A stretch of DNA of 64,000 nt from Trichocoleus sp. FACHB-40 (GCF_014695915.1 NZ_JACJPF010000035.1:1-64000), one strand, 5' to 3'; positions 1 through 64,000 are shown, numbered from the stretch's first letter. Program-made: numbers and translations. The notes: generated from the sequence alone by a model not told the origin.

Positions 1-452
1 TGGGAGGACTGAGGTACTCAGACAAGAAAAGATTCGTAGACTTTTTGGATAAAGGCAATGCAGATAACTTTTACAAAGTCCTTAAAAACTTTTATCAAGA
101 GCTAATTTACGAATGGGTAGAAGTTGGTAATCAAGCCAAAGACTTTGCCGATAAAGGAGCGAAGATAGTTATCATTCTTGATAATGCAAGTTTTCACAAG
201 AAAGAAGAGTATATCAAGAAGATTGAAGCAGAGATGCCGAATCTTCATTTAGAATTTCTTCCGGAATATAGCCCGGATTATAACTTAATTGAATTGGTAT
301 GGCATTCTACAAAAGAATATGTGGCTAATCGACTATTCAAATCAGTTGAGGAGCTAGAGTATTTATTACATCGGCTTTTAAATGAAGGAGAGCTGGTTAT
401 TAAGTGGGGACGAAAGCTCAAAAACAAAGGTAATGCTTTTATCACAATTTAA
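1..452 (+). mobile_element. IS630-family transposase, C-terminal part (cut by window edge)
   Basis: The reading frame is open from base 3 to the TAA at 450-452, so the gene begins outside the window. The visible part is the second half of a DDE transposase of the IS630/Tc1-mariner type. VIILDNASFHK carries the second catalytic aspartate, and FLPEYSPDYNLIELVW carries the proline/asparagine-rich stretch and the final acidic residue. The N-terminal helix-turn-helix and first catalytic aspartate would lie upstream and cannot be judged. The stop codon is followed at once by the ATG of the kinase remnant, so the element seems to have landed inside that kinase gene. I cannot tell whether the insertion sequence is intact. 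Confidence 0.85.
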
Positions 453-472
453 ATGCACAACAGCTTAGCGCG
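443..472. repeat. probable right end of the IS630 element
   Basis: The transposase stop lies in an AT-rich stretch, and the sequence from about 473 reads straight into the conserved kinase linker ARDISDRKAAEEAL. The element boundary is therefore placed near the TA at 471-472; TA is the usual IS630 target. The matching left inverted repeat is outside the window, so the exact end is inference. Confidence 0.4.
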
Positions 473-1523
473 AGATATAAGCGATCGCAAAGCCGCTGAA
501 GAAGCCTTGCATCAAAAAAATGAGCAATTAGCTAACACTCTGCAAGAACTAAAACTTACCCAACAAGAGCTGATTCAATCAGAAAAAATGGCTGCTCTCG
601 GACAACTTATTGCTGGCATAGCTCACGAAATAAATACGCCACTGGGAGCAATTCGGGCATCAATTGGCAATATCTCTACTGCTTTAGATAACTCAATTCG
701 ACAATTACCTCATCTATTCCAGCAACTTTCCCTCGAACAGCAAACTTATTTTTTTGCATTATTAGAAGCCACCCGACAAAACCAACCAATCCTTTCATTT
801 AGAGAGGAACGACTGCTTAAACGCGCCCTTAAGAAAGAATTGGAAACTCAGGGCGTTGAGGATGCCGATACTATTGCTGCTACCTTAGTCAAAATAGGTA
901 TTACCCAGGACATTACCCCCTTTTTGCCGCTGTTACAATACCCAAATCACAGCTTAATTTTAGAAGCTGTCTATAACTTATCTATGCAACAAAATAACAG
1001 TGATAATATTATACTGGCTGTATAACGAGCCTCAAAGATAGTCTTTGCTTTGAAAAGTTATGCCCGTCAAGACAACTCCAGTCAAATGACTATGACTCAG
1101 GTGACGGAGGGAATCGATGTAGTTCTGACTATCTATCAAAATATGTTAAAACAAGGTATTGAAGTGATAAAAAAGTATCAGCAAGTTCCACCCATTCTTT
1201 GTTATGCCGAAGAACTAAATCAAGTGTGGACAAATTTGCTGCATAATGCTATCCAAGCAATGAGTAATCGGGGTAGATTAGAAATAAGTGTTTTTGAGGA
1301 AAATCGTCAATTAGTGGTGCAACTTACTGATTCTGGTTCTGGGATTCCTCCAGAAATCAAAGAGAGAATATTTGACCCATTCTTCACTACTAAGCCCGCC
1401 GGAGAAGGCAGCGGATTAGGGTTAGATATTGTTCGTAAGATTGTAGACAAACATCAGGGAAAAATTGATGTAAGCAGCCAGCCTGGACGAACTACGTTTA
1501 GCGTTTTGTTACCGATTAGATAG
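453..1523 (+). pseudogene. broken sensor histidine kinase (sensor half lost, in-frame TAA)
   Basis: This is the cytoplasmic core of a histidine kinase. A coiled-coil linker leads to a HisKA domain with AGIAHEINTP (phospho-accepting His), then a roughly 100-residue helical insert. The HATPase has an N box (NQVWTNLLHNAIQAM), a G1 box (DSGSGIPPE) and a G2 box (GEGSGLGL). The frame is the same on both sides of a TAA at 1023-1025, which falls just before RASKIVFALKSYA. Related kinases normally have Glu at that position, so a single G-to-T change explains the stop. Upstream, the sensor part is replaced by the IS630 element, and the ATG at 453 lies within the presumed IS end. If read separately, the pieces are 453-1025 (HisKA only) and 1050-1523 (HATPase only, TTG start). 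The gene is probably dead; a sequencing error at 1023 remains possible. Confidence 0.8.
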
Positions 1524-1655
1524 ACATTACCGCGTTTTTAGCAGGGAAAGCATAGTTGATGAAAAAGCGCGATCGCAATCTGTAGCGAACGCTAACACCA
1601 TCTATTTACAACTAATTCTGGCAACTATAAAAATTCAATAAACCGGAGCTGAGGT

Positions 1656-2057
1656 ATGCCTAAAAAAGCGATTTTATGTGTAGATGATGAAAAACTTATC
1701 TTAAGAAGCTTGCGCGATCAAATAATAAATCATTTTGGTAATCGCTATAGTTATGAATTTGCCGAAAGTGCAGATGAAGCTTTAGAAGTAATTGATGAGT
1801 TAAATGAAGAAGGTGTAAAAATTCTCATTGTTGTCTCCGATTGGCTAATGCCCAATATGAAAGGCGATGAGTTGCTGATTAAAGTCCATCAACAATTCCC
1901 GAACATTGTCACTGTACTGTTGACGGGACAAGCTGATGAAACGGCGATTGAACGAACTCGAAAGTACGCGAACCTGTATCGCTACTTAAGCAAACCTTGG
2001 GATAAAGCAACATTAATCGAAGTCCTTGAATCGGGATTGGAGGGAACTGATGAGTAA
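1656..2057 (+). CDS. single-domain response regulator (REC)
   Basis: This 133-residue protein is a lone receiver domain with no output domain. The acidic pair is D10-D11 (CVDDE), the phosphorylation site is D62 ([12 protein letters not shown]), the Thr is in LLTGQ, and the Lys-Pro is in YLSKPWD. A strong Shine-Dalgarno (GGAGCTGAGG) precedes the ATG. It follows the broken kinase by 132 bases and overlaps the next gene by 8 bases (ATGAGTAA), so the two are probably co-translated. Its original partner was perhaps the broken kinase; the hybrid kinase downstream is the other candidate. It most likely works as a phosphate shuttle or protein-binding switch. Confidence 0.9.
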
Positions 2058-4149
2058 AGGCACGATTATCTGCGTGGATGATGAAAGGGTTGTGCTGATT
2101 AGTCTCAGAGATCGGTTAACGCATCACTTCGGAAGCGATTATGATATTGAATTGGCTGAAAGTGGTGAAGAAGCCTTAGAAATTTTTGCCGAATTACTAG
2201 AAGAAGAGAGGGAAATTCTTCTAATTATATCCGACCAAATTATGCCAGGGATGAAAGGAGATGAACTTTTAATCAAAATTCATGCTCAGTATCCAAAAAC
2301 ATTGAAAATTCTTTTAACAGGACAGGCGAGTGTAACGGCTGTGGGTAATGCGGTTAATTTCGCTAATCTTTATCGTTATATTGCGAAACCTTGGGACGAA
2401 ACCGACTTGTGTTTGACAGTTACGGAAGCGATTCGGAGTTATGTTCAGGATAAAGAATTAGAAGAAAAAAATAAATTTTTAGAAAAAATTATTTTTGAAT
2501 TAGAACAATTAAACGCATCTTTAGAGGAACAAATCGCGTCGCGGACTTTGAAACTTCAACAAGCTAAAGAAGCAGCTGAAGTCGCCAACCAATCTAAAAG
2601 CACCTTTCTTGCAAATATGAGCCACGAATTGCGATCGCCTCTCAACGTGATTCTTGGCTATTCCCATTTAATGACCCGCAGCCCAACTCTACCTGGGGAA
2701 CACAAGGAAAATATCAGCATTATTAGCCGCAGCGGGGAACACTTGCTAACTCTGATTAACGACGTGCTGGATATGTCTAAAATCGAGGCAGGGCGCACCA
2801 TTATTAATGAACATAATTTTGACTTTTATAGTCTGCTTGATGACTTGGAAGATATGTTCCGTTTGAAGGCTGAGGAGAAGGGATTGCAGTTGCTTTGTAA
2901 CCGTTCTCTTGACGTTCCTCAATATGTGCGAACGGATGAAGTCAAGTTGCGTCAAGTGTTGATTAATTTACTCAACAATGCGGTGAAGTTTACCAAACAG
3001 GGAACCGTGTCGTTACGAGTGTCAGTTGTCACCGAATTGTCAAGTTGGGTTGAAACTACATTCACTTCAAACCTTCAAACACCAACGGACAACGGACAAC
3101 TGACGATTGCTTTTGAAATTTCAGATACGGGTATTGGCATTCCCCCAGATGAGTTAGACATCATCTTTGAAGCCTTTGTGCAAGCTAAAACAGGTCAAGA
3201 AGAATCACAAGAGGGGACAGGCTTAGGCTTGGCAATCAGTTGCCAATTTGTGCAACTGATGGGCGGACAGATTACTGTCAGTAGTGAGGTAGGACGAGGC
3301 AGCGTTTTCCAGTTTGCCCTTAAAATAAGCGCGATCGCATCTACTGATATCGCACCTCAACAACCGACTCGGCGAGTTATTGCCCTGAAGCCAAATCAAC
3401 CCCGCTATCGTATCCTGATTGTCGATGAGAAAGCGGACAATCGCCAACTGCTTCTCCTGCTGCTTTCTCCCCTTGGCTTTGACCTGAAGGAAGCCTGTAA
3501 CGGTCTGGAAGCGATCGCAATCTGGGAAAATTGGCAACCTCACTTAATCTGGATGGATATGCGGATGCCAGTTATGGACGGCATTGAAGCTACCAAATTG
3601 ATCAGAACTAAGGAAAAGGAGATGGGCCGAGGCGCAGAGGCGCAGATGGGAGGAGAAAAAGCGTTGTCCTCCTTGTCTCCAATTGCCAACCCCCAATCAA
3701 TAGTCCCTAATCCCACCGCCATCATCGCCTTAAGTGCCTCCGTTTTGAAAGGAGAACAAGCTGTACTTCTAGCGGCTGGTTGCGATGACTTTTTAGGCAA
3801 ACCGTTCTGTGAGGCAGATATCTTTGAAATAATTAACAAACATCTTGGGGTGTTATATGTCTACGACGAGAACCCAACTCAATCTACTTTCTTCGAGTCG
3901 GATTACCTCAATAATCCACTAACCCCAGCCGACTTAGCTGCTTTACCCGACACTTGGGTAGCCCAGTTACACCATGCGGCTGCCTTGGCAAATCCTAACT
4001 TAGCTATTAGTATTATTGAACAAATTTCAGCCGACCATACAAATTTGGCTAAGGGTTTGGCGAAATTGGTCAATGATTTTCAGTTCGACAAAATTATGGA
4101 CTTAACGAACTATCAGCATGATTTTAACTGTTATAGCAATCCTATTTAA
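2050..4149 (+). CDS. hybrid histidine kinase, REC-HisKA-HATPase-REC
   Basis: The start is the ATG at 2050, because the protein then begins [12 protein letters not shown] in line with the preceding regulator; an in-frame start 24 bases upstream is less likely. In the 699 residues the order is REC (D62), a coiled coil at about 135-180, HisKA with H192 in MSHELRSPL, HATPase (GTGLGLAIS), a second REC (D503 in WMDMRMP) and a C-terminal tail. It has no sensor domain, so input presumably comes through the N-terminal REC. Two stretches look like repeat-derived insertions: one within the HATPase (about 3021-3104) and one within the second REC (about 3612-3712). The tail ([10 protein letters not shown]) resembles that of the giant kinase downstream, although the last few residues differ. 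Confidence 0.9.
3021..3104. repeat. palindromic repeat inserted in the HATPase coding region
   Basis: The arms gtcagttgtc (3021-3030) and gacaactgac (3095-3104) are exact reverse complements flanking about 64 bases. The encoded peptide (roughly VVTELSSW to TDNGQL) has the low-complexity look of a linker between the N box and the G1 box. Repeats built on GTCAGTTGTC are common between genes in filamentous cyanobacteria. Here one appears to have been captured in frame. Confidence 0.6.
3612..3712. repeat. repeat-like in-frame insertion within a receiver domain
   Basis: Between helix 3 (IEATKLIRT) and strand 4 (IIALSAS) of the second REC there are about 33 extra codons. The paralogous receiver at about 10460-10500 has only a short loop there. 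The DNA contains gaggcgcagaggcgcag, an A-rich stretch and ccttgtctcc followed by cccaatc/cctaatccc units, a composition typical of cyanobacterial intergenic repeats. The frame stays open throughout. Confidence 0.6.
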
Positions 4150-4264
4150 GTGAACGAGTAGGGACATGGTATTGCCATGTCCTTACAGGGGGAATTTATT
4201 GGAATTTGAGTTATTTATTCAAGATTTATAACTTAACTTTAGTAAAACTATCGGAGATAAAGTT

Positions 4265-7200
4265 ATGAACAATACAGAATTAAATACAGTAAAGGGCAAC
4301 ATTTTAATTGTTGATGACAACCCAGCAAATTTGCGATTGTTATCAAATATCCTAAACGATTATGGCTATGAAGTGCGATGCGTAACTAACGGGCAAATGG
4401 CTCTCACGACAGCTCGGTGGTTTCCGCCTGACCTGATTTTGCTTGATATCAGAATGCCGGGAATGGATGGTTATGAAGTTTGTTCTAAGCTAAAAGCTGA
4501 TGAAAAAACTCGCGATATTCCGGTAATTTTTATCAGTGTTTTGAGTGATGTAGTGGATAAAGTAAAAGCTTTTTCAGTTGGGGGTGTGGACTACATTACC
4601 AAATTATTTGAGCCGGAGGAGGTTTTAGCGCGGGTTGAGAATCAATTGAGCATCCGGAGACTATCTAAGCAACTGCGAGAGCAAAATGCACGGCTACCAG
4701 AAGAAATGCGAGTGCGTCGGGAGGCAGAAGAAAAATTTACCCGCGCCTTTCGTTCATCTCCGGATGCGATCGCTATCTTAACGTTGGCAGATGGATGCTA
4801 CATGGAAGTGAATGATAGCTTCTGTCGCATTTCTGGTTATTCTCCCGACGAGGCAATTGGTTCCACCTTAAAGGAACTAAATTTGTGGGTAAAACCACAA
4901 GACTGCCTCAAATTAAAACATCAGTTGCAGCAAACAAAAGCAATCCGCAACTGGGAATGTGATTTTCGCACCAAGACAGGCAAGGTGAAGACAATGCTGA
5001 TATCAGCAGAAATCATCGACCTGAATGGACAAGCGTGTATCCTCGCTGTTAGTAAAGACATTACAGAGCGCAAAGCTGCTCAACAGGGCCTAAAAGCCTC
5101 AGAAGCTGAGCTACGCGCTTTGTTGGCTGCCTTACCCGATGTAGTTCTAGTTATTGATGCACAGGGGCGTTATCTCAAAATCGCACCTACAAATCCATCA
5201 AATTTATACAAATCAGCCTCGGAATTATTTGGCAAAACACTCCACGAAGTTTTTGAAAAAGAGCAAGCTGATACCTTTCTTAGCTATATTTGCAAAGCCT
5301 TGGAAAGTCAGCAGACACTCAACGTTGAATACAGCTTAAACATTAGAGAGCAAGAAGTTTGGTTTGCTGTCAGTATTTCGCCTATGTCGTCAAACTCAGT
5401 CGTCTGGGTAGCACGGGACATCACACAGCGCAAACAACGAGAAGAGACGCTGCGAGAAAGCCAGCGTTTTATTCAACAAATTGCCGAGTCTAGCCCCAAT
5501 ATTTTATATCTCCACGACCTTAGCAAGCAGCGCAATGTCTATACGAATCGGCAAATTGCTGCGATTCTGGGCTATACGCCAGAAGAGATTCAACAAATGG
5601 GAGCAGCAATTCCCCAAAATCTGATGCACCCTGACGATTTCGCACGGCTCCCTGAATATTGCCAACAATTCGAGAACGCCTCTGACGGTGAAATTTTTGA
5701 GTTTGAGTACCGGATGAGGCACCGGAACGGAGAATGGCGGACTTTGGAGAGCCGGGATACCTTGTTTAGCAAAACTGATGATGGCAAGGCGAGGCAAATT
5801 CTCGGCACAGCTACTGACATCACGCAGAGAAAGCAGGCAGAAGTTGAAATTCGTCTTTTGCTGGAAACAACCCAAGCTATTAATCACTCTGTTGACGTTG
5901 ACAGTGCTTTAGCAGTGATTCTGCGGTTAATTTGTACGACAATCGGCTGGGATTTTGCCGAAGCTTGGATTCCTGCTAATGATGGTACGGTTTTGGAACA
6001 TAGTCTGGGTTGGTACGAATGCGATAACTCCCTAGAAGAATTCCGCCGCTATAGCGAAACACTCATATTTGCACCTAATGCAGGCTTACCAGGGCGAGTT
6101 TGGTCATCTGGTTCCCCAGAATGGTTAGAAGATGTCTCCCAAGCTGAACCGACAGCCTTCCCTAGATCGCAAATCGCCACCCAAGTTGGATTAAAAGCTG
6201 GTTTTGGTGTACCAATCCTCGCCAATAACCAAGTTTTGGCTGTCTTAGTCTTCTTTAAACGTACTAAAAGTACAGAAGATCGGCATTTATTTGAGCTAGT
6301 TAGTGCTGTTGCGGCTCAGTTAGGTTGGCTGATTGCACGCAAAAAAGCCCAAGCTGCTTTGTGCAAAAGCGAAGAACGTTTGCATCTAGCCTTACAAGGC
6401 AGCGGCTTGGGTTTGTGGGATTGGAATATTGCCACAGGAGAAACCTATTTCGACCCCCAGTGGAAGAAAATGTTGGGGTATGAAGTAGAAGAAATCGAAA
6501 ACAATTACCAGTCTTGGGAGCGGCTGCTGCATCCAGAGGATCTGCCAAAGCTTATGGAAGCTCTAAAAGCTTATCTGGAAGGTGCCACTCCTGTTTATAA
6601 TGCTGAGTTTCGGATGCTCTGTTCATCCGGTGAGTGGAAGTGGATTCGGGGTTCAGGCAAGGTTTTTGAGCGCGATGAATCAGGCGTACCCCTGCGGATG
6701 ACCGGGACGAATAAAGACATTAGCGATCGCATCCACGCCGAAAGAGCGCTCACTCTGGCAACCGAACGCCTGCAACATCTGCTCACCTCTAGCCCAGCGG
6801 TCATTTATAGCTCAAAAATATCAGGAGATTATGCAGCTACTTTTATCAGCGAGAACGTCAGCGCTGTTGTTGGCTACCAAGCGCGAGAATTTATAGAAGA
6901 TTCAAATTTCTGGGCTAGAAATATCCACCCAGAAGATGCGAAATGGGTCTTTCCCGAATTACCACGCCTATTAGAAAAGGGATATCACACCCACGAGTAC
7001 CGCTTCTTGCACAAAGACGGAACTTATCGCTGGCTATACGACCAGATGAAGTTAGTCAAAGACAAAGCTGGCAACCCCATTGAGTGCGTTGGTTATTGGG
7101 TAGACATTACAGAACGCAAACAAACAGAAGAACGTTTACGGCTGCTAGAACGAGCGATCGCAGCCTCCAGCAACGGCATTGTCCTTAGCGATGCCCAACT

Positions 7201-10200
7201 TCCCGACTGTCCAGTTATTTTCGTTAATCCAGCCTTTGAGTCTATAACAGGTTATTCGGCAGCAGAAACAATTGGCAAAAACTGCCGATTTTTACAAGGA
7301 ACTGACAAAAAGCAACCTGCTCTTGAGGAACTGCGGGCGGCAATCCGCCAAGAAAGAGAATGTCGCGTGGTTCTGCGTAATTATCACAAGGATGGCACGC
7401 TTTTTTGGAATGAATTTTCCGTTTCCCCAGTGCGAGACGCAACCGGACGCTTGACTCACTATGTGGGAATTCAGTCTGACATTACCCAAGAGCGTACAGC
7501 AATAGAAGCTCTGACTAAACAATTTAGCCGGACTCTAATGCTCAAGCAAATCACTGAGGAAATCCGCTCTAGTTTAGATCCTTCTCAAATCTTTGCCACC
7601 GCCGCCAATCAAATTTCTCATCTATTGACAGTCGATCGCTGTCTAATTCATACCTACGTCGCCGATCCGGAACCGAGAATCCCCATAGTAGCTGAGTTTG
7701 TAGCGACCGGGGTTCCATCAATGCTGTATGAGAATATTCCCATACTCGGCAACCCCCACGCCGAGCGGATGTTAGCACAAGATGCCGCCATCTCTTCGCC
7801 GGATGTTTATGCTGACCCTCTGTTACAAGCTGCTGAGCCATTTTGCCGCCAGAGTGGTTTGAAGTCAATGCTTGTAGTCCGGACTTCTTACCAGGGAGAA
7901 CCTAACGGCGCGATTGGGTTGCATCAGTGCGATCGCTTTCGCGTTTGGACACTTGGGGATATATCCCTCCTAGAATCAGTTGCGGCACAACTGGGGATTG
8001 CGATCGCTCAAGCTTCCCTCCTAGAACAAGAAAAACAACAACGCACCTACCTTGACTGCCAAAATCAACAGCTACAGCAACAAATCCGGGAACGCCAACT
8101 TGCAGAAGTGGCACTGCGCCAAAGCGAAGCCAAAAATCGCGCTATCCTTTGGGCTATTCCCGATTTGATGTTTCGGATGAGTAACGATGCCATTTACCTA
8201 GACTTCATTTGTAACAGCGAAGTGAAAAATCTGTGGCAATCAGAAGACGCGACCCTTTGCCAGCATATGAACTTCAAAGATTTGCCCCCAGAAGTTGCTC
8301 GTCGTTATGTACAACATATGCAACTAGCTCTGGATACAGGGAAACCCCAAATTTATGAACAGCAAGTTTTGATCGAAGGCAAACTGCAATACGAAGAAGT
8401 CCGGGTTGTAACCAGTGGAGAAGAGGAAGTGCTGTTCATAGTCCGGGATATTAGCGATCGCAAACAAGCAGAAATTGCCTTACAGCAACAAATCTCGCGG
8501 GAACGCCTGGTAATAGCTATGCAAGAGCGAATTCGCGAGTCACTTAACCTGGAAGAAGTCCTAAAAACAGCAGTCGAAGAAGTGCGACAGTTTTTGTCCA
8601 CCGACCGGACAATTATCTACCGCTTTAACCCAGGCTGGAGCGGCGTTGTCGCTGTCGAGTCAGTGGGAGAAGATTGGATGGCTATAATGGGCAGCGATAT
8701 TAACGATCCCTGCTTTGGGGAAAGCTATGTCGCCCCCTACCAGCAAGGTCGCATTCTCGCAATCGAGGATATTCACGCAGCTGGTTTAAAACAGTGCCAC
8801 ATTAGTTTCCTCAGTCAGCTTCAGGTTAGAGCTAACCTGGTAGTTCCCATTTTGCAAGGAAATAAGTTATGGGGACTGCTAATTGCCCATCACTGTAGGG
8901 GTTCTAGGGCGTGGCATTCTTCAGAGATAGAATCTCTCAGACAATTATCCGTGCAACTAGCGATCGCTATCCAGCAATCCACCCTCTTTGAACAAGCCAA
9001 AACTGAAATCATCGAGCGCAAGCAAGCTGAAGAGAAGCTGCGGCAAAGCGAACAGCGTTTTCGCGATGTGTCAGAAGCAGTTGGAGAATACCTCTGGGAA
9101 ATAGATTCTGAAGGTATCTACACCTTCATCACTGACCGGGTGAAATCCGTTAAAGGATATCCACCCTCACAATTAATCGGGCATAAGCTGATTGATTTCG
9201 TTGCACACGAAGATATCAAAAAAGTTGAACAAATATTGCGCGATGCTTCTAGGACAAAAAGCACCTTTAAACTAGAACATCGTAACATTACCCCCACAAA
9301 GGAAATTATTTGGGAGGAAGTCAATGGCATTCCACTTTTGGACAATAACGGTAATATTATCGGTTTCCGGGGAACTGGGCTAAACATCACACAACGCAAG
9401 CAAGCAGAAGCTGCACTGCAACAGGCTGCCTATGCTGCCGATGCAGCTAATCGCGCCAAGAGCGAATTCCTCGCCTCTATGAGCCACGAACTGAGAACGC
9501 CACTAAACGCCATCCTGGGATTTACTCAAATAATGACCCGCGACTCATCCCTATCCGGCGAACAACAGGAATATATAGGAATTATTAATCGCAGTGGGGA
9601 ACATCTACTAGAATTAATCAACGACATTCTAGAAATGTCCAAAATCGAGGCAGGCAGAATTACTTTTAATGAAAGTAGCTTTGACTTAGTTAACCTGCTA
9701 GAAAATCTGGAAGAAATGTTCCGGTTAAAAGTCAAATCTAAAGGCTTAAAACTGGAAATAAACTACGCCTCAAACATTCCCCAATACGTGCGGTCTGACG
9801 AGAGTAAATTGCGGCAAGTCTTGATAAACCTCCTGGGAAATGCCATCAAGTTTACTGAACAAGGTAGCGTAGTGCTGCGGGTGTCAGTTGTCAGTGAATT
9901 GTCAAGTTCTAACTTGGCAACCTTCCAACCTGACAACATTCAAACGCCAACAAGGGATAAACAACAGACAATCCGCTTTGAAGTCGAAGACACTGGACTC
10001 GGCATTGCCCCAGAAGAAATAAACAAGTTATTTGAAGCTTTTGGGCAAACAGAAGCTGGTCGGAAATCTCAGCAAGGAACTGGATTAGGTTTACCTATTA
10101 GCCGCAAATTTGTGCAACTTATGGGCGGAGATATCACCGTCAGCAGTTCTATAGGTAAAGGAACAGTATTTGCATTTGATATTCACATCAGCCTTGCTGA

Positions 10201-10909
10201 TGCTACTGAAATTCAGACAAAACAGCTACAACCTAAAGTAATTGCTTTAGCGCCTGACCAACCGGAATATCGCATCTTGGTCGTTGAAGATCGTCTGGAA
10301 AATCGCATTCTGCTAGTCAAACTTCTCACATCGATTGGCTTTGATGTCCGCGAAGCGGAAAATGGTCAAGATGCCATTACTTTATGGGAGAGTTGGGAAC
10401 CACACCTGATCTGGATGGATATGCGGATGCCTGTAATGGATGGGTATGAAGCCATCAAACGGATTAAAGGTCATGTGAAGGGCCATGCAACGGTGATTAT
10501 TGCCTTAACCGCAAGCGCCTTTGAAGAACAGCGAAACCTGATTTTGTCAGCAGGTTGCAATGACTTCATCCGCAAGCCTTTCCGGGATGCCGTAATTTTT
10601 GAAAAAATGGCTCAACATTTAGGGGTGCGTTACATCTATGAATCATTAGAAACGGTTCACCAGCAGAACCCAGAAGGCACAACAGCAGATTCATGCTTTA
10701 TTCTTCATACTTCATCTTTCCAAGAGATGCCTACCGAGTGGGTCGAAGCTTTATATCAGGCAGCAATTGAGGCAGATGCGGAGTTAATTTTAAGCCTTAC
10801 CGAGCAAATATCTGCTACAAATACTCCTTTGTCAAGCGCTCTTTCCAATTTGGTTGATAACTTTCAGTTTGAACAAATTACTAATTTAATTGAAGAATTT
10901 AATAAATAA
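4265..10909 (+). CDS. giant photoreceptor hybrid kinase with LOV and DXCF cyanobacteriochrome GAF domains
   Basis: The 2214 residues have GGAG before the ATG. In order they contain REC (D61), PAS repeats, a GAF at about 525-690, more PAS, a LOV domain at about 965-1085, a second GAF, PAS, a cyanobacteriochrome GAF at about 1405-1585, PAS, HisKA (H1741), HATPase (GTGLGLPIS), REC (D2052) and a short tail. The LOV domain shows GKNCRFLQG (C1007), NYHKDG, FWNEF and YVGIQSD, which are the usual flavin-binding residues. The cyanobacteriochrome GAF shows DPCF (C1483) and CH (C1511), 28 residues apart, as expected for DXCF types that link bilin through two cysteines. Blue or blue/green light is therefore a likely input (inference). 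The GGDEF-EAL gene starts 4 bases downstream. The first REC has YITKLF where YITKPF is usual. Confidence 0.92.
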   Translation: MNNTELNTVKGNILIVDDNPANLRLLSNILNDYGYEVRCVTNGQMALTTARWFPPDLILLDIRMPGMDGYEVCSKLKADEKTRDIPVIFISVLSDVVDKVKAFSVGGVDYITKLFEPEEVLARVENQLSIRRLSKQLREQNARLPEEMRVRREAEEKFTRAFRSSPDAIAILTLADGCYMEVNDSFCRISGYSPDEAIGSTLKELNLWVKPQDCLKLKHQLQQTKAIRNWECDFRTKTGKVKTMLISAEIIDLNGQACILAVSKDITERKAAQQGLKASEAELRALLAALPDVVLVIDAQGRYLKIAPTNPSNLYKSASELFGKTLHEVFEKEQADTFLSYICKALESQQTLNVEYSLNIREQEVWFAVSISPMSSNSVVWVARDITQRKQREETLRESQRFIQQIAESSPNILYLHDLSKQRNVYTNRQIAAILGYTPEEIQQMGAAIPQNLMHPDDFARLPEYCQQFENASDGEIFEFEYRMRHRNGEWRTLESRDTLFSKTDDGKARQILGTATDITQRKQAEVEIRLLLETTQAINHSVDVDSALAVILRLICTTIGWDFAEAWIPANDGTVLEHSLGWYECDNSLEEFRRYSETLIFAPNAGLPGRVWSSGSPEWLEDVSQAEPTAFPRSQIATQVGLKAGFGVPILANNQVLAVLVFFKRTKSTEDRHLFELVSAVAAQLGWLIARKKAQAALCKSEERLHLALQGSGLGLWDWNIATGETYFDPQWKKMLGYEVEEIENNYQSWERLLHPEDLPKLMEALKAYLEGATPVYNAEFRMLCSSGEWKWIRGSGKVFERDESGVPLRMTGTNKDISDRIHAERALTLATERLQHLLTSSPAVIYSSKISGDYAATFISENVSAVVGYQAREFIEDSNFWARNIHPEDAKWVFPELPRLLEKGYHTHEYRFLHKDGTYRWLYDQMKLVKDKAGNPIECVGYWVDITERKQTEERLRLLERAIAASSNGIVLSDAQLPDCPVIFVNPAFESITGYSAAETIGKNCRFLQGTDKKQPALEELRAAIRQERECRVVLRNYHKDGTLFWNEFSVSPVRDATGRLTHYVGIQSDITQERTAIEALTKQFSRTLMLKQITEEIRSSLDPSQIFATAANQISHLLTVDRCLIHTYVADPEPRIPIVAEFVATGVPSMLYENIPILGNPHAERMLAQDAAISSPDVYADPLLQAAEPFCRQSGLKSMLVVRTSYQGEPNGAIGLHQCDRFRVWTLGDISLLESVAAQLGIAIAQASLLEQEKQQRTYLDCQNQQLQQQIRERQLAEVALRQSEAKNRAILWAIPDLMFRMSNDAIYLDFICNSEVKNLWQSEDATLCQHMNFKDLPPEVARRYVQHMQLALDTGKPQIYEQQVLIEGKLQYEEVRVVTSGEEEVLFIVRDISDRKQAEIALQQQISRERLVIAMQERIRESLNLEEVLKTAVEEVRQFLSTDRTIIYRFNPGWSGVVAVESVGEDWMAIMGSDINDPCFGESYVAPYQQGRILAIEDIHAAGLKQCHISFLSQLQVRANLVVPILQGNKLWGLLIAHHCRGSRAWHSSEIESLRQLSVQLAIAIQQSTLFEQAKTEIIERKQAEEKLRQSEQRFRDVSEAVGEYLWEIDSEGIYTFITDRVKSVKGYPPSQLIGHKLIDFVAHEDIKKVEQILRDASRTKSTFKLEHRNITPTKEIIWEEVNGIPLLDNNGNIIGFRGTGLNITQRKQAEAALQQAAYAADAANRAKSEFLASMSHELRTPLNAILGFTQIMTRDSSLSGEQQEYIGIINRSGEHLLELINDILEMSKIEAGRITFNESSFDLVNLLENLEEMFRLKVKSKGLKLEINYASNIPQYVRSDESKLRQVLINLLGNAIKFTEQGSVVLRVSVVSELSSSNLATFQPDNIQTPTRDKQQTIRFEVEDTGLGIAPEEINKLFEAFGQTEAGRKSQQGTGLGLPISRKFVQLMGGDITVSSSIGKGTVFAFDIHISLADATEIQTKQLQPKVIALAPDQPEYRILVVEDRLENRILLVKLLTSIGFDVREAENGQDAITLWESWEPHLIWMDMRMPVMDGYEAIKRIKGHVKGHATVIIALTASAFEEQRNLILSAGCNDFIRKPFRDAVIFEKMAQHLGVRYIYESLETVHQQNPEGTTADSCFILHTSSFQEMPTEWVEALYQAAIEADAELILSLTEQISATNTPLSSALSNLVDNFQFEQITNLIEEFNK
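9881..9973. repeat. degenerate repeat-derived linker in the giant kinase HATPase
   Basis: At the same place as in the 699-residue paralogue, the DNA carries gtgtcagttgtcagtgaatt. An imperfect inverted partner follows, with gttgtcag (9887-9894) against ctgacaac (9930-9937). The shared site suggests that the insertion predates the duplication of the two kinase cores and has since decayed. Confidence 0.45.
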
Positions 10910-10913
10910 TAGA

Positions 10914-12746
10914 ATGAATAGCCATCAAGAATTTACAAATAAAGGTAACATTTTACTGGTTGACGATACACCAAATAATTTGCGCCTTTTGTCTGAGTTG
11001 TTGAGCGCACAGGGATATAAAGTTCGCAGTGTGACTAATGGACAAACAGCGTTAAAGGCAGCGTTGGCTAAACTTCCGGATATAATTTTGCTCGACATCA
11101 ATATGCCTGTAATGAGTGGCTATGAGGTCTGTGAAAAACTGAAATCTGACGAGATTACTCGCGTGATTCCAGTAATTTTTTTGAGCGCACTTGATGAAAC
11201 AATTGATAAGGTAAAAGCTTTTTCTGTTGGTGGAGTAGATTACATTACTAAGCCGTTTCAGATAGAAGAAGTTTTAATTCGCGTCGAGAATCAATTGGCT
11301 TTAAGGGCGGCACAAGTAAAAATTCTCCAATTGAATGCAGAACTTGAAATGAGGGTTAAAGAACGCACCTGTCAGCTAGAGGTAGCAAATCAAGACCTCA
11401 AGCAGGAAATTATTGAACGCAAGCGAGTGCAGAATCAATTGCTGCATATGGCTTTGCACGATCCTCTGACTGGCTTGCCCAACCGGGCTTTGTTCATGGA
11501 GCGTCTAGAACAGGCGCTCAGTCGTAGTAAACAACAACCAGATTATCAGTTTGCGGTGCTGTTTCTCGATTGCGATCGCTTCAAAATTGTCAACGATTCT
11601 CTCGGTCATCTCGTAGGAGACGAACTGCTCACTAGCCTCGCTCGTCGTCTCGAATCTTTCTTGAGCATGGTTGATACTCTAGCACACTTAGGCGGCGACG
11701 AGTTTGCTATTCTCCTAGAAGAACTCAAAGATATCAACATTGCTTCACTGCTTGCTGACCGAATTCTTAAAGAACTTTCCCACTCTTTTCAACTCTCCAG
11801 ACATGAAGTATTCATTAGCGCCAGTATTGGCATTGCTCTAGGCAATAGTGACTACGAAAAGCCAGAATATCTGCTGCGGGATGCAGATACAGCCATGTAT
11901 CGTGCCAAAGCATTAGGGAAAGCTCGCTATCACGTCTTTGATCCAGCCATGCACCAAGGAGCAATCCAACTTTTACAAATAGAAACCGACCTACGAAAAG
12001 CGATAAATCAGCAAGAATTTGTAGTTTATTATCAGCCCATTGTAGCCCTTTCCAGAAGCAAAATTATTGGGTTTGAAGCGCTAGTGCGCTGGCATCATCC
12101 CCAACGAGGGTTAGTTTCTCCAGCCGAGTTTATTCCTGTTGCAGAAGAAACAGGTTTAATTACCCCTATCGGTGCTTGGGTGTTGCGGGAAGCTTGCCAG
12201 CAGCTACGCATCTGGCAAGAACAAAAACTCACTCAAGAACCCTTAACTATCAGCGTAAACCTTTCGGTACGCCAGTTTTCCCAACCTAACTTAATTGAGC
12301 AAATTGACGAAATATTGGAGGAAACTAAACTTAATCCTTTTAGCTTAAAACTTGAAATTACAGAAAGTGCAATTATGGATAATAGCGAATCCGCAAAGGC
12401 GATTATCCACGAACTCAAAAGGAGGAAAATTCAGTTAAGTATCGATGACTTTGGCACGGGCTATTCTTCCCTGAGCTACTTGCATTTGTTTCCCATAAAC
12501 ACCCTAAAAATAGACAAGTCTTTTGTCAATCGCCTGGATAAAAGTCAAGAAGATATGGGGTTGATTCCAGCGATTATGAGTATGGCTCATACGATGGGTA
12601 TGGATGTGGTTGCCGAAGGAATAGAAACTCCTGAACAGTTAGCTAAACTGAAAGCGCTAAACTGTGATTTTGGTCAAGGATATATATTTTCTAAACCTTT
12701 AGAAAGTAAATTAGCTGTACAACTTATTACAGACCTGCTGACGTAG
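10914..12746 (+). CDS. response regulator with GGDEF and EAL domains (cyclic-di-GMP turnover)
   Basis: The start is the ATG at 10914 (MNSHQEF), since MNSHQEFTNKGNILLVDD matches the layout of the neighbouring REC starts; an in-frame start 24 bases upstream would overlap the previous gene. The 610 residues hold REC (D61, YITKPF), a coiled coil, GGDEF with intact GGDEF at 260-264, and EAL with E388 in GFEAL. The EAL catalytic set looks complete: SVNLS, ITES, DDFGTGYSS, KIDKSF and AEGIE. The product-inhibition I site (RxxD five residues before GGDEF) reads SMVD and looks absent. The protein may both make and degrade cyclic-di-GMP, probably under phosphorylation control by the adjacent giant kinase. 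Confidence 0.92.
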   Translation: MNSHQEFTNKGNILLVDDTPNNLRLLSELLSAQGYKVRSVTNGQTALKAALAKLPDIILLDINMPVMSGYEVCEKLKSDEITRVIPVIFLSALDETIDKVKAFSVGGVDYITKPFQIEEVLIRVENQLALRAAQVKILQLNAELEMRVKERTCQLEVANQDLKQEIIERKRVQNQLLHMALHDPLTGLPNRALFMERLEQALSRSKQQPDYQFAVLFLDCDRFKIVNDSLGHLVGDELLTSLARRLESFLSMVDTLAHLGGDEFAILLEELKDINIASLLADRILKELSHSFQLSRHEVFISASIGIALGNSDYEKPEYLLRDADTAMYRAKALGKARYHVFDPAMHQGAIQLLQIETDLRKAINQQEFVVYYQPIVALSRSKIIGFEALVRWHHPQRGLVSPAEFIPVAEETGLITPIGAWVLREACQQLRIWQEQKLTQEPLTISVNLSVRQFSQPNLIEQIDEILEETKLNPFSLKLEITESAIMDNSESAKAIIHELKRRKIQLSIDDFGTGYSSLSYLHLFPINTLKIDKSFVNRLDKSQEDMGLIPAIMSMAHTMGMDVVAEGIETPEQLAKLKALNCDFGQGYIFSKPLESKLAVQLITDLLT

Positions 12747-13332
12747 GGTTGAGGTGCGGGTTGCCCAACGCCTAAAAGTATAGCAATCCAATCCAGAGTT
12801 ATGAGATACCAACCGTTCAGATACCCGACTTCTTAAAGAAGTCGGGTATCTCCCATTCACAAATCATTTAGGAGTGCTATATTTGTTGGGTTTCGCTTAA
12901 GCCCATAGCACGGGACTAACCTACAATTATTCTAAAAGAGGTTCCAGCCTCATCGCACTTCCTATTAAGGTGCTTTCACGCCCACCAGTAAGGATGGGAC
13001 AATTTCAGGCACTTTCGCTGGAGTTGACAATTGTCCAAGAGGGTGTAGACTCCAAGCATCTGACTAAATCGGGAAAATTACCTCTAGTCTGGGTTTTCGA
13101 TTTATTGTGCTTTTTGTTACCAAAAATGTTAATTTGTCTGGATTTCAGCGAATATTATAAGTAAATAGTCGCTGAATTGATCCGTCAACCAGGACGCGAA
13201 TAGCTTTCGAGAGCGATCGCATCTCAAAGTGAACTTGGGTTTATAAACTGTATTCACCCTTATGCTACCCAATAATAAACAATTTAAAAATAAGTAGAAT
13301 CAGTTATTTTTTAGAATAAAATTGTTTTAATA
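12747..13332. other. intergenic region, 586 bases, no convincing gene
   Basis: The region separates the GGDEF-EAL gene from the next kinase. It holds the perfect palindrome at 12820-12850, gggttgcccaac-type repeat fragments near 12755, and a HIP1 site (gcgatcgc) near 13214. A 64-codon open frame at 12970-13164 lacks any recognisable domain and is not called. The AT-rich stretch at 13260-13332 probably holds the promoter of the following kinase; I cannot assign its boxes. Confidence 0.5.
12820..12850. repeat. perfect 15-base palindrome, single-base loop
   Basis: gatacccgacttctt (12820-12834) is followed by one A and then by its exact reverse complement aagaagtcgggtatc. There is no T run after it, so it is not a typical intrinsic terminator. 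The core CCCGACTTCTT is familiar as an iterated intergenic hairpin of filamentous cyanobacteria. Confidence 0.75.
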
Positions 13333-16300
13333 ATGATAAAAATGTCATCAAATTACACCTCAAACGCCGCCGCCACTTGGTTTAAAGTTCTTCTGATTGG
13401 GGACAATAAAGACGAGACGGAACGCATTGAAGAATTATTATCACGAACCTGCGATTATGCTAATTTTCGTATTTTTACAACCAACTTAGAGCGAATAGAC
13501 ACGCCACTAGCTCTGTTAAATAAAAAAAGCTTTGATGTAATTTTATTAGACATTTCCCTTTCCCACAATCAAGGATTTGATACCGTTGTCAGGATGCAAC
13601 AGTATCAGCTAAACATTCCGATTGTCGTACTCACCACAATAGAGGATGAAGAATTAGCGCTTCAATTTATTCAAGCTGGCGTACAAGATTATCTGGTAAA
13701 AAGAAACCTTGATAGTCAACTTCTAATTCGCTCTTTACGTCATGCAGTTGCGCGTCAGAAAAGACAAGAAGCTAGGCTACAACGCGAACAAAATAATCAC
13801 TCTGTTTTAGAGGAAGCAGCAGTCCACCGCGATGTTGCTTTGCCGAGGTTGTTCGTGCGCTCCAATGATGCAGCATACTCTCGATTTTGTGCTATATCTC
13901 TCGATCTATTATGTATCGCTGTCGATGGCTATTTCAAGTGTGTAAACTCAGCTTGGTCAAATACTTTGGGCTACACCCAAGAGGAACTTCTTGCTATACC
14001 ATTTATCGAGTTTGTCCATCCAGAAGACAGAAAAACTACTCTTGTTGAACTCCAAAAGCTAGAAAATGGCGCTTTGAGCGTCAAGTTTGAAAATCGTTAT
14101 TGCTGTAAAGATGGGTCTTATAAGTGGTTGTCATGGACATATACCCCATTTGCACAGGAAGGTTTGATTCACGGAGTTGCCCGCGATGTCACAGAAAGTA
14201 AGCTATCGGAATTAGTGTTGCGGGAAAGCCAGCGTTTTCTTCTTCAACAAATTGCTGAGACGACTCCTAATATTTTATATATTTATGACTTAGAATTAAA
14301 GCGAAATATTTATATAAATCGTGAGTTCACTACAGTTCTTGGTTATACAGCAGAAGAGATTGAAGCTATAGGAGAGGCAGTTATTAAAAATCTGATACAC
14401 CCTGAAGATTTTGCCCGATTTCCTCAACATTTCCAAGAATTAGAATTAGCCTCTGAAGGGGAAATCTTTGAGATTGAGTACCGGATGAGGCACGCCAATG
14501 GAGAATGGCGCACTTTTGTCAGCCGGGATACATTGTTCGCTCAAGCTTCTAATGGGAAACCGTTTCAGATATTAGGAACTGCTACAGACATCACCTCGCG
14601 AAAGCAAGCAGAAGATGAAATCCGACTCCTGCTGGCAACAACCCAAGCGATTAATGATTGCGAAAATTTTCAGGATGCCTTAGCGGAAATTCTGCGCTTA
14701 ATTAGTAGGACTATTGGCTGGGATATTGGAGAAGCATGGATTCCGGCTTTTGGTGCCACGGTTTTAAAATATGCTCAGGGTGGATACGGATGCGATCGCG
14801 AAGCCGTAGTCGCCTTGCAACATCGCGATCTAGAGGAATTTGTGCAACACAGTGAGCAATTAACATTTGCTGCTAATGTGGGATTGCCAGGGCGAATATG
14901 GTCATCTGGGCAACCGGAATGGATAGAAGATATTTCTGATACCCAAGAAGTTTTTTTACGTTCTTCAATTGCAGCAAGTACGGGATTAAAAGCTAGTTTT
15001 GGCGTGCCGATTGTAGTTGATAATCAAGTGTTGGCGGTTTTAGTTTTCTTTAAACGAAACAAAAGCGGTCAAGATTTGCGTTTGATTGAGTTAGTAAAGG
15101 CGGTTGCGACTCAGCTAGGTTTGTTCTGGCAGCGCAAACACGTAGAAGCTGCTTTGCGGCTAGGTGAAGAACGCTTGCAGATGGCATTAGAAGGTAGTGC
15201 TTTAGGTTTGTGGGATTGGAATATTCGCACCCACGAAGTTTATTTCGACGCGCATTGGAAGGGAATTTTGGGGTATGCAGTAGAGGAGGTTGAAAACAAT
15301 TTTCAATCTTGGCAACATCTAATACATCCAGAAGATTTGCCTAGAGCTATGGCAGTTTTGAACGCTTATCTGGAAGGTAGTATCCCCACCTATGAAATAG
15401 AATTTCGGATGCAATCTAAATCAGGAGAATGGAAGTGGATTTTGTCTCATGCCAAGGTGACACAGCGGGATGAAAACGGCAATCCGATGAGGATGACGGG
15501 TACTCATAAGGACATTAGCGATCGCAAACAGGTAGAAATTGCTTTGCGAGAATCGGAAGCACGAGAAAGGCACCAACGAACCGACCTAGAAATTGCCCTG
15601 AACGAACTCCAAAACGCCCAAGTACACCTTGTGCAAAAAGAAAAAATGGCATCCCTCGGTCAACTGGTTGCTGGTATTGCTCACGAAATCAACAACCCCA
15701 TCAGCTTCATCTACGGCAATATTACTCCTGCTAATGAATACGCTCAAAACTTAACTCGGCTAATTGAACTTTATCAACAGCATTATCCCACACCCCCAAC
15801 AGCAATTTCATCGGAGATTAAAAACCTCGATCTCGATTTTTTGAAGACAGACTTTCCGAAATTACTTTCGTCAATGAAAAGCGGTGCAGATCGCATCAAA
15901 GAAATTATCTGTGCCTTGCACTATTTTTCTCGCATTGACCAAGGCAAAATGAAGAAAGCTGACCTGCATTCTGGTCTTGAAAGTACCTTGATGATCTTAG
16001 AAAATCGCCTGAAAGAACAACCTGGTAGAGTTGCTATTAAGGTAATTAAAAACTACGGAAAGTTGCCATTAGTGGATTGCTATCCAGGTCAGTTAAATCA
16101 GGTATTTATGAATATTTTGGCTAATGCCATTGATGCGCTGGAAGAAAGGATGAAAGAAGATTTATCTTTTAACCCCCAGATTTGGATTAGCACAGAAATT
16201 GTCAGCAACCATTTATCCTTGGTTAGCAACGCCGAACCAATTGAGACAGATAAAAGAAAAGTTTTAAGAAATAAAGTTCTTGTTAGGGTTACTGACAATG

Positions 16301-16509
16301 GTAAAGGTATTTTGCCTCATGTAAAGAAACATATATTTGACCCCTTCTTTACAACCAAGCCTGTAGGTAAAGGCACGGGATTGGGGCTATCAATTAGTTA
16401 TCAAATTGTTGTAGAAAACCATCAAGGAAAAATTAGGTGTAACTCGTATTTAGGAAAAGGTACAGAATTTATAATTGAGATAAATTCAAAAGCGTTATTA
16501 TCAAGTTAA
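13333..16509 (+). CDS. multi-sensor histidine kinase, REC-PAS-PAS-GAF-PAS-HisKA-HATPase
   Basis: The 1058 residues begin with a receiver (D73 in ILLDIS). A PAS at about 195-300 follows, then a second PAS with RMRHANGEWRTF, a GAF at about 430-600, a PAS with GLWDWN, a coiled coil, HisKA (H784 in GIAHEINNP) and HATPase (GKGTGLGLSIS). The PAS-GAF-PAS block closely parallels part of the giant kinase upstream. The kinase core is a paralogue of the ethylene-receptor-like kinase that follows, sharing LVQKEKMASLGQL and the YPGQLNQVFMNIL box. The GAF lacks a bilin-binding CH pair. A second in-frame ATG lies 9 bases inside. Its cognate output is not visible. Confidence 0.9.
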   Translation: MIKMSSNYTSNAAATWFKVLLIGDNKDETERIEELLSRTCDYANFRIFTTNLERIDTPLALLNKKSFDVILLDISLSHNQGFDTVVRMQQYQLNIPIVVLTTIEDEELALQFIQAGVQDYLVKRNLDSQLLIRSLRHAVARQKRQEARLQREQNNHSVLEEAAVHRDVALPRLFVRSNDAAYSRFCAISLDLLCIAVDGYFKCVNSAWSNTLGYTQEELLAIPFIEFVHPEDRKTTLVELQKLENGALSVKFENRYCCKDGSYKWLSWTYTPFAQEGLIHGVARDVTESKLSELVLRESQRFLLQQIAETTPNILYIYDLELKRNIYINREFTTVLGYTAEEIEAIGEAVIKNLIHPEDFARFPQHFQELELASEGEIFEIEYRMRHANGEWRTFVSRDTLFAQASNGKPFQILGTATDITSRKQAEDEIRLLLATTQAINDCENFQDALAEILRLISRTIGWDIGEAWIPAFGATVLKYAQGGYGCDREAVVALQHRDLEEFVQHSEQLTFAANVGLPGRIWSSGQPEWIEDISDTQEVFLRSSIAASTGLKASFGVPIVVDNQVLAVLVFFKRNKSGQDLRLIELVKAVATQLGLFWQRKHVEAALRLGEERLQMALEGSALGLWDWNIRTHEVYFDAHWKGILGYAVEEVENNFQSWQHLIHPEDLPRAMAVLNAYLEGSIPTYEIEFRMQSKSGEWKWILSHAKVTQRDENGNPMRMTGTHKDISDRKQVEIALRESEARERHQRTDLEIALNELQNAQVHLVQKEKMASLGQLVAGIAHEINNPISFIYGNITPANEYAQNLTRLIELYQQHYPTPPTAISSEIKNLDLDFLKTDFPKLLSSMKSGADRIKEIICALHYFSRIDQGKMKKADLHSGLESTLMILENRLKEQPGRVAIKVIKNYGKLPLVDCYPGQLNQVFMNILANAIDALEERMKEDLSFNPQIWISTEIVSNHLSLVSNAEPIETDKRKVLRNKVLVRVTDNGKGILPHVKKHIFDPFFTTKPVGKGTGLGLSISYQIVVENHQGKIRCNSYLGKGTEFIIEINSKALLSS

Positions 16510-16584
16510 GTATAATTACTCTTGGCATTTTAAAAATGGCTATTTTATAACTAAAGTAGATAGAAAATAAAAAAAATAAAAAAA

Positions 16585-18144
16585 ATGTGGGAACTCTTAA
16601 AGGAGTTATTTTCATCAACTCAGTTTATTCCTCACGGTCACTGTTACCTTTGGCAAACTAAACTGGTATGGCTTCACCTCCTTTCGGACTTGTTTATTGC
16701 GATCGCTTACTTTTCAATTCCGGCGATGCTCCTGTATTTCATCCACGAACGGCAGGATATTCCCTTTCAAGGAATATTTGCTTTATTTGGAGCTTTCATC
16801 ATTCTCTGTGGCACAGGTCACTTGATGGAAATCTGGACTCTCTGGCATCCTACTTACTGGCTAACAGGCGTCGAGCAAGCCATTACCGCTCTGGTTTCCT
16901 GCTATACAGCTCTACAAATGGTAACGCTGCTGCCGCAATTTCTAGCTCTGAAAACGCCAGAACAATTAGAAGCAGTTAACCGGGAACTCCAAAGCGAGAT
17001 TGCTGAACGTCAGCGAGCCGAAGAAGCCTTACGTAACGCCTACGATGATTTAGAAATTCGGGTAAGCGATCGCACTGCGGAGTTATCAAAAACACTTTCT
17101 ATCCTTCAAACTGAAATGGCCGAACGCAAACAAGCAGAAGCCGCTTTGCAAGAATCAGAAGCACGAGAAAGAGAAAAATCTCAAGAGCTTGAAATTGCTC
17201 TGCACGAACTCAAAAGCGCCCAAGTCCAGCTGGTGCAAAAAGAAAAAATGGCATCCCTCGGTCAACTGGCTGCTGGCATCGCCCACGAAATTAATAATCC
17301 TACAAGTTTTATCTATGGCAATGTCACCCCTGCCATTGAATATGCCTCAAATTTACTAAAAATAATTTCTCTCTATCAAAGCCACTACCCCCAGCCATCT
17401 AACGAAATTCAAAACGAAATTGCCGTCCTCGACCTTGATTTTCTTAAAAGAGACTTTCTCAAATTGCTCTGGTCAATGAGAACAGGAGCAACCCGGATTA
17501 AAGAAATTGTTGCTTCTATGCGGAACTTTTCGCGGCTTGACGAAGCTGAAATTAAAGAAGCCGATTTACACTCTGGAATTGAAAGTACCTTAATGATTTT
17601 ACAAAACCGCCTGAAAGAACAGCCTAATAGACCAGCAATTGAAGTAATTAAAGAGTTTGATAAATTGCCCTTAGTAGCTTGTTATCCAGGTCAGTTAAAT
17701 CAGGTATTTATGAATATTTTGAACAATGCAATCGATGCTTTAGAAGAAAAAATAAATGAAGGTTATTTATTCACTCCGCAAATCCGGATTGCTACAGAAG
17801 TCAGATATCCGGAAGAAACTAATTTCAAATCCCTAATTCCCAATTCCCAATTGATAGTAATTCGGATTACTGATAATGGTAAAGGCATTACACCTTACGT
17901 GAAAGAGCATCTCTTTGACCCTTTTTTTACCACAAAACCAGTAGGAAAAGGAACAGGATTAGGGCTGTCTATTAGCTATCAAATTATTGTCGAAAAACAT
18001 CAAGGGAGACTCAAGTGTAACTCTCAATTAGGGGAAGGGGCAGAGTTTGCTATCGAGATTAATGCAAAAGCGAGAGTTAACGCCGCGCCTCGGTTCGCAC
18101 CAGCTTTAGTAGAAGTTCACGATAATGCGATTTTTCAAAGTTAA
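16585..18144 (+). CDS. ethylene-receptor-like histidine kinase (ETR1-type sensor domain)
   Basis: The 519 residues start with three membrane helices at about 30-125 that match the copper and ethylene-binding domain of plant ETR1 and cyanobacterial Etr1. The SDLFIAIAYFSIP stretch holds D35, Y42, I45 and P46. The ligand pair is C75 and H79 in LCGTGHL, with I72 three residues before the cysteine, equivalent to ETR1 I62/C65/H69. A coiled coil leads to HisKA (H234 in GIAHEINNP) and HATPase (GKGTGLGLSIS). Unlike Synechocystis Etr1 there is no obvious PAS or phytochrome-like GAF between sensor and kinase. The 75-base gap upstream ends in poly-A and shows no Shine-Dalgarno. Ethylene binding is inferred from the conserved residues. 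Confidence 0.9.
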   Translation: MWELLKELFSSTQFIPHGHCYLWQTKLVWLHLLSDLFIAIAYFSIPAMLLYFIHERQDIPFQGIFALFGAFIILCGTGHLMEIWTLWHPTYWLTGVEQAITALVSCYTALQMVTLLPQFLALKTPEQLEAVNRELQSEIAERQRAEEALRNAYDDLEIRVSDRTAELSKTLSILQTEMAERKQAEAALQESEAREREKSQELEIALHELKSAQVQLVQKEKMASLGQLAAGIAHEINNPTSFIYGNVTPAIEYASNLLKIISLYQSHYPQPSNEIQNEIAVLDLDFLKRDFLKLLWSMRTGATRIKEIVASMRNFSRLDEAEIKEADLHSGIESTLMILQNRLKEQPNRPAIEVIKEFDKLPLVACYPGQLNQVFMNILNNAIDALEEKINEGYLFTPQIRIATEVRYPEETNFKSLIPNSQLIVIRITDNGKGITPYVKEHLFDPFFTTKPVGKGTGLGLSISYQIIVEKHQGRLKCNSQLGEGAEFAIEINAKARVNAAPRFAPALVEVHDNAIFQS

Positions 18145-18280
18145 GACGAAAGATAAAGTTATGTAAAATGAATATCTTCGGCCCGGGATCTTCTCTTCAG
18201 GAGCGACAACAGGGCTAAAGTGGTTGCTGGATATAAAGGGTTAGATATGCGATCGCCCTGTTGAAACCAAACCTAGTAGT

Positions 18281-18616
18281 TTACTCAGGCAATTCACCAA
18301 AGCGTTCCCGATAGCGAACTAACAAAGCCTGCATTTCTGCTACTTGTTGCTCAGCTTGTTCCTTCTGCTGTCGTTCCTGTTGTGCCATTTCCTCTGGAGT
18401 TGGGATTAATTGCCCTTCAGCCGTAAAGAAACGCAACCTTGAGTCGTGAATACCCAAATATAGCTCTAGTTGCTGGCTCCACAACCAGCCATTAGCATTA
18501 GGCTCAAGTTCCTGGTAGCGACCATCTAACAAATGAAACCCTTGAAATTCAAGATTATCAGGGCTAAACCAGAAATAGTCAGGAGTGCGGAAAACATCTC
18601 TATCTAATCTCGCCAC
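18281..18616 (-). pseudogene. Uma2-family (DUF820) C-terminal remnant
   Basis: The 111 residues match only the end of Uma2-family proteins. They contain FRTPDYFWFSPDNLEFQGF, the GRYQELEPN and GWLWSQQLELYLG segments, then FTAEGQLIPTPEE and a Gln/Glu-rich coiled tail. Full-length members are about 200 residues or more and keep the PD-(D/E)xK-like catalytic residues in the missing N-terminal half. The apparent ATG lies inside the last codons of the glucokinase gene, so the front of the gene was probably deleted when the two were joined. It is unlikely to be functional. Confidence 0.7.
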
Positions 18617-19290
18617 AACGCAATTCCGCCCAATAAACCAGTTACATTAGGAACGATTTTGACATTTGGTGGTAAGTTGAGAGTTACTTTTTTGGCTTCG
18701 CCGCCGCCGATGTAAAGGTAATCATAGTTAAACAGATTTTGCAGAGATGCGATCGCTTTTTCCAGACGAGAATTCCATTTTTTCTCACCGACTTTATCTA
18801 AAGCGGCACGCCCCAACTGTTCCTCATAGGTTTCCCCTTTGCGAAACTGATGGTGCCCAAGTTCCAGGTTTGGCACCAGTAACCCTTCCACAAACAAAGC
18901 CGAACCAAAGCCTGTTCCCAGAGTGATCGTTAGTTCTACACCCGATCCTGAAATCGCTCCCAAACCTTGCATATCGGCATCATTGACCACCGCTACTGGT
19001 GTTTTTAAGCGATCGCATAGTGCTGTTGCTAGATCGAACCCGATCCAATTTGGAGACAAATTTACGGCTGTCTTAGTGACACCAGAGCGAACTACGCCGG
19101 GAAAGCCCACAGATACGCGGTCAAACTCACCTTGAGAGCTAGCAAGGGTAGCGATCGCATCCATTACAACCTCTGGCACAGGAGGGTTTGGGGTGTCTAC
19201 ACGAGAGCGTTCAGTCAGGGGCTGTCCATCTTCGTCTAAAATTATTGCCTTGATGCCACTGCCGCCAATGTCAACAGCTAGAGTCCGCAT
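18604..19290 (-). CDS. ppgK: polyphosphate glucokinase (ROK family)
   Basis: The enzyme phosphorylates glucose using polyphosphate (or ATP) in the cytoplasm. The start is the ATG at 19290 (MRTLAVDIGG), preceded by GAGAGAT at good spacing; an in-frame TTG 15 bases upstream is less likely. The 228 residues show the phosphate-binding AVDIGGSGIKA, the catalytic aspartate in VVNDAD, TLGTGFGSAL and the ROK-type ELGHH segment. Length is slightly below the 240-260 usual for PpgK. The gene runs into the Uma2 remnant and has no functional link to the kinases on the other strand. Confidence 0.88.
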   Translation of the reverse strand: MRTLAVDIGGSGIKAIILDEDGQPLTERSRVDTPNPPVPEVVMDAIATLASSQGEFDRVSVGFPGVVRSGVTKTAVNLSPNWIGFDLATALCDRLKTPVAVVNDADMQGLGAISGSGVELTITLGTGFGSALFVEGLLVPNLELGHHQFRKGETYEEQLGRAALDKVGEKKWNSRLEKAIASLQNLFNYDYLYIGGGEAKKVTLNLPPNVKIVPNVTGLLGGIALWRD

Positions 19291-19435
19291 AAATTTATCT
19301 CTCAATTGGGTAGTGACTTAATTTTTGATTTTAGATTTCTGACAACATTGAAATGAAGGTTTTACACCGCTAGATTCTAATCCCAAATCATCGGAAACCC
19401 AGAAACTCCTTCGCCCCACAAAATCCAAAGTTGTA

Positions 19436-19903
19436 TTATGCTTGGGGGTTTGGAACCGAGGAAGTTGCATCAGTTACAGTTGGTGAGAAAAACTTCTGCC
19501 TCACCCAGTAAGTCAAAATATGAGAAAGCAATCCCATCGGCCCTGCAAATAAACATAGCAGCAGCGAATGGATTGTCCAGATACCAGTCCGCTGACCCTC
19601 CAAATAAATATAGCGACCCACGAACAAATCCATCACCAGAAAATGAATCCACCCAGTAGCAGCCGCTGTTTCATCTGCAAAAAAGTGTGCAATGTCAGCC
19701 AGTTGAGGATTCGACAAAGCGGCGGCAGATTCTGGCGTAATTGACGCTACAAACAAATAGATATATAGACCAGCTAACGCCACAAATGGAATATAAGATT
19801 CCATAACCCGCTTGGTCACGCCCCAGTTGGGCAGCAGAATCATCAGCGCCCAGAAAGGCAGAACAAACAGATTAGCAACGTTAAACAGTTGAGAGATGAT
19901 CAT
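19436..19903 (-). CDS. ABA4-like (DUF4281) membrane protein
   Basis: From the ATG at 19903 the 155-residue product begins MIISQLFNVANLFVLPFW, the usual N terminus of the family. The frame is open 39 codons further upstream, but that extension is unlike the family. Four hydrophobic helices, the ITPESAAAL-type loop and WIHFLVMDLFVGRYIYLEG match ABA4, which in plants is needed for neoxanthin formation. The role of cyanobacterial homologues is not settled; a carotenoid-related membrane function is an inference by family. The C terminus is a short polar tail. Confidence 0.75.
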   Translation of the reverse strand: MIISQLFNVANLFVLPFWALMILLPNWGVTKRVMESYIPFVALAGLYIYLFVASITPESAAALSNPQLADIAHFFADETAAATGWIHFLVMDLFVGRYIYLEGQRTGIWTIHSLLLCLFAGPMGLLSHILTYWVRQKFFSPTVTDATSSVPNPQA

Positions 19904-20192
19904 ATCAATGGCTAATGGGTAATAAAAAGAAAAATTGAATAATTTTTTATTTTGCCTTTTGACGCGATGTGCAACTTTCCCAATCAGAACACTTAAATAA
20001 CCCCCTAAAAAAGGGGGCAAGGGGAGATTTAGAAGTGAGCTGCACTCTTCGTTAAATACCCCAACCCCCGTGAATAAAAAGTTTTCCTTATCTTCCCCAT
20101 AAAAAAAATTTCTTTATCTCTGGTTCGCCAGCGAACCAGTTGGAGGAGGTAAGAGGGGCTTATCTTAGTTGCACATTGGGCCTTTTTCCTTT
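19904..20192. other. intergenic region between ABA4-like and TPR genes
   Basis: This 289-base stretch holds cccctaaaaaagggggcaagggg near 20000 (a G/C-run repeat fragment common in cyanobacterial spacers), the hairpin at 20120-20139, and GA-rich sequence up to the end of the TPR gene. I see no gene in it. The ABA4-like promoter should lie within its left part. Confidence 0.5.
20120..20139 (-). terminator. possible intrinsic terminator after the TPR gene
   Basis: ctggttcgc (20120-20128) pairs with gcgaaccag (20131-20139) across a two-base loop. On the - strand, downstream of the TPR gene, the stem is followed after about 11 bases by a run of eight T. The gap between stem and T run is longer than usual, so it could equally be a spacer hairpin. 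Confidence 0.4.
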
Positions 20193-21197
20193 TTACCTCA
20201 TCCGCCGCCGACCTTTACGATTTTCAGAGACGAGGCTATCTGCTGATGACTTGTATGACTCTGCCAGTTCCTCCCATCCATCATCATCTTGGTCTTCCAG
20301 TGCCTCTAGATTATCCATCATGTCGCTATCAGCGTCACCCTCTGCGGCTAAGAGCGTAGCAGCACGGTATGCCTCTGTAGCCTCCCGGTGTAGACCTTGA
20401 CGATGGTAAATATCTCCCCAAAGCTTATGCTGACGCGGTGCAAGCTGCTTGGTCTGAGGTACTTCTCTAAGAAGCGTAGCAGCCTCTTCCAGTTTATTTT
20501 CTTGAATCAAAGCTTCTACTAAGCTTAATCGCACACCAGATGGTACATCCGGGTTCAGCTCAACTGCTTGACGTAATACCTCCGAAGCACCACCATAGTT
20601 ATTCTGTTTCAAATAGACGCGCCCCAATTCGGCATAACTAATCCACTTTTGGGGATTGATATTAATTGCAGTTTTTAGCTCAGAAGCAGCTTCTGCAAGC
20701 TTCTCCTGGTCGATATAAGCTTGAGCCAAGCGGATGCGAATCATTAGCAGCCGGGGGTCTAAACTTAGAGCCTTACGAAACTCCTGTATGGCTTGCTCAT
20801 ACTTGCCTTGCCTCGCCAGCACCTGACCCAAACCTGTATAAGCTTGGACGGCTTTCGGGTCAAGGCTAACAACGGCTTTAAACTGCTCTAAAGCCTTGTC
20901 CCAATTCCGCTGCTTCAAATAAGCCTTCCCAGCTTTCAATATGGGCATCGGCTTCAAGGGATCTAATCTTATTGCTGCTTGATAATAGACAAGAGCTTCA
21001 TCGTAATGTTTTTGCTTGAACTCGATATTTCCAGCACCCAGATTAGCCCGCCTTGATGTCGGATTGTCTTGCAAGACTGACTTAAATTGTGCTAAAGCTT
21101 CATCCAGCCGCCCTTGTTTTTGCAGAGCAACACCAAGCTTTACCTGATCCTGCCCGCCTGTATTCAGTCGCTTTACTTTAGGAGTGAAATTGGTCAC
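20193..21197 (-). CDS. tetratricopeptide-repeat protein
   Basis: The 334 residues carry about seven TPR units between residues 15 and 275 (for example GRLDEALAQFKSVLQDNP, YDEALVYYQAAIRLDP and GKYEQAIQEFRKALSLDP). An acidic stretch follows (ALEDQDDDGWEEL), then a basic end (ENRKGRRRMR). There is no signal peptide or membrane segment, so it is probably a cytoplasmic protein-protein interaction scaffold. No partner can be inferred: it is transcribed away from the kinases and in the same direction as the WbpM-like gene, 245 bases away. Confidence 0.85.
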   Translation of the reverse strand: MTNFTPKVKRLNTGGQDQVKLGVALQKQGRLDEALAQFKSVLQDNPTSRRANLGAGNIEFKQKHYDEALVYYQAAIRLDPLKPMPILKAGKAYLKQRNWDKALEQFKAVVSLDPKAVQAYTGLGQVLARQGKYEQAIQEFRKALSLDPRLLMIRIRLAQAYIDQEKLAEAASELKTAININPQKWISYAELGRVYLKQNNYGGASEVLRQAVELNPDVPSGVRLSLVEALIQENKLEEAATLLREVPQTKQLAPRQHKLWGDIYHRQGLHREATEAYRAATLLAAEGDADSDMMDNLEALEDQDDDGWEELAESYKSSADSLVSENRKGRRRMR

Positions 21198-21442
21198 TGA
21201 AAGTTCTTCCTCTAATGCGCGATGTGCAAGTGGGCAATGAAAAAAATTCTACCGTTAGCTTCTAGAGAGACATTCTTCATGACCCTTGGTAGATAGTTTA
21301 TCTTATGTGTCTTTTGGGGTGCCACTGCCCTTGCTGGTGGCGATCGAGTTTTATTAAATGCTTACTACACTCATGGATGATTGACAATACTTATTATATA
21401 AAACTCAATTATCTGTAAAACTTTTTGATGAATGTAAAAAAA

Positions 21443-23341
21443 TTATATCTTAGAAATTCTGGCTTCTAGGGTAAGTATACATTTTTGAGCCACTGCCCAC
21501 AGTTCATCAGCCGATAAACGATTTGTTATAGCTTCTTTTAAAGTAGTTATGACCTCTGATAATGCTGCTTTTGCTGGCGGTAAGTGACTAAAAACTGCCA
21601 AAATTTTAGGATGTTCTGTAACCATGACTTTTTCATGAGAATTTATTAAAGATTCATGTAATTTTTCCCCTGGACGCAAACCGGTGATGCAGATAGGAAT
21701 ATCAATATTTGGGGTAAGACCTGCCAAGTGAATCATTTGTTCGGCTAGTTCAAAAATGTTGACTGGCTGACCCATATCTAAGATTAAAGTTTGCCCTGAT
21801 TTTCCCACGGCAAGGCTGTGAATTACCAATTGCGCGGCTTCAGGAGTGGTCATAAAGTAGCGGGTCATTGACTTGTCGGTGACGGTAACGGGGCCGCCTC
21901 TGGCAATTTGCTGTTGGAATATAGGCACGACGCTGCCGCGGCTGCCTAAAACGTTGCCAAATCGCACAACGAGAAAGCGGGTGTGACTTTTGGTGGCATA
22001 TGCTTTGACCATGAGTTCTGCTAAGCGTTTACTTAAGCCCATAAAGTTAGAGGGGTCAACAGCTTTATCTGTAGAAATCATGACGAATGTTTCTACTTTG
22101 CAGGCATCAGCTAAAGCTGCTAATTGAGCAGAACCAAGGGCGTTATTTTCAAGGGCTTCCGTGGGGTTATGCTGCATCAATGGCACGTGTTTGTGGGCAG
22201 CTGCATGAAAGACAATTTCTGGTTTCCAAGTGTTGAATATGTCCTGCATTCGCGAAAAAGAGCGAATATCTCCAATTAAGGGGGTGGTAACTAAATTGGG
22301 GAAGTCTCGCCTTAATTCTTGTTCGATATTAAAAATGCTGTTTTCGCCTCTTCCTAGAAGCAATAAATTTTTAAGTTCCAGTCTGGAGAGTTGGCGACAA
22401 ATTTCTGAGCCGATGGTGCCACCTGCACCAGTGACGAGGACGGTACGATTTTTAAATTGCGATCGCGCACTGGGAAACTGCACAGAAAACTCGGTCGCCA
22501 GATCCAGGCGAATTTCCGGCCGTCCCAGGATATCCTGAATTTGGATTTCTCTGGCTTGGGGGGTCAGAGTGCGATCGCGTAAAATTTCTGCCTGTCCCGG
22601 TAAAGCTTTGAGTTTCAGATTAGTGCCAACAGCGAAATTAAGCAGTTTGCGGATTTTGGCAGCACTGGCAGAAGGCATGGAAATCAAGACTTCATCAACA
22701 TTCAGCGCTAAAGCGATCGCTACCATCTGCTCAGAAGATCCCATAACTGGCACCCCTTCCACCTTGCGACCCACCTTAGTCGGGTCATCATCGACAAATC
22801 CGACGATTTCTAAATTCAGGTGTGGATTTTGTCGCGCTTCTTGGACAATTTGGCTCCCAGCCATCCCCGCACCCACCAGCAACACCCGCTGAGGCTGTGA
22901 AGAGCGCGATCGCATCTGCGGGTGATTAACTGACCAGCGACGAGCATAGCGCAGAGCCGCCATCAAGAGCAGGCAAAAACTCCAGTCAATCGCAGCAATG
23001 CTCAGGGGAATCCCCAAAATAGGCATAAAGCGAGGAAAGATGGCACGGGTCATCGCTAAAACCAGGAGGGAATAGACGGTGACTGCCTGGAAAAGTGCGA
23101 TCGCATCCTTAAGACCGAACAAACGCCACACTTGTTGATACAAGCCAAAACCAGTTTGGACAAGCAGCCGGCCGGGAATGGCAACCAGTGGTAGAATCCA
23201 TGCCAAGGCTTGATGATCGAAAGCGATCGCTCCATCAAAGCGGAGCCAAAATGCAAAGCTGCAAGCAAACCAGGCAACAAATCCATCTAGGCTGAGTTGT
23301 CCTAGTCGATATACAGAGGGAAAAATAACGCGCTTGGGCAT
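21443..23341 (-). CDS. membrane-bound UDP-GlcNAc 4,6-dehydratase, WbpM/CapD type
   Basis: The 632 residues have four hydrophobic helices before about residue 145, a first Rossmann-type domain (VLLVGAGMAGSQ) and a catalytic SDR domain with VTGAGGTIGSEICRQL. The active-site segment STDKAVDPSNFMGLSKR has Met434 where Tyr is normal and Lys438, the known signature of WbpM/PglF enzymes. These make UDP-4-keto-6-deoxy-GlcNAc, the precursor of QuiNAc, FucNAc or bacillosamine. The gene is divergent from the exporter genes and sits at the left border of the polysaccharide locus. It probably supplies the SDR and initiating transferase at the far right end. Confidence 0.9.
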   Translation of the reverse strand: MPKRVIFPSVYRLGQLSLDGFVAWFACSFAFWLRFDGAIAFDHQALAWILPLVAIPGRLLVQTGFGLYQQVWRLFGLKDAIALFQAVTVYSLLVLAMTRAIFPRFMPILGIPLSIAAIDWSFCLLLMAALRYARRWSVNHPQMRSRSSQPQRVLLVGAGMAGSQIVQEARQNPHLNLEIVGFVDDDPTKVGRKVEGVPVMGSSEQMVAIALALNVDEVLISMPSASAAKIRKLLNFAVGTNLKLKALPGQAEILRDRTLTPQAREIQIQDILGRPEIRLDLATEFSVQFPSARSQFKNRTVLVTGAGGTIGSEICRQLSRLELKNLLLLGRGENSIFNIEQELRRDFPNLVTTPLIGDIRSFSRMQDIFNTWKPEIVFHAAAHKHVPLMQHNPTEALENNALGSAQLAALADACKVETFVMISTDKAVDPSNFMGLSKRLAELMVKAYATKSHTRFLVVRFGNVLGSRGSVVPIFQQQIARGGPVTVTDKSMTRYFMTTPEAAQLVIHSLAVGKSGQTLILDMGQPVNIFELAEQMIHLAGLTPNIDIPICITGLRPGEKLHESLINSHEKVMVTEHPKILAVFSHLPPAKAALSEVITTLKEAITNRLSADELWAVAQKCILTLEARISKI

Positions 23342-23663
23342 GGAAGACTCATTTTAGGGGAGAAAGAAGCAATTGTTCACCATAGATAGCGCCCTGTTTA
23401 TTACTTGCTAAATCCCAAAGAAAAATTTAGAGCATTTCCTGGTGGTTTAGCTAAGGGCGGTAATATCGATCAAACGGCATTTTTACCGCACTATCATCAG
23501 TAATTTACCAAAAGCCATGCCCAAGACAGGATAAGTTGTCACCCGCCTCTGTTCAGTGCCGCCACTTGTGTCGCCCATCATCCCAGCCAGAATTATGGTC
23601 AAATCTTGTTTTCTGGTCATATTTTGCATTTTAATAATTAGGTTTAGATAATCGCAGGCAACT
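23342..23663. other. divergent promoter region of the polysaccharide locus
   Basis: These 322 bases separate the WbpM-like gene (-) from wzm (+) and must hold promoters in both directions. I can identify no operator or convincing -10/-35 pairs. A 64-codon frame on the - strand at 23483-23677 has no recognisable features and is not called. Confidence 0.45.
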
Positions 23664-24497
23664 ATGAGCGATCGCACTCAAGTCGAACTAATAATAGAGT
23701 CAGGTCGTACAGAAAGCCAATACTGGAAAGATTTGTGGCGCTACCGAGAGTTGCTTTACTTTCTGGCTTGGCGCGACATTCTAGTGCGGTACAAGCAAAC
23801 CGCCATCGGTATCGTTTGGGCGATAATTCCCCCTTTTCTGACGATGATTGTTTTCACCGTCGTTTTTGGCAACCTGGCAAACTTGCCCTCACAAGGCGCA
23901 CCCTATCCAATTCTCGTATTTTCAGCCATGCTGCCTTGGCAGTTTTTTTCTAATGCCCTCTCCAACTGTAGTAATAGCGTTATTAGCAGTGCCAATTTAA
24001 TATCTAAAGTTTACTTTCCCCGATTGCTTGTACCTGCCAGCGCAGTAGTTGTCAGCTTCGTGGATTTTCTGATTTCTGGGATAATTTTATTAGCTTTGAT
24101 GGCTTGGTATAATTTCATCCCTAGTTGGCGTATCCTAACCCTACCGCTGTTTATCCTGATTGCTTTTGCCGCCGCGATGGGTGCCGGATTATGGTTAGCA
24201 GCCTTGAATGTAAAATACCGCGATTTTCGTTACGTTGTGCCATTTATTGTGCAATTTGGTCTGTATATTTCTCCAGTGGGATTTAGTAGCAGCATTGTGC
24301 CGCCACAATGGCGCTTGCTCTATTCCTTGAACCCAATGGTAGCGGTAATTGATGGCTTCCGCTGGGCTATTTTGGGAGAAACGGCAAAAATTTATTTGCC
24401 AGGGTTTATACTATCTATCGGCTTGGTTATTCTGTTATTAGCGAGTGGTGTTAGGTACTTCCGCGCCTACGAACGCACCTTTGCTGATGTTATTTAA
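23664..24497 (+). CDS. wzm: polysaccharide ABC transporter permease
   Basis: The 277-residue protein has about six membrane helices of the ABC-2 (Wzm/TagG/KpsM) type. It starts with an amphipathic segment (YWKDLWRYRELLYFLAWRDILVRYKQTAIG) typical of Wzm, with the short motif RYKQTAIGIVWAIIPP, and continues with PWQFFSNAL, ISKVYFPRLL and LNPMVAVIDGFRW. It forms the inner-membrane channel that exports a lipid-linked glycan to the periplasm. The ATPase gene starts 10 bases downstream. It is the first gene of a long + strand series and so probably marks the operon promoter side. Confidence 0.92.
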   Translation: MSDRTQVELIIESGRTESQYWKDLWRYRELLYFLAWRDILVRYKQTAIGIVWAIIPPFLTMIVFTVVFGNLANLPSQGAPYPILVFSAMLPWQFFSNALSNCSNSVISSANLISKVYFPRLLVPASAVVVSFVDFLISGIILLALMAWYNFIPSWRILTLPLFILIAFAAAMGAGLWLAALNVKYRDFRYVVPFIVQFGLYISPVGFSSSIVPPQWRLLYSLNPMVAVIDGFRWAILGETAKIYLPGFILSIGLVILLLASGVRYFRAYERTFADVI

Positions 24498-24507
24498 GTG
24501 AAAGCGA

Positions 24508-26798
<2,291 letters not shown>

Positions 26799-26815
26799 TA
26801 TCATTAACTACTCTC

Positions 26816-26838
26816 GTTCCCAGGCTGAGCCTGGGAAC
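26816..26838. repeat. cyanobacterial intergenic palindrome, copy 1
   Basis: gttcccaggct (26816-26826) and agcctgggaac (26828-26838) are perfect reverse complements around one G. The flanking ctc...agagattctgcctcc is part of the same repeat family. It lies between pseB and pseC. Confidence 0.75.
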
Positions 26839-26934
26839 AAACAAAGAGAGATTCTGCCTCCCGATTACTCGCAATGGTGCAAAATTTAAGTTAAAAATCG
26901 AATCTTGCACTAAAGTTAAATCGAGGCACCTCTA

Positions 26935-26970
26935 TACTCTCATTCCCCGGCTGAGCCTGAGAACGAGGCA
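26935..26970. repeat. degenerate copy 2 of the intergenic palindrome, next to the pseC start
   Basis: ctctcattccccggctgagc and the following ctgagaacgaggca match copy 1 with several changes, about 120 bases downstream. Its last part, gagg at 26964-26967, sits at good spacing before the pseC ATG (26974) and could act as its Shine-Dalgarno. Confidence 0.6.
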
Positions 26971-26973
26971 ATA

Positions 26974-28140
26974 ATGAACCAATTTATTCCCTATGCGCGA
27001 CAGGACATTTCTCAGCAAGATATTGAGGCTGTAGTTGAAGTTTTGCGCTCAGATTTCCTAACACAAGGCTCAGTAATTGTAAGATTTGAACAGACAGTAG
27101 CAGAGTATTGCGGTGCTAAATATGCCGTAGCAGTTTCCAGTGCGACAGCAGCACTGCATATCGCCTGTTTAGCAGCTGGTTTAGGTAAAGATGATATATT
27201 CTGGACATCGCCAAACACCTTTGTATCTTCTGCTAATTGCGGTTTATATTGCGGTGCAAAAGTAGATTTTGTTGATATTAACCCTAGTACCTACAACCTG
27301 AGTGTAGACGAACTAGAACGCAAGCTCGGTTTAGCACAGCAGCAAGGTTGTCTCCCCAAAGTCGTCATCCCTGTGCATTTTGCCGGACAATCTTGTGAAA
27401 TGGAGCAAATTGCAGCACTCTCACACCAGTATAATTTCCGAGTAATTGAGGATGCGGCTCATGCAATTGGCGGCAGCTATCAGCAGAAATCCATCGGTTG
27501 TTGCCAATTTTCTGACATGACAGTATTCAGCTTTCATCCGGTAAAAATTATTACTACGGGTGAAGGCGGTATGGTGTTGACAAATCGACAGGATTTGTAT
27601 GAAAAATTAGTAAGATTGCGATCGCATGGTATCACCCGCAACTCAAACTTAATGCACGGTGAATCTCACGGTTCTTGGTATTATCAGCAGATAGAACTTG
27701 GCTTTCATTATCGAATGACCGATATACAAGCCGCTTTGGGTGCAAGTCAGATGCAACGCTTGGAGGAATTTGTCGCACGTCGCCACTATTTAGCCGAACG
27801 TTACAATCAAGCTTTACAAGATTTACCATTAATTTTGCCTTGGCAGCATCCAGACACCTCTTCTAGCTATCATTTATACGTAATTCGATTAAAATTAGAC
27901 CAAATCAACACAACCCATCGTCAAGTTTTTGAAGAACTTCGCCACGACGGAATAGGAATTAACTTGCATTACATTCCCGTACACGCGCACCCTTATTATC
28001 AACAACTTGGTTTCAAGTTGGGAGATTTTCTCCAAGCCGAGAGTTACTATCAAGAGGCGATAACTCTTCCCCTTTACTATGGATTAACAGAAGAAAATCA
28101 AGATAGAGTAATAACTTCTCTTAGGGAGATACTTGCATGA
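26974..28140 (+). CDS. pseC: UDP-4-amino-4,6-dideoxy-N-acetyl-beta-L-altrosamine transaminase, PseC
   Basis: This PLP-dependent aminotransferase of the DegT/DnrJ/EryC1 family performs the second step of pseudaminic acid synthesis. The 388 residues show FIPYARQDISQQDIEAV, the PseC-like FWTSPNTFVSSANCG, D160 in VIEDAAHAIGG, and the PLP lysine K191 in FSFHPVKIITTGEGG. It follows pseB in the pathway and on the chromosome, separated by two copies of an intergenic palindrome. The stop overlaps the aldo-keto reductase start (ATGA). Confidence 0.92.
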   Translation: MNQFIPYARQDISQQDIEAVVEVLRSDFLTQGSVIVRFEQTVAEYCGAKYAVAVSSATAALHIACLAAGLGKDDIFWTSPNTFVSSANCGLYCGAKVDFVDINPSTYNLSVDELERKLGLAQQQGCLPKVVIPVHFAGQSCEMEQIAALSHQYNFRVIEDAAHAIGGSYQQKSIGCCQFSDMTVFSFHPVKIITTGEGGMVLTNRQDLYEKLVRLRSHGITRNSNLMHGESHGSWYYQQIELGFHYRMTDIQAALGASQMQRLEEFVARRHYLAERYNQALQDLPLILPWQHPDTSSSYHLYVIRLKLDQINTTHRQVFEELRHDGIGINLHYIPVHAHPYYQQLGFKLGDFLQAESYYQEAITLPLYYGLTEENQDRVITSLREILA

Positions 28141-29018
28141 AGCTAGGGGTAGGTACGGCACAATTTGGTTTAAACTATGGTATCTCTAACCAGGACGGCA
28201 AAACTACCCCGGAGGAAGTAACCAAAATAATAGATGTAGCAGCTTTGAATAAAGTTCGCGTTATAGATACCTCTCCAGCCTATGGGACAAGTGAAGAGGT
28301 GTTGGGAAAAACTCTCCCCTGTCCGCATAATTTTGATATCGTTACAAAAACACCTGCTTTTTTAAAAGCTTCCATTACGGGTGATGATGTTAAATTATTA
28401 GAAAATACATTCTATCAATCCTTATCAAATCTATATCAACAATCTATCTATGGTTTGTTAGTCCATCATGTAGATGATGTCTTAGCAAAAGATGGAAACC
28501 TGCTCCTCCAGAAAATGCATGAAATAAAAGAGCAAGGTTTAGTAAAAAAAATTGGAGTATCTATTTATACTAGCGAACAAATAGACCGAGTTCTGGATAA
28601 ATACTCTATTGATTTAATCCAAGTTCCTATAAATGTACTTGACCAGCGATTACTATTAAGCGGACATTTGCAAAAACTTAAAAAATTAGGTATAGAAATT
28701 CATGCTCGTTCCGTCTTTCTCCAAGGGTTGCTGCTGATGAAACCGGAGCATCTACCATCTTACTTTGATTCAGTCAGAAATCATTTAAAAGATTACTACG
28801 AGTTTATCTGTCAGCGCAATATTTCACCGCTGCAAGCAGCCTTAAGTTTTGTGAGCAGCTTAAGTGAAATTGACGCGGTGCTGGTTGGGGTTAATAACTG
28901 TCATCAATTACAGGAAGTATTGTTAGGAATCACTCAACACAATATAATTAACAAAGATTTTTCTGAATTGGCATTATCAGATACTTGGGTATTAAACCCT
29001 TCAAATTGGAGAATTTAG
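28137..29018 (+). CDS. aldo-keto reductase family protein
   Basis: The 293 residues have an AKR barrel: GTAQFGLNYGI, DTSPAYGTSEEVLG with Asp and Tyr of the tetrad, the Lys in VTKTPAF, and the His in LLVHHVDD. The C terminus is short. AKRs of this kind occur in nonulosonic acid loci, but the substrate is unknown; it is not part of the canonical Pse pathway. Translation is coupled to pseC by a 4-base overlap. It may reduce a keto intermediate of a Pse variant together with the class III aminotransferase nearby (inference). Confidence 0.8.
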   Translation: MKLGVGTAQFGLNYGISNQDGKTTPEEVTKIIDVAALNKVRVIDTSPAYGTSEEVLGKTLPCPHNFDIVTKTPAFLKASITGDDVKLLENTFYQSLSNLYQQSIYGLLVHHVDDVLAKDGNLLLQKMHEIKEQGLVKKIGVSIYTSEQIDRVLDKYSIDLIQVPINVLDQRLLLSGHLQKLKKLGIEIHARSVFLQGLLLMKPEHLPSYFDSVRNHLKDYYEFICQRNISPLQAALSFVSSLSEIDAVLVGVNNCHQLQEVLLGITQHNIINKDFSELALSDTWVLNPSNWRI

Positions 29019-29022
29019 CATA

Positions 29023-29769
29023 ATGAATCAGGATCAAATTTTATCTGTGAATAAAGATAACCTTAAAATAACGGAAGATTGGCACAATATAAACTATACT
29101 GCTGAGGGTTTTGCTGCTCAACGTCTTTACCCTAATGAAGAATTGCTCAGATTTTTCGGTCGAAACTTCTTTCACATGGACAGAGAGCGAAGACAATCAA
29201 TTTCCGTTTTAGAGGTAGGTTGTGGAACCTGTAGCAATCTGTGGATGATGGCTAGAGAAGGTTTCGATACCTACGGAATAGATTTATCAGCGGAAGCTAT
29301 TAAATTAGGTGAGGAAATGTTAGCTCATTGGGGTACAAGTGCCAATTTATCTGTAGCTTCAATGACACAACTTCCCTACGAAGATGCTAATTTTGATGTA
29401 GTTTGTGACGTACTTTCTAGCACTTGTTTGGATTATCTTAATTTCAAAATTTTCCTGGCAGAAGTGAGTAGAGTTTTGAAAGTAGGAGGTAAATTCTTTA
29501 CTTATACACCTTCTATCCACAGCGATGCTTTTATCAACTTTGCACCAGCCGAGAAAATTGATGAATTTACCCTCAACGGAATCTATCGGGAAGATTCTCC
29601 ATTTTATGGTAACTTTTCTCCGTTCAGATTTACAGATACTTCTCTGTTTATAAGAGAGTTAAGAGATTACAGTTTAAGAGTAGAACGTTTAGAATTAGTA
29701 ACAAAAACCTACAATAACATGAAGGAGAATTTTCAGTTTATTTCCCTGGAAACAGTGAAAGAGAGGTAA
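29023..29769 (+). CDS. class I SAM-dependent methyltransferase
   Basis: The 248-residue protein has SAM motif I VLEVGCGTCSN at residues 62-72, D87 at the end of strand 2 (YGIDLS), and a motif III-like EVSRVLKVGGKFF. The acceptor is unknown. The gene lies 4 bases after the aldo-keto reductase and 6 before the FemAB-like gene, so it is part of the same transcript. O- or N-methylation of the nonulosonic acid or a neighbouring sugar is the likely job (inference). Confidence 0.8.
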   Translation: MNQDQILSVNKDNLKITEDWHNINYTAEGFAAQRLYPNEELLRFFGRNFFHMDRERRQSISVLEVGCGTCSNLWMMAREGFDTYGIDLSAEAIKLGEEMLAHWGTSANLSVASMTQLPYEDANFDVVCDVLSSTCLDYLNFKIFLAEVSRVLKVGGKFFTYTPSIHSDAFINFAPAEKIDEFTLNGIYREDSPFYGNFSPFRFTDTSLFIRELRDYSLRVERLELVTKTYNNMKENFQFISLETVKER

Positions 29770-29775
29770 ATTTAG

Positions 29776-30768
29776 ATGCTTATAAAAGTAGGTGAGGAAG
29801 GCTTTAATACCCTGCGAGCGCAACTTATCCATAGTACCTTGCAAGTGCCGCCTTTCTATTCAGAACTTAACAGATTGTATCAGCAAAAATACTACGAACA
29901 TCTCAGCTTTACGGATGTTTCTTTCCTGATTTGCGAGCAAGATATTCCACTTATGGGGGTAGTTGCTTCAGTTTCACAATTGGCAGACGGGACTTGCGAG
30001 CTTTCAAATTTTGGAAGTCGTTTACTGATTTTAACAAATGATTTAATACCTATTCCCAATTTGGGTAAATTAGAAAAATTATTGATTTCGGAAATTGAAA
30101 AAACTATTGATACTTTTAAAGTAAAATATTTAAAATTCACAGATTTATTAAACCAAGGAATATCTTCTTATTTCACCCATCATTGGATGATGCAGGGAGC
30201 AGTGGCTACTCCTAGATTCACTTGTATTATAAATTTAAGTTTATCGGAACAAGAGTTACATCATAGTTTAAGAAAAAGATATAAAAGCTTTATAAATTGG
30301 GGAAAAAAAAATCTTACTTTAAAAGTTCTTGATTATAGTAATATTACCTGGTTAGATATCGAAGCTTGCCGAAATTTGCATATTGAGGCGGCGGGACGGA
30401 TTACCCGCAATTTACAAACGTGGAAATTGCAGTATGAAATGATTAAGAATCAAGAAGCTTTTATCATTACAGGTGAGATGAGTGGGGAAATGGTAACTTT
30501 TGGATTTTTTTTGTATTCTGAACATTACTGCTATTATGGAGTATCCGCATCGAAAAGAGAGCTGTTCGATAAGCCTATATTTCATGTAATTATGTGGCAG
30601 GCAATCTTATTTGCTAAGCAGTTAGGATGTAAATATTTTGAGACAGGCGACATCATCTATCCAAAGAAAGATAATGTTACCAAAAAAGAGATTGATATAG
30701 GCAAATTTAAAAAAGGTTTCGGCGGTGAAGTGAAAGTCGTGCTTGATGTTTCTTGGCGCAAAGGTTGA
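29776..30768 (+). CDS. FemAB/GNAT-like acyltransferase domain protein
   Basis: The 330 residues are unlike the small PseH-type acetyltransferase. The C-terminal half resembles the GNAT fold used by FemAB/BioF2-like proteins. It has SLRKRYKSFINWGKK near residue 175, RNLHIEAAGRITR, and a YYGVSASKRELFDKP to MWQAILFAKQLGCKYFETGD segment typical of that group. The N-terminal half is not recognised. It may attach an amino acid or acyl group to an amino sugar. Membership in the Pse block supports a sugar-modifying role, but the donor and acceptor cannot be read from the sequence. Confidence 0.6.
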   Translation: MLIKVGEEGFNTLRAQLIHSTLQVPPFYSELNRLYQQKYYEHLSFTDVSFLICEQDIPLMGVVASVSQLADGTCELSNFGSRLLILTNDLIPIPNLGKLEKLLISEIEKTIDTFKVKYLKFTDLLNQGISSYFTHHWMMQGAVATPRFTCIINLSLSEQELHHSLRKRYKSFINWGKKNLTLKVLDYSNITWLDIEACRNLHIEAAGRITRNLQTWKLQYEMIKNQEAFIITGEMSGEMVTFGFFLYSEHYCYYGVSASKRELFDKPIFHVIMWQAILFAKQLGCKYFETGDIIYPKKDNVTKKEIDIGKFKKGFGGEVKVVLDVSWRKG

Positions 30769-30771
30769 AAC

Positions 30772-31542
30772 GTGATTTTAGGCATTCTTCAGGCGCGTGT
30801 CTCTTCGTCTCGTCTACCGGGAAAGGTTCTTAAGCCGATTCTCGGCGTACCAATGTTGGTGCGGCAAATTGAACGGTTACAGCGTGTAAAGTTGATGGAC
30901 TGTTTCTTAGTTGCGACGAGTAAGGATGTCACAGACGATGCGATCGCTAACTTGTGCAGAGAAATTGATGTAGAATGCTATCGAGGGAAATTAGATGATG
31001 TTCTCGATCGCTTTAGAGAGGCAGCTAAATTGCATTCTCCAAATCATATCATTAGATTGACAGGTGATTGTCCTCTAGCTGATGCCAAGTTAATTGATGA
31101 AGTCGTTGAGTTTTATCTATCTGGAAATTTCGACTATGCTAGTAATTCGCTTGAACCTAGTTATCCAGATGGTTTAGATGTAGAGATATTTCGCCTTACT
31201 TGCCTTGAGGAAGCATGGCAGGAAGCAAAATTATCTTCCCAGCGGGAACACGTCACGCCTTTTATCAATCAACAGCCGCAACGTTATAAAATTGGTAGCT
31301 ACAAAAGTGATATAAATTTATCTTATTTACGCTGGACGGTTGATGAAATCTTGGATTTTGAGCTGGTAACAAAAATTTATGCAGCTTTATACCCCCGCAG
31401 CCCGGAATTTATAACTGAAGATATTTTAGCTTTGCTAGATGAAAAACCAGAATTAAAAACTTTCAATATTTGCTATCAGCGGAATGAAGGTTTGCAGAAA
31501 TCATTACTAAAAGACAACCTAAAACAGGTGAGCGAGGAGTAA
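30772..31542 (+). CDS. SpsF-type cytidylyltransferase, candidate CMP-Pse synthetase
   Basis: The 256-residue protein starts with GTG, 3 bases after the previous stop. ILQARVSSSRLPGKVL is the nucleotide-binding motif of CMP-sugar synthetases, and LTGDCPLADAKLID carries the metal-binding aspartate. It belongs to the SpsF group (CMP-Kdo synthetase homologues). No other PseF candidate is present in the window, so it probably activates the nonulosonic acid with CTP (inference from context). Confidence 0.75.
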   Translation: MILGILQARVSSSRLPGKVLKPILGVPMLVRQIERLQRVKLMDCFLVATSKDVTDDAIANLCREIDVECYRGKLDDVLDRFREAAKLHSPNHIIRLTGDCPLADAKLIDEVVEFYLSGNFDYASNSLEPSYPDGLDVEIFRLTCLEEAWQEAKLSSQREHVTPFINQQPQRYKIGSYKSDINLSYLRWTVDEILDFELVTKIYAALYPRSPEFITEDILALLDEKPELKTFNICYQRNEGLQKSLLKDNLKQVSEE

Positions 31543-31544
31543 TC

Positions 31545-32834
31545 GTGTCCGAACGATATCAACATTCAGAAGCATTCTTAGCAAGAGCGTTGAAGACTAT
31601 TCCGCTAGGAACCCAAACTTTTAGTAAGAGTAAAACTCAGTATCCTTTTGGTGTTTCGCCCTATTTTGTGAGTCGCGGAAAAGGCAGCCACGTTTGGGAT
31701 GTGGATGGGAATGAATATATTGATTTTATTAATGGTTTGGCGGCAATTACTCTAGGATATAATGACTCGGATGTGACAGCAGCAGTTCAGGCTCAAATTG
31801 AACAAGGAGTGATTTTTTCTCTACCTCATCCAATTGAAATGCAGGTGGCGGAAAAAATTGTCGAGATGGTGCCTGGTGCGGAAATGGTGCGTTTTGGGAA
31901 AAATGGCTCAGATGCGACATCGGGGGCGCTGCGTTTGGCGAGGGCTTATACAGGACGCGATCGCGTGGCGGTTTGCGGCTATCATGGCTGGCATGATTGG
32001 TATATTGGCTCTACCGCTCGCAATTTAGGAGTGCCAACAACGGTAATAGACTTAACTCATATTTTTGCCTACAACGATTTAGAATCTTTACACAGGATAT
32101 TTCAGCAATATCCAAACCAGATAGCCGCCGTTATCATGGAACCGATGAACGTAGCTGAACCCCAAGATAATTTTATAGAAAAAGTTAAAGAACTTGCTCA
32201 TCAAAATGGTGCCGTTTTGATTTTTGATGAAACAATTACCGGGTTTCGCTACGCCCAGGGTGGAGCGCAGGAATATTTTGGAGTCAAACCAGATTTAGCC
32301 ACATTTGGTAAAGGCTTGGCAAATGGTTATCCTCTCTCTGCTGTTACGGGTAAAGCAGAAATCATGCAGCTAATGGAGGAAATTTTTTTCTCCTTTACAT
32401 TTGGCGGCGAAACTCTATCACTAGCGGCAGCTTTAGCAACGCTGACAAAGTTGCAGCAACAGCCAGTAATTGAAACTTTGTTCAAGCAGGGGCAGAAGGT
32501 AATGGACAAAGTACAAAACCTAATTTTACATTATAAAGTTAGCCATATCCTATCGGTTTCGGGGCATCCAACCTGGTCTTTTTTACTAATCAAAGACGTA
32601 CCACCTTACAGCCAGTGGCAGATTAAAACCCTCTTTTTACAAGAAGTTTTTGCGCGGGGAATATTAACACTGACTACGCACAATATGAGTTATGCTCATA
32701 GCGATGCTGACGTTGAAAGATTGCTAACTGTCTATGAGGAAGTTTTTCCAATTTTGCAGGATGCTGTTGATAACTGCGTTTTGGAAAAGTATCTTCGCTG
32801 TCAACCGTTAGAAGCATTGTTTAAAGTTCGATAA
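31545..32834 (+). CDS. class III PLP aminotransferase (glutamate-1-semialdehyde aminomutase-like)
   Basis: The 429 residues begin with GTG, preceded by GAGGAG. VWDVDGNEYIDFINGL, ICAL-free GSDATSGALRLARAYTGR, D228 in LIFDETITGFR and the PLP lysine K256 in FGKGLANG identify a fold-type I class III enzyme related to HemL. It is unlikely to serve heme synthesis, because it lies 3 bases after the cytidylyltransferase inside the sugar block. It probably aminates a keto sugar. It is not a component of the known six-step Pse pathway. Confidence 0.8.
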   Translation: MSERYQHSEAFLARALKTIPLGTQTFSKSKTQYPFGVSPYFVSRGKGSHVWDVDGNEYIDFINGLAAITLGYNDSDVTAAVQAQIEQGVIFSLPHPIEMQVAEKIVEMVPGAEMVRFGKNGSDATSGALRLARAYTGRDRVAVCGYHGWHDWYIGSTARNLGVPTTVIDLTHIFAYNDLESLHRIFQQYPNQIAAVIMEPMNVAEPQDNFIEKVKELAHQNGAVLIFDETITGFRYAQGGAQEYFGVKPDLATFGKGLANGYPLSAVTGKAEIMQLMEEIFFSFTFGGETLSLAAALATLTKLQQQPVIETLFKQGQKVMDKVQNLILHYKVSHILSVSGHPTWSFLLIKDVPPYSQWQIKTLFLQEVFARGILTLTTHNMSYAHSDADVERLLTVYEEVFPILQDAVDNCVLEKYLRCQPLEALFKVR

Positions 32835-32850
32835 ACTTATAAATTTCCCC

Positions 32851-33504
32851 ATGACTGCCAATCAAAAAACAATTGCTATTATTGATTATGGAATGGGCAA
32901 TTTGCGCTCTGTAGCGAATGCTTTATCTTATATAAACTGTCCCGGATTCATTACTAATAATCCTGAAGATTTGTCCCAAGCCAATCACATTATTTTGCCT
33001 GGGGTTGGAGCTTTTGGGGATGCTATGGAAAATCTTCAATCTAGAGGCTGGGTAAAAGCTTTAGAAGCAGAAGTTAGAGAGAAAGGCAAGCCTTTTTTAG
33101 GAATTTGCTTGGGAATGCAACTACTAGCTACTACCGGAACCGAACATGGCGTTCATAAAGGTTTAGACTGGATTCCCGGAACAGTAGTCCGTCTTCAAAG
33201 TAGCAATGCTGGCAACATCCGCATTCCTCATATTGGCTGGAATGACGTTAATTTTACCAAGCCAAATAAACTTTTCGCTGGTCTTAATGATTCGCAGATT
33301 TTTTATTTTGTTCATAGTTATGTCCTCGTACCAAACAATCAAGGTGTTATTAGCGGCATTAGCCATTACGGTGCAGAATTTGTCTCTAGCATAGAATTAG
33401 GAAATATTTATGCTACTCAATTTCATCCAGAAAAGAGTCAAAAAGTAGGTCTAGAAGTATTAAAAAATTTTGTTAATTTAAGTATATGCTCAAAAACCGC
33501 TTGA
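32851..33504 (+). CDS. wbuY: HisH-like glutaminase for sugar amidation (WbuY type)
   Basis: The 217-residue class I glutamine amidotransferase has GMGNLRSVANAL, the nucleophile Cys in FLGICLGMQLL, and the His/Glu pair in FHPEKS. It releases ammonia from glutamine for a HisF-like partner. The partner gene overlaps its end by 19 bases, and the amidotransferase WbuX gene follows. This trio converts an N-acetyl group of a sugar into an acetamidino group. The context argues against a role in histidine synthesis. Confidence 0.85.
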   Translation: MTANQKTIAIIDYGMGNLRSVANALSYINCPGFITNNPEDLSQANHIILPGVGAFGDAMENLQSRGWVKALEAEVREKGKPFLGICLGMQLLATTGTEHGVHKGLDWIPGTVVRLQSSNAGNIRIPHIGWNDVNFTKPNKLFAGLNDSQIFYFVHSYVLVPNNQGVISGISHYGAEFVSSIELGNIYATQFHPEKSQKVGLEVLKNFVNLSICSKTA

Positions 33505-34274
33505 TTCCCGTATTACTATTAAAAAATGGTTTGCTCGTCCGTAGTGAAAATTTTAAAGTTTACCAAATAATCGGCAATCCTGTTGATAAGGTTAAGCGTT
33601 TTAATAATTGGAATGTAGATGAATTAATTTATTTAGATATTAGTCGCCATGATGAATATGACTTACGTCGCGATGACCATAGAGTAAAAAGTTTAACTGA
33701 CCCATTAGAGATATTAGACGAAGTTAGTAAAACCTGCTTTATGCCTCTTACTTGGGGCGGACGCATCCATAATCTAGAAGATATGCGACAAAGAATTAGC
33801 CGAGGAGCTGATAAAATTACTATCAATACAGCAGCAGTAAAAAAACCAAAGCTAATTACCCAAGGTGCTGAGGTTTTTGGTAGCCAAGCGATTGTAGTCA
33901 GCATTGATATACTGCGCCATCCTGACGGAAAAACCGAGGTACTTATTAATGGTGGACGCGAATCTACCAATCTGAAACCGGAAGCATGGGCAAGGGAAGT
34001 TGAAAATAGAGGAGCGGGTGAAATTCTCTTAAACAGTATCAACCGCGATGGTACTGGAAAAGGGTACGATATTGACTTGATAAATGCTGTGGCTTCTGCA
34101 ACCACAATTCCTATCATTGCTTGTGGAGGTGTCGGGCGATACGAACACTATGTAGAAGGAATTCAAGCGGGCGCTTCCGCTGTTGCTGCGGCTAATATTT
34201 GGCATTTTAAGGAATTACCAGACCGCAATGGTAAGCGGACTCTAGCTAAAGCAGGTATTGAAGTTCGACTATAA
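33486..34274 (+). CDS. wbuZ: HisF-like protein for sugar amidation (WbuZ type)
   Basis: The 262-residue TIM barrel resembles HisF but starts RLIPVLLLKNGLLVRSENF, where true HisF has an Asp (IPCLDVKDG) needed for histidine synthesis. The second catalytic Asp is kept (VVSIDI), and the ligand loop NGGRE is present. This pattern is that of the specialised WbuZ/HisF2 group, which channels ammonia from the glutaminase to WbuX. It overlaps wbuY and is 23 bases before wbuX. Confidence 0.85.
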   Translation: MLKNRLIPVLLLKNGLLVRSENFKVYQIIGNPVDKVKRFNNWNVDELIYLDISRHDEYDLRRDDHRVKSLTDPLEILDEVSKTCFMPLTWGGRIHNLEDMRQRISRGADKITINTAAVKKPKLITQGAEVFGSQAIVVSIDILRHPDGKTEVLINGGRESTNLKPEAWAREVENRGAGEILLNSINRDGTGKGYDIDLINAVASATTIPIIACGGVGRYEHYVEGIQAGASAVAAANIWHFKELPDRNGKRTLAKAGIEVRL

Positions 34275-34297
34275 AAAATACAAGGAGTAAAGCAATT

Positions 34298-35512
34298 ATG
34301 GGGGTTCAATACTGTACTCGATGTGTATATCCTGCCGCCAGCGCAGCTCCTTTAACCTTTGACGAACATGGTGTTTGCTCTGGGTGTAGAGTTAACGATC
34401 AAACAAAAGATATAGACTGGGTGCAACGCTGGCAGTGGCTCAAGGATTTAACAGACGAATATCGCAGTAATAGCAATTACGATATTATCGTTCCTGTCAG
34501 TGGAGGTAAAGATAGCTATTATCAAACTCATGTTGCTGTAAAAGAACTTGGTTTGAAGCCGCTATTAGTCACTTATCACGGCAATAATTATTTGCCTGAA
34601 GGCGAGTACAATCTTCAGCGAATGCGGGAAGTTTTTGATTGCGATCATATTATTCTCCGCCCTAGCACGGATACTTTAGTTAAGATGAATCGCATCGGCT
34701 TTAAGTTGCAAGGTGACATGAACTGGCACGCTCATTGCGGCATTTTTACAGTGCCAATTCAAGTTGCAGTGCGCTACAAAGTGCCATTGATTTTGTGGGG
34801 CGAACATGGTTTTATGGATTTGGGAGGAATGTACTCCTACGATGATTTTGTGGAGTTTACCTCGCAATCGAGATTGGAACATGGTTTGCGGGGTTATGAT
34901 TGGTACGATTTCACAGATAACGGTTTAGAAAAATTAGGTCGTCCCGAACTCAAAGAAGGGCTAAGAGATAAGGAGCTCTTGTGGGCGCAGTATCCCTCTG
35001 ACGAAGAGATTGATGAAGTAGGCGTGCGGGGTATTTATCTGAGTAATTTTGCGTATTGGGATGCAAATAAACATTCTAAATTAGTCATTGAACTCTACGG
35101 ATGGCAACCAGCGCAGCAGCCTTTTGAGCGTACATACCGAACTATTTCTAATCTCGATGATATGCACGAAAATGGCATTCACGATTATTTGAAGTTTGTA
35201 AAGTTTGGGTATGGACGAGGTTCAGACCATGCAACTAAAGATATCAGAGCGGGGATGATGACGCGAGAGCAGGGAATTGAAATGGTACGCAAGTATGACT
35301 ATGTTAAACCGCGTCGAGATTTGGAGCGATGGCTGAAATACGTCAACATGACAGAAGAAAATTTTGACTACATTTGCGATACTTTCCGCGATCCTCGCGT
35401 GTGGTGGATTGAAAATGGGCAATGGATAAAAGATAATATCTGGGGGGAACCTTCTGCTTATGGTTGTGTTCATCTAAGTGAAGCTGAACAAATTAAATAC
35501 ATGAGAAAGTAG
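34298..35512 (+). CDS. wbuX: N-acetyl sugar amidotransferase (WbuX/PseA type)
   Basis: The 404 residues have an N-terminal Cys cluster (YCTRCVYP and CSGCRVND) and an ATP-pyrophosphatase P-loop PVSGGKDSYYQ near residue 67. The enzyme activates an acetamido group with ATP and installs ammonia, yielding an acetamidino sugar. In Campylobacter PseA does this on pseudaminic acid; in Pseudomonas and E. coli the WbpG/WbuX enzymes act with HisH- and HisF-like partners, as seen here. Its place inside the Pse genes makes a Pse derivative the likeliest substrate. Confidence 0.88.
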   Translation: MGVQYCTRCVYPAASAAPLTFDEHGVCSGCRVNDQTKDIDWVQRWQWLKDLTDEYRSNSNYDIIVPVSGGKDSYYQTHVAVKELGLKPLLVTYHGNNYLPEGEYNLQRMREVFDCDHIILRPSTDTLVKMNRIGFKLQGDMNWHAHCGIFTVPIQVAVRYKVPLILWGEHGFMDLGGMYSYDDFVEFTSQSRLEHGLRGYDWYDFTDNGLEKLGRPELKEGLRDKELLWAQYPSDEEIDEVGVRGIYLSNFAYWDANKHSKLVIELYGWQPAQQPFERTYRTISNLDDMHENGIHDYLKFVKFGYGRGSDHATKDIRAGMMTREQGIEMVRKYDYVKPRRDLERWLKYVNMTEENFDYICDTFRDPRVWWIENGQWIKDNIWGEPSAYGCVHLSEAEQIKYMRK

Positions 35513-35541
35513 AAATTCGGAAAGTATCGAGTGGAGTAAGT

Positions 35542-36474
35542 GTGGGGATGGACGGCTTAACTAACAGTCAAATAGAGCAATTTCATAAAAATGGCTTTTT
35601 AGTTGTTTCCTCGGTTTTGACTAACGAGCAAGTACGAGAGCTGCGAGAATTTTTATTAAAATTATTTGAGTCAGGAATACAACGGCAATCTGATGATGGG
35701 TGTATAGATATCTGCGCTAGATATCCCGAACTGCGCTGGCTTCTTATCCATCCCCCGATTGTTTCTGCACTCAGGTCTTTGTTAGGAAATGACTTTGTTT
35801 ACTTGCCAGAAATGGCTGCTCACGATTCTTGCTTTGGGGGATGGCATAAAGATACAGGTTCACAAGAAAAGGCTGGGCATAAATTTCATTATCAGCCTGA
35901 TTATTTGATGGTTCAAGCTGCCCTTTATCTTCAGGACAATGGCAAATATGGCGGCGGACTTGATGTAATTCCCGGTTCTCACTTACACCCGGACAAGTAC
36001 ATCACAAAAAATTCTCGGCAGTCGGGGTGGCTATCTTTGTCAAAGCTCAAGCGCAAGTTATACAGGCAGCTTGCTAAAATACAATTTGTGCGGACTATAA
36101 AAGGCAAGTTAAACAAATTGCGATCGCAAAAGCATTTAGAATCTAATAACTTAGAGAGTTTTGTCAGCCATATTCCCCTAAAACCAGAAGTACCAAGTCA
36201 GGTTGGAGAATATTCAATCCCAAGTAAGGCTGGCGATCTTGTTTTATTTGATTTTAGGCTTGACCATAAAGCATCTTGGCCCGAAGTTGTCCCTATACCC
36301 CTGGAAAACCGGAAGCTGGTTTTTTTCTTTGCTTGCAGTAAAAATAATGAAAATGTTGCTAAATACAAAAAGTTTTTACTGAGTCGAGAAGTTGGCTATG
36401 AATATCTAAAAGGTCATCGCTATCCAAAAGACCTGCTAGAGCTGGCTAGAAAACATGGGATAACACTAGCATGA
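35542..36474 (+). CDS. phytanoyl-CoA dioxygenase (PhyH) family protein
   Basis: The 310-residue protein is a non-heme Fe(II)/2-oxoglutarate oxygenase with an intact metal triad H102-x-D104 (GWHKDTG) and H242 (RLDHKASWP), followed by R257 for 2-oxoglutarate. The start is GTG at 35542 or ATG at 35548; GTGGAG upstream suits either. The substrate is unknown. PhyH enzymes hydroxylate diverse small molecules, so sugar hydroxylation is possible in this setting (inference). It overlaps the next methyltransferase gene by 4 bases. Confidence 0.8.
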   Translation: MGMDGLTNSQIEQFHKNGFLVVSSVLTNEQVRELREFLLKLFESGIQRQSDDGCIDICARYPELRWLLIHPPIVSALRSLLGNDFVYLPEMAAHDSCFGGWHKDTGSQEKAGHKFHYQPDYLMVQAALYLQDNGKYGGGLDVIPGSHLHPDKYITKNSRQSGWLSLSKLKRKLYRQLAKIQFVRTIKGKLNKLRSQKHLESNNLESFVSHIPLKPEVPSQVGEYSIPSKAGDLVLFDFRLDHKASWPEVVPIPLENRKLVFFFACSKNNENVAKYKKFLLSREVGYEYLKGHRYPKDLLELARKHGITLA

Positions 36475-37493
36475 ATAAACCAAAGCCTAAAAAAGTTTCC
36501 TTTAGGGAATCGGAAATCAGGGCTGATGAATTTAATGATGGACAGAATCAAGCTTTGGCTAACGATATTCAGCGATTGCTGAGGCATAAAAATAATTTTA
36601 TTGTCGTTAATTGCCCTGCTTGTAATGCCGACAATAATAGACGAATTTATGAAAAATATGAAATTCAATTTGTAATTTGCCAAGCTTGCAAAACTGTTTA
36701 TGCAAATCCGCGACCTCGCCCGGAACATTTGGAGGAATATTATCGGGAATCAGAAAATTATGCCTATTGGAATAAATATATTTTTCCGGCTTCGGAAACG
36801 GTACGACGCGAAAAAATTTTTAAGCCGCGAGTAAATAAGGTCGTTGAGATTTGCCAAAAATTTAATATTAAAACAAATACGCTTTTAGAAGTAGGGGCGG
36901 GATTTGGAATATTTTGCGAGGAAATTCAAAAACTAGGAATTTTTCAGCGGATAGTAGGAGTTGAGCCTACACCGGATCTGGCTCAAACTTGCCGCGATCG
37001 CCATCTCGAAATCGTTGAAAAACCGATTGAACAAGTCTTCTTCGGTACTGACAAAATGGATGTAATTGTCAATTTTGAGGTAATCGAACATCTGTTTTCG
37101 CCGAGAGACTTTCTGCTCAAGTGTTACGAACTACTTTCCTATGGCGGAATTTTTATCGTTACCTGTCCTAATGTCAAAGGTTTTGATATCGTAACTTTAG
37201 CAGATAAGTCTGATTCTGTTGACAACGAACATATTAACTTGTTCAATCTGGATTCGCTGACATATCTGTTAGAAGCTTGTGGATTTGAAGTAATAGAAAA
37301 ACAAACTCCGGGACGACTTGATGCTGAATTAGTGCGTAAGAAAGTTTTATCGGGCGAGTTTGATATTAACAACCAAAATTTTTTGGAACAAATTTTGATT
37401 GACGAGTGGGAAACTAAAGGCGAAGCATTTCAAGACTTTTTATCTGAAAATCAGCTTTCGTCTCATATGTTACTGGTTGCGAGAAAGCCTTAA
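36471..37493 (+). CDS. methyltransferase with N-terminal zinc ribbon
   Basis: In 340 residues the N-terminal part binds zinc through C48-x2-C51 and C70-x2-C73 (CPAC and CQAC), followed by RPRPEHLEEYY. The SAM-binding domain has LLEVGAGFGIF near residue 130 and a NFEVIEHLFSPRDFLLKCYELLSYGG core. Related proteins C-methylate or methylate deoxy sugars. Coupling by ATGA to the PhyH gene and closeness to pseG suggest that it modifies the nonulosonic acid or a neighbour residue. Confidence 0.82.
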   Translation: MNKPKPKKVSFRESEIRADEFNDGQNQALANDIQRLLRHKNNFIVVNCPACNADNNRRIYEKYEIQFVICQACKTVYANPRPRPEHLEEYYRESENYAYWNKYIFPASETVRREKIFKPRVNKVVEICQKFNIKTNTLLEVGAGFGIFCEEIQKLGIFQRIVGVEPTPDLAQTCRDRHLEIVEKPIEQVFFGTDKMDVIVNFEVIEHLFSPRDFLLKCYELLSYGGIFIVTCPNVKGFDIVTLADKSDSVDNEHINLFNLDSLTYLLEACGFEVIEKQTPGRLDAELVRKKVLSGEFDINNQNFLEQILIDEWETKGEAFQDFLSENQLSSHMLLVARKP

Positions 37494-37513
37494 AAAAATG
37501 GGAGTGCTAAAGC

Positions 37514-38617
37514 ATGGAAGCGATCGTTCGTGCAGATGCCTCAATTAAAATTGGTACGGGACACATTATGCGCTGCTTGGCTCTAGCTGAAGCTCTCCCG
37601 AAAACAGAGTGTAAAGTAACGTTTATTTGCCGCAATTTGCCGGAAACCCTGCGTGAATTGATTGAGAAAAAAGGCTTTTTAGTTCACTATTTACCGGAAA
37701 CAGGCTATCGCTATGAGACAATCAGCCAAACTGATTGGGAAATCGATGTCAAGCAAACTATAGATTGTATCAGCAAAAAGCATCAACAAATCGATTGGCT
37801 GATTGTCGATAATTACGAATTAGATTATCGCTGGGAGTTGCAACTAAGACCCTACGTTGAAAAAATTATGGCGATTGATGATCTGGCAAATCGACAGCAC
37901 GATTGCGACTTGCTGCTTGACCAAAATTTTTATAAAAATTTACAGACTCGCTACGATAACCTGGTGCCTGCTGGCTGCGAAAAGTTATTAGGACCAAAAT
38001 ACGCTCTGCTGCGTCCAGAATTTAAACAAGTTCGCCAACATTTGCGATCGCGAGACGGTACTGTGAAACGCATTCTCGTTAGTTTTGGCGGCAGCGATGC
38101 CACAAATGAAACTACAAAAGCACTGTTGGCGATCGCATCCCTAAATCGACCAGACATTGCAGTTGACGTGGTAGTTGGTGCCTCTAACCCGTATCGAGAA
38201 CCAGTTAGACAGATGTGTGCAAAGATTCCGAATGCAAATTTTTACTGCCAGGTAACAAATATGGCAGAATTAATGGCGATCGCTGATTTAGCTATAGCCG
38301 CCGGGGGGACAACGACTTGGGAACGCTGCTTTCTCGGTTTACCTTCAATTACAATTGCGATCGCGCAAAATCAGCTAGAAACAACTGCTGCTGTAGCATC
38401 AGCAGGTGCTACCTGGCATTTAGGCTGGTGCAGCGATGTCAGCGTACAAGATTTAACTAAGATAATTCAGCAAGCTTTATTAAACCCATCTTTGTTAAAA
38501 GAAATGTCACGAAGAGCCATAAAATTGATGCAAACTCACAAACCGCACGCTCGAAACCTTGTTGTTCAAGCTCTCATGGATTTAGTAAATGCCACTCCGC
38601 GAAGACTGCCGACTTAG
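37514..38617 (+). CDS. pseG: UDP-2,4-diacetamido-2,4,6-trideoxy-beta-L-altropyranose hydrolase, PseG
   Basis: The enzyme removes UDP from the fully acetylated precursor in pseudaminic acid synthesis. The GT-B-like protein of 367 residues shows the key H17 in IGTGHIMRC, ADASIKIGTGH, the middle VSFGGSDATNET and the C-terminal AAGGTTTWERCFLGLP. It overlaps pseH by 29 bases. Pathway order here is pseG-pseH-pseI, although PseH acts before PseG. Confidence 0.92.
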   Translation: MEAIVRADASIKIGTGHIMRCLALAEALPKTECKVTFICRNLPETLRELIEKKGFLVHYLPETGYRYETISQTDWEIDVKQTIDCISKKHQQIDWLIVDNYELDYRWELQLRPYVEKIMAIDDLANRQHDCDLLLDQNFYKNLQTRYDNLVPAGCEKLLGPKYALLRPEFKQVRQHLRSRDGTVKRILVSFGGSDATNETTKALLAIASLNRPDIAVDVVVGASNPYREPVRQMCAKIPNANFYCQVTNMAELMAIADLAIAAGGTTTWERCFLGLPSITIAIAQNQLETTAAVASAGATWHLGWCSDVSVQDLTKIIQQALLNPSLLKEMSRRAIKLMQTHKPHARNLVVQALMDLVNATPRRLPT

Positions 38618-39152
38618 ACCAATAGCAGAGTCAGATTTAGAGAAAGTTTTGGCATGGCGTAACTCAGAACGTATCCGTGCCAATATGTTTACTGACCATA
38701 TTATCACCATAGATGAACATAGGGGATGGTTTAAAAGAATTCAGCAAGATCCTAGCGCTGAATGTCAAATATTTGAGTTAAAAACTTCTGCCGTTGGAGT
38801 AGTCAATATCACCCAAATAGACAAAAGTAATCATAAGTGCTTTTGGGGATTTTATTTGGGAGAAGTTGATTTACCTCGCGGCACTGGTTCAGCAATGGGT
38901 TATTTGGCATTAGATCATATTTTCGAGAATTTGAATATCCACAAACTCTGTGGTGAAATATTTGCTTTTAATGAAGATAGCATCAAATTTCATCAAAGGT
39001 TAGGCTTTGTGCAGGAAGGCTATTTAAAAAACCATATTTTAAAAAATCAGCAATACGAAAATATTTTATTGGTGGCTTTATTGAAAGATGAGTGGCTAAG
39101 AATAAAAACTGGATTAGAGCAACTATATTTTAGTAGTAAAGAGCGGTCATGA
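38589..39152 (+). CDS. pseH: pseudaminic acid pathway N-acetyltransferase, PseH
   Basis: The 187-residue GNAT protein starts at the ATG inside pseG and shows RLRPIAESDLEKVLAWRNSE, IFELKTSAVGVVNI, an acetyl-CoA-binding RGTGSAMGYLAL and the FHQRLGFVQEGYLK terminus. This matches PseH, which N-acetylates the 4-amino group made by PseC. It shares ATGA with pseI, which implies co-translation of pseG-pseH-pseI. Confidence 0.9.
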   Translation: MPLREDCRLRPIAESDLEKVLAWRNSERIRANMFTDHIITIDEHRGWFKRIQQDPSAECQIFELKTSAVGVVNITQIDKSNHKCFWGFYLGEVDLPRGTGSAMGYLALDHIFENLNIHKLCGEIFAFNEDSIKFHQRLGFVQEGYLKNHILKNQQYENILLVALLKDEWLRIKTGLEQLYFSSKERS

Positions 39153-40201
39153 AACAAATAACGGTTAGTGGGACAAAAATCGGCGGTAATACCAAACCCT
39201 TCATCATCGCTGAAATGTCCGGAAATCACAACCAGTCGCTAGAAAGAGGATTAGAAATTGTAGAAGCAGCGGCCAAGGCTGGAGTTCATGCTGTGAAACT
39301 TCAAACATATACAGCTGACACGATGACTTTGGATATCGAACGAGGCGACTTTTACATAGATAACCCCAATAGTTTATGGAGAGGAAATTCTTTATATCAG
39401 CTATATCAGCAGGCTTACACTCCTTGGGAATGGCACAAGCCAATTTTTGAGCGTTGCCGGGAATTGGGAATTATTGGATTTAGCACTCCCTTTGATGCAA
39501 CAGCTGTTGATTTTCTGGAATCTCTGGACGTACCTTGCTACAAAATTGCTTCATTTGAAAATACCGATTTACCTTTAATTCGCAAGGTTGCCAGTACGGG
39601 AAAACCGATGATAATTTCTACTGGCATGGCGACTGTCGCCGAACTAGATGAAACAGTGGGAACAGCAAGAGATACGGGTTGTCAGGATTTAATTTTGCTC
39701 AAATGTACTAGCAGCTATCCAGCGACACCAAAGGATACAAACTTGCTAACAATTCCTCACCTGCGGCAATTATTTGACGTGCAAGTGGGACTATCGGATC
39801 ATACATTAGGAATTGGGGTTGCTGTTGCTAGTGTGGCTTTGGGTGCGACGGTAATTGAAAAGCATTTTACCTTGCGTCGGGCAGATGGCGGCGTGGATTC
39901 AGCTTTTTCGATGGAACCGGAAGAAATGCGCCAGCTGGTGATAGAGTCGGAAAGAGGATGGCAAGCGTTAGGTAAAATATCTTATGAACCAACGGAGGCA
40001 GAGAAGCAGTCTTTGATTTACAAGCGATCGCTTTACATTTCCCAAGACATGAAAGCTGGAGATATTTTCAATCCAGAAAATTTAAAAGCCGTGCGCCCGG
40101 GGTTGGGTTTACCGCCAAAATACTACGATATCCTGCTGGGAAAGCCAATTAAACGCGATGCCAAAAAAGGATCGCCTGTTAGTTGGGAGCTGATTAGTTG
40201 A
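39149..40201 (+). CDS. pseI: pseudaminic acid synthase, PseI
   Basis: PseI condenses 6-deoxy-AltdiNAc with phosphoenolpyruvate to give pseudaminic acid. The 350 residues show the NeuB barrel (FIIAEMSGNHNQ, AVKLQTYTADTMTL, FSTPFDATAVDFLE, KIASFE, IISTGMA, LKCTSSYPA) and a C-terminal SAF antifreeze-like domain (RSLYISQDMKAGD, RPGLGLPP). The TMTLD segment favours Pse over sialic or legionaminic synthases. Its stop overlaps the next start (TTGA). Confidence 0.92.
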   Translation: MKQITVSGTKIGGNTKPFIIAEMSGNHNQSLERGLEIVEAAAKAGVHAVKLQTYTADTMTLDIERGDFYIDNPNSLWRGNSLYQLYQQAYTPWEWHKPIFERCRELGIIGFSTPFDATAVDFLESLDVPCYKIASFENTDLPLIRKVASTGKPMIISTGMATVAELDETVGTARDTGCQDLILLKCTSSYPATPKDTNLLTIPHLRQLFDVQVGLSDHTLGIGVAVASVALGATVIEKHFTLRRADGGVDSAFSMEPEEMRQLVIESERGWQALGKISYEPTEAEKQSLIYKRSLYISQDMKAGDIFNPENLKAVRPGLGLPPKYYDILLGKPIKRDAKKGSPVSWELIS

Positions 40202-41490
40202 AACCATCAATTGCTTTCATTATCTTTAGAATGAATTGCTATCGCCTCATGGCATCGGCAATCGATGCCGCATTGCAACGTGGATGGCACGTTGAATGTT
40301 GGCATGATATCGGGACAGCAACGCTAGGTAGACCTTTAGATTTTCCCAGCGTCACTAATGCCCCCGCATTCCGCAATGGCAAGGTGACATTCCGAGAATA
40401 TAGGGGGAAGTCGGAACTAATTGAACTTTTGCAACGAAAGCCAGTCGATGCAGTTGTTAATCTCCTTCCTCCGATAAATTCAATTGTGGGAGAATTGCCA
40501 GATAAACCACATCGCCCGTTGTATGTACTACTTGAACCTAGCCCCGGCGATTGGTTTTACCACGTTAAAAATCCTGAAGAACTTAATCAGATTGACCTAT
40601 TTGCCTTAACTACACTCTATTGGTTAGAACAAAATATCCAGTTGATTAGAGAAATATTGCCTTTCCCTTTTACAACTGAGATGGAAGCAAAGTTTAGACA
40701 AAAAGCTATCCCTGTGGGTTGGCCGCAAGTCGATCAGTTGGCTCTAATCGATCCAATGGAGGTGCGAAAAAAGTGGGGAATTCCAGAGGGTAAACCTGTC
40801 GTCGTCTATCTTAACTGGCCCGATCATACAGGTTGGGGTTTCAGAGAAGAGATGTTTCAAACAACGTCTCTGCTGGGAAAAATTAAAGTTTTGCTGCGTT
40901 ACCGGAAACAGTGGAAAACTGCCCTAGAAGTGTTGCGAGAGAGCAATATGGGACAGGTGACAAAAGCACTGAGGGCTTTTTGTGATCGCAACAACGCCTA
41001 CTTAATTGTTAAATATCGCAACCGAGACTGTGAATTATTGCCAGAAACGCAGATTGCCGATAAAGTAATATTCGACGAATCCTATTATCCGCATAGTATA
41101 TCTGAAGTAATGAGTATTGCTGACCTTAGCATTAGCTATTTTAGCCTTGGAGTACGCGAATCAGTAGCCGCTGGCGTTCCTCATCTGGCGTTTGATGTAG
41201 CTGGGATGGCTGACATCAAAGTTGTACCGCAAGAGAAAATACCATATTCTCGTCGATATTCACAACCTGGTAAACTTTGGAATTATGATGGTGTGGCATA
41301 TTTAATGGATACAGAACAAATTCTGAAGCACTTGCCGAAAATGTCTTTATCTGACTTCACCCTCGATAGAAAAGCACAATCAGAGTATTATCAAAAGTAT
41401 TTAGGTGTTTCCTCTATAGCCAATACTGATAATTTTCTAAATGTGATACAAAAGGTAATTGAAAGCAATGGTTTTATCCCCTTTCTATAA
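40198..41490 (+). CDS. unrecognised GT-B-like protein, candidate glycosyltransferase
   Basis: I do not recognise the family. The start is a TTG that overlaps the pseI stop, so translation is probably coupled. The 430-residue, soluble, two-domain-looking sequence has IAFIIFRMNCYRLMASAIDAA at the start, PVVVYLNWPDH in the middle at the start of a second Rossmann-like domain, then IADLSISYFSLGVRESVAAGVPHLAFD. The last segment resembles the donor-binding end of GT-B glycosyltransferases. Position directly after pseI makes it a candidate transferase for the CMP-activated nonulosonic acid (inference). Confidence 0.5.
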   Translation: MKPSIAFIIFRMNCYRLMASAIDAALQRGWHVECWHDIGTATLGRPLDFPSVTNAPAFRNGKVTFREYRGKSELIELLQRKPVDAVVNLLPPINSIVGELPDKPHRPLYVLLEPSPGDWFYHVKNPEELNQIDLFALTTLYWLEQNIQLIREILPFPFTTEMEAKFRQKAIPVGWPQVDQLALIDPMEVRKKWGIPEGKPVVVYLNWPDHTGWGFREEMFQTTSLLGKIKVLLRYRKQWKTALEVLRESNMGQVTKALRAFCDRNNAYLIVKYRNRDCELLPETQIADKVIFDESYYPHSISEVMSIADLSISYFSLGVRESVAAGVPHLAFDVAGMADIKVVPQEKIPYSRRYSQPGKLWNYDGVAYLMDTEQILKHLPKMSLSDFTLDRKAQSEYYQKYLGVSSIANTDNFLNVIQKVIESNGFIPFL

Positions 41491-41574
41491 AAATTAAGCA
41501 TTTAATAAATGCCGAATTATTAAGGTATTATATTATAAATATACAATTTATAGGAGCGATTTTGTTAATCAGCT

Positions 41575-42246
41575 ATGATAAAAAACATTAAGCATTCTAT
41601 ATATAGACTTAAAGAGGATATTCAGTTACAGTTATACCGTGCGTATATGAAACAGAATCTAGGGCTGTTTTCTCAGGAATACGAGCAATATTTAGATGCA
41701 CAGCTGCAACGTAGTTTCTATAAAAAATCAAATCCCTTACAACTGCATACACGCTTGTTAGTTGATAAGTTAGCAGAATTTAGAAATTTTGCTGAGTGTC
41801 ATTTTTTATGTATTGGTTGTAGAAATACGGCTGAAATAAATTATTTCAAGAGCCAAGGCGCTAACAAAGTTATAGGTATTGATTTATTTAGTAGTAGCCC
41901 TGATATCACGATCATGGATATGCACAAAATGACTTTTCCAGATAATAATTTTGATATTATATACAGCGCTCATTCCCTAGAACACTCTTATGATGTAGGC
42001 AAAGTTGTTAGAGAAATTATTCGAGTGGCGAGTCCCGGTGCATTAGTAGCTGTAGAGGTGCCAGTGGAATATAAAGTCAGTAGTACCGATTTAGTGGATT
42101 TTGGTAACTTAGAAAGCCTATACGCCATCTTTGACCCGTATATATCGCAAGTGCTTTGGAGTGAGGAACAACCGCCGTTGAGTCCTCAAAATGAACAAGG
42201 TACTGCCATCATTCGGACTATATTTGAAATAGACAAGAGTAAATGA
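41575..42246 (+). CDS. class I methyltransferase-like protein
   Basis: The 223 residues have a degenerate SAM motif I (FLCIGCRNTAEI, near residue 80), VIGIDLFSSS for strand 2, then MHKMTFPDNNFDIIYSAHSLEHS and VREIIRVASPG, the motifs of the Methyltransf_11 group. An 84-base AT-rich gap separates it from the preceding gene, and ATGA couples it to the next. Substrate unknown. Confidence 0.7.
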   Translation: MIKNIKHSIYRLKEDIQLQLYRAYMKQNLGLFSQEYEQYLDAQLQRSFYKKSNPLQLHTRLLVDKLAEFRNFAECHFLCIGCRNTAEINYFKSQGANKVIGIDLFSSSPDITIMDMHKMTFPDNNFDIIYSAHSLEHSYDVGKVVREIIRVASPGALVAVEVPVEYKVSSTDLVDFGNLESLYAIFDPYISQVLWSEEQPPLSPQNEQGTAIIRTIFEIDKSK

Positions 42247-43046
42247 AAATTCTAACAAAATTGCGATTTCATTTCAAGAATGGACTTTATCGTTTAACGC
42301 CAGGTGGTTATGGATACTACCGGAAACTGCGGCGTTACAACGATTCAGAATATGACCACGAAAGAGATAAACATCCGGTACGAAGTAAACATTATGCTAA
42401 AGAAGGTTGGAAACAAGAGAAGCAAGAAGGGTTAACTTATCGAGATTATGAAAATTACGATGAGTATATTACTCATCAAAAACAGAAATTTGAAGAAATA
42501 ATCAAGATTACAGGAGGCTTTAGCAATCAGGTAATTTGGGAATGGCGCTTGAAGTTTTATCGCCGTTTCAGGCTGCTTACCCAAATATTGCCAAATACTG
42601 CTTGCATTGTGTGTGCTGGTGCGAGGCAGGGAACAGAAGTTGAGGTGCTGCGAGACTTGGGGTTTCGTAATGCGTATGGTATTGATCTCAACCCTGGTTC
42701 TGAAAATCCACTGGTAAAGATAGGGGATTTCCTGCACATGGATAACGCCACGTCTTCGGTTGATTTAATATATACAAACTGCGTGGATCATGCCTGGAAC
42801 CTAGAAGAGTTATTTTCTGAACACGCGCGGGTAATCAAACAGGATGGATATGTTCTTTATGACTTATCAATGGATATGAAAGATGGTGGAGGACCATTTG
42901 AAGCAGTTGCTTGGGAAAGTGAGGAGGAATTGTTTTTGATAATGTTACGGTATTTTAAAACAGTAGTTCGAGTAGAAGTTGATGGTAGTTGGAAGTGGAT
43001 ATTGCTGCAAGGGAAACGAGAAGGAAAGCCTGTATTGTCTAGTTAA
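42243..43046 (+). CDS. class I methyltransferase-like protein
   Basis: The 267-residue protein has a long basic and aromatic N-terminal region (RFHFKNGLYRLTPGGYGYYRKLRRYN) before the SAM-like core CIVCAGARQGTEVEVL, YGIDLNPG, IGDFLHMDNATSSVDLIYTNCVDH and HARVIKQDGYVLYDLS. Motif I lacks the usual acidic residue before the Gly-rich loop (CAGARQG), as in its upstream neighbour, so the two may form a subgroup. Substrate unknown. Confidence 0.65.
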   Translation: MKILTKLRFHFKNGLYRLTPGGYGYYRKLRRYNDSEYDHERDKHPVRSKHYAKEGWKQEKQEGLTYRDYENYDEYITHQKQKFEEIIKITGGFSNQVIWEWRLKFYRRFRLLTQILPNTACIVCAGARQGTEVEVLRDLGFRNAYGIDLNPGSENPLVKIGDFLHMDNATSSVDLIYTNCVDHAWNLEELFSEHARVIKQDGYVLYDLSMDMKDGGGPFEAVAWESEEELFLIMLRYFKTVVRVEVDGSWKWILLQGKREGKPVLSS

Positions 43047-43063
43047 ATTAAAGCAGAAAATTT

Positions 43064-43885
43064 ATGAGAAAGGATTATATATTAATACCAAATGAACAGG
43101 ACGGAGTAGATGAAAGCGCCTTTGTCGAAGACTTTTGGACTCAACGCTGGGAAAATGTGGCGCAGTTACCGCAAGCTGAGTCGGTTGCTAGTCGAGAAGA
43201 GTACAAGATTATGCAACCTTTTCTGCAAAAGCTACCAGTTGGCAGTTCCATTTTGGATGGTGGCTGTGGAATGGGAGCGTGGACAGTTTTTTTGACAAAT
43301 CAGGGTTTTAAAGTAATTGGATTAGATATTAGCGATCGCACGATTATTCGACTCAAGCAATTCTTGCCAAATTATCAATTTATTCATGGAGATATTCGCC
43401 AGACTAACTTTAAAAATGCTACCTTTGACGCTTACTTCTCTTGGGGAACATTTGAGCATTTTGAAAATGGTTTAGAAGATTGCATCAAAGAAGCTTATCG
43501 CATCCTAAAACCAGGAGGATTTCTATTTGTTAGTGTACCGTTCCAGAACTGGTGGCATATCTTGCGCGATGCTAAAGCCTTGCACAAATGGGATCAAGGC
43601 TACGATACGCAGCAAGGCTTTGCAGCACCCCTGCGGTTTTACCAGTGGTGGTTGACTGTACCAGAATTTGAGCAAGAGTTGGCATTGCGAGGGTTCCGGG
43701 TGCTGAAAGTGCAGCCAATTGGCCGCTATGAGGGTTTGAGTCGGGCGCTAGTACACGATCTTCACTTGAAGCCAGAAAGTTTAAGCGATCGCATCGCCAA
43801 ACGACTTCTACACCCAATAATCCCGACACGCTGGATCGGTCATATGCTGATGGCGATCGCGCAGAAAACCGATAATACCTTATGA
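43064..43885 (+). CDS. class I SAM-dependent methyltransferase
   Basis: The 273 residues have motif I ILDGGCGMGAWTVFL, VIGLDIS, HGDIRQTNFKNATFDAY, and the HFENGLEDCIKEAYRILKPGG block. The C-terminal part (LRFYQWWLTVPEFEQELALRG) resembles MTs that act on sugars or aglycones in surface-glycan loci. It overlaps the next gene by ATGA. Acceptor unknown. Confidence 0.8.
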   Translation: MRKDYILIPNEQDGVDESAFVEDFWTQRWENVAQLPQAESVASREEYKIMQPFLQKLPVGSSILDGGCGMGAWTVFLTNQGFKVIGLDISDRTIIRLKQFLPNYQFIHGDIRQTNFKNATFDAYFSWGTFEHFENGLEDCIKEAYRILKPGGFLFVSVPFQNWWHILRDAKALHKWDQGYDTQQGFAAPLRFYQWWLTVPEFEQELALRGFRVLKVQPIGRYEGLSRALVHDLHLKPESLSDRIAKRLLHPIIPTRWIGHMLMAIAQKTDNTL

Positions 43886-44571
43886 ACGCTCTCGATCCAC
43901 AGGTAGGAAACCTTTATTACTCTGTACGTCGCTATTTTGTAGACGAATTTTATTTTCGTCACGTTCGCAAAATACCCGCTAGCAGTCGCGTCCTAGATTT
44001 GGGTGGCACTAAAATTCAAAAGCGGGGCCAATTCAATATAAATTGTTATGATTTGCAAGTAGTTTACGTTAACATTTCGCCTGCAAAACAGCCTGATGTA
44101 GTCGCGGATGCAGCAGCTTTACCTTTTGAAGACGCTTGTTTTGATGTTGTAATTTGCTCTGAATTATTGGAACACGTACCCAATCCTTCATCTGTACTTT
44201 GTGAAGCGAATCGCGTACTTCGTGATGGTGGAATTATATTAATTTGCGTTCCTTTTATGTATCGCATTCATGGCGATCCTGATGACTATGGACGTTACAC
44301 AGATTACTTTTGGCAATGTGCTTTGAAAGAGGTAGGATTTGATGATATTGCAATCGAACGCCAGGGATTATTTTTCTCGGTGCTGGCTGACTTTTTAAAG
44401 CAGTATGTGGGTGGGGTGGGTGTTCCCAGACCCTTTGGTAGGGTAACGGTTTGGCTGTTAGCTAAATATCAACGCTGGGCTATGAATTATGAACAGCAAC
44501 CCCAGATAAAAGCTCATTCATTCTTGCGAAGTTTTACAACTGGTTTTGGAATCGTGGCAGTCAAGAAATAA
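43882..44571 (+). CDS. class I SAM-dependent methyltransferase
   Basis: The 229 residues have a variant motif I (RVLDLGGTKIQKRG), DVVADAAALPFEDACFDVVICSELLEHV and LCEANRVLRDGGIILICVPF, followed by HGDPDDYGRYTDYFW. This last segment is common in sugar methyltransferases of cyanobacterial glycan loci. Start codon coupled to the gene upstream; the following glycosyltransferase starts 2 bases after the stop. Confidence 0.78.
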   Translation: MNALDPQVGNLYYSVRRYFVDEFYFRHVRKIPASSRVLDLGGTKIQKRGQFNINCYDLQVVYVNISPAKQPDVVADAAALPFEDACFDVVICSELLEHVPNPSSVLCEANRVLRDGGIILICVPFMYRIHGDPDDYGRYTDYFWQCALKEVGFDDIAIERQGLFFSVLADFLKQYVGGVGVPRPFGRVTVWLLAKYQRWAMNYEQQPQIKAHSFLRSFTTGFGIVAVKK

Positions 44572-44573
44572 AG

Positions 44574-45581
44574 ATGCAGCAAAAGTTGGAACCCCACTTA
44601 CTCCAAAAGCAATTAGTCTCATATCGCCGCAATTTGAGGATTACTTTTGATAAGATTGCATCTCAGTTCAGATCAGCTGATATAGCAATATTTCACGAAT
44701 TTAGCCCGCCGCCTGGGGGAGGCGGACATCAATTCATGCGGGCTTTGTGGAGTGAGTTGGAACGCCGGGGTTTGCGAGTAGAAAATAATACTATTTCAGC
44801 TACGACTCGTGCTTGCTTGTATAATTCTTTCAATTTCGACTTTCAACGGTTGCAGCAGCTGCACCGAAAAGGTTGTCGAATGGTGCATCGAGTAGATGGG
44901 CCAATTGGAGTTTATCGGGGACTGGATGATGGAAGCGATCGCTATATCTGGCAAATCAATCAAGAACTCGCTGATGCTACTATCTTTCAATCGCAGTACA
45001 GTTTACACAAACATCTGGAACTCGGTTTAAAATTCAAATCGCCTAGTGTAATTATGAACGCGACCAACCCCCAGATTTTTCACCCTCACGGTCGTATAGC
45101 GTTTGACCGAAATCGCAAAATCCGTCTAATTTCAACCAGTTGGTCTGATAACCCCAACAAAGGCGCAACCGCTTATAAATGGTTGGAAGAAAATTTAGAC
45201 TGGGAACGATTTGAATATACATTTGTGGGACGTTCGCCTATTCAATTTAACCAAATTCAGATGTTAGCCCCTGTACCGTCCGAACAATTAGCAAAATTAC
45301 TTTGCCAACATGATATCTTTATTACTGCTAGCCGCCACGACCCCTGTTCCAACTCGCTACTAGAAGCGCTATCCTGTGGATTGCCAGCAATTTATCTCAA
45401 CAGCGGCGGTCATCCAGAAATTGTTGGCGAAGCTGGATTTGGTTTCGAGTCTCCGGAAGAAATACCAGCATTGTTAAATCAACTGGTAGATGAGTACGAA
45501 TATCGACAGTCACAAATAGCTATTCCAACTATAGAGGAAGTAGGCGACCGCTATCTAGCGGCGATGGGAATTCTCATATGA
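44574..45581 (+). CDS. glycosyltransferase, GT4-like
   Basis: The 335-residue GT-B protein has an N-terminal acceptor domain with FHEFSPPPGGGGHQFMRAL (Gly-rich acceptor loop) and MVHRVDGPIGVYRG. The C-terminal donor domain has STSWSDNPNKGA and ASRHDPCSNSLLEALSCGLP, with Asp in place of the first Glu of the E-x7-E motif. The sugar transferred cannot be read. Stop overlaps the next start (ATGA). Confidence 0.8.
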   Translation: MQQKLEPHLLQKQLVSYRRNLRITFDKIASQFRSADIAIFHEFSPPPGGGGHQFMRALWSELERRGLRVENNTISATTRACLYNSFNFDFQRLQQLHRKGCRMVHRVDGPIGVYRGLDDGSDRYIWQINQELADATIFQSQYSLHKHLELGLKFKSPSVIMNATNPQIFHPHGRIAFDRNRKIRLISTSWSDNPNKGATAYKWLEENLDWERFEYTFVGRSPIQFNQIQMLAPVPSEQLAKLLCQHDIFITASRHDPCSNSLLEALSCGLPAIYLNSGGHPEIVGEAGFGFESPEEIPALLNQLVDEYEYRQSQIAIPTIEEVGDRYLAAMGILI

Positions 45582-46693
45582 ATAACCAATTTCGTGCGGT
45601 GGTTCGCCAGTTAGGTCAGCCAATTTTACAAGTAGCAGCTAAACAGGTTACAAGCCACTTTTCACCTTATTCGCGTTTATTTCTCGTTAGCGACTCGCCG
45701 TTTTGGGTTCTCTCGTGGGAGATGCGGGAATTAGGCGCGATCGCGCAACATCTCGGCATCCATCAAGCCAACCCCCGATGGCTTAATTATACCCAGAACC
45801 AAGCTGTATTTTACGGCAGTCAATTTCTGCTTTTAGGCAATGAATGGACAAAGCGATCGCATCGAGTGGGAACTGCCTATTTTCACGGTTTACCTGGTAC
45901 TGGCGTGGCTGAATTTGACCAGTGTTACCAAAATCTTTGTCAATTCCACCAGCAAATCCACCGCATTCAAGTTTCCCACAGCCAGATGCGAGATGTAGTC
46001 TTAAATTCAGGAATTGCACCAGAAAAAGTTTTTCTAATTCCGATAGGAATTAACTTATCATACTTTCAGATCCAAACCCGCCAATCTCGACAGCAAGCAC
46101 GAGCAAAATATGGCATTCCAGAGTCAGCAGTTGTAGTCGGGTCATTTCAAAAAGATGGCGTTGGTTGGGACGAAGGAATACAGCCAAAGCTCATCAAAGG
46201 GCCTGATATTTTTCTGAAAACAATTGAAATTCTAAAATCCCGCATCCCAGAATTATTTGTACTGCTATCAGGCCCAGCGCGAGGCTATGTTAAAGCAGGA
46301 TTAGAAAGATTAGGCGTTCCCTACCGTCACTATCTTTTAAATAATTATCCCGAAGTAGGGCAGCTATTTCAATCACTGGATTTATATATTGTCGCATCCC
46401 GCCAGGAAGGAGGGCCAAAAGCAGTGTTAGAGTCGATGGCAAGTGGTGTACCATTAATAACAACCAAAGTTGGACAAGCGATCGACTTGGTGCAACACGG
46501 AAAAAATGCTTGGATGGTAGACGTTGAAGATGCCGAGGGTTTAGCATATTGGGCAGAGTATGTTATTACAAATAAACCTGAATTGAATAGCGTGTTACAG
46601 CAAGGACGAACAACAGCCGAAGCCAACACATATACATCTCAAATTTCCCTATGGCGCAACTTTATGAATGGCTTTGTAGAAGTATCAGTATAG
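45578..46693 (+). CDS. glycosyltransferase family 4
   Basis: The 371 residues have a GT-B layout: VGTAYFHGLPG, VSHSQMRDVVLNSGIAPEKV, IPIGINLSYF, then VVVGSFQKDG and the E-x7-E motif in EGGPKAVLESMASGVPLITT. It is expected to be an inverting or retaining transferase using a nucleotide sugar; the family does not reveal which. It ends a run of tightly coupled genes that began at 43064; a repeat-bearing spacer follows. Confidence 0.85.
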   Translation: MNNQFRAVVRQLGQPILQVAAKQVTSHFSPYSRLFLVSDSPFWVLSWEMRELGAIAQHLGIHQANPRWLNYTQNQAVFYGSQFLLLGNEWTKRSHRVGTAYFHGLPGTGVAEFDQCYQNLCQFHQQIHRIQVSHSQMRDVVLNSGIAPEKVFLIPIGINLSYFQIQTRQSRQQARAKYGIPESAVVVGSFQKDGVGWDEGIQPKLIKGPDIFLKTIEILKSRIPELFVLLSGPARGYVKAGLERLGVPYRHYLLNNYPEVGQLFQSLDLYIVASRQEGGPKAVLESMASGVPLITTKVGQAIDLVQHGKNAWMVDVEDAEGLAYWAEYVITNKPELNSVLQQGRTTAEANTYTSQISLWRNFMNGFVEVSV

Positions 46694-46874
46694 TTTTTCA
46701 ACGCAAAGAACGCAGAGGTTTACGCAAAGGCACGCCAAAATATCTAAATGCCAATTTATCGCGGATTACTCTGTGTACCTCTGCGCTACCCTTAGCGTAC
46801 CTTTGTGTTAAAAATAAATAATTTAATTAGTATTAATCAATCAGAATATAGCTTTCTACAAAAAATATTTAGCT
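46694..46874. repeat. spacer with a degenerate inverted repeat
   Basis: aacgcaaagaacgcagaggt near 46700 pairs imperfectly with acctctgcg (46770s) and cgtacctttgtgtt (46797-46810). Similar sequences are frequent in filamentous cyanobacterial spacers. Any RNA made would fold into a long imperfect hairpin. AT-rich sequence up to 46874 may hold a promoter for the next gene block. Confidence 0.55.
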
Positions 46875-48020
46875 ATGAGCAGGTTACAAGCAATTAAGAG
46901 TCTAATTCCCTACAACATTCGTCTCAAGCTGTACAATTTGAGGCAGCAATGGCAAGATCCTTGGCGTTTGTGGAATATTCTGCTGGCTGGAGTTCCCGAC
47001 CGAAATCAGGCGTATGTCTATTATGGACATGACAATATTCCCCAACCCGGCGAACTAGCGCGTGGAGGAATCGTTAAATTTCAAGGATTGCAGAAGATTT
47101 TACCCAACTCTCCCCGCCGCTTCAATATCCTCTATATGGTCAGTAGTCGGATGCCTGAAGATGGGGTACAGTTAGTTTGGCTAGCGCGGCAAAAAAAGGC
47201 AAAATTTGTCTGGAATCAAAATGGGGTAGCGTATCCCGCTTGGCATGGAATCGGTTGGGAAGAGACTAATAAGCCATTTGCAAAGCTGTTGCATTCAGCC
47301 GATTATGTATTTTATCAAAGTAAATTTTGCAAAGAGAGTGCCGATAAATTTTTGGGTAAGCGCGAGGGTAAGTGGGAAATTCTTTACAATGCAGTTGATA
47401 CAAAAGTTTTTACCCCAGCTGATTGTGACCCCAACCCTAAACATTTAGTTCTACTACTGGGGGGAACGCAGTCCCATTACTACCGAGTTGAGTCTGCCAT
47501 TCGCACGTTAGCCATCTTATCTCATCAGCGTTCCGACGTGCGATTGTTGATTACTGGTAAACTGCGTTGGACTGATGAGACAGAGGCGATGCGGATGACG
47601 CAACAACTGGTGACAGATTTGGGTGTAAGCGATCGCGTGGAGTTTCTTGGCGCTTACACTCAGAAAGATGCCCCCGCTATCTTCCGAAAAGCCCACATAT
47701 TGCTGCATACTCAATACAACGATGCTTGTCCGGGGATGGTCGTAGAAGCGATCGCTTGTGGATTGCCAGTTGTATACTCTCATAGTGGCGGTGTCCCGGA
47801 ATTAGTCGGAGAAGAAGCTGGTATTGGGGTGCCAACCGAGTTGAGTTGGGAACGGGAGATTCCACCCGACCCGAACGCCCTAGCAGAGGCAGTTCTGCAA
47901 GTAGCCGAACAACGGGCGCAATACGCCCAAGCTGCAAGGCAACGGGCAGTAGAAAAATTTGACCTGCGTCCTTGGCTGGTACGGCATCAAGAGGTATTTC
48001 AGGAGTTACTCTCAAGGTGA
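46875..48020 (+). CDS. glycosyltransferase family 4
   Basis: The 381-residue GT-B protein begins after a repeat-bearing spacer, so it may start a new transcript. FNILYMVSSRMPEDGVQLVWLARQK and FVWNQNGVAYPAWHG form the acceptor side. LYNAVDTKVFTP, LLLGGTQSHYYR and DACPGMVVEAIACGLPVVYSHSGG form the donor side, with Asp at the first position of the E-x7-E motif. The GTGA at its end overlaps the following methyltransferase gene. Confidence 0.83.
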   Translation: MSRLQAIKSLIPYNIRLKLYNLRQQWQDPWRLWNILLAGVPDRNQAYVYYGHDNIPQPGELARGGIVKFQGLQKILPNSPRRFNILYMVSSRMPEDGVQLVWLARQKKAKFVWNQNGVAYPAWHGIGWEETNKPFAKLLHSADYVFYQSKFCKESADKFLGKREGKWEILYNAVDTKVFTPADCDPNPKHLVLLLGGTQSHYYRVESAIRTLAILSHQRSDVRLLITGKLRWTDETEAMRMTQQLVTDLGVSDRVEFLGAYTQKDAPAIFRKAHILLHTQYNDACPGMVVEAIACGLPVVYSHSGGVPELVGEEAGIGVPTELSWEREIPPDPNALAEAVLQVAEQRAQYAQAARQRAVEKFDLRPWLVRHQEVFQELLSR

Positions 48021-48772
48021 AACAGGCTGTAATTCGGGTTGTCTTACCACTATTCAAACTACTGCCATACAGGTTGTGTCGCGTCCTGTGTAACCTTTGG
48101 TTGCAGAGTGTCGCCAATAAAGACCCCAAAACAGCAATGCGTCAATTGCTGGAAGTTGAGAATGGTTTAACTGATCTGATTAATTTTGTGGCAGTGGGTT
48201 ACGACAATGGCGTACACGTCAAACATCGCCTGACCAAGTATCATGATTTCTTTGTAGACCGCTTGCAGCCTGGTGAACTTGTGCTAGATATCGGTTGCGG
48301 AATTGGCGCTTTGGCACATTCTATGGCGACGAAGGCGGATGCTGTGGTGACAGGAATTGATCTGAATGGGGAAAATATTGCCACTGCAAGCCAATTCCAA
48401 CACCCAAATCTGACCTTTATCCAGGGAGACGCGCTGCAAGAGTTACCGCCACAGCCATTTGAAACAATTGTAATATCAAATGTGCTGGAACACATCGAAC
48501 ATCGTGTAGAATTTCTCAACACCGTACAGGAGCAGGTTTTGCCTCGACGTTGGCTAATTCGGGTGCCAATGATTAATCGCGACTGGCTTGTACCTATGCG
48601 TCAAGAATTAGGAATGTTTTATTTTAGCGACCCTACCCACTACACCGAATACACCCAACAAAGCTTTGAAGCCGAAATGCAAGCTGCTCATTTTACTATT
48701 ACCCACCTCCAAATTAATTGGGGCGAAATTTGGGCAGAAGCACAACCCCAGAAGCGAGCAAACAGACAATGA
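48017..48772 (+). CDS. class I SAM-dependent methyltransferase
   Basis: The start is taken as GTG at 48017, in the 4-base GTGA overlap with the glycosyltransferase; an in-frame ATG 45 bases upstream lies inside that gene. The 251 residues show LVLDIGCGIGALAHSM, VTGIDLNGENI, FIQGDALQELP, ISNVLEHIEHRVEFLN and a C-terminal region with FYFSDPTHYTEYT. It ends in ATGA with the GT2 gene. Acceptor unknown. Confidence 0.82.
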   Translation: MKQAVIRVVLPLFKLLPYRLCRVLCNLWLQSVANKDPKTAMRQLLEVENGLTDLINFVAVGYDNGVHVKHRLTKYHDFFVDRLQPGELVLDIGCGIGALAHSMATKADAVVTGIDLNGENIATASQFQHPNLTFIQGDALQELPPQPFETIVISNVLEHIEHRVEFLNTVQEQVLPRRWLIRVPMINRDWLVPMRQELGMFYFSDPTHYTEYTQQSFEAEMQAAHFTITHLQINWGEIWAEAQPQKRANRQ

Positions 48773-49791
48773 CCCCTCTCGTAAGTGTCCTGATGGCTGT
48801 CTATAACGGCGAGAGATATTTAGCAGCAGCAATTAATAGCATTCTGAATCAAACATTTACTAATTTTGAGTTTATTATTATCAATGATGGTTCTACAGAT
48901 AACACCATAAATATCCTCTCTCAGTATCAAAAATCAGACCATCGCATTCACATTTATCATCAGGGAAACTGCGGACTTACTGCATCGTTGAACAAAGGCT
49001 TTCAGTTGACAAAGGGAAAGTACATAGCGCGGATGGATGCTGATGATATCAGTCTTCCCAAACGCCTTGCCAAACAAGTCGCTTTTATGGATGCCAACCC
49101 AGAGGTAGGAGTATGCGGAACTTGGCTTAAAACTATTGGTGAAGTTGGTGGTTATGTTGAGAAGTATCCAACCGATTATAAAATCATCAAAGCTTGGTTA
49201 CTATTCAATTCAGCACTGGCTCATCCTTCGGTGATGATGCGTAAAGAGTTATTTATCAGAAATAATTTATCTTACAATAATTCTCAGTTACACTGTGAAG
49301 ACTATGGGTTGTGGGTAGAGTCTTCCAAACACTTTCAAATGGTCAATTTAGGAGAAATATTACTGCTTTATCGTTATCATTACTGTCAAGTAACGCAACG
49401 CCACAGTCAAGAAGTGGAAGTAACATTTAAACGTCTTATAAAAACTCACCTAGAAAGTTTGGGTATTCAACCTACACAGGAAGAACTGGAAATACATAAT
49501 TGCTTTCGCACCTTCAATTTTAAACTAAATAAAGATTTCTTTCCCTCTGCTCATGCTTGGCTCTACAAAATTAAAAATGCAAACGATAAAAATTTTATTT
49601 ACGATGAAGTGGCATTAGCAAACGTTCTCGGTTATCGGTGGTTTTTACTTTGCAATACAGCAACAGAATTAGGATGGTGGATATGGGAAACCTTCTGGCG
49701 ATCGCCTTTTAGCAAAGCAGCTAATTTAAGTTGGCAGGAGCAGCTTAAATTGGCTGCCAAATGCCAAGCTAAACCTAAAAGAAAATTCTAA
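48769..49791 (+). CDS. glycosyltransferase family 2
   Basis: The ATG at 48769 (MTPLVSVLMAVYNGERYL) overlaps the methyltransferase stop; an in-frame start 51 bases upstream would only add residues unlike the family. The 340-residue GT-A protein has INDGSTDNT, the metal-binding ARMDADD and the VMMRKELF to HCEDYGLW segment typical of GT2 enzymes with a C-terminal extension. The next gene starts within its stop (TAATG). Confidence 0.87.
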   Translation: MTPLVSVLMAVYNGERYLAAAINSILNQTFTNFEFIIINDGSTDNTINILSQYQKSDHRIHIYHQGNCGLTASLNKGFQLTKGKYIARMDADDISLPKRLAKQVAFMDANPEVGVCGTWLKTIGEVGGYVEKYPTDYKIIKAWLLFNSALAHPSVMMRKELFIRNNLSYNNSQLHCEDYGLWVESSKHFQMVNLGEILLLYRYHYCQVTQRHSQEVEVTFKRLIKTHLESLGIQPTQEELEIHNCFRTFNFKLNKDFFPSAHAWLYKIKNANDKNFIYDEVALANVLGYRWFLLCNTATELGWWIWETFWRSPFSKAANLSWQEQLKLAAKCQAKPKRKF

Positions 49792-50924
49792 TGACGAAAA
49801 TAACTATAGTTATTTCTAATATGTCGTTGGGTGGGGCGCAACGTGTAATTTCTACCCTGATGAACTACTTAGAGGGAAAAGGATGGGACATAACTCTTTT
49901 GACTATGGAGCAAAGTTCCACTACTTCTTTTTATTATTTAGAACCATCTATAAAATACTTTCGATTAGGTATAGCAGGGTATTCTGCCAGCTTTTTATCG
50001 GCTTTACAAAATAATCTAAAACGTATTTATACGCTGCGACAAAGTATACGCCATAGCCAACCTGATGTAGTAATTAGCTTCGTAGATGAAATGAATGTAG
50101 TAGCTTTGCTGGCAACCAGAGGCTTAAATATACCTGTAATCGTATCAGTACGCACCGATCCAGGGGTAAGTCCTTTAAGTAGAAGTTGGCAGCAACTACG
50201 TAAGTGGACTTATTCGTGGGCAGATAAAATTGTGGTTCTCACTGAAACTGCAAAAAATTTCTTTTCTCCAAAGTTACAAAGTCGCATTTCTATCATTCCC
50301 AATGCAGCTTTACCGCCAAAGGTAGAAAAAAATATATCCGGTCAGCAACTAGCTAAACCAGCGGTGATTGCTGCGGGACGTTTGGCAGAAGAAAAACGCT
50401 TCGATTTACTGCTACAAGCTTTTGCGAAAATCAAAGACCGCCACCCGCAGTGGACATTGACAATTTTAGGAGAAGGGGAACTGCGTCCACAATTAGAATC
50501 TTTACTAGATAAATTGGGATTATGCGATCGCGTTTATCTTCCCGGTGCAGTCAAGAACCTGTATGAATTTTTACAGCAGGCGGATTTGTTTGTCATGTCT
50601 TCCCGCTTTGAGGGTTTTCCTAACGCCCTTTGCGAAGCGATGGCTTGCGGGCTACCTGTCATTTCTACAGACTGTCCTAGCGGGCCGCGAGAGATTATTC
50701 GAGATGGCGTAGATGGTATATTAGTGCCAAATGAAGATGTAGAAGCTTTATCCTCGGCGATGGGTCGGCTGATGTCTGATGAAAAAGAGCGTCAGCGTTT
50801 GGCTGTCCGTGCTACAGAGGTAATAGAGCGATTTAGTTTAGAAAAAGTCATGGGAATGTGGGAAGCAGTAATTAAGGAAGCGGTCGGAGAAAGTGAGGAA
50901 TGGAAAAGCAACAACAACTTATAG
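49791..50924 (+). CDS. glycosyltransferase family 4
   Basis: The 377 residues show the GT4 pattern: SNMSLGGAQRVISTLMNYL, SFVDEMNVVALLATRG, IPNAALPPKV, VIAAGRLAEEKRFDLLLQAFA and the E-x7-E motif in EGFPNALCEAMACGLPVIST. It belongs to the PglH/PglJ-like branch that often transfers HexNAc, though the sugar here is not certain. It overlaps the next gene by 25 bases. Confidence 0.88.
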   Translation: MTKITIVISNMSLGGAQRVISTLMNYLEGKGWDITLLTMEQSSTTSFYYLEPSIKYFRLGIAGYSASFLSALQNNLKRIYTLRQSIRHSQPDVVISFVDEMNVVALLATRGLNIPVIVSVRTDPGVSPLSRSWQQLRKWTYSWADKIVVLTETAKNFFSPKLQSRISIIPNAALPPKVEKNISGQQLAKPAVIAAGRLAEEKRFDLLLQAFAKIKDRHPQWTLTILGEGELRPQLESLLDKLGLCDRVYLPGAVKNLYEFLQQADLFVMSSRFEGFPNALCEAMACGLPVISTDCPSGPREIIRDGVDGILVPNEDVEALSSAMGRLMSDEKERQRLAVRATEVIERFSLEKVMGMWEAVIKEAVGESEEWKSNNNL

Positions 50925-51856
50925 AACCAGAAATAATCTATCAATATAAATTTACAGTTTTTACGCCTACCTATAACCGTGCTTATACCCTCCACCGAGT
51001 CTATCAAAGCCTGAAATCCCAAACTTATCGCGATTTTGAATGGCTAATTATCGATGATGGCTCTACTGATAATACCCGGGAATTAGTAGAACAGTGGCAG
51101 CAAGAAGCTAATTTTCCTATTCGCTACATTTATCAAGAAAATCAAGGCAAGTATATCGCCTGGAATCGCGGCGTAGAGGAAGCTAAAGGAGAGTTATTTC
51201 TCTGCTTTGATTCCGATGACGAATGCGTTCCAGAGGCACTAGAACGGTTTATATTTCATTGGAAGTCTATTCCCGAAACTCAAAAAGAAAAGTTTTCTTC
51301 TGTAGTTTCCTTGTGTAAAGATAGAAATGGTAAGCTAATCGGTACTAAGTTCCCTCAAGATATAACCGACTCAGATTTTTTGTCACTTCAATACAAATTG
51401 AAAGTAAAAGGGGACAAGTGGGGATTTGATAAAACGTCAGTTTTAAAAAAATGTTTATTTCCAGTGATTAAAGGCGAAAAACATATTCCAGAGGGAGTTG
51501 TTTGGAACGCGGTCGCTCGGAATTACAATACCCGCTTTGTAAATGAAGTTTTAAAAATTGTTGAATATTTGCCTGATGGGTTATCTCGCTGTAAAACTAC
51601 CTCTAAGTATGCCTGTGGTGTTAAAATTTGGCATAAAAGCCTTCTAAATGAATACACAGACTGGTTTTGGCACGCTCCTTTAAGTTTCTTCCGTTCATCT
51701 GTTAATTACAGCCGTTTTTCTTTTCATATCGGTGTTTCTCTAATTCAGCAATTTAAGGCACTTAAGACAGCGCTGGGCAAAGTATTATGGTTAACAGCCT
51801 TGCCTTTAGGCTACTTAGTCTACACCAAAGATAAGTTAAAAAATCCGATTAAATGA
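50900..51856 (+). CDS. glycosyltransferase family 2
   Basis: The 318-residue GT-A protein has FTVFTPTYNRAYTLHRVY, IIDDGSTDNTRELV, and the DxD-like CFDSDDECVPEAL. The C-terminal part (DKTSVLKKCLFPVIKGEKHIPEG) fits GT2 enzymes of capsule and O-antigen loci. It starts inside the previous gene and lies 4 bases before a methyltransferase gene. Confidence 0.85.
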   Translation: MEKQQQLIEPEIIYQYKFTVFTPTYNRAYTLHRVYQSLKSQTYRDFEWLIIDDGSTDNTRELVEQWQQEANFPIRYIYQENQGKYIAWNRGVEEAKGELFLCFDSDDECVPEALERFIFHWKSIPETQKEKFSSVVSLCKDRNGKLIGTKFPQDITDSDFLSLQYKLKVKGDKWGFDKTSVLKKCLFPVIKGEKHIPEGVVWNAVARNYNTRFVNEVLKIVEYLPDGLSRCKTTSKYACGVKIWHKSLLNEYTDWFWHAPLSFFRSSVNYSRFSFHIGVSLIQQFKALKTALGKVLWLTALPLGYLVYTKDKLKNPIK

Positions 51857-51860
51857 AGCT

Positions 51861-52688
51861 ATGACCAGCACTTTTGAGCAAGAAGTTAAACAGGGCGATC
51901 GCTTTGGGTTTGGGAAAAACTGGCAGCGATTTTTATCAGTTCTCAATGATGAACGCATCGCCGAAGCTGAAAATTCCCTTAAACAAATGCTAGAAGTAGA
52001 AAATTTACAAGGTAAAACCTTTCTTGATATTGGCTCTGGCAGTGGTTTATTCTCTCTTGCTGCCCGTCGATTAGGAGCAAGAGTACATTCGCTTGACTAC
52101 GATCCTACCTCAGTTGCTTGTACGCAAGAACTTAAACGTCGATATTTTCCCGACGTGTCTGACTGGACTATTGAACAAGGTTCAGTGCTAGATGTAGATT
52201 ACCTTAAATCTTTAGGAAAGTTTGACATTGTTTATTCTTGGGGGGTACTTCATCATACAGGCGCTATGTGGCAAGCACTAGAAAATGTTATTTTGCCTGT
52301 TGCTAGTGGAGGAGAGCTGTTTATTGCTATCTATAACGATCAAGGTTATAAATCTGAATTTTGGCGGAAAGTAAAACAATTTTACTGTTCAGGAATTGTC
52401 GGAAAAAGTTTAGTTTGTGCATTTTTTGTTCCTTATTTCGTTTTAATTGGTTTCGTTGTAGATTTTCTCAAGTTAAGAAATCCATTTACTAGATATATAG
52501 AGTACAAAAAATCCAGAGGGATGTCTCTATTCTATGATTGGTTTGATTGGCTTGGAGGATACCCATTTGAGGTTGCAAAGCCAGAAGGTATTTTTAAATT
52601 TTATAGAGATAGACATTTTGTTGTTAAAAATTTGGTAGTAAGTGGTATTAGTTCGGGAAATAATCAGTTTGTTTTTACCAAGAAATGA
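51861..52688 (+). CDS. class I SAM-dependent methyltransferase (UbiG-like fold)
   Basis: The 275 residues have a clear motif I (FLDIGSGSGLFSLAARRLGA), LDYDPTSVACTQ, the IVYSWGVLHHTGAMWQAL block, and a hydrophobic C-terminal stretch around residue 190 (LVCAFFVPYFVLIGFVVDFL) that may dock at the membrane. Proteins of this shape are common in cyanobacterial EPS loci. Acceptor unknown, possibly the lipid-linked glycan given the hydrophobic segment. Confidence 0.82.
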   Translation: MTSTFEQEVKQGDRFGFGKNWQRFLSVLNDERIAEAENSLKQMLEVENLQGKTFLDIGSGSGLFSLAARRLGARVHSLDYDPTSVACTQELKRRYFPDVSDWTIEQGSVLDVDYLKSLGKFDIVYSWGVLHHTGAMWQALENVILPVASGGELFIAIYNDQGYKSEFWRKVKQFYCSGIVGKSLVCAFFVPYFVLIGFVVDFLKLRNPFTRYIEYKKSRGMSLFYDWFDWLGGYPFEVAKPEGIFKFYRDRHFVVKNLVVSGISSGNNQFVFTKK

Positions 52689-52795
52689 GGAAAGTTGCTT
52701 TTTTGGAAAGTAGACTTAAAGTAATTGAAAGCGCGATCGCTTAACAGGAAAAACTTTATCATCCTTCGATTCGTGAAGCAGATAAATGAGGTAAT

Positions 52796-53965
52796 GTGGC
52801 TGAAAGGCAAACCAATGCTCCGGTCAAAAAAATACTATTTCTGACCACTGGTTTGTCAAGCGGTGGCGCAGAGATGATGCTTTATAAGCTGCTGTGTGGG
52901 ATGAATCGGCAGCGATTTGAGGCTGTTGTAATTTCTTTAATGAATCGCGGTACATTGGGCGATCGCATAGAAGCTTTGGGAATACCTGTTTACACAATCG
53001 GGATGCAACCTGGAGTTATAACACCAAAATTAATTTGGCAAGTTATCTCTATTCAAAAACTCCAGCCAGATTTAATCCAAGGCTGGATGTATCACGGCAA
53101 TTTAGCAGCGCAATTGGCGGGAATTTTTCAGAGAGTTCCTGTATTATGGGGTATCCGTCAATCGCTATATTCTTTGGACTATGAAAAGCCAAGTACGGCG
53201 GCTGTAATTCGATTTTCAGCTCAAGTTTCCCAGTTACCAAATAAGATTATTTACAATGCTAAAACAAGTGCTAGTCATCATGAAAAAATCGGGTATTTGA
53301 GTAAGAAAACTCTGGTAATTCCCAATGGGTTTGAGACGGAAGCGTTTAAACAATCGCCAGAATTTTACAGTAGCGTTCGCTCAGAACTAGGCATTTCAAA
53401 AGAGACTAGGCTAATTGGTTTGATGGGTCGTTACCACCCAATGAAAGACCACCTAAATTTTCTAAAAGCTGCTACTTTATTGTTGAAAGATTATCCTGGC
53501 GTACACTTTGTTATGGCTGGGGAAGGAGTTGATAAAAATAACCAGCCTTTGAATAGTTTACTTCAAGAATTAGGGTTGGTTGAGCGATCGCATCTTTTGG
53601 GCGATCGCTTGGATATGCCCCGCCTTACCGCCGCCCTCGATATCGCTTGTTCTGCTTCTTATACTGAAGGTTTTGCTAATGTCATCGGCGAAGCTATGTC
53701 CTGTGCGGTGCCTTGTGCGGTGACAGATGTAGGAGATTCAGCTTTGATAGTGGGAAATACGGGGCGGGTTGTACCTCCACGCCATCCGGAAGCACTTGCA
53801 AACGCCTGGAAAGAGTTGATTGATTTAGGTGCTGAGGGTAGAGCAGCATTAGGGCAAGCAGCACGAGCTAGAGTGATAGAACACTTTTCTCTAGAGTCCG
53901 TTGTAGCCCAGTATGAGAAATTGTATGAAAGCGTATTTGCTGAAAAACTCAATCAAAAGGCTTAA
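52796..53965 (+). CDS. glycosyltransferase family 4
   Basis: Starts with GTG after a 107-base spacer that holds a HIP1 site. The 389 residues have TTGLSSGGAEMMLYKLL, IQGWMYHGNLAAQLAG, VIPNGFETEAF, LMGRYHPMKDHLNFLKAA and the E-x7-E motif EGFANVIGEAMSCAVPCAVT. The asparagine-synthase-like gene starts 5 bases after its stop. The sugar donor cannot be told. Confidence 0.87.
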   Translation: MAERQTNAPVKKILFLTTGLSSGGAEMMLYKLLCGMNRQRFEAVVISLMNRGTLGDRIEALGIPVYTIGMQPGVITPKLIWQVISIQKLQPDLIQGWMYHGNLAAQLAGIFQRVPVLWGIRQSLYSLDYEKPSTAAVIRFSAQVSQLPNKIIYNAKTSASHHEKIGYLSKKTLVIPNGFETEAFKQSPEFYSSVRSELGISKETRLIGLMGRYHPMKDHLNFLKAATLLLKDYPGVHFVMAGEGVDKNNQPLNSLLQELGLVERSHLLGDRLDMPRLTAALDIACSASYTEGFANVIGEAMSCAVPCAVTDVGDSALIVGNTGRVVPPRHPEALANAWKELIDLGAEGRAALGQAARARVIEHFSLESVVAQYEKLYESVFAEKLNQKA

Positions 53966-53970
53966 ATTAA

Positions 53971-55926
53971 ATGTGTGGCATCGCTGGATTTTGGGACACA
54001 TCTCAAGAAATTAGTACCGACAAAATGCAAGCGATCGCTCAAAAAATGTCGGATACCCTCTTGACACGGGGGCCAGATGATGGCGGCGTTTGGGTAGATG
54101 CAGCAGCGGGAATTGCTCTCGGTCATCGGCGCTTAGCAATTGTGGATCTTTCCCCAGAAGGACATCAGCCGATGGTGTCTGGTAACGGGCGTTATGTAAT
54201 TGTATTCAATGGCGAGATATATAACTATTTAGAATTACGGCGGGAACTGGAACAACTCGGTCATCGGTTTCGCGGACATTCTGATACTGAGGTAATGTTG
54301 GCTTCCTTTAGTCAGTGGGGACTAGAAGCAGCCGTCCAGCGTTTTAACGGAATGTTTGCCTTTGCCTTGTGGGATAGAAAAGAGCAAGTTTTACATTTAG
54401 GACGCGATCGCATCGGTGAAAAACCCCTTTATTACGGTTGGATTGATAATACGTTCTTATTCGCCTCCGAGTTAAAAGCCTTAAAAGCTTATCCCCATTT
54501 TTCAGCAGAAATTAACCGGGATGCCTTAGCTTTATTTCTAAGATATAGCTGCATCCCCGCGCCCTATTCCATTTACCAAGGCATTTACAAACTGCCCCCC
54601 GCAAAACTTCTGACTTGGAACGGTTCGCCAACTCGCCCCGATCCAGTGCCATACTGGTGTCTTCAGGAAGTTGCAGAATTAGGCGTTGCCAACCCTTTCC
54701 CCGGCACCTCATCGGAAGCTGTGGCAAAACTGGATGCTCTATTACAGGATGCAGTAGCGTTACGGAGAGTAGCAGATGTCCCCTTGGGCGCTTTCTTGTC
54801 GGGGGGTATCGACTCCTCCACCGTAGTCGCCATCATGCAGGCGCAAAGCAGCCAGCCTGTAAAAACTTTTACTATCGGTTTTTACGAAAATGCTTACAAC
54901 GAAGCCCAATATGCCAAAGCTGTAGCCCAGCATATAGGCACCGATCATACAGAACTTTACGTCACCCCGAAAGAAGCGATCGCGGTCGTCCCCAAATTAC
55001 CGACTTTGTACGACGAACCCTTCGCCGACTCCTCCCAAATTCCCACTTTCCTCGTTTCTCAAGTTGCCAAACAACACGTCACCGTCAGTCTTTCTGGTGA
55101 TGGGGGAGATGAACTTTTTGCCGGATACAACCGCTATCCTTGGGTACGACAAATTTGGCAGCGAATTGGTTTTTTCCCCCAAAGTTGGCGACAAGCAGTG
55201 GCGAATGCTTTAACTGCGCGATCGCCCCAAGCTTGGAACCGCGACTATGCCCGACTTGAGCCATTGCTGCCAAACCAACTCAGGCAACGCCTGCCTGGTT
55301 ATAAAATGCACACACTGGCAACAATTTTGGCATCAGCCAGCCCGGAAGCTATGTACCAGCAGCTAGTATGCCATTGGCAAGCGCCAGAATCTGTAGTCGT
55401 GGGAGCAAAAAAAATCCCCACAATTCTCACCGTTCCGCAACAATGGGCAAAGCTGCCAGATTATATTCAGCAGATGATGTACTTGGATACCGTTACTTAT
55501 TTACCTGATGATATTCTCACTAAGGTAGATAGAGCTAGTATGGGTTTGAGTTTAGAGGTGCGAGTGCCTTTTCTGGATCATCGAGTCATCGAATTTGCTT
55601 GGCAAATTCCGCTGTCTTTAAAAATTCACCAAGGGCAAAGCAAGTGGCTATTGCGTCAAGTTTTGTATAAATATGTGCCGAAAAGCTTAATCGAACGCCC
55701 AAAAATGGGTTTTGCCATTCCGATTGATAAATGGCTGCGCGGTGAGTTGCGCGATTGGGCCGAAACATTATTAGATGAAACCAGGTTGCGCCAAGAAGGA
55801 TTTTTTCATCCTCAGCCAATCCGCCAGAAGTGGGCGGAGTATTTATCAGGCGATCGCAACTGGCAGGAGCATCTATGGGATATCCTAATGTTTCAGGCCT
55901 GGCTTCAAGAACAGAAAAACTCTTAA
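53971..55926 (+). CDS. AsnB-like glutamine amidotransferase
   Basis: The 651 residues have C2 as glutaminase nucleophile (MCGIAGFWD), TRGPDDGG, FNGEIYN and the synthetase P-loop GAFLSGGIDSSTVVAIMQA. Both halves look intact, so it could make asparagine. In Pseudomonas O6 loci the homologue WbpS amidates a uronic acid. Here the UDP-sugar dehydrogenase follows 54 bases later, which supports a role in making a uronamide residue (inference). Confidence 0.85.
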   Translation: MCGIAGFWDTSQEISTDKMQAIAQKMSDTLLTRGPDDGGVWVDAAAGIALGHRRLAIVDLSPEGHQPMVSGNGRYVIVFNGEIYNYLELRRELEQLGHRFRGHSDTEVMLASFSQWGLEAAVQRFNGMFAFALWDRKEQVLHLGRDRIGEKPLYYGWIDNTFLFASELKALKAYPHFSAEINRDALALFLRYSCIPAPYSIYQGIYKLPPAKLLTWNGSPTRPDPVPYWCLQEVAELGVANPFPGTSSEAVAKLDALLQDAVALRRVADVPLGAFLSGGIDSSTVVAIMQAQSSQPVKTFTIGFYENAYNEAQYAKAVAQHIGTDHTELYVTPKEAIAVVPKLPTLYDEPFADSSQIPTFLVSQVAKQHVTVSLSGDGGDELFAGYNRYPWVRQIWQRIGFFPQSWRQAVANALTARSPQAWNRDYARLEPLLPNQLRQRLPGYKMHTLATILASASPEAMYQQLVCHWQAPESVVVGAKKIPTILTVPQQWAKLPDYIQQMMYLDTVTYLPDDILTKVDRASMGLSLEVRVPFLDHRVIEFAWQIPLSLKIHQGQSKWLLRQVLYKYVPKSLIERPKMGFAIPIDKWLRGELRDWAETLLDETRLRQEGFFHPQPIRQKWAEYLSGDRNWQEHLWDILMFQAWLQEQKNS

Positions 55927-55980
55927 CCCTTGTGGGCTGTTGTCTCTACTTAATATAAAATCAACAAAAACACTTAAATA

Positions 55981-57285
55981 ATGAGCGATCAGGCAGTATT
56001 TTTAAAAGATAATCGTATTGCAGTAATTGGTCTTGGTTACGTCGGCTTACCTGTTGCCTTAGCCTTTGCTAAAAAATTCCCCGTTACAGTAGGATTTGAT
56101 ATCAACGCCGAGAAAATAAAATCCTTAAAAGAAGGAATTGACCGCACTGGTGAAGTTGCCACAAATGATTTAAAAACTTCTACTATTAAAATTACCTCGG
56201 AGCAAGACGACTTATCAAAAGCAAACTTCTTTGTAGTGGCAGTCCCCACTCCAATTGACCGCAACCATCGGCCAGATTTGACACCTCTGATTAAAGCCTC
56301 CGAAACCATCGGGAAAGTGATACAACCAGGCTCAATAGTAGTCTATGAATCCACAGTTTATCCGGGAGTAACAGAAGATATTTGCGGTTCCGTTTTGGCA
56401 AAAGTATCAGCCTTAAAGCAGGGACTTGATTTTAAGCTAGGCTACTCACCAGAAAGAATTAATCCCGGCGATAAAGCTCATACCTTGGAAAAAATTGTCA
56501 AAGTAGTTGCTGGGGAAGATGCCGAAACTTTAGAAAAAATAGCTAAAATTTATGAAAATATTGTGGATGCAGGTGTTTATCGCGCCACGTCTATCAAAGT
56601 TGCCGAAGCTGCTAAAGTCATTGAAAATACTCAACGAGATTTGAATATTGCCCTAATGAACGAATTAGCTTTAATATGCGATCGCTTGAATATCCGCACC
56701 AAAGATGTTTTAGCAGCTGCTAACACCAAATGGAACTTTTTACCCTTCACACCAGGACTTGTTGGCGGTCACTGCATCGGTGTCGATCCTTATTACCTAA
56801 CCACAAAAGCAGAAGAATTAGGATATCACCCCCAAGTCATCCTAGCAGGTCGTAGAATCAACGACAGCATGGGCGCATATATCGGACAGCGCCTAGTTAA
56901 ACTTTTAGTCAAAGCTAACTTACAAATTCAAGGCGCAAAAGTAGGAATTCTCGGACTAACTTTCAAAGAAAACGTCCCCGATTTGCGTAACAGTCGCGTA
57001 CCTGATATTTTAGCTGAGTTACAACAATTTGGTATTCATCCTTTAATTCACGACCCCTTGGTTGATGTCCGAGAAGCGCAGCAAGAATATAATCTTAAAC
57101 TAGCAAATTGGGAAGATATGGCTAATTTAGATGCACTCATACTCGCCGTCACCCATGAAGATTATCTAAAATTACCTCGCCAGCAGCTATTGGGTTCTTT
57201 GCGTTCTGGAGGTGTTTTTATAGACGTAAAATCTATTTTCGACCCTGCTACTATACCACCTGAAATCCATTACTGGAGTCTTTAG
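55981..57285 (+). CDS. UDP-N-acetylhexosamine 6-dehydrogenase (TviB/WbpO type)
   Basis: The 434-residue enzyme oxidises UDP-GlcNAc or UDP-GalNAc to the uronic acid in the cytoplasm using NAD. VIGLGYVGLPVALAFA is the NAD-binding loop, ESTVYPGVTED and SPERINPGDK are family hallmarks, and the catalytic C265 is in GGHCIGVDPYYL. The overall pattern (AKKFPVTVGFDIN, VPTPID) is closer to TviB/WbpO than to UDP-glucose dehydrogenases. Which epimer it accepts cannot be decided here. Confidence 0.87.
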   Translation: MSDQAVFLKDNRIAVIGLGYVGLPVALAFAKKFPVTVGFDINAEKIKSLKEGIDRTGEVATNDLKTSTIKITSEQDDLSKANFFVVAVPTPIDRNHRPDLTPLIKASETIGKVIQPGSIVVYESTVYPGVTEDICGSVLAKVSALKQGLDFKLGYSPERINPGDKAHTLEKIVKVVAGEDAETLEKIAKIYENIVDAGVYRATSIKVAEAAKVIENTQRDLNIALMNELALICDRLNIRTKDVLAAANTKWNFLPFTPGLVGGHCIGVDPYYLTTKAEELGYHPQVILAGRRINDSMGAYIGQRLVKLLVKANLQIQGAKVGILGLTFKENVPDLRNSRVPDILAELQQFGIHPLIHDPLVDVREAQQEYNLKLANWEDMANLDALILAVTHEDYLKLPRQQLLGSLRSGGVFIDVKSIFDPATIPPEIHYWSL

Positions 57286-57287
57286 AA

Positions 57288-58148
57288 ATGAGGATAAATT
57301 ATGTCCCTTGGTGGGGAAAAATAGCTGCAAAAATAGTGCTGACTAGGCTAAAGATTCCATACATTTACTGGAGCAAATTTGGTTTATTTCAGCATGGAGA
57401 AATGGATGCTCCAAGCTATGCTTATAGAGTTTTTAAACAACATTTTGATAACGTCAAACTTCCAGAAAAATTTGTAAGTTTAGAGCTGGGACCAGGAGAC
57501 TCGCTTTTTTCCGCTATAATTAGTCAAGCGTTTGGTGGTTCTACGTCTTATCTTGTTGATTCCGGAGATTTTGCGCGTAAAGATATAGACCTATATCGAG
57601 CTATGGCAAATTTTATTACTCAAAAAGAATTACCTACTCCTAACATACAAGAATTAAAATCATTAGAAGAAGTTCTAAATTGCTGTTCTGCTAATTATCT
57701 AACATCAGGTTTAACATCTTTACGCACTATCCCCGCTCAATCTGTAGATTATATTTGGTCTAATGCGGTACTCGAACACGTTAGAAAAAAAGATTTTCTC
57801 GACACTATGTTGGAATTGCGGCGAATCATCCGCAATAATGGGGTTTGTTCCCATCAAGTTGATCTCAAAGATCATCTCAGTAATGCGTTGAATAATCTCA
57901 GATTTCCAGAGCATATCTGGGAAAATGAGTTTATGGCTAACTCTGGCTTTTATACAAACCGGATTCAATATTCCCAAATGTTAGATATTTTCCGACAAGC
58001 AAACTTTGATGTAGAAATAATAAAAGTGGAGCGATGGGATAAATTACCAGTACTAAGAGCCAAACTCTCTAAAGAATTCAGACAAATTAGAGATGAGGAA
58101 CTTTGCATATCAGGATTTTCTGTAAGATTAAGACCTAGTATAAAGTAA
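57288..58148 (+). CDS. methyltransferase-like protein
   Basis: The 286 residues begin 2 bases after the dehydrogenase stop. The SAM motif is partly recognisable (FVSLELGPGDSLFSA, then YLVDSGDFARKDIDL), followed by DYIWSNAVLEHVRKKDFLDTMLELRRIIRNNG, the usual motif of Methyltransf_11 proteins. The N-terminal 55 residues resemble no domain I know. This is the ninth methyltransferase-like gene of the locus. Confidence 0.68.
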   Translation: MRINYVPWWGKIAAKIVLTRLKIPYIYWSKFGLFQHGEMDAPSYAYRVFKQHFDNVKLPEKFVSLELGPGDSLFSAIISQAFGGSTSYLVDSGDFARKDIDLYRAMANFITQKELPTPNIQELKSLEEVLNCCSANYLTSGLTSLRTIPAQSVDYIWSNAVLEHVRKKDFLDTMLELRRIIRNNGVCSHQVDLKDHLSNALNNLRFPEHIWENEFMANSGFYTNRIQYSQMLDIFRQANFDVEIIKVERWDKLPVLRAKLSKEFRQIRDEELCISGFSVRLRPSIK

Positions 58149-58187
58149 AAATATTTATATATAATAATTTATCAGAAGGTTTCAAGA

Positions 58188-59351
58188 ATGAAAGTTTTGC
58201 ATATCTGCGCCGTTGGCTTTACAGTTAAACATTTGTTATTACCTCAGATTAATTATTTATTGTCCCAGAATTTATCGGTTGAAGTAGCTTGTTCTGCTGG
58301 ATTAGAAGTAGATAATTTGCGAACGCAAGGATACATTATCCACCCAATCCAGATTGACCGACGACTTGCCCCGTTTTCTAATATTAAAAGCATCTATCAT
58401 CTAACAAAACTGATGGTAGAGCGTCAATACGATCTAGTTCACGTACATACCCCAATTGCTGCGGTACTAGGTCGAATTGCCGCTAAACTTGCCGGGGTTA
58501 AACGTATTGTTTACACAGCTCACGGATTTCCGTTTTACGAACGCTCCTCGCCAAGTCAATACCGCTTCTACTTTGCCGTAGAAAAATTCAGCGCTCTATT
58601 AACAGACTTAATCTTGAGTCAAAGTTATGAAGATGTTATAACTGCTCAAAATTTTGGGCTTTGCTCTCCAGAAAAAGTGCGTCACCTCAGCAACGGTGTA
58701 GATATTAATCACTTTAAACGCACTCGGATAAATCCCACCGCAAAAGCTGAATTAAAGGCATCTTTGGGCATCGCGAATACCGCTAATTTGCTCATTGGCA
58801 CAATTGGACGTTTAACCCGGAAAAAAGGTAGTGGATATCTAATTCAAGCCGCAGCGTCGCTATTGCCCGAGTTTCCTAACCTGCATATTCTAGTGATCGG
58901 TGGTCAGCTCAGTACCGATCCAGAACAATTTCAAACAGAATTGGTTAAACTAATACACAATTTGGGAATCGAGAAGCACGTTACCCTCACTGGCTACCGA
59001 AATGATACACCAGAGCTTTTAGGTTTATTAGACATTTTCACGTTGCCTACCTTCACCCATGAAGGGCTACCGCGCTCTATATTGGAAGCTATGTCAATGG
59101 GTTTGCCCATTGTCACTACAGATATTCGGGGTTGTAGAGAAGCAGTGGTGCATGGGAAAACTGGTTTAATTGTTCCACCTGAAGACCAGGATAAGTTAAT
59201 AGAAGCTTTGAGAATCTTGCTGTCAAACCCTGAACTCAGACAATCTTATGGAAAAGCGAGCCGCGAACTTATTGAATCTAAATATGATGAGCGCATGGTT
59301 TTTGAGCGTCTGCAATTTGCTTACCAAGATTTAGGTGTATGGAAAAAATAA
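58188..59351 (+). CDS. glycosyltransferase family 4
   Basis: The 387 residues show CAVGFTVKHLLLPQINYL, VHVHTPIAAVLGRIAAKLAGVKRIVYTAHGFPFY (H-rich acceptor loop), LSNGVDINHF, IGTIGRLTRKKG and the E-x7-E motif EGLPRSILEAMSMGLPIVTT. The HGFPFYE segment is typical of the WbpU/PglA-like GT4 enzymes that add an early HexNAc to Und-PP-sugars, which would fit its position just before the SDR and initiating transferase genes. Overlaps the next gene by 13 bases. Confidence 0.87.
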   Translation: MKVLHICAVGFTVKHLLLPQINYLLSQNLSVEVACSAGLEVDNLRTQGYIIHPIQIDRRLAPFSNIKSIYHLTKLMVERQYDLVHVHTPIAAVLGRIAAKLAGVKRIVYTAHGFPFYERSSPSQYRFYFAVEKFSALLTDLILSQSYEDVITAQNFGLCSPEKVRHLSNGVDINHFKRTRINPTAKAELKASLGIANTANLLIGTIGRLTRKKGSGYLIQAAASLLPEFPNLHILVIGGQLSTDPEQFQTELVKLIHNLGIEKHVTLTGYRNDTPELLGLLDIFTLPTFTHEGLPRSILEAMSMGLPIVTTDIRGCREAVVHGKTGLIVPPEDQDKLIEALRILLSNPELRQSYGKASRELIESKYDERMVFERLQFAYQDLGVWKK

Positions 59352-60238
59352 AAATACTTCTGACAGGTGCAACTGGTTTGACAGGTACTCTGCTTTTGGA
59401 GCAGTTGGCTAAGAATAACCCTAGTGAGACAATCCATTGTCTAGTGCGTCACAGTAGCGATCGCTCCCTACTAAAATTTCTCAACCTCAATCTTTTATAC
59501 TTAGTAGGCGATAGCGCCACCAGCCAAACCTGGGATGAAATTTTAGCAGAATACGCCCCCAGCACAATTATCCACATCGCCTCAATTCGTCACATCCCTG
59601 TTATTCTCAATAGTCTTCAAACAACTACGCAAACACCAAGATTAATCGTAATTGGTACCACTGGTATCTATTCCAAATACAACCAATACTCTGATATTTA
59701 CAAAAACATTGAAAAGCAGCTGGCTCATTATCCAGGCTCCTACTGTCTCCTGCGACCAACAATGATCTACGGTTCGCACCGCGATAAGAACTTGCACAAG
59801 CTGATAAAGTTTTGCGATCGCTACGGCTGCTTTCCCGTTTTTGGCTCTGGTAACTGCCTGCTGCAACCAATCCATGCTCACGATCTAGCAAAAGCGATCC
59901 TGTCTGCCTTGGAAAACCAAGATGTTCGAGGTGCTTACGATCTATCCGGTGGTAGCGTCGTCACCTTTCGGGAACTTCTAGCTTTGGTAGAAAAACACCT
60001 TGGCAAACCAGTTCGCCCAATTAATTTACCCTTCAAATTAGGAGTTTGGTCGGCTACAGCGCTAGAGAAAATCTTGGGACGGCGATCGCCTGTGCGAGGC
60101 GAACAAATTCTGCGCTTGCAAGAAGATAAAACCTATCCCCATGATACTGCTGTCCGGGTGCTTGACTTTTTCCCGCGCTCTCTGGACGTTGGCTTACAGC
60201 AAGAAGTAAAGTTACTACGCGATCGAGGAATTATTTAA
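59339..60238 (+). CDS. NAD-dependent sugar 4-ketoreductase-like SDR (WbpV-like)
   Basis: The 299-residue extended SDR has LLTGATGLTGTLLLEQL at the N terminus and IGTTGIYSKYNQYSDIYKNIE at the active-site region. A regular YxxxK is not evident; the order is Tyr, Tyr-Lys, then Glu. LRPTMIYGS and IHAHDLAKAIL follow. Position directly before the WbpL-like gene recalls WbpV, which reduces the 4-keto sugar made by WbpM to give UDP-QuiNAc or UDP-FucNAc. The substrate is therefore inferred. Confidence 0.7.
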   Translation: MEKIKILLTGATGLTGTLLLEQLAKNNPSETIHCLVRHSSDRSLLKFLNLNLLYLVGDSATSQTWDEILAEYAPSTIIHIASIRHIPVILNSLQTTTQTPRLIVIGTTGIYSKYNQYSDIYKNIEKQLAHYPGSYCLLRPTMIYGSHRDKNLHKLIKFCDRYGCFPVFGSGNCLLQPIHAHDLAKAILSALENQDVRGAYDLSGGSVVTFRELLALVEKHLGKPVRPINLPFKLGVWSATALEKILGRRSPVRGEQILRLQEDKTYPHDTAVRVLDFFPRSLDVGLQQEVKLLRDRGII

Positions 60239-60246
60239 TTCAAGTG

Positions 60247-61224
60247 ATGTACCTAGCACTTCTTGTTGCCAGTTTTATTATTAGCTTGCTTGCTGTTGCC
60301 TTGATTAAGCAGCGCTTGAGTCAACATTTTTTAGATATTCCTAACGAACGCAGTTCCCACACTCAACCCACACCACGCGGCGGCGGCTTAGGTTTTATAA
60401 TTGCTTTCGCTCTTACCAGCAGTTTAGCCTCAGCGTTACAAAGCAATTTTGCTTTCCCCAACCCCACCTTTGTCTGGCTAATTCTCACCCCTCTCGCTAT
60501 CATTGGCATCATCGACGATCGGCGCGGCGTTCCGGCGAGTCTTCGCTACCTGGTGCAGCTAGTCGCTGCTGTAGTTGCAATAGCTTGTTTCGGAACCTTC
60601 CCCCAGCCTTGGTTGGATTTTGGCACTGTAGGCGCGATCGCCAGCATAACTCTGAGTGCGATCGCATTCACCGCCATGATTAATTTTTATAACTTTATGG
60701 ACGGCTTGGATGGTCTTGTCGCTGGTGTCAGCGCAGTCCAACTCAGTTTTCTAGCACTTTACCTAAATCAACCCCTGTTATTTCTCCTCGTCGCCGCCCT
60801 CTTGGGCTTCCTCTGGTGGAACTGGTCGCCTGCTAAAATTTTTATGGGCGATGCTGGTAGCACCGTCCTGGGAGCAACAGTAGCTGTTGCGCTGCTCAAC
60901 ACCTCTGACCCGGTGCAAGCGTGGTCAGCTTTAGCCATCACCACCCCACTCACCGCCGATGCCATTTACACCTTGATTCTTCGTCTGATGCGCCACGAAA
61001 ATATCTTTCAAGCGCACCGCAGCCATCTGTACCAACGCTTACAGCAGTCTGGTTGGTCGCACCGTCAAGTTGCTAGTACCTACATCGGCTTAACAATTTT
61101 TATTGCCATCAGCATCAGCCTTTTTGATGGCAAAGCTGCTTTGCTCAGTGCCGTTGGCGTTGCGGCTACGATAATTTTAGGTGAAGTTTATTTGCGATCG
61201 CTCAAAAATTCCTATCAGGAATGA
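60247..61224 (+). CDS. polyprenyl-phosphate sugar-1-phosphate transferase (MraY/WecA/WbpL family)
   Basis: The enzyme transfers HexNAc-1-phosphate from UDP to undecaprenyl phosphate and so starts glycan assembly in the inner membrane. The ATG at 60247 is chosen; a GTG directly before it would add one residue. The 325 residues contain about ten membrane helices, the HTQPTPRGGGLG loop, DDRRGVPASLRYLVQL, the catalytic NFMDGLDGLVAG and FMGDAGSTVLG. It is the last polysaccharide gene. Together with the SDR upstream it pairs as WbpV-WbpL do. The exact sugar is uncertain. Confidence 0.88.
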   Translation: MYLALLVASFIISLLAVALIKQRLSQHFLDIPNERSSHTQPTPRGGGLGFIIAFALTSSLASALQSNFAFPNPTFVWLILTPLAIIGIIDDRRGVPASLRYLVQLVAAVVAIACFGTFPQPWLDFGTVGAIASITLSAIAFTAMINFYNFMDGLDGLVAGVSAVQLSFLALYLNQPLLFLLVAALLGFLWWNWSPAKIFMGDAGSTVLGATVAVALLNTSDPVQAWSALAITTPLTADAIYTLILRLMRHENIFQAHRSHLYQRLQQSGWSHRQVASTYIGLTIFIAISISLFDGKAALLSAVGVAATIILGEVYLRSLKNSYQE

Positions 61225-61546
61225 GTCGCCCCAGCTATACCAGCTATATTAGTTTCTATAGGCTCAAAACATCAACAGCAACAAAAGAGCCGCATTGAAA
61301 TCTGGAAGTTTACATTATAACCTTGTTTAAACTAATACACTAATTAACATAAGTTATGCTAAAAAAGATGCTTCCTGCATGGCATAACATTACCTCGGTA
61401 CTACATTATCAATGGCTAAAACCTCACGTTGCTGTTGCTCTTAGAATTACTTTGCACTTGCACCATTGCCAATAAACACGGCAACTTTTTAACATTTGTC
61501 CAAATCATAGTAACCCAAGGCAAGCGAAATTCAGGGCTTTTTTAAC
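61225..61546. other. intergenic region before the HlyD fusion gene
   Basis: This 322-base AT-rich stretch has a short direct repeat (cagctatac/cagctatat near 61232 and 61241). I see no gene, no clear terminator for the polysaccharide genes and no recognisable operator. The promoter of the following gene is presumably here. Confidence 0.4.
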
Positions 61547-64000
61547 ATGTATAAAATATCACAAACCCGGCTGCGACAGGATCTGATCGTTACATTTACT
61601 ACTAATAAAGAAACAGATAGCAAAACCCATCTCATCAAAGATCCCATTTCTGGAGAAACTTTTGAGTTTGGAGAAGAGGAATATTTTCTCTGTCAATCTA
61701 TAAATGGAATTTCTACTACATCCCAAATAATCGCCGCATTTAAAAGTCGTTTCGATCTGTCAATTACAGAAAATGATTTTAATCAGTTCGCTGAACAAAT
61801 AACCAGCTATGGCTTATTAGAACCCTGCGACACTCCAGTTTTTTCTTCATCTTCTTCATTAGTTTCATTCCAGGAAACAGAAGATTTTGGGCAACCAGAT
61901 ATCTCAAAGGAATCAGTAGAGAAAAACCAGGAAGAAAAAGTCAAACAAAAGCCTCGTCCCCAAAAAGTAGAAAATCTTAAAGAATTTAGATGGAAACTTT
62001 TTAATCCTGATACATTTTACACATTTGTAGCGAAATTATTACGACCTTTTGGATGGTTTTTTAAAGCTTTAATTTGGTTACTTATTCCGGGCGTACCTTT
62101 AGCACTTTTAATTTATTTTAAAGAACAATATGCTATTTGGCAAGACATAAAAACATTTTCAGTACCGGAAGCTTACTTTGTTAAGATTCTGGTTAACATG
62201 ATGTCAATAAACATAATCAGTAGACTAATTCAAGGCATAGTTTGTACTGCTTTAGGTGGAACAGTAAAAGAGTTTGCCTTGCAGCTAAGATTTGGCATTC
62301 TTCCCCGTTTTCAGAACGATAGACGTGGCTATCGACAGCTTAGCCGTAGAGGGCAATTGTGGACAATTGCAAGTCCCTTATTAGCCAGACTTTTCTTTTT
62401 CGTTATAGGAACATTTATTTGGTATTGCACGCATGGAACAGGAACAAGCTTGCCGCTGATGGGTCTTTTCTTTGCCCAAGCTGGTCTTTTTGGCTTCTTG
62501 ATACTTATCCTTCCTATTTGGGGTGAAGGTTATAGATTTTTTGTTCTTCTTTTTAAGCTTCCCCCCCAGTTGTTGCAGCGAGCTTTGCAAACCTTTATGT
62601 TTACAATCCAGGGTCGCTCCTTGCCAACAACAATATCCTCCGGTCAGAGGTGGAGTTTACTACTATATGCGCTGGTCATCATATCTTTTTGGTTCTACCT
62701 GATGACAAAAGTAGTCTTTTCCACTGCCAAAGGGCTAGTACTAAGTTACCCAGATATTTTTGGTAGAAGTACCAGATTCATCTTTATCGGCGCGATCGCA
62801 TCAATGGCCTTATATTGGACGAGCAGAAAATGGTCAAGGATGACGCAAAAAGGCAAAAATCCGAATCCCTCTCCCGTAGTTGATCGTGAAGTAAATGTAC
62901 CGGAAAAGGCACACTTACACATAGCGAAGAAAACCCGTTCCAAAACTAATCACTTAGTCAAAGTTTTACTTCTTGTTGGCTTAGGCATTGTCCTTTTCTT
63001 GCCCTACCCCTATAAACCAGGTGGCCCCATTCAGTTAATGCCTCCCGCACAAGCAAAAATTCAAGCTCCAATTTCTGGAAAAATTACCAAAGTATTCTTT
63101 GAGGGCGGAAACGGTAAATTGATAAAATCCGGAACCGTAATTGCCACAATGGAATCAACCGATCTAAATAACTCTATCTTAACATTGCAGCAGCAAGTAA
63201 ACGAACAGCAAGCCGTTCTAGAAAAGCAGCAAGATAAAGTCAATCAACTGCTAAATACTCCCAGCAAACAAGAAGTAGAAGTGGCAAAAAAAGAACTAGA
63301 AGTTGCTAAACAAGAAGTAGAAGTTTCTAAAAGGCAGCTAGAAGTTGCCATGACCAAAGCCCAGTTTAGCGCTCGTCAAGCTGCACGTTTTGAAGGTTTA
63401 TATAAACAAGGGGCTTATTCTTTACAACTACTGGAAGAGGCACAAAAACAGGCGGAAACAGACCGCATCAATACAGAAGCAATGCGCGATATTATTGCTA
63501 GGAAGCAAAAAGATGTAGAGAAATCAGAAGCCGATCTCCAGGTAGTTTTGAGTGGAGCGCCTCCAGATGAAATAGAAGCTGCTCGTCGGGATGTTAAAGC
63601 TGCTCGCGCTAATCTGAATCGGGTACAACAACAATTGAAATATGCTAATGAGCAACTAAAAACAACCAAGCTACTAATGCCCATTGATGGTCATTTAACC
63701 ACTTCTTATCTTGGACAAAAACTAGGTACTTACCTAAAGGAAGGCGATACGTTTGCCCTCGCTGAGAACGATCGTAACTTTATCGGACAGATATCGATTC
63801 CGGAAGATAACATAGGTGAATTTGCAGTTGGCAATCAGGTGGAAATTAAGCTTTTAGCATATCCCGATAAACCTATATGGGGAAAAATAGTTTCTATTGA
63901 ACCGATTGCTACCGATGAACCTAGCCAACCCGCGACGCAAGTTGTCAAGGTTAATGTGGAAATCGCCAATTCCGATTCCCAGAGAGTTTTGAAAACCGGA
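61547..64000 (+). CDS. PqqD-like/M50-like/HlyD fusion, protease motif lost (right end outside window)
   Basis: The frame from ATG 61547 is open to the edge, 818 residues so far. The N terminus (RLRQDLIVTFT to QITSYGLLEP, to about residue 90) resembles the PqqD-like domain found in peptide-handling proteins. A Pro/Glu-rich linker follows, then several membrane helices from about 155 on. This region aligns by eye with the M50 segment of peptide zinc metalloprotease-HlyD proteins, but HELAHG is replaced by S225-R-L-I-Q-G230 and LDGY by G-E327-G-Y, so zinc cannot be bound. After about 495 comes a HlyD adaptor with a lipoyl-like hinge (IQAPISGKITKVFFEGG), a coiled coil near 575-690 and a second lipoyl-like half (LLMPIDGHL). 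It probably forms part of an export or membrane-handling complex. Confidence 0.8.
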   Translation, partial: MYKISQTRLRQDLIVTFTTNKETDSKTHLIKDPISGETFEFGEEEYFLCQSINGISTTSQIIAAFKSRFDLSITENDFNQFAEQITSYGLLEPCDTPVFSSSSSLVSFQETEDFGQPDISKESVEKNQEEKVKQKPRPQKVENLKEFRWKLFNPDTFYTFVAKLLRPFGWFFKALIWLLIPGVPLALLIYFKEQYAIWQDIKTFSVPEAYFVKILVNMMSINIISRLIQGIVCTALGGTVKEFALQLRFGILPRFQNDRRGYRQLSRRGQLWTIASPLLARLFFFVIGTFIWYCTHGTGTSLPLMGLFFAQAGLFGFLILILPIWGEGYRFFVLLFKLPPQLLQRALQTFMFTIQGRSLPTTISSGQRWSLLLYALVIISFWFYLMTKVVFSTAKGLVLSYPDIFGRSTRFIFIGAIASMALYWTSRKWSRMTQKGKNPNPSPVVDREVNVPEKAHLHIAKKTRSKTNHLVKVLLLVGLGIVLFLPYPYKPGGPIQLMPPAQAKIQAPISGKITKVFFEGGNGKLIKSGTVIATMESTDLNNSILTLQQQVNEQQAVLEKQQDKVNQLLNTPSKQEVEVAKKELEVAKQEVEVSKRQLEVAMTKAQFSARQAARFEGLYKQGAYSLQLLEEAQKQAETDRINTEAMRDIIARKQKDVEKSEADLQVVLSGAPPDEIEAARRDVKAARANLNRVQQQLKYANEQLKTTKLLMPIDGHLTTSYLGQKLGTYLKEGDTFALAENDRNFIGQISIPEDNIGEFAVGNQVEIKLLAYPDKPIWGKIVSIEPIATDEPSQPATQVVKVNVEIANSDSQRVLKTG

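Follow-up and report, generated by a model that had tools for sequence, protein, structure and literature searches.

Can a flavin-type LOV domain and a two-cysteine bilin GAF reside in one histidine kinase, how widely is such a pairing encoded, and what would such a protein do with the light that it receives? These questions are raised by a single gene in the window, by which is meant the whole 64,000-nucleotide stretch of Trichocoleus sp. FACHB-40 DNA that was analysed.

Domain architecture of the kinase

Positions 4265-10909 (+) hold an open frame of 2214 aa with an ATG start and zero internal stops. Pfam analysis assigned to this protein two Response_reg, three GAF and approximately seven PAS domains including the LOV domain, in addition to HisKA (residues 1731-1797) and HATPase_c (residues 1845-1973). 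The kinase core is complete, with the H-box SHELRTP at residue 1740, the N-box at 1856 and the G1 and G2 boxes at 1909 and 1938, and both receivers are intact, their aspartate motifs being LLDIRMP in the N-terminal and WMDMRMP in the C-terminal receiver (from residue 2050); the H-box, N/G-boxes and receiver phospho-aspartates of a hybrid histidine kinase are thus all present. No PHY domain was matched by Pfam after the bilin GAF of the 2214-aa protein, which sets it apart from the PAS-GAF-PHY phytochromes, nor was the ETR1_N membrane domain found by Pfam at the N-terminus, where ethylene receptors carry it. The features of the locus are as follows.

4265-10909, +: predicted LOV + DXCF-CBCR (cyanobacteriochrome) hybrid histidine kinase, 2214 aa (frame, domains, full-length orthologs L074 and L075)
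4301-4636, +: N-terminal receiver, residues 13-124, Asp in LLDIRMP (Pfam)
4730-5437, +: two PAS domains, residues 156-270 and 288-391, missing in the orthologs (Pfam, ortholog comparison)
5477-7129, +: PAS-GAF-PAS-PAS block, residues 405-955, 65-76% identical to the orthologs (Pfam, comparison)
7151-7519, +: LOV domain, residues 963-1085 (E 3.6e-38 against LOV structures; 80-82% identity to the orthologs)
7283-7285, +: codon of C1007, candidate LOV flavin-adduct cysteine (invariant in the orthologs)
7580-8008, +: GAF without bilin cysteines, residues 1106-1248 (Pfam, cysteine check)
8117-8464, +: PAS, residues 1285-1400, replaced in the orthologs (domain comparison, 27-28% identity)
8492-9004, +: predicted DXCF cyanobacteriochrome GAF, residues 1410-1580 (PDB match, model, TePixJ alignment; 73-74% identity to the orthologs)
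8711-8713, +: codon of C1483, second (DXCF) cysteine (TePixJ alignment)
8795-8797, +: codon of C1511, canonical bilin cysteine (TePixJ alignment)
9038-9409, +: PAS, residues 1592-1715, replaced in the orthologs (domain comparison, 23% identity)
9455-10183, +: HisKA + HATPase_c kinase core (Pfam, box motifs)
10271-10618, +: C-terminal receiver, Asp in WMDMRMP (Pfam, motif)
10890-12746, +: REC-GGDEF-EAL response regulator that overlaps the kinase gene or adjoins it directly (likewise placed in L074, L075 and L104)
16585-18144, +: ETR1_N histidine kinase (its initial 226 residues share 70% identity with the L074 LOV-CBCR ortholog at the N-terminus of the latter)

Further kinases and receivers are present in the cluster, comprising a single receiver (1656-2057) and the genes at 2026-4149, 13333-16509 and 16585-18144.

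The two predicted photosensors

The flavin-pocket residues of LOV domains are Asn, Asn and Gln (in NY, FWN and GIQ), and all three are found within residues 963-1085, in RNYHKDG, FWNEF and YVGIQ. This region matches LOV structures of the PDB with E-values down to 3.6e-38, and C1007 sits in GKNCRFLQG, which agrees with the photoactive-cysteine motif GXNCRFLQ; the orthologs carry the same motif, and the key LOV positions are invariant in both full-length orthologs. At the level of sequence, residues 963-1085 are therefore confirmed as a complete LOV domain, with C1007 as the candidate flavin-adduct cysteine.

The second region (residues ~1405-1580) matches bilin GAF structures of the PDB with E-values down to 2.6e-52. 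C1483 (within NDPCF) precedes C1511 (within QCHIS) by 28 residues, and the 61 residues spanning both cysteines align without gaps to TePixJ (4fof/3vv4/6p58), DPCF falling on DPCF and CH on CH, such that C1511-H1512 forms the canonical Cys-His pair while C1483 occupies the TePixJ position of the second cysteine. An AlphaFold model of the domain (pLDDT 88) superimposes on the blue form of TePixJ (4glq) at 1.2 Å over 141 columns, and its top match in a structure search was the dual-sensor kinase 6oap (TM 0.88). The host could supply the chromophore through one Fe_bilin_red gene of the PcyA family (G000:C6:83840-84502, E 7.9e-78). Residues 1410-1580 are thus confirmed, by sequence and predicted fold, as a DXCF cyanobacteriochrome GAF for which bilin attachment and photoconversion are predicted. 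The GAF beside the LOV domain (1106-1248) was considered as a second bilin site and rejected, having Ala/Ile at both cysteine positions. Modelling of LOV-GAF-PAS-CBCR as one piece (7130-9034, three sequences) reached a pLDDT of 40 and gives no linker geometry.

These results bear out what a sequence-only reading of the window had proposed, namely a LOV domain with C1007 in NCRFLQG and the KDG, FWN and GIQ motifs, a two-cysteine bilin GAF with C1483 (DPCF) and C1511 (CH) 28 residues apart, and a single 2214-residue hybrid kinase with several PAS/GAF units and receivers at both ends.

Distribution and origin of the pairing

A LOV search covered 386 genomes of the phylum, 77 of which gave matches at E <= 1e-36; 80 LOV regions were added to the loci already available, and the active cysteines were checked by profile alignment. 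Among 113 distinct frames with the LOV cysteine, a two-cysteine CBCR was encoded in the same frame in 16 proteins from 14 genomes, each a different species (nine of the 14 belonging to the 386-genome sample), a minimum figure that covers the longer frames and the LOV domains passing the cut-off. Domain order and spacing vary among the 16 proteins. The long form comprises the window protein, L074 and L075; a short form of 790-991 aa, in which the LOV domain comes first and the CBCR follows approximately 250-370 residues on, comprises L032, L013, L014, L015, L017, L020 and L162, of which L032, a LOV-PAS-CBCR kinase of 809 aa, is encoded in the window's own genome. L111, L112 and L113 combine both sensors in 930-948 aa, L161 (1492 aa) has the CBCR directly after the LOV domain, and in L173 and L186 (868-876 aa) the CBCR lies ahead of it. 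In L190 the GAFs joined to LOV are CBCR-like but have no DXCF cysteine. The same-genome paralog L076, which keeps the LOV cysteine and has Pro for the canonical bilin cysteine, was set aside as a two-photosensor kinase.

When the named genomes were examined for full-length relatives, most of the 29 loci proved to be Microcoleus-type kinases having a CBCR without LOV, and a plasmid search returned no close relative. A LOV + CBCR protein was not found described in the open-access literature searched, subscription journals being largely outside this search and an earlier description thus possible. The pairing is real and undescribed in the open-access literature searched, yet encoded in at least 14 cyanobacterial species. 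The sequence-only reading had named many described proteins of the same architecture as a ground for rejecting its proposal; none was found described in this literature, although the pairing itself occurs in these 16 proteins.

In the LOV tree the fused LOV domains fall into three separately supported groups (the long form, the short form and the L111-L113 form), while the CBCR tree calls for six changes, at least two of which are forced by well-supported branches; L161, L162, L173 and L186 lie outside both trees. Several separate LOV-CBCR fusions are therefore likely, though not proven because the deep branches are weak. It may be asked whether the pairing is a chance product of domain shuffling, with no selected integration of light, in a genome rich in PAS/GAF kinases. 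This genome gives 122 HisKA matches, eight LOV frames and 16 CBCR frames, from which free shuffling would yield approximately one frame with both LOV and CBCR; three were seen, and the enrichment within this genome is not significant (P 0.07), and these numbers do not require selection for the pairing. Against this stand the maintenance of the long form in at least two further species under purifying selection and the recurrence of similar pairings across several separate LOV clades, and we regard chance alone as a doubtful explanation.

Orthologs and domain turnover

Full-length orthologs are encoded in two sister genomes of the same family (L074, 7327-13788; L075, 4339-10779). They are 91% identical to each other and match window residues 385-2214 at 52-63% identity, and dN/dS between them is at most 0.34 in every domain. 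Compared by domain, identity to the window protein is 80-82% for LOV, 80-81% for the second GAF, 73-74% for the CBCR, 70-72% for the kinase and 78-79% for the receiver. The PAS domains before and after the CBCR, at only 27-28% and 23% identity, are by this measure different modules that have been replaced.

This turnover bears on the possibility that the native protein responds to light through only one of the two domains, the other having been kept in the PAS/GAF array for structural reasons. Many PAS/GAF modules in these proteins are clearly non-photosensory, and the paralog L076 provides a degenerate case; nevertheless, three orthologs have lost no LOV signature residue and neither bilin cysteine, while the PAS domain on each side of the CBCR was exchanged, which makes a single functional sensor unlikely.

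The N-termini differ as well. The L074 and L075 orthologs start with an ETR1_N ethylene-receptor domain (E 6e-41) where the window protein has a receiver and two PAS domains, and in the window ETR1_N is found in the separate kinase two genes downstream. The first 151 residues of the window kinase are 63% identical to the receiver part of the gene that follows it. Because of this match, and of the 70% match between the downstream ETR1_N kinase and the L074 N-terminus, pieces have probably moved within the gene cluster. Ethylene binding in ETR1 involves seven residues, a number given in PMC6682694. L075 and the ETR1_N of the window have all of the seven residues taken here as the binding set, whereas L074 has six. 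To judge from the N-terminal ethylene-receptor domain of the orthologs, light may not be the sole input. One could go further and envisage, tentatively and with considerable doubt, an ancestral triple-input hybrid kinase as in L074/L075, which would sense ethylene (ETR1_N), blue light (LOV) and the blue/green ratio (DXCF CBCR) and act on c-di-GMP through its REC-GGDEF-EAL partner. In the lineage represented by the window, a separate kinase of the same cluster carries the gas sensor, and a receiver similar to the neighbouring gene's occupies the corresponding position; for this reason an input in cis has perhaps turned into one in trans.

The REC-GGDEF-EAL neighbour

The gene at 10890-12746 has intact GGDEF, EAL and DDFGTGYSSL motifs; its start is TTG, a later ATG lying just beyond the kinase stop. 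It directly follows the kinase in all four genomes in which the locus was read (window, L074, L075 and L104), with 77% identity to the window copy in L074 and 70% in L104, from Argonema antarcticum, where a contig edge leaves the 3' part of the kinase only (68% identical over window residues 1531-2214). The kinase and the predicted c-di-GMP enzyme form an apparent two-gene operon, and because this gene order holds in all four genomes, c-di-GMP is the likely output of the LOV-CBCR kinase; by the same gene order, which is its sole basis, the REC-GGDEF-EAL protein is very likely the kinase's partner. The several kinases and receivers of the cluster would allow the kinase to signal elsewhere, for example through the single receiver at 1656-2057 or a remote regulator, with an output other than c-di-GMP, but we consider this improbable, as in the further genomes that were compared the REC-GGDEF-EAL gene is the sole one of these neighbours to stay beside the kinase.

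Proposed mechanism

From the observed domains, residues, gene order and conservation we infer, with a probability of roughly 0.6, a soluble multi-input hybrid kinase, of which the chromophores, colours, direction of kinase response, partner and physiological output would be as follows. In the LOV domain, blue light would join the flavin to C1007 as a cysteine adduct, while the CBCR GAF would bind phycocyanobilin at C1511, probably isomerising it to phycoviolobilin as DXCF CBCRs typically do (PMC11284453). With a second, reversible thioether at C1483, the dark state would absorb blue and be converted by light to a photoproduct absorbing green/teal; TePixJ has a blue-absorbing dark state, absorbs green after conversion and carries its second cysteine on C10 (PMC11284453). 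The row of PAS/GAF domains, including both sensors, would act through helical linkers, elements credited with signal integration where sensors stand in series (PMC6798134), on the single HisKA/HATPase_c core. This core would phosphorylate itself, the C-terminal receiver and, very likely, the adjacent REC-GGDEF-EAL protein, such that c-di-GMP turnover would be set by light, through the level of the LOV adduct and the blue/green photoequilibrium of the CBCR. The N-terminal receiver, whose place is held in the sister species by the ethylene-sensor domain, would admit phosphorylation input from an upstream kinase.

LOV domains absorb near 450 nm (PMC5812497) and the dark state of a TePixJ-type CBCR absorbs in the blue as well, so blue light should act on both sensors, while green light would reset the CBCR only, the LOV domain recovering thermally. 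The integration of two light colours, as suggested by the sequence-only reading, is thereby retained only in part: both dark states should absorb blue, and the CBCR photoproduct alone would add green/teal. It is plausible that blue intensity (LOV) is combined with the blue/green ratio (CBCR), rather than two separate colours. Natural LOV + CBCR kinases would serve as a test bed for signal combination in serial PAS/GAF arrays, the two chromophores sharing the blue band, though LOV reverts thermally and the CBCR under green light, and the short form of about 800 aa (L032) would be a practical object for experiments and optogenetics.

Comparison with known systems

Neochromes, which are eukaryotic and have a Ser/Thr kinase, join LOV to phytochrome, and in Ppr of Rhodospirillum centenum PYP is combined with a bacteriophytochrome. 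Both resemble the window protein in having photosensors of two kinds within a single polypeptide. In its passage on natural multi-photosensor proteins, a 2022 review lists neochromes, Ppr and CBCR arrays, the LOV + CBCR pairing not being among them (PMC9614035). The DXCF CBCRs TePixJ, UirS/PixA and Tlr0924 share with the window protein the two-cysteine bilin GAF, but no LOV domain is described for them in the literature searched, and TePixJ is a chemotaxis-type transducer whereas the window protein is a kinase. PPHK of Leptolyngbya JSC-1 (PDB 6oap), the best structure and sequence match of the window CBCR, is likewise a histidine kinase with CBCR and receiver, the latter in keeping with the title of the BeF3- entry 6oaq; in contrast to the window protein, it lacks the DXCF cysteine (DQYF) and has no LOV reported in the literature searched. 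UirS/SynEtr1 (Slr1212) of Synechocystis combines ethylene binding, CBCR and histidine kinase (PMC5812497, PMC6682694) as the L074/L075 orthologs do; no LOV is described for it, and the window protein differs further by a receiver in place of ETR1_N. Finally, the LOV-GGDEF-EAL protein of Synechococcus elongatus, which according to PMC5812497 changes c-di-GMP (Cao et al. 2010), shares with the proposed pathway the route from blue light through LOV to c-di-GMP, but accomplishes it within one protein that has neither kinase nor CBCR.

Genes surrounding the LOV-CBCR kinase

The hybrid kinase that combines a LOV domain with a DXCF cyanobacteriochrome GAF (CBCR) has in common with the neighbouring hybrid kinase (window 2026-4149) a kinase-receiver-tail portion (51% over 533 columns), which includes the C-terminal tail past the receiver (window 10682-10906 in the LOV-CBCR kinase). 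At the start of the window the following adjoining features were observed:

45-452, transposase fragment (DDE_3)
453-1523, histidine kinase frame broken by a single in-frame stop (1023-1025)

The HisKA portion of this frame lies 5' of the stop and the HATPase_c portion 3' of it, and the whole looks like a kinase gene in decay or truncated.

An extended run of small genes, on the + strand for the most part, occupies window 21443-61224; among them are genes for glycosyltransferases and for asparagine synthase, together with a pair for ABC export (ABC2_membrane; ABC_tran with Wzt_C). This run is a surface polysaccharide cluster, located near c-di-GMP genes in the window.

Related sensor proteins in this and other genomes

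The same genome encodes five ethylene-receptor-type (ETR1_N) proteins and a second LOV + DXCF-CBCR kinase (L032 454-2880, G000:C85), which at 809 aa and with the domain order LOV-PAS-CBCR-HK represents a compact model for experiments. In a further frame of 1828 aa (L076, G000:C44), a CBCR-like GAF directly follows the LOV domain, with Pro at the canonical bilin cysteine position and an insertion in the DXCF region.

Among other cyanobacterial genomes, a 1492-aa protein (L161, G007:C7) carries a two-Cys CBCR directly after LOV, the spacer being nearly absent. A 1931-aa protein (L190, G037:C97) combines LOV with two CBCR-like GAFs, one having DPHF in place of DPCF and the other lacking the CH pair (PCLVEF).
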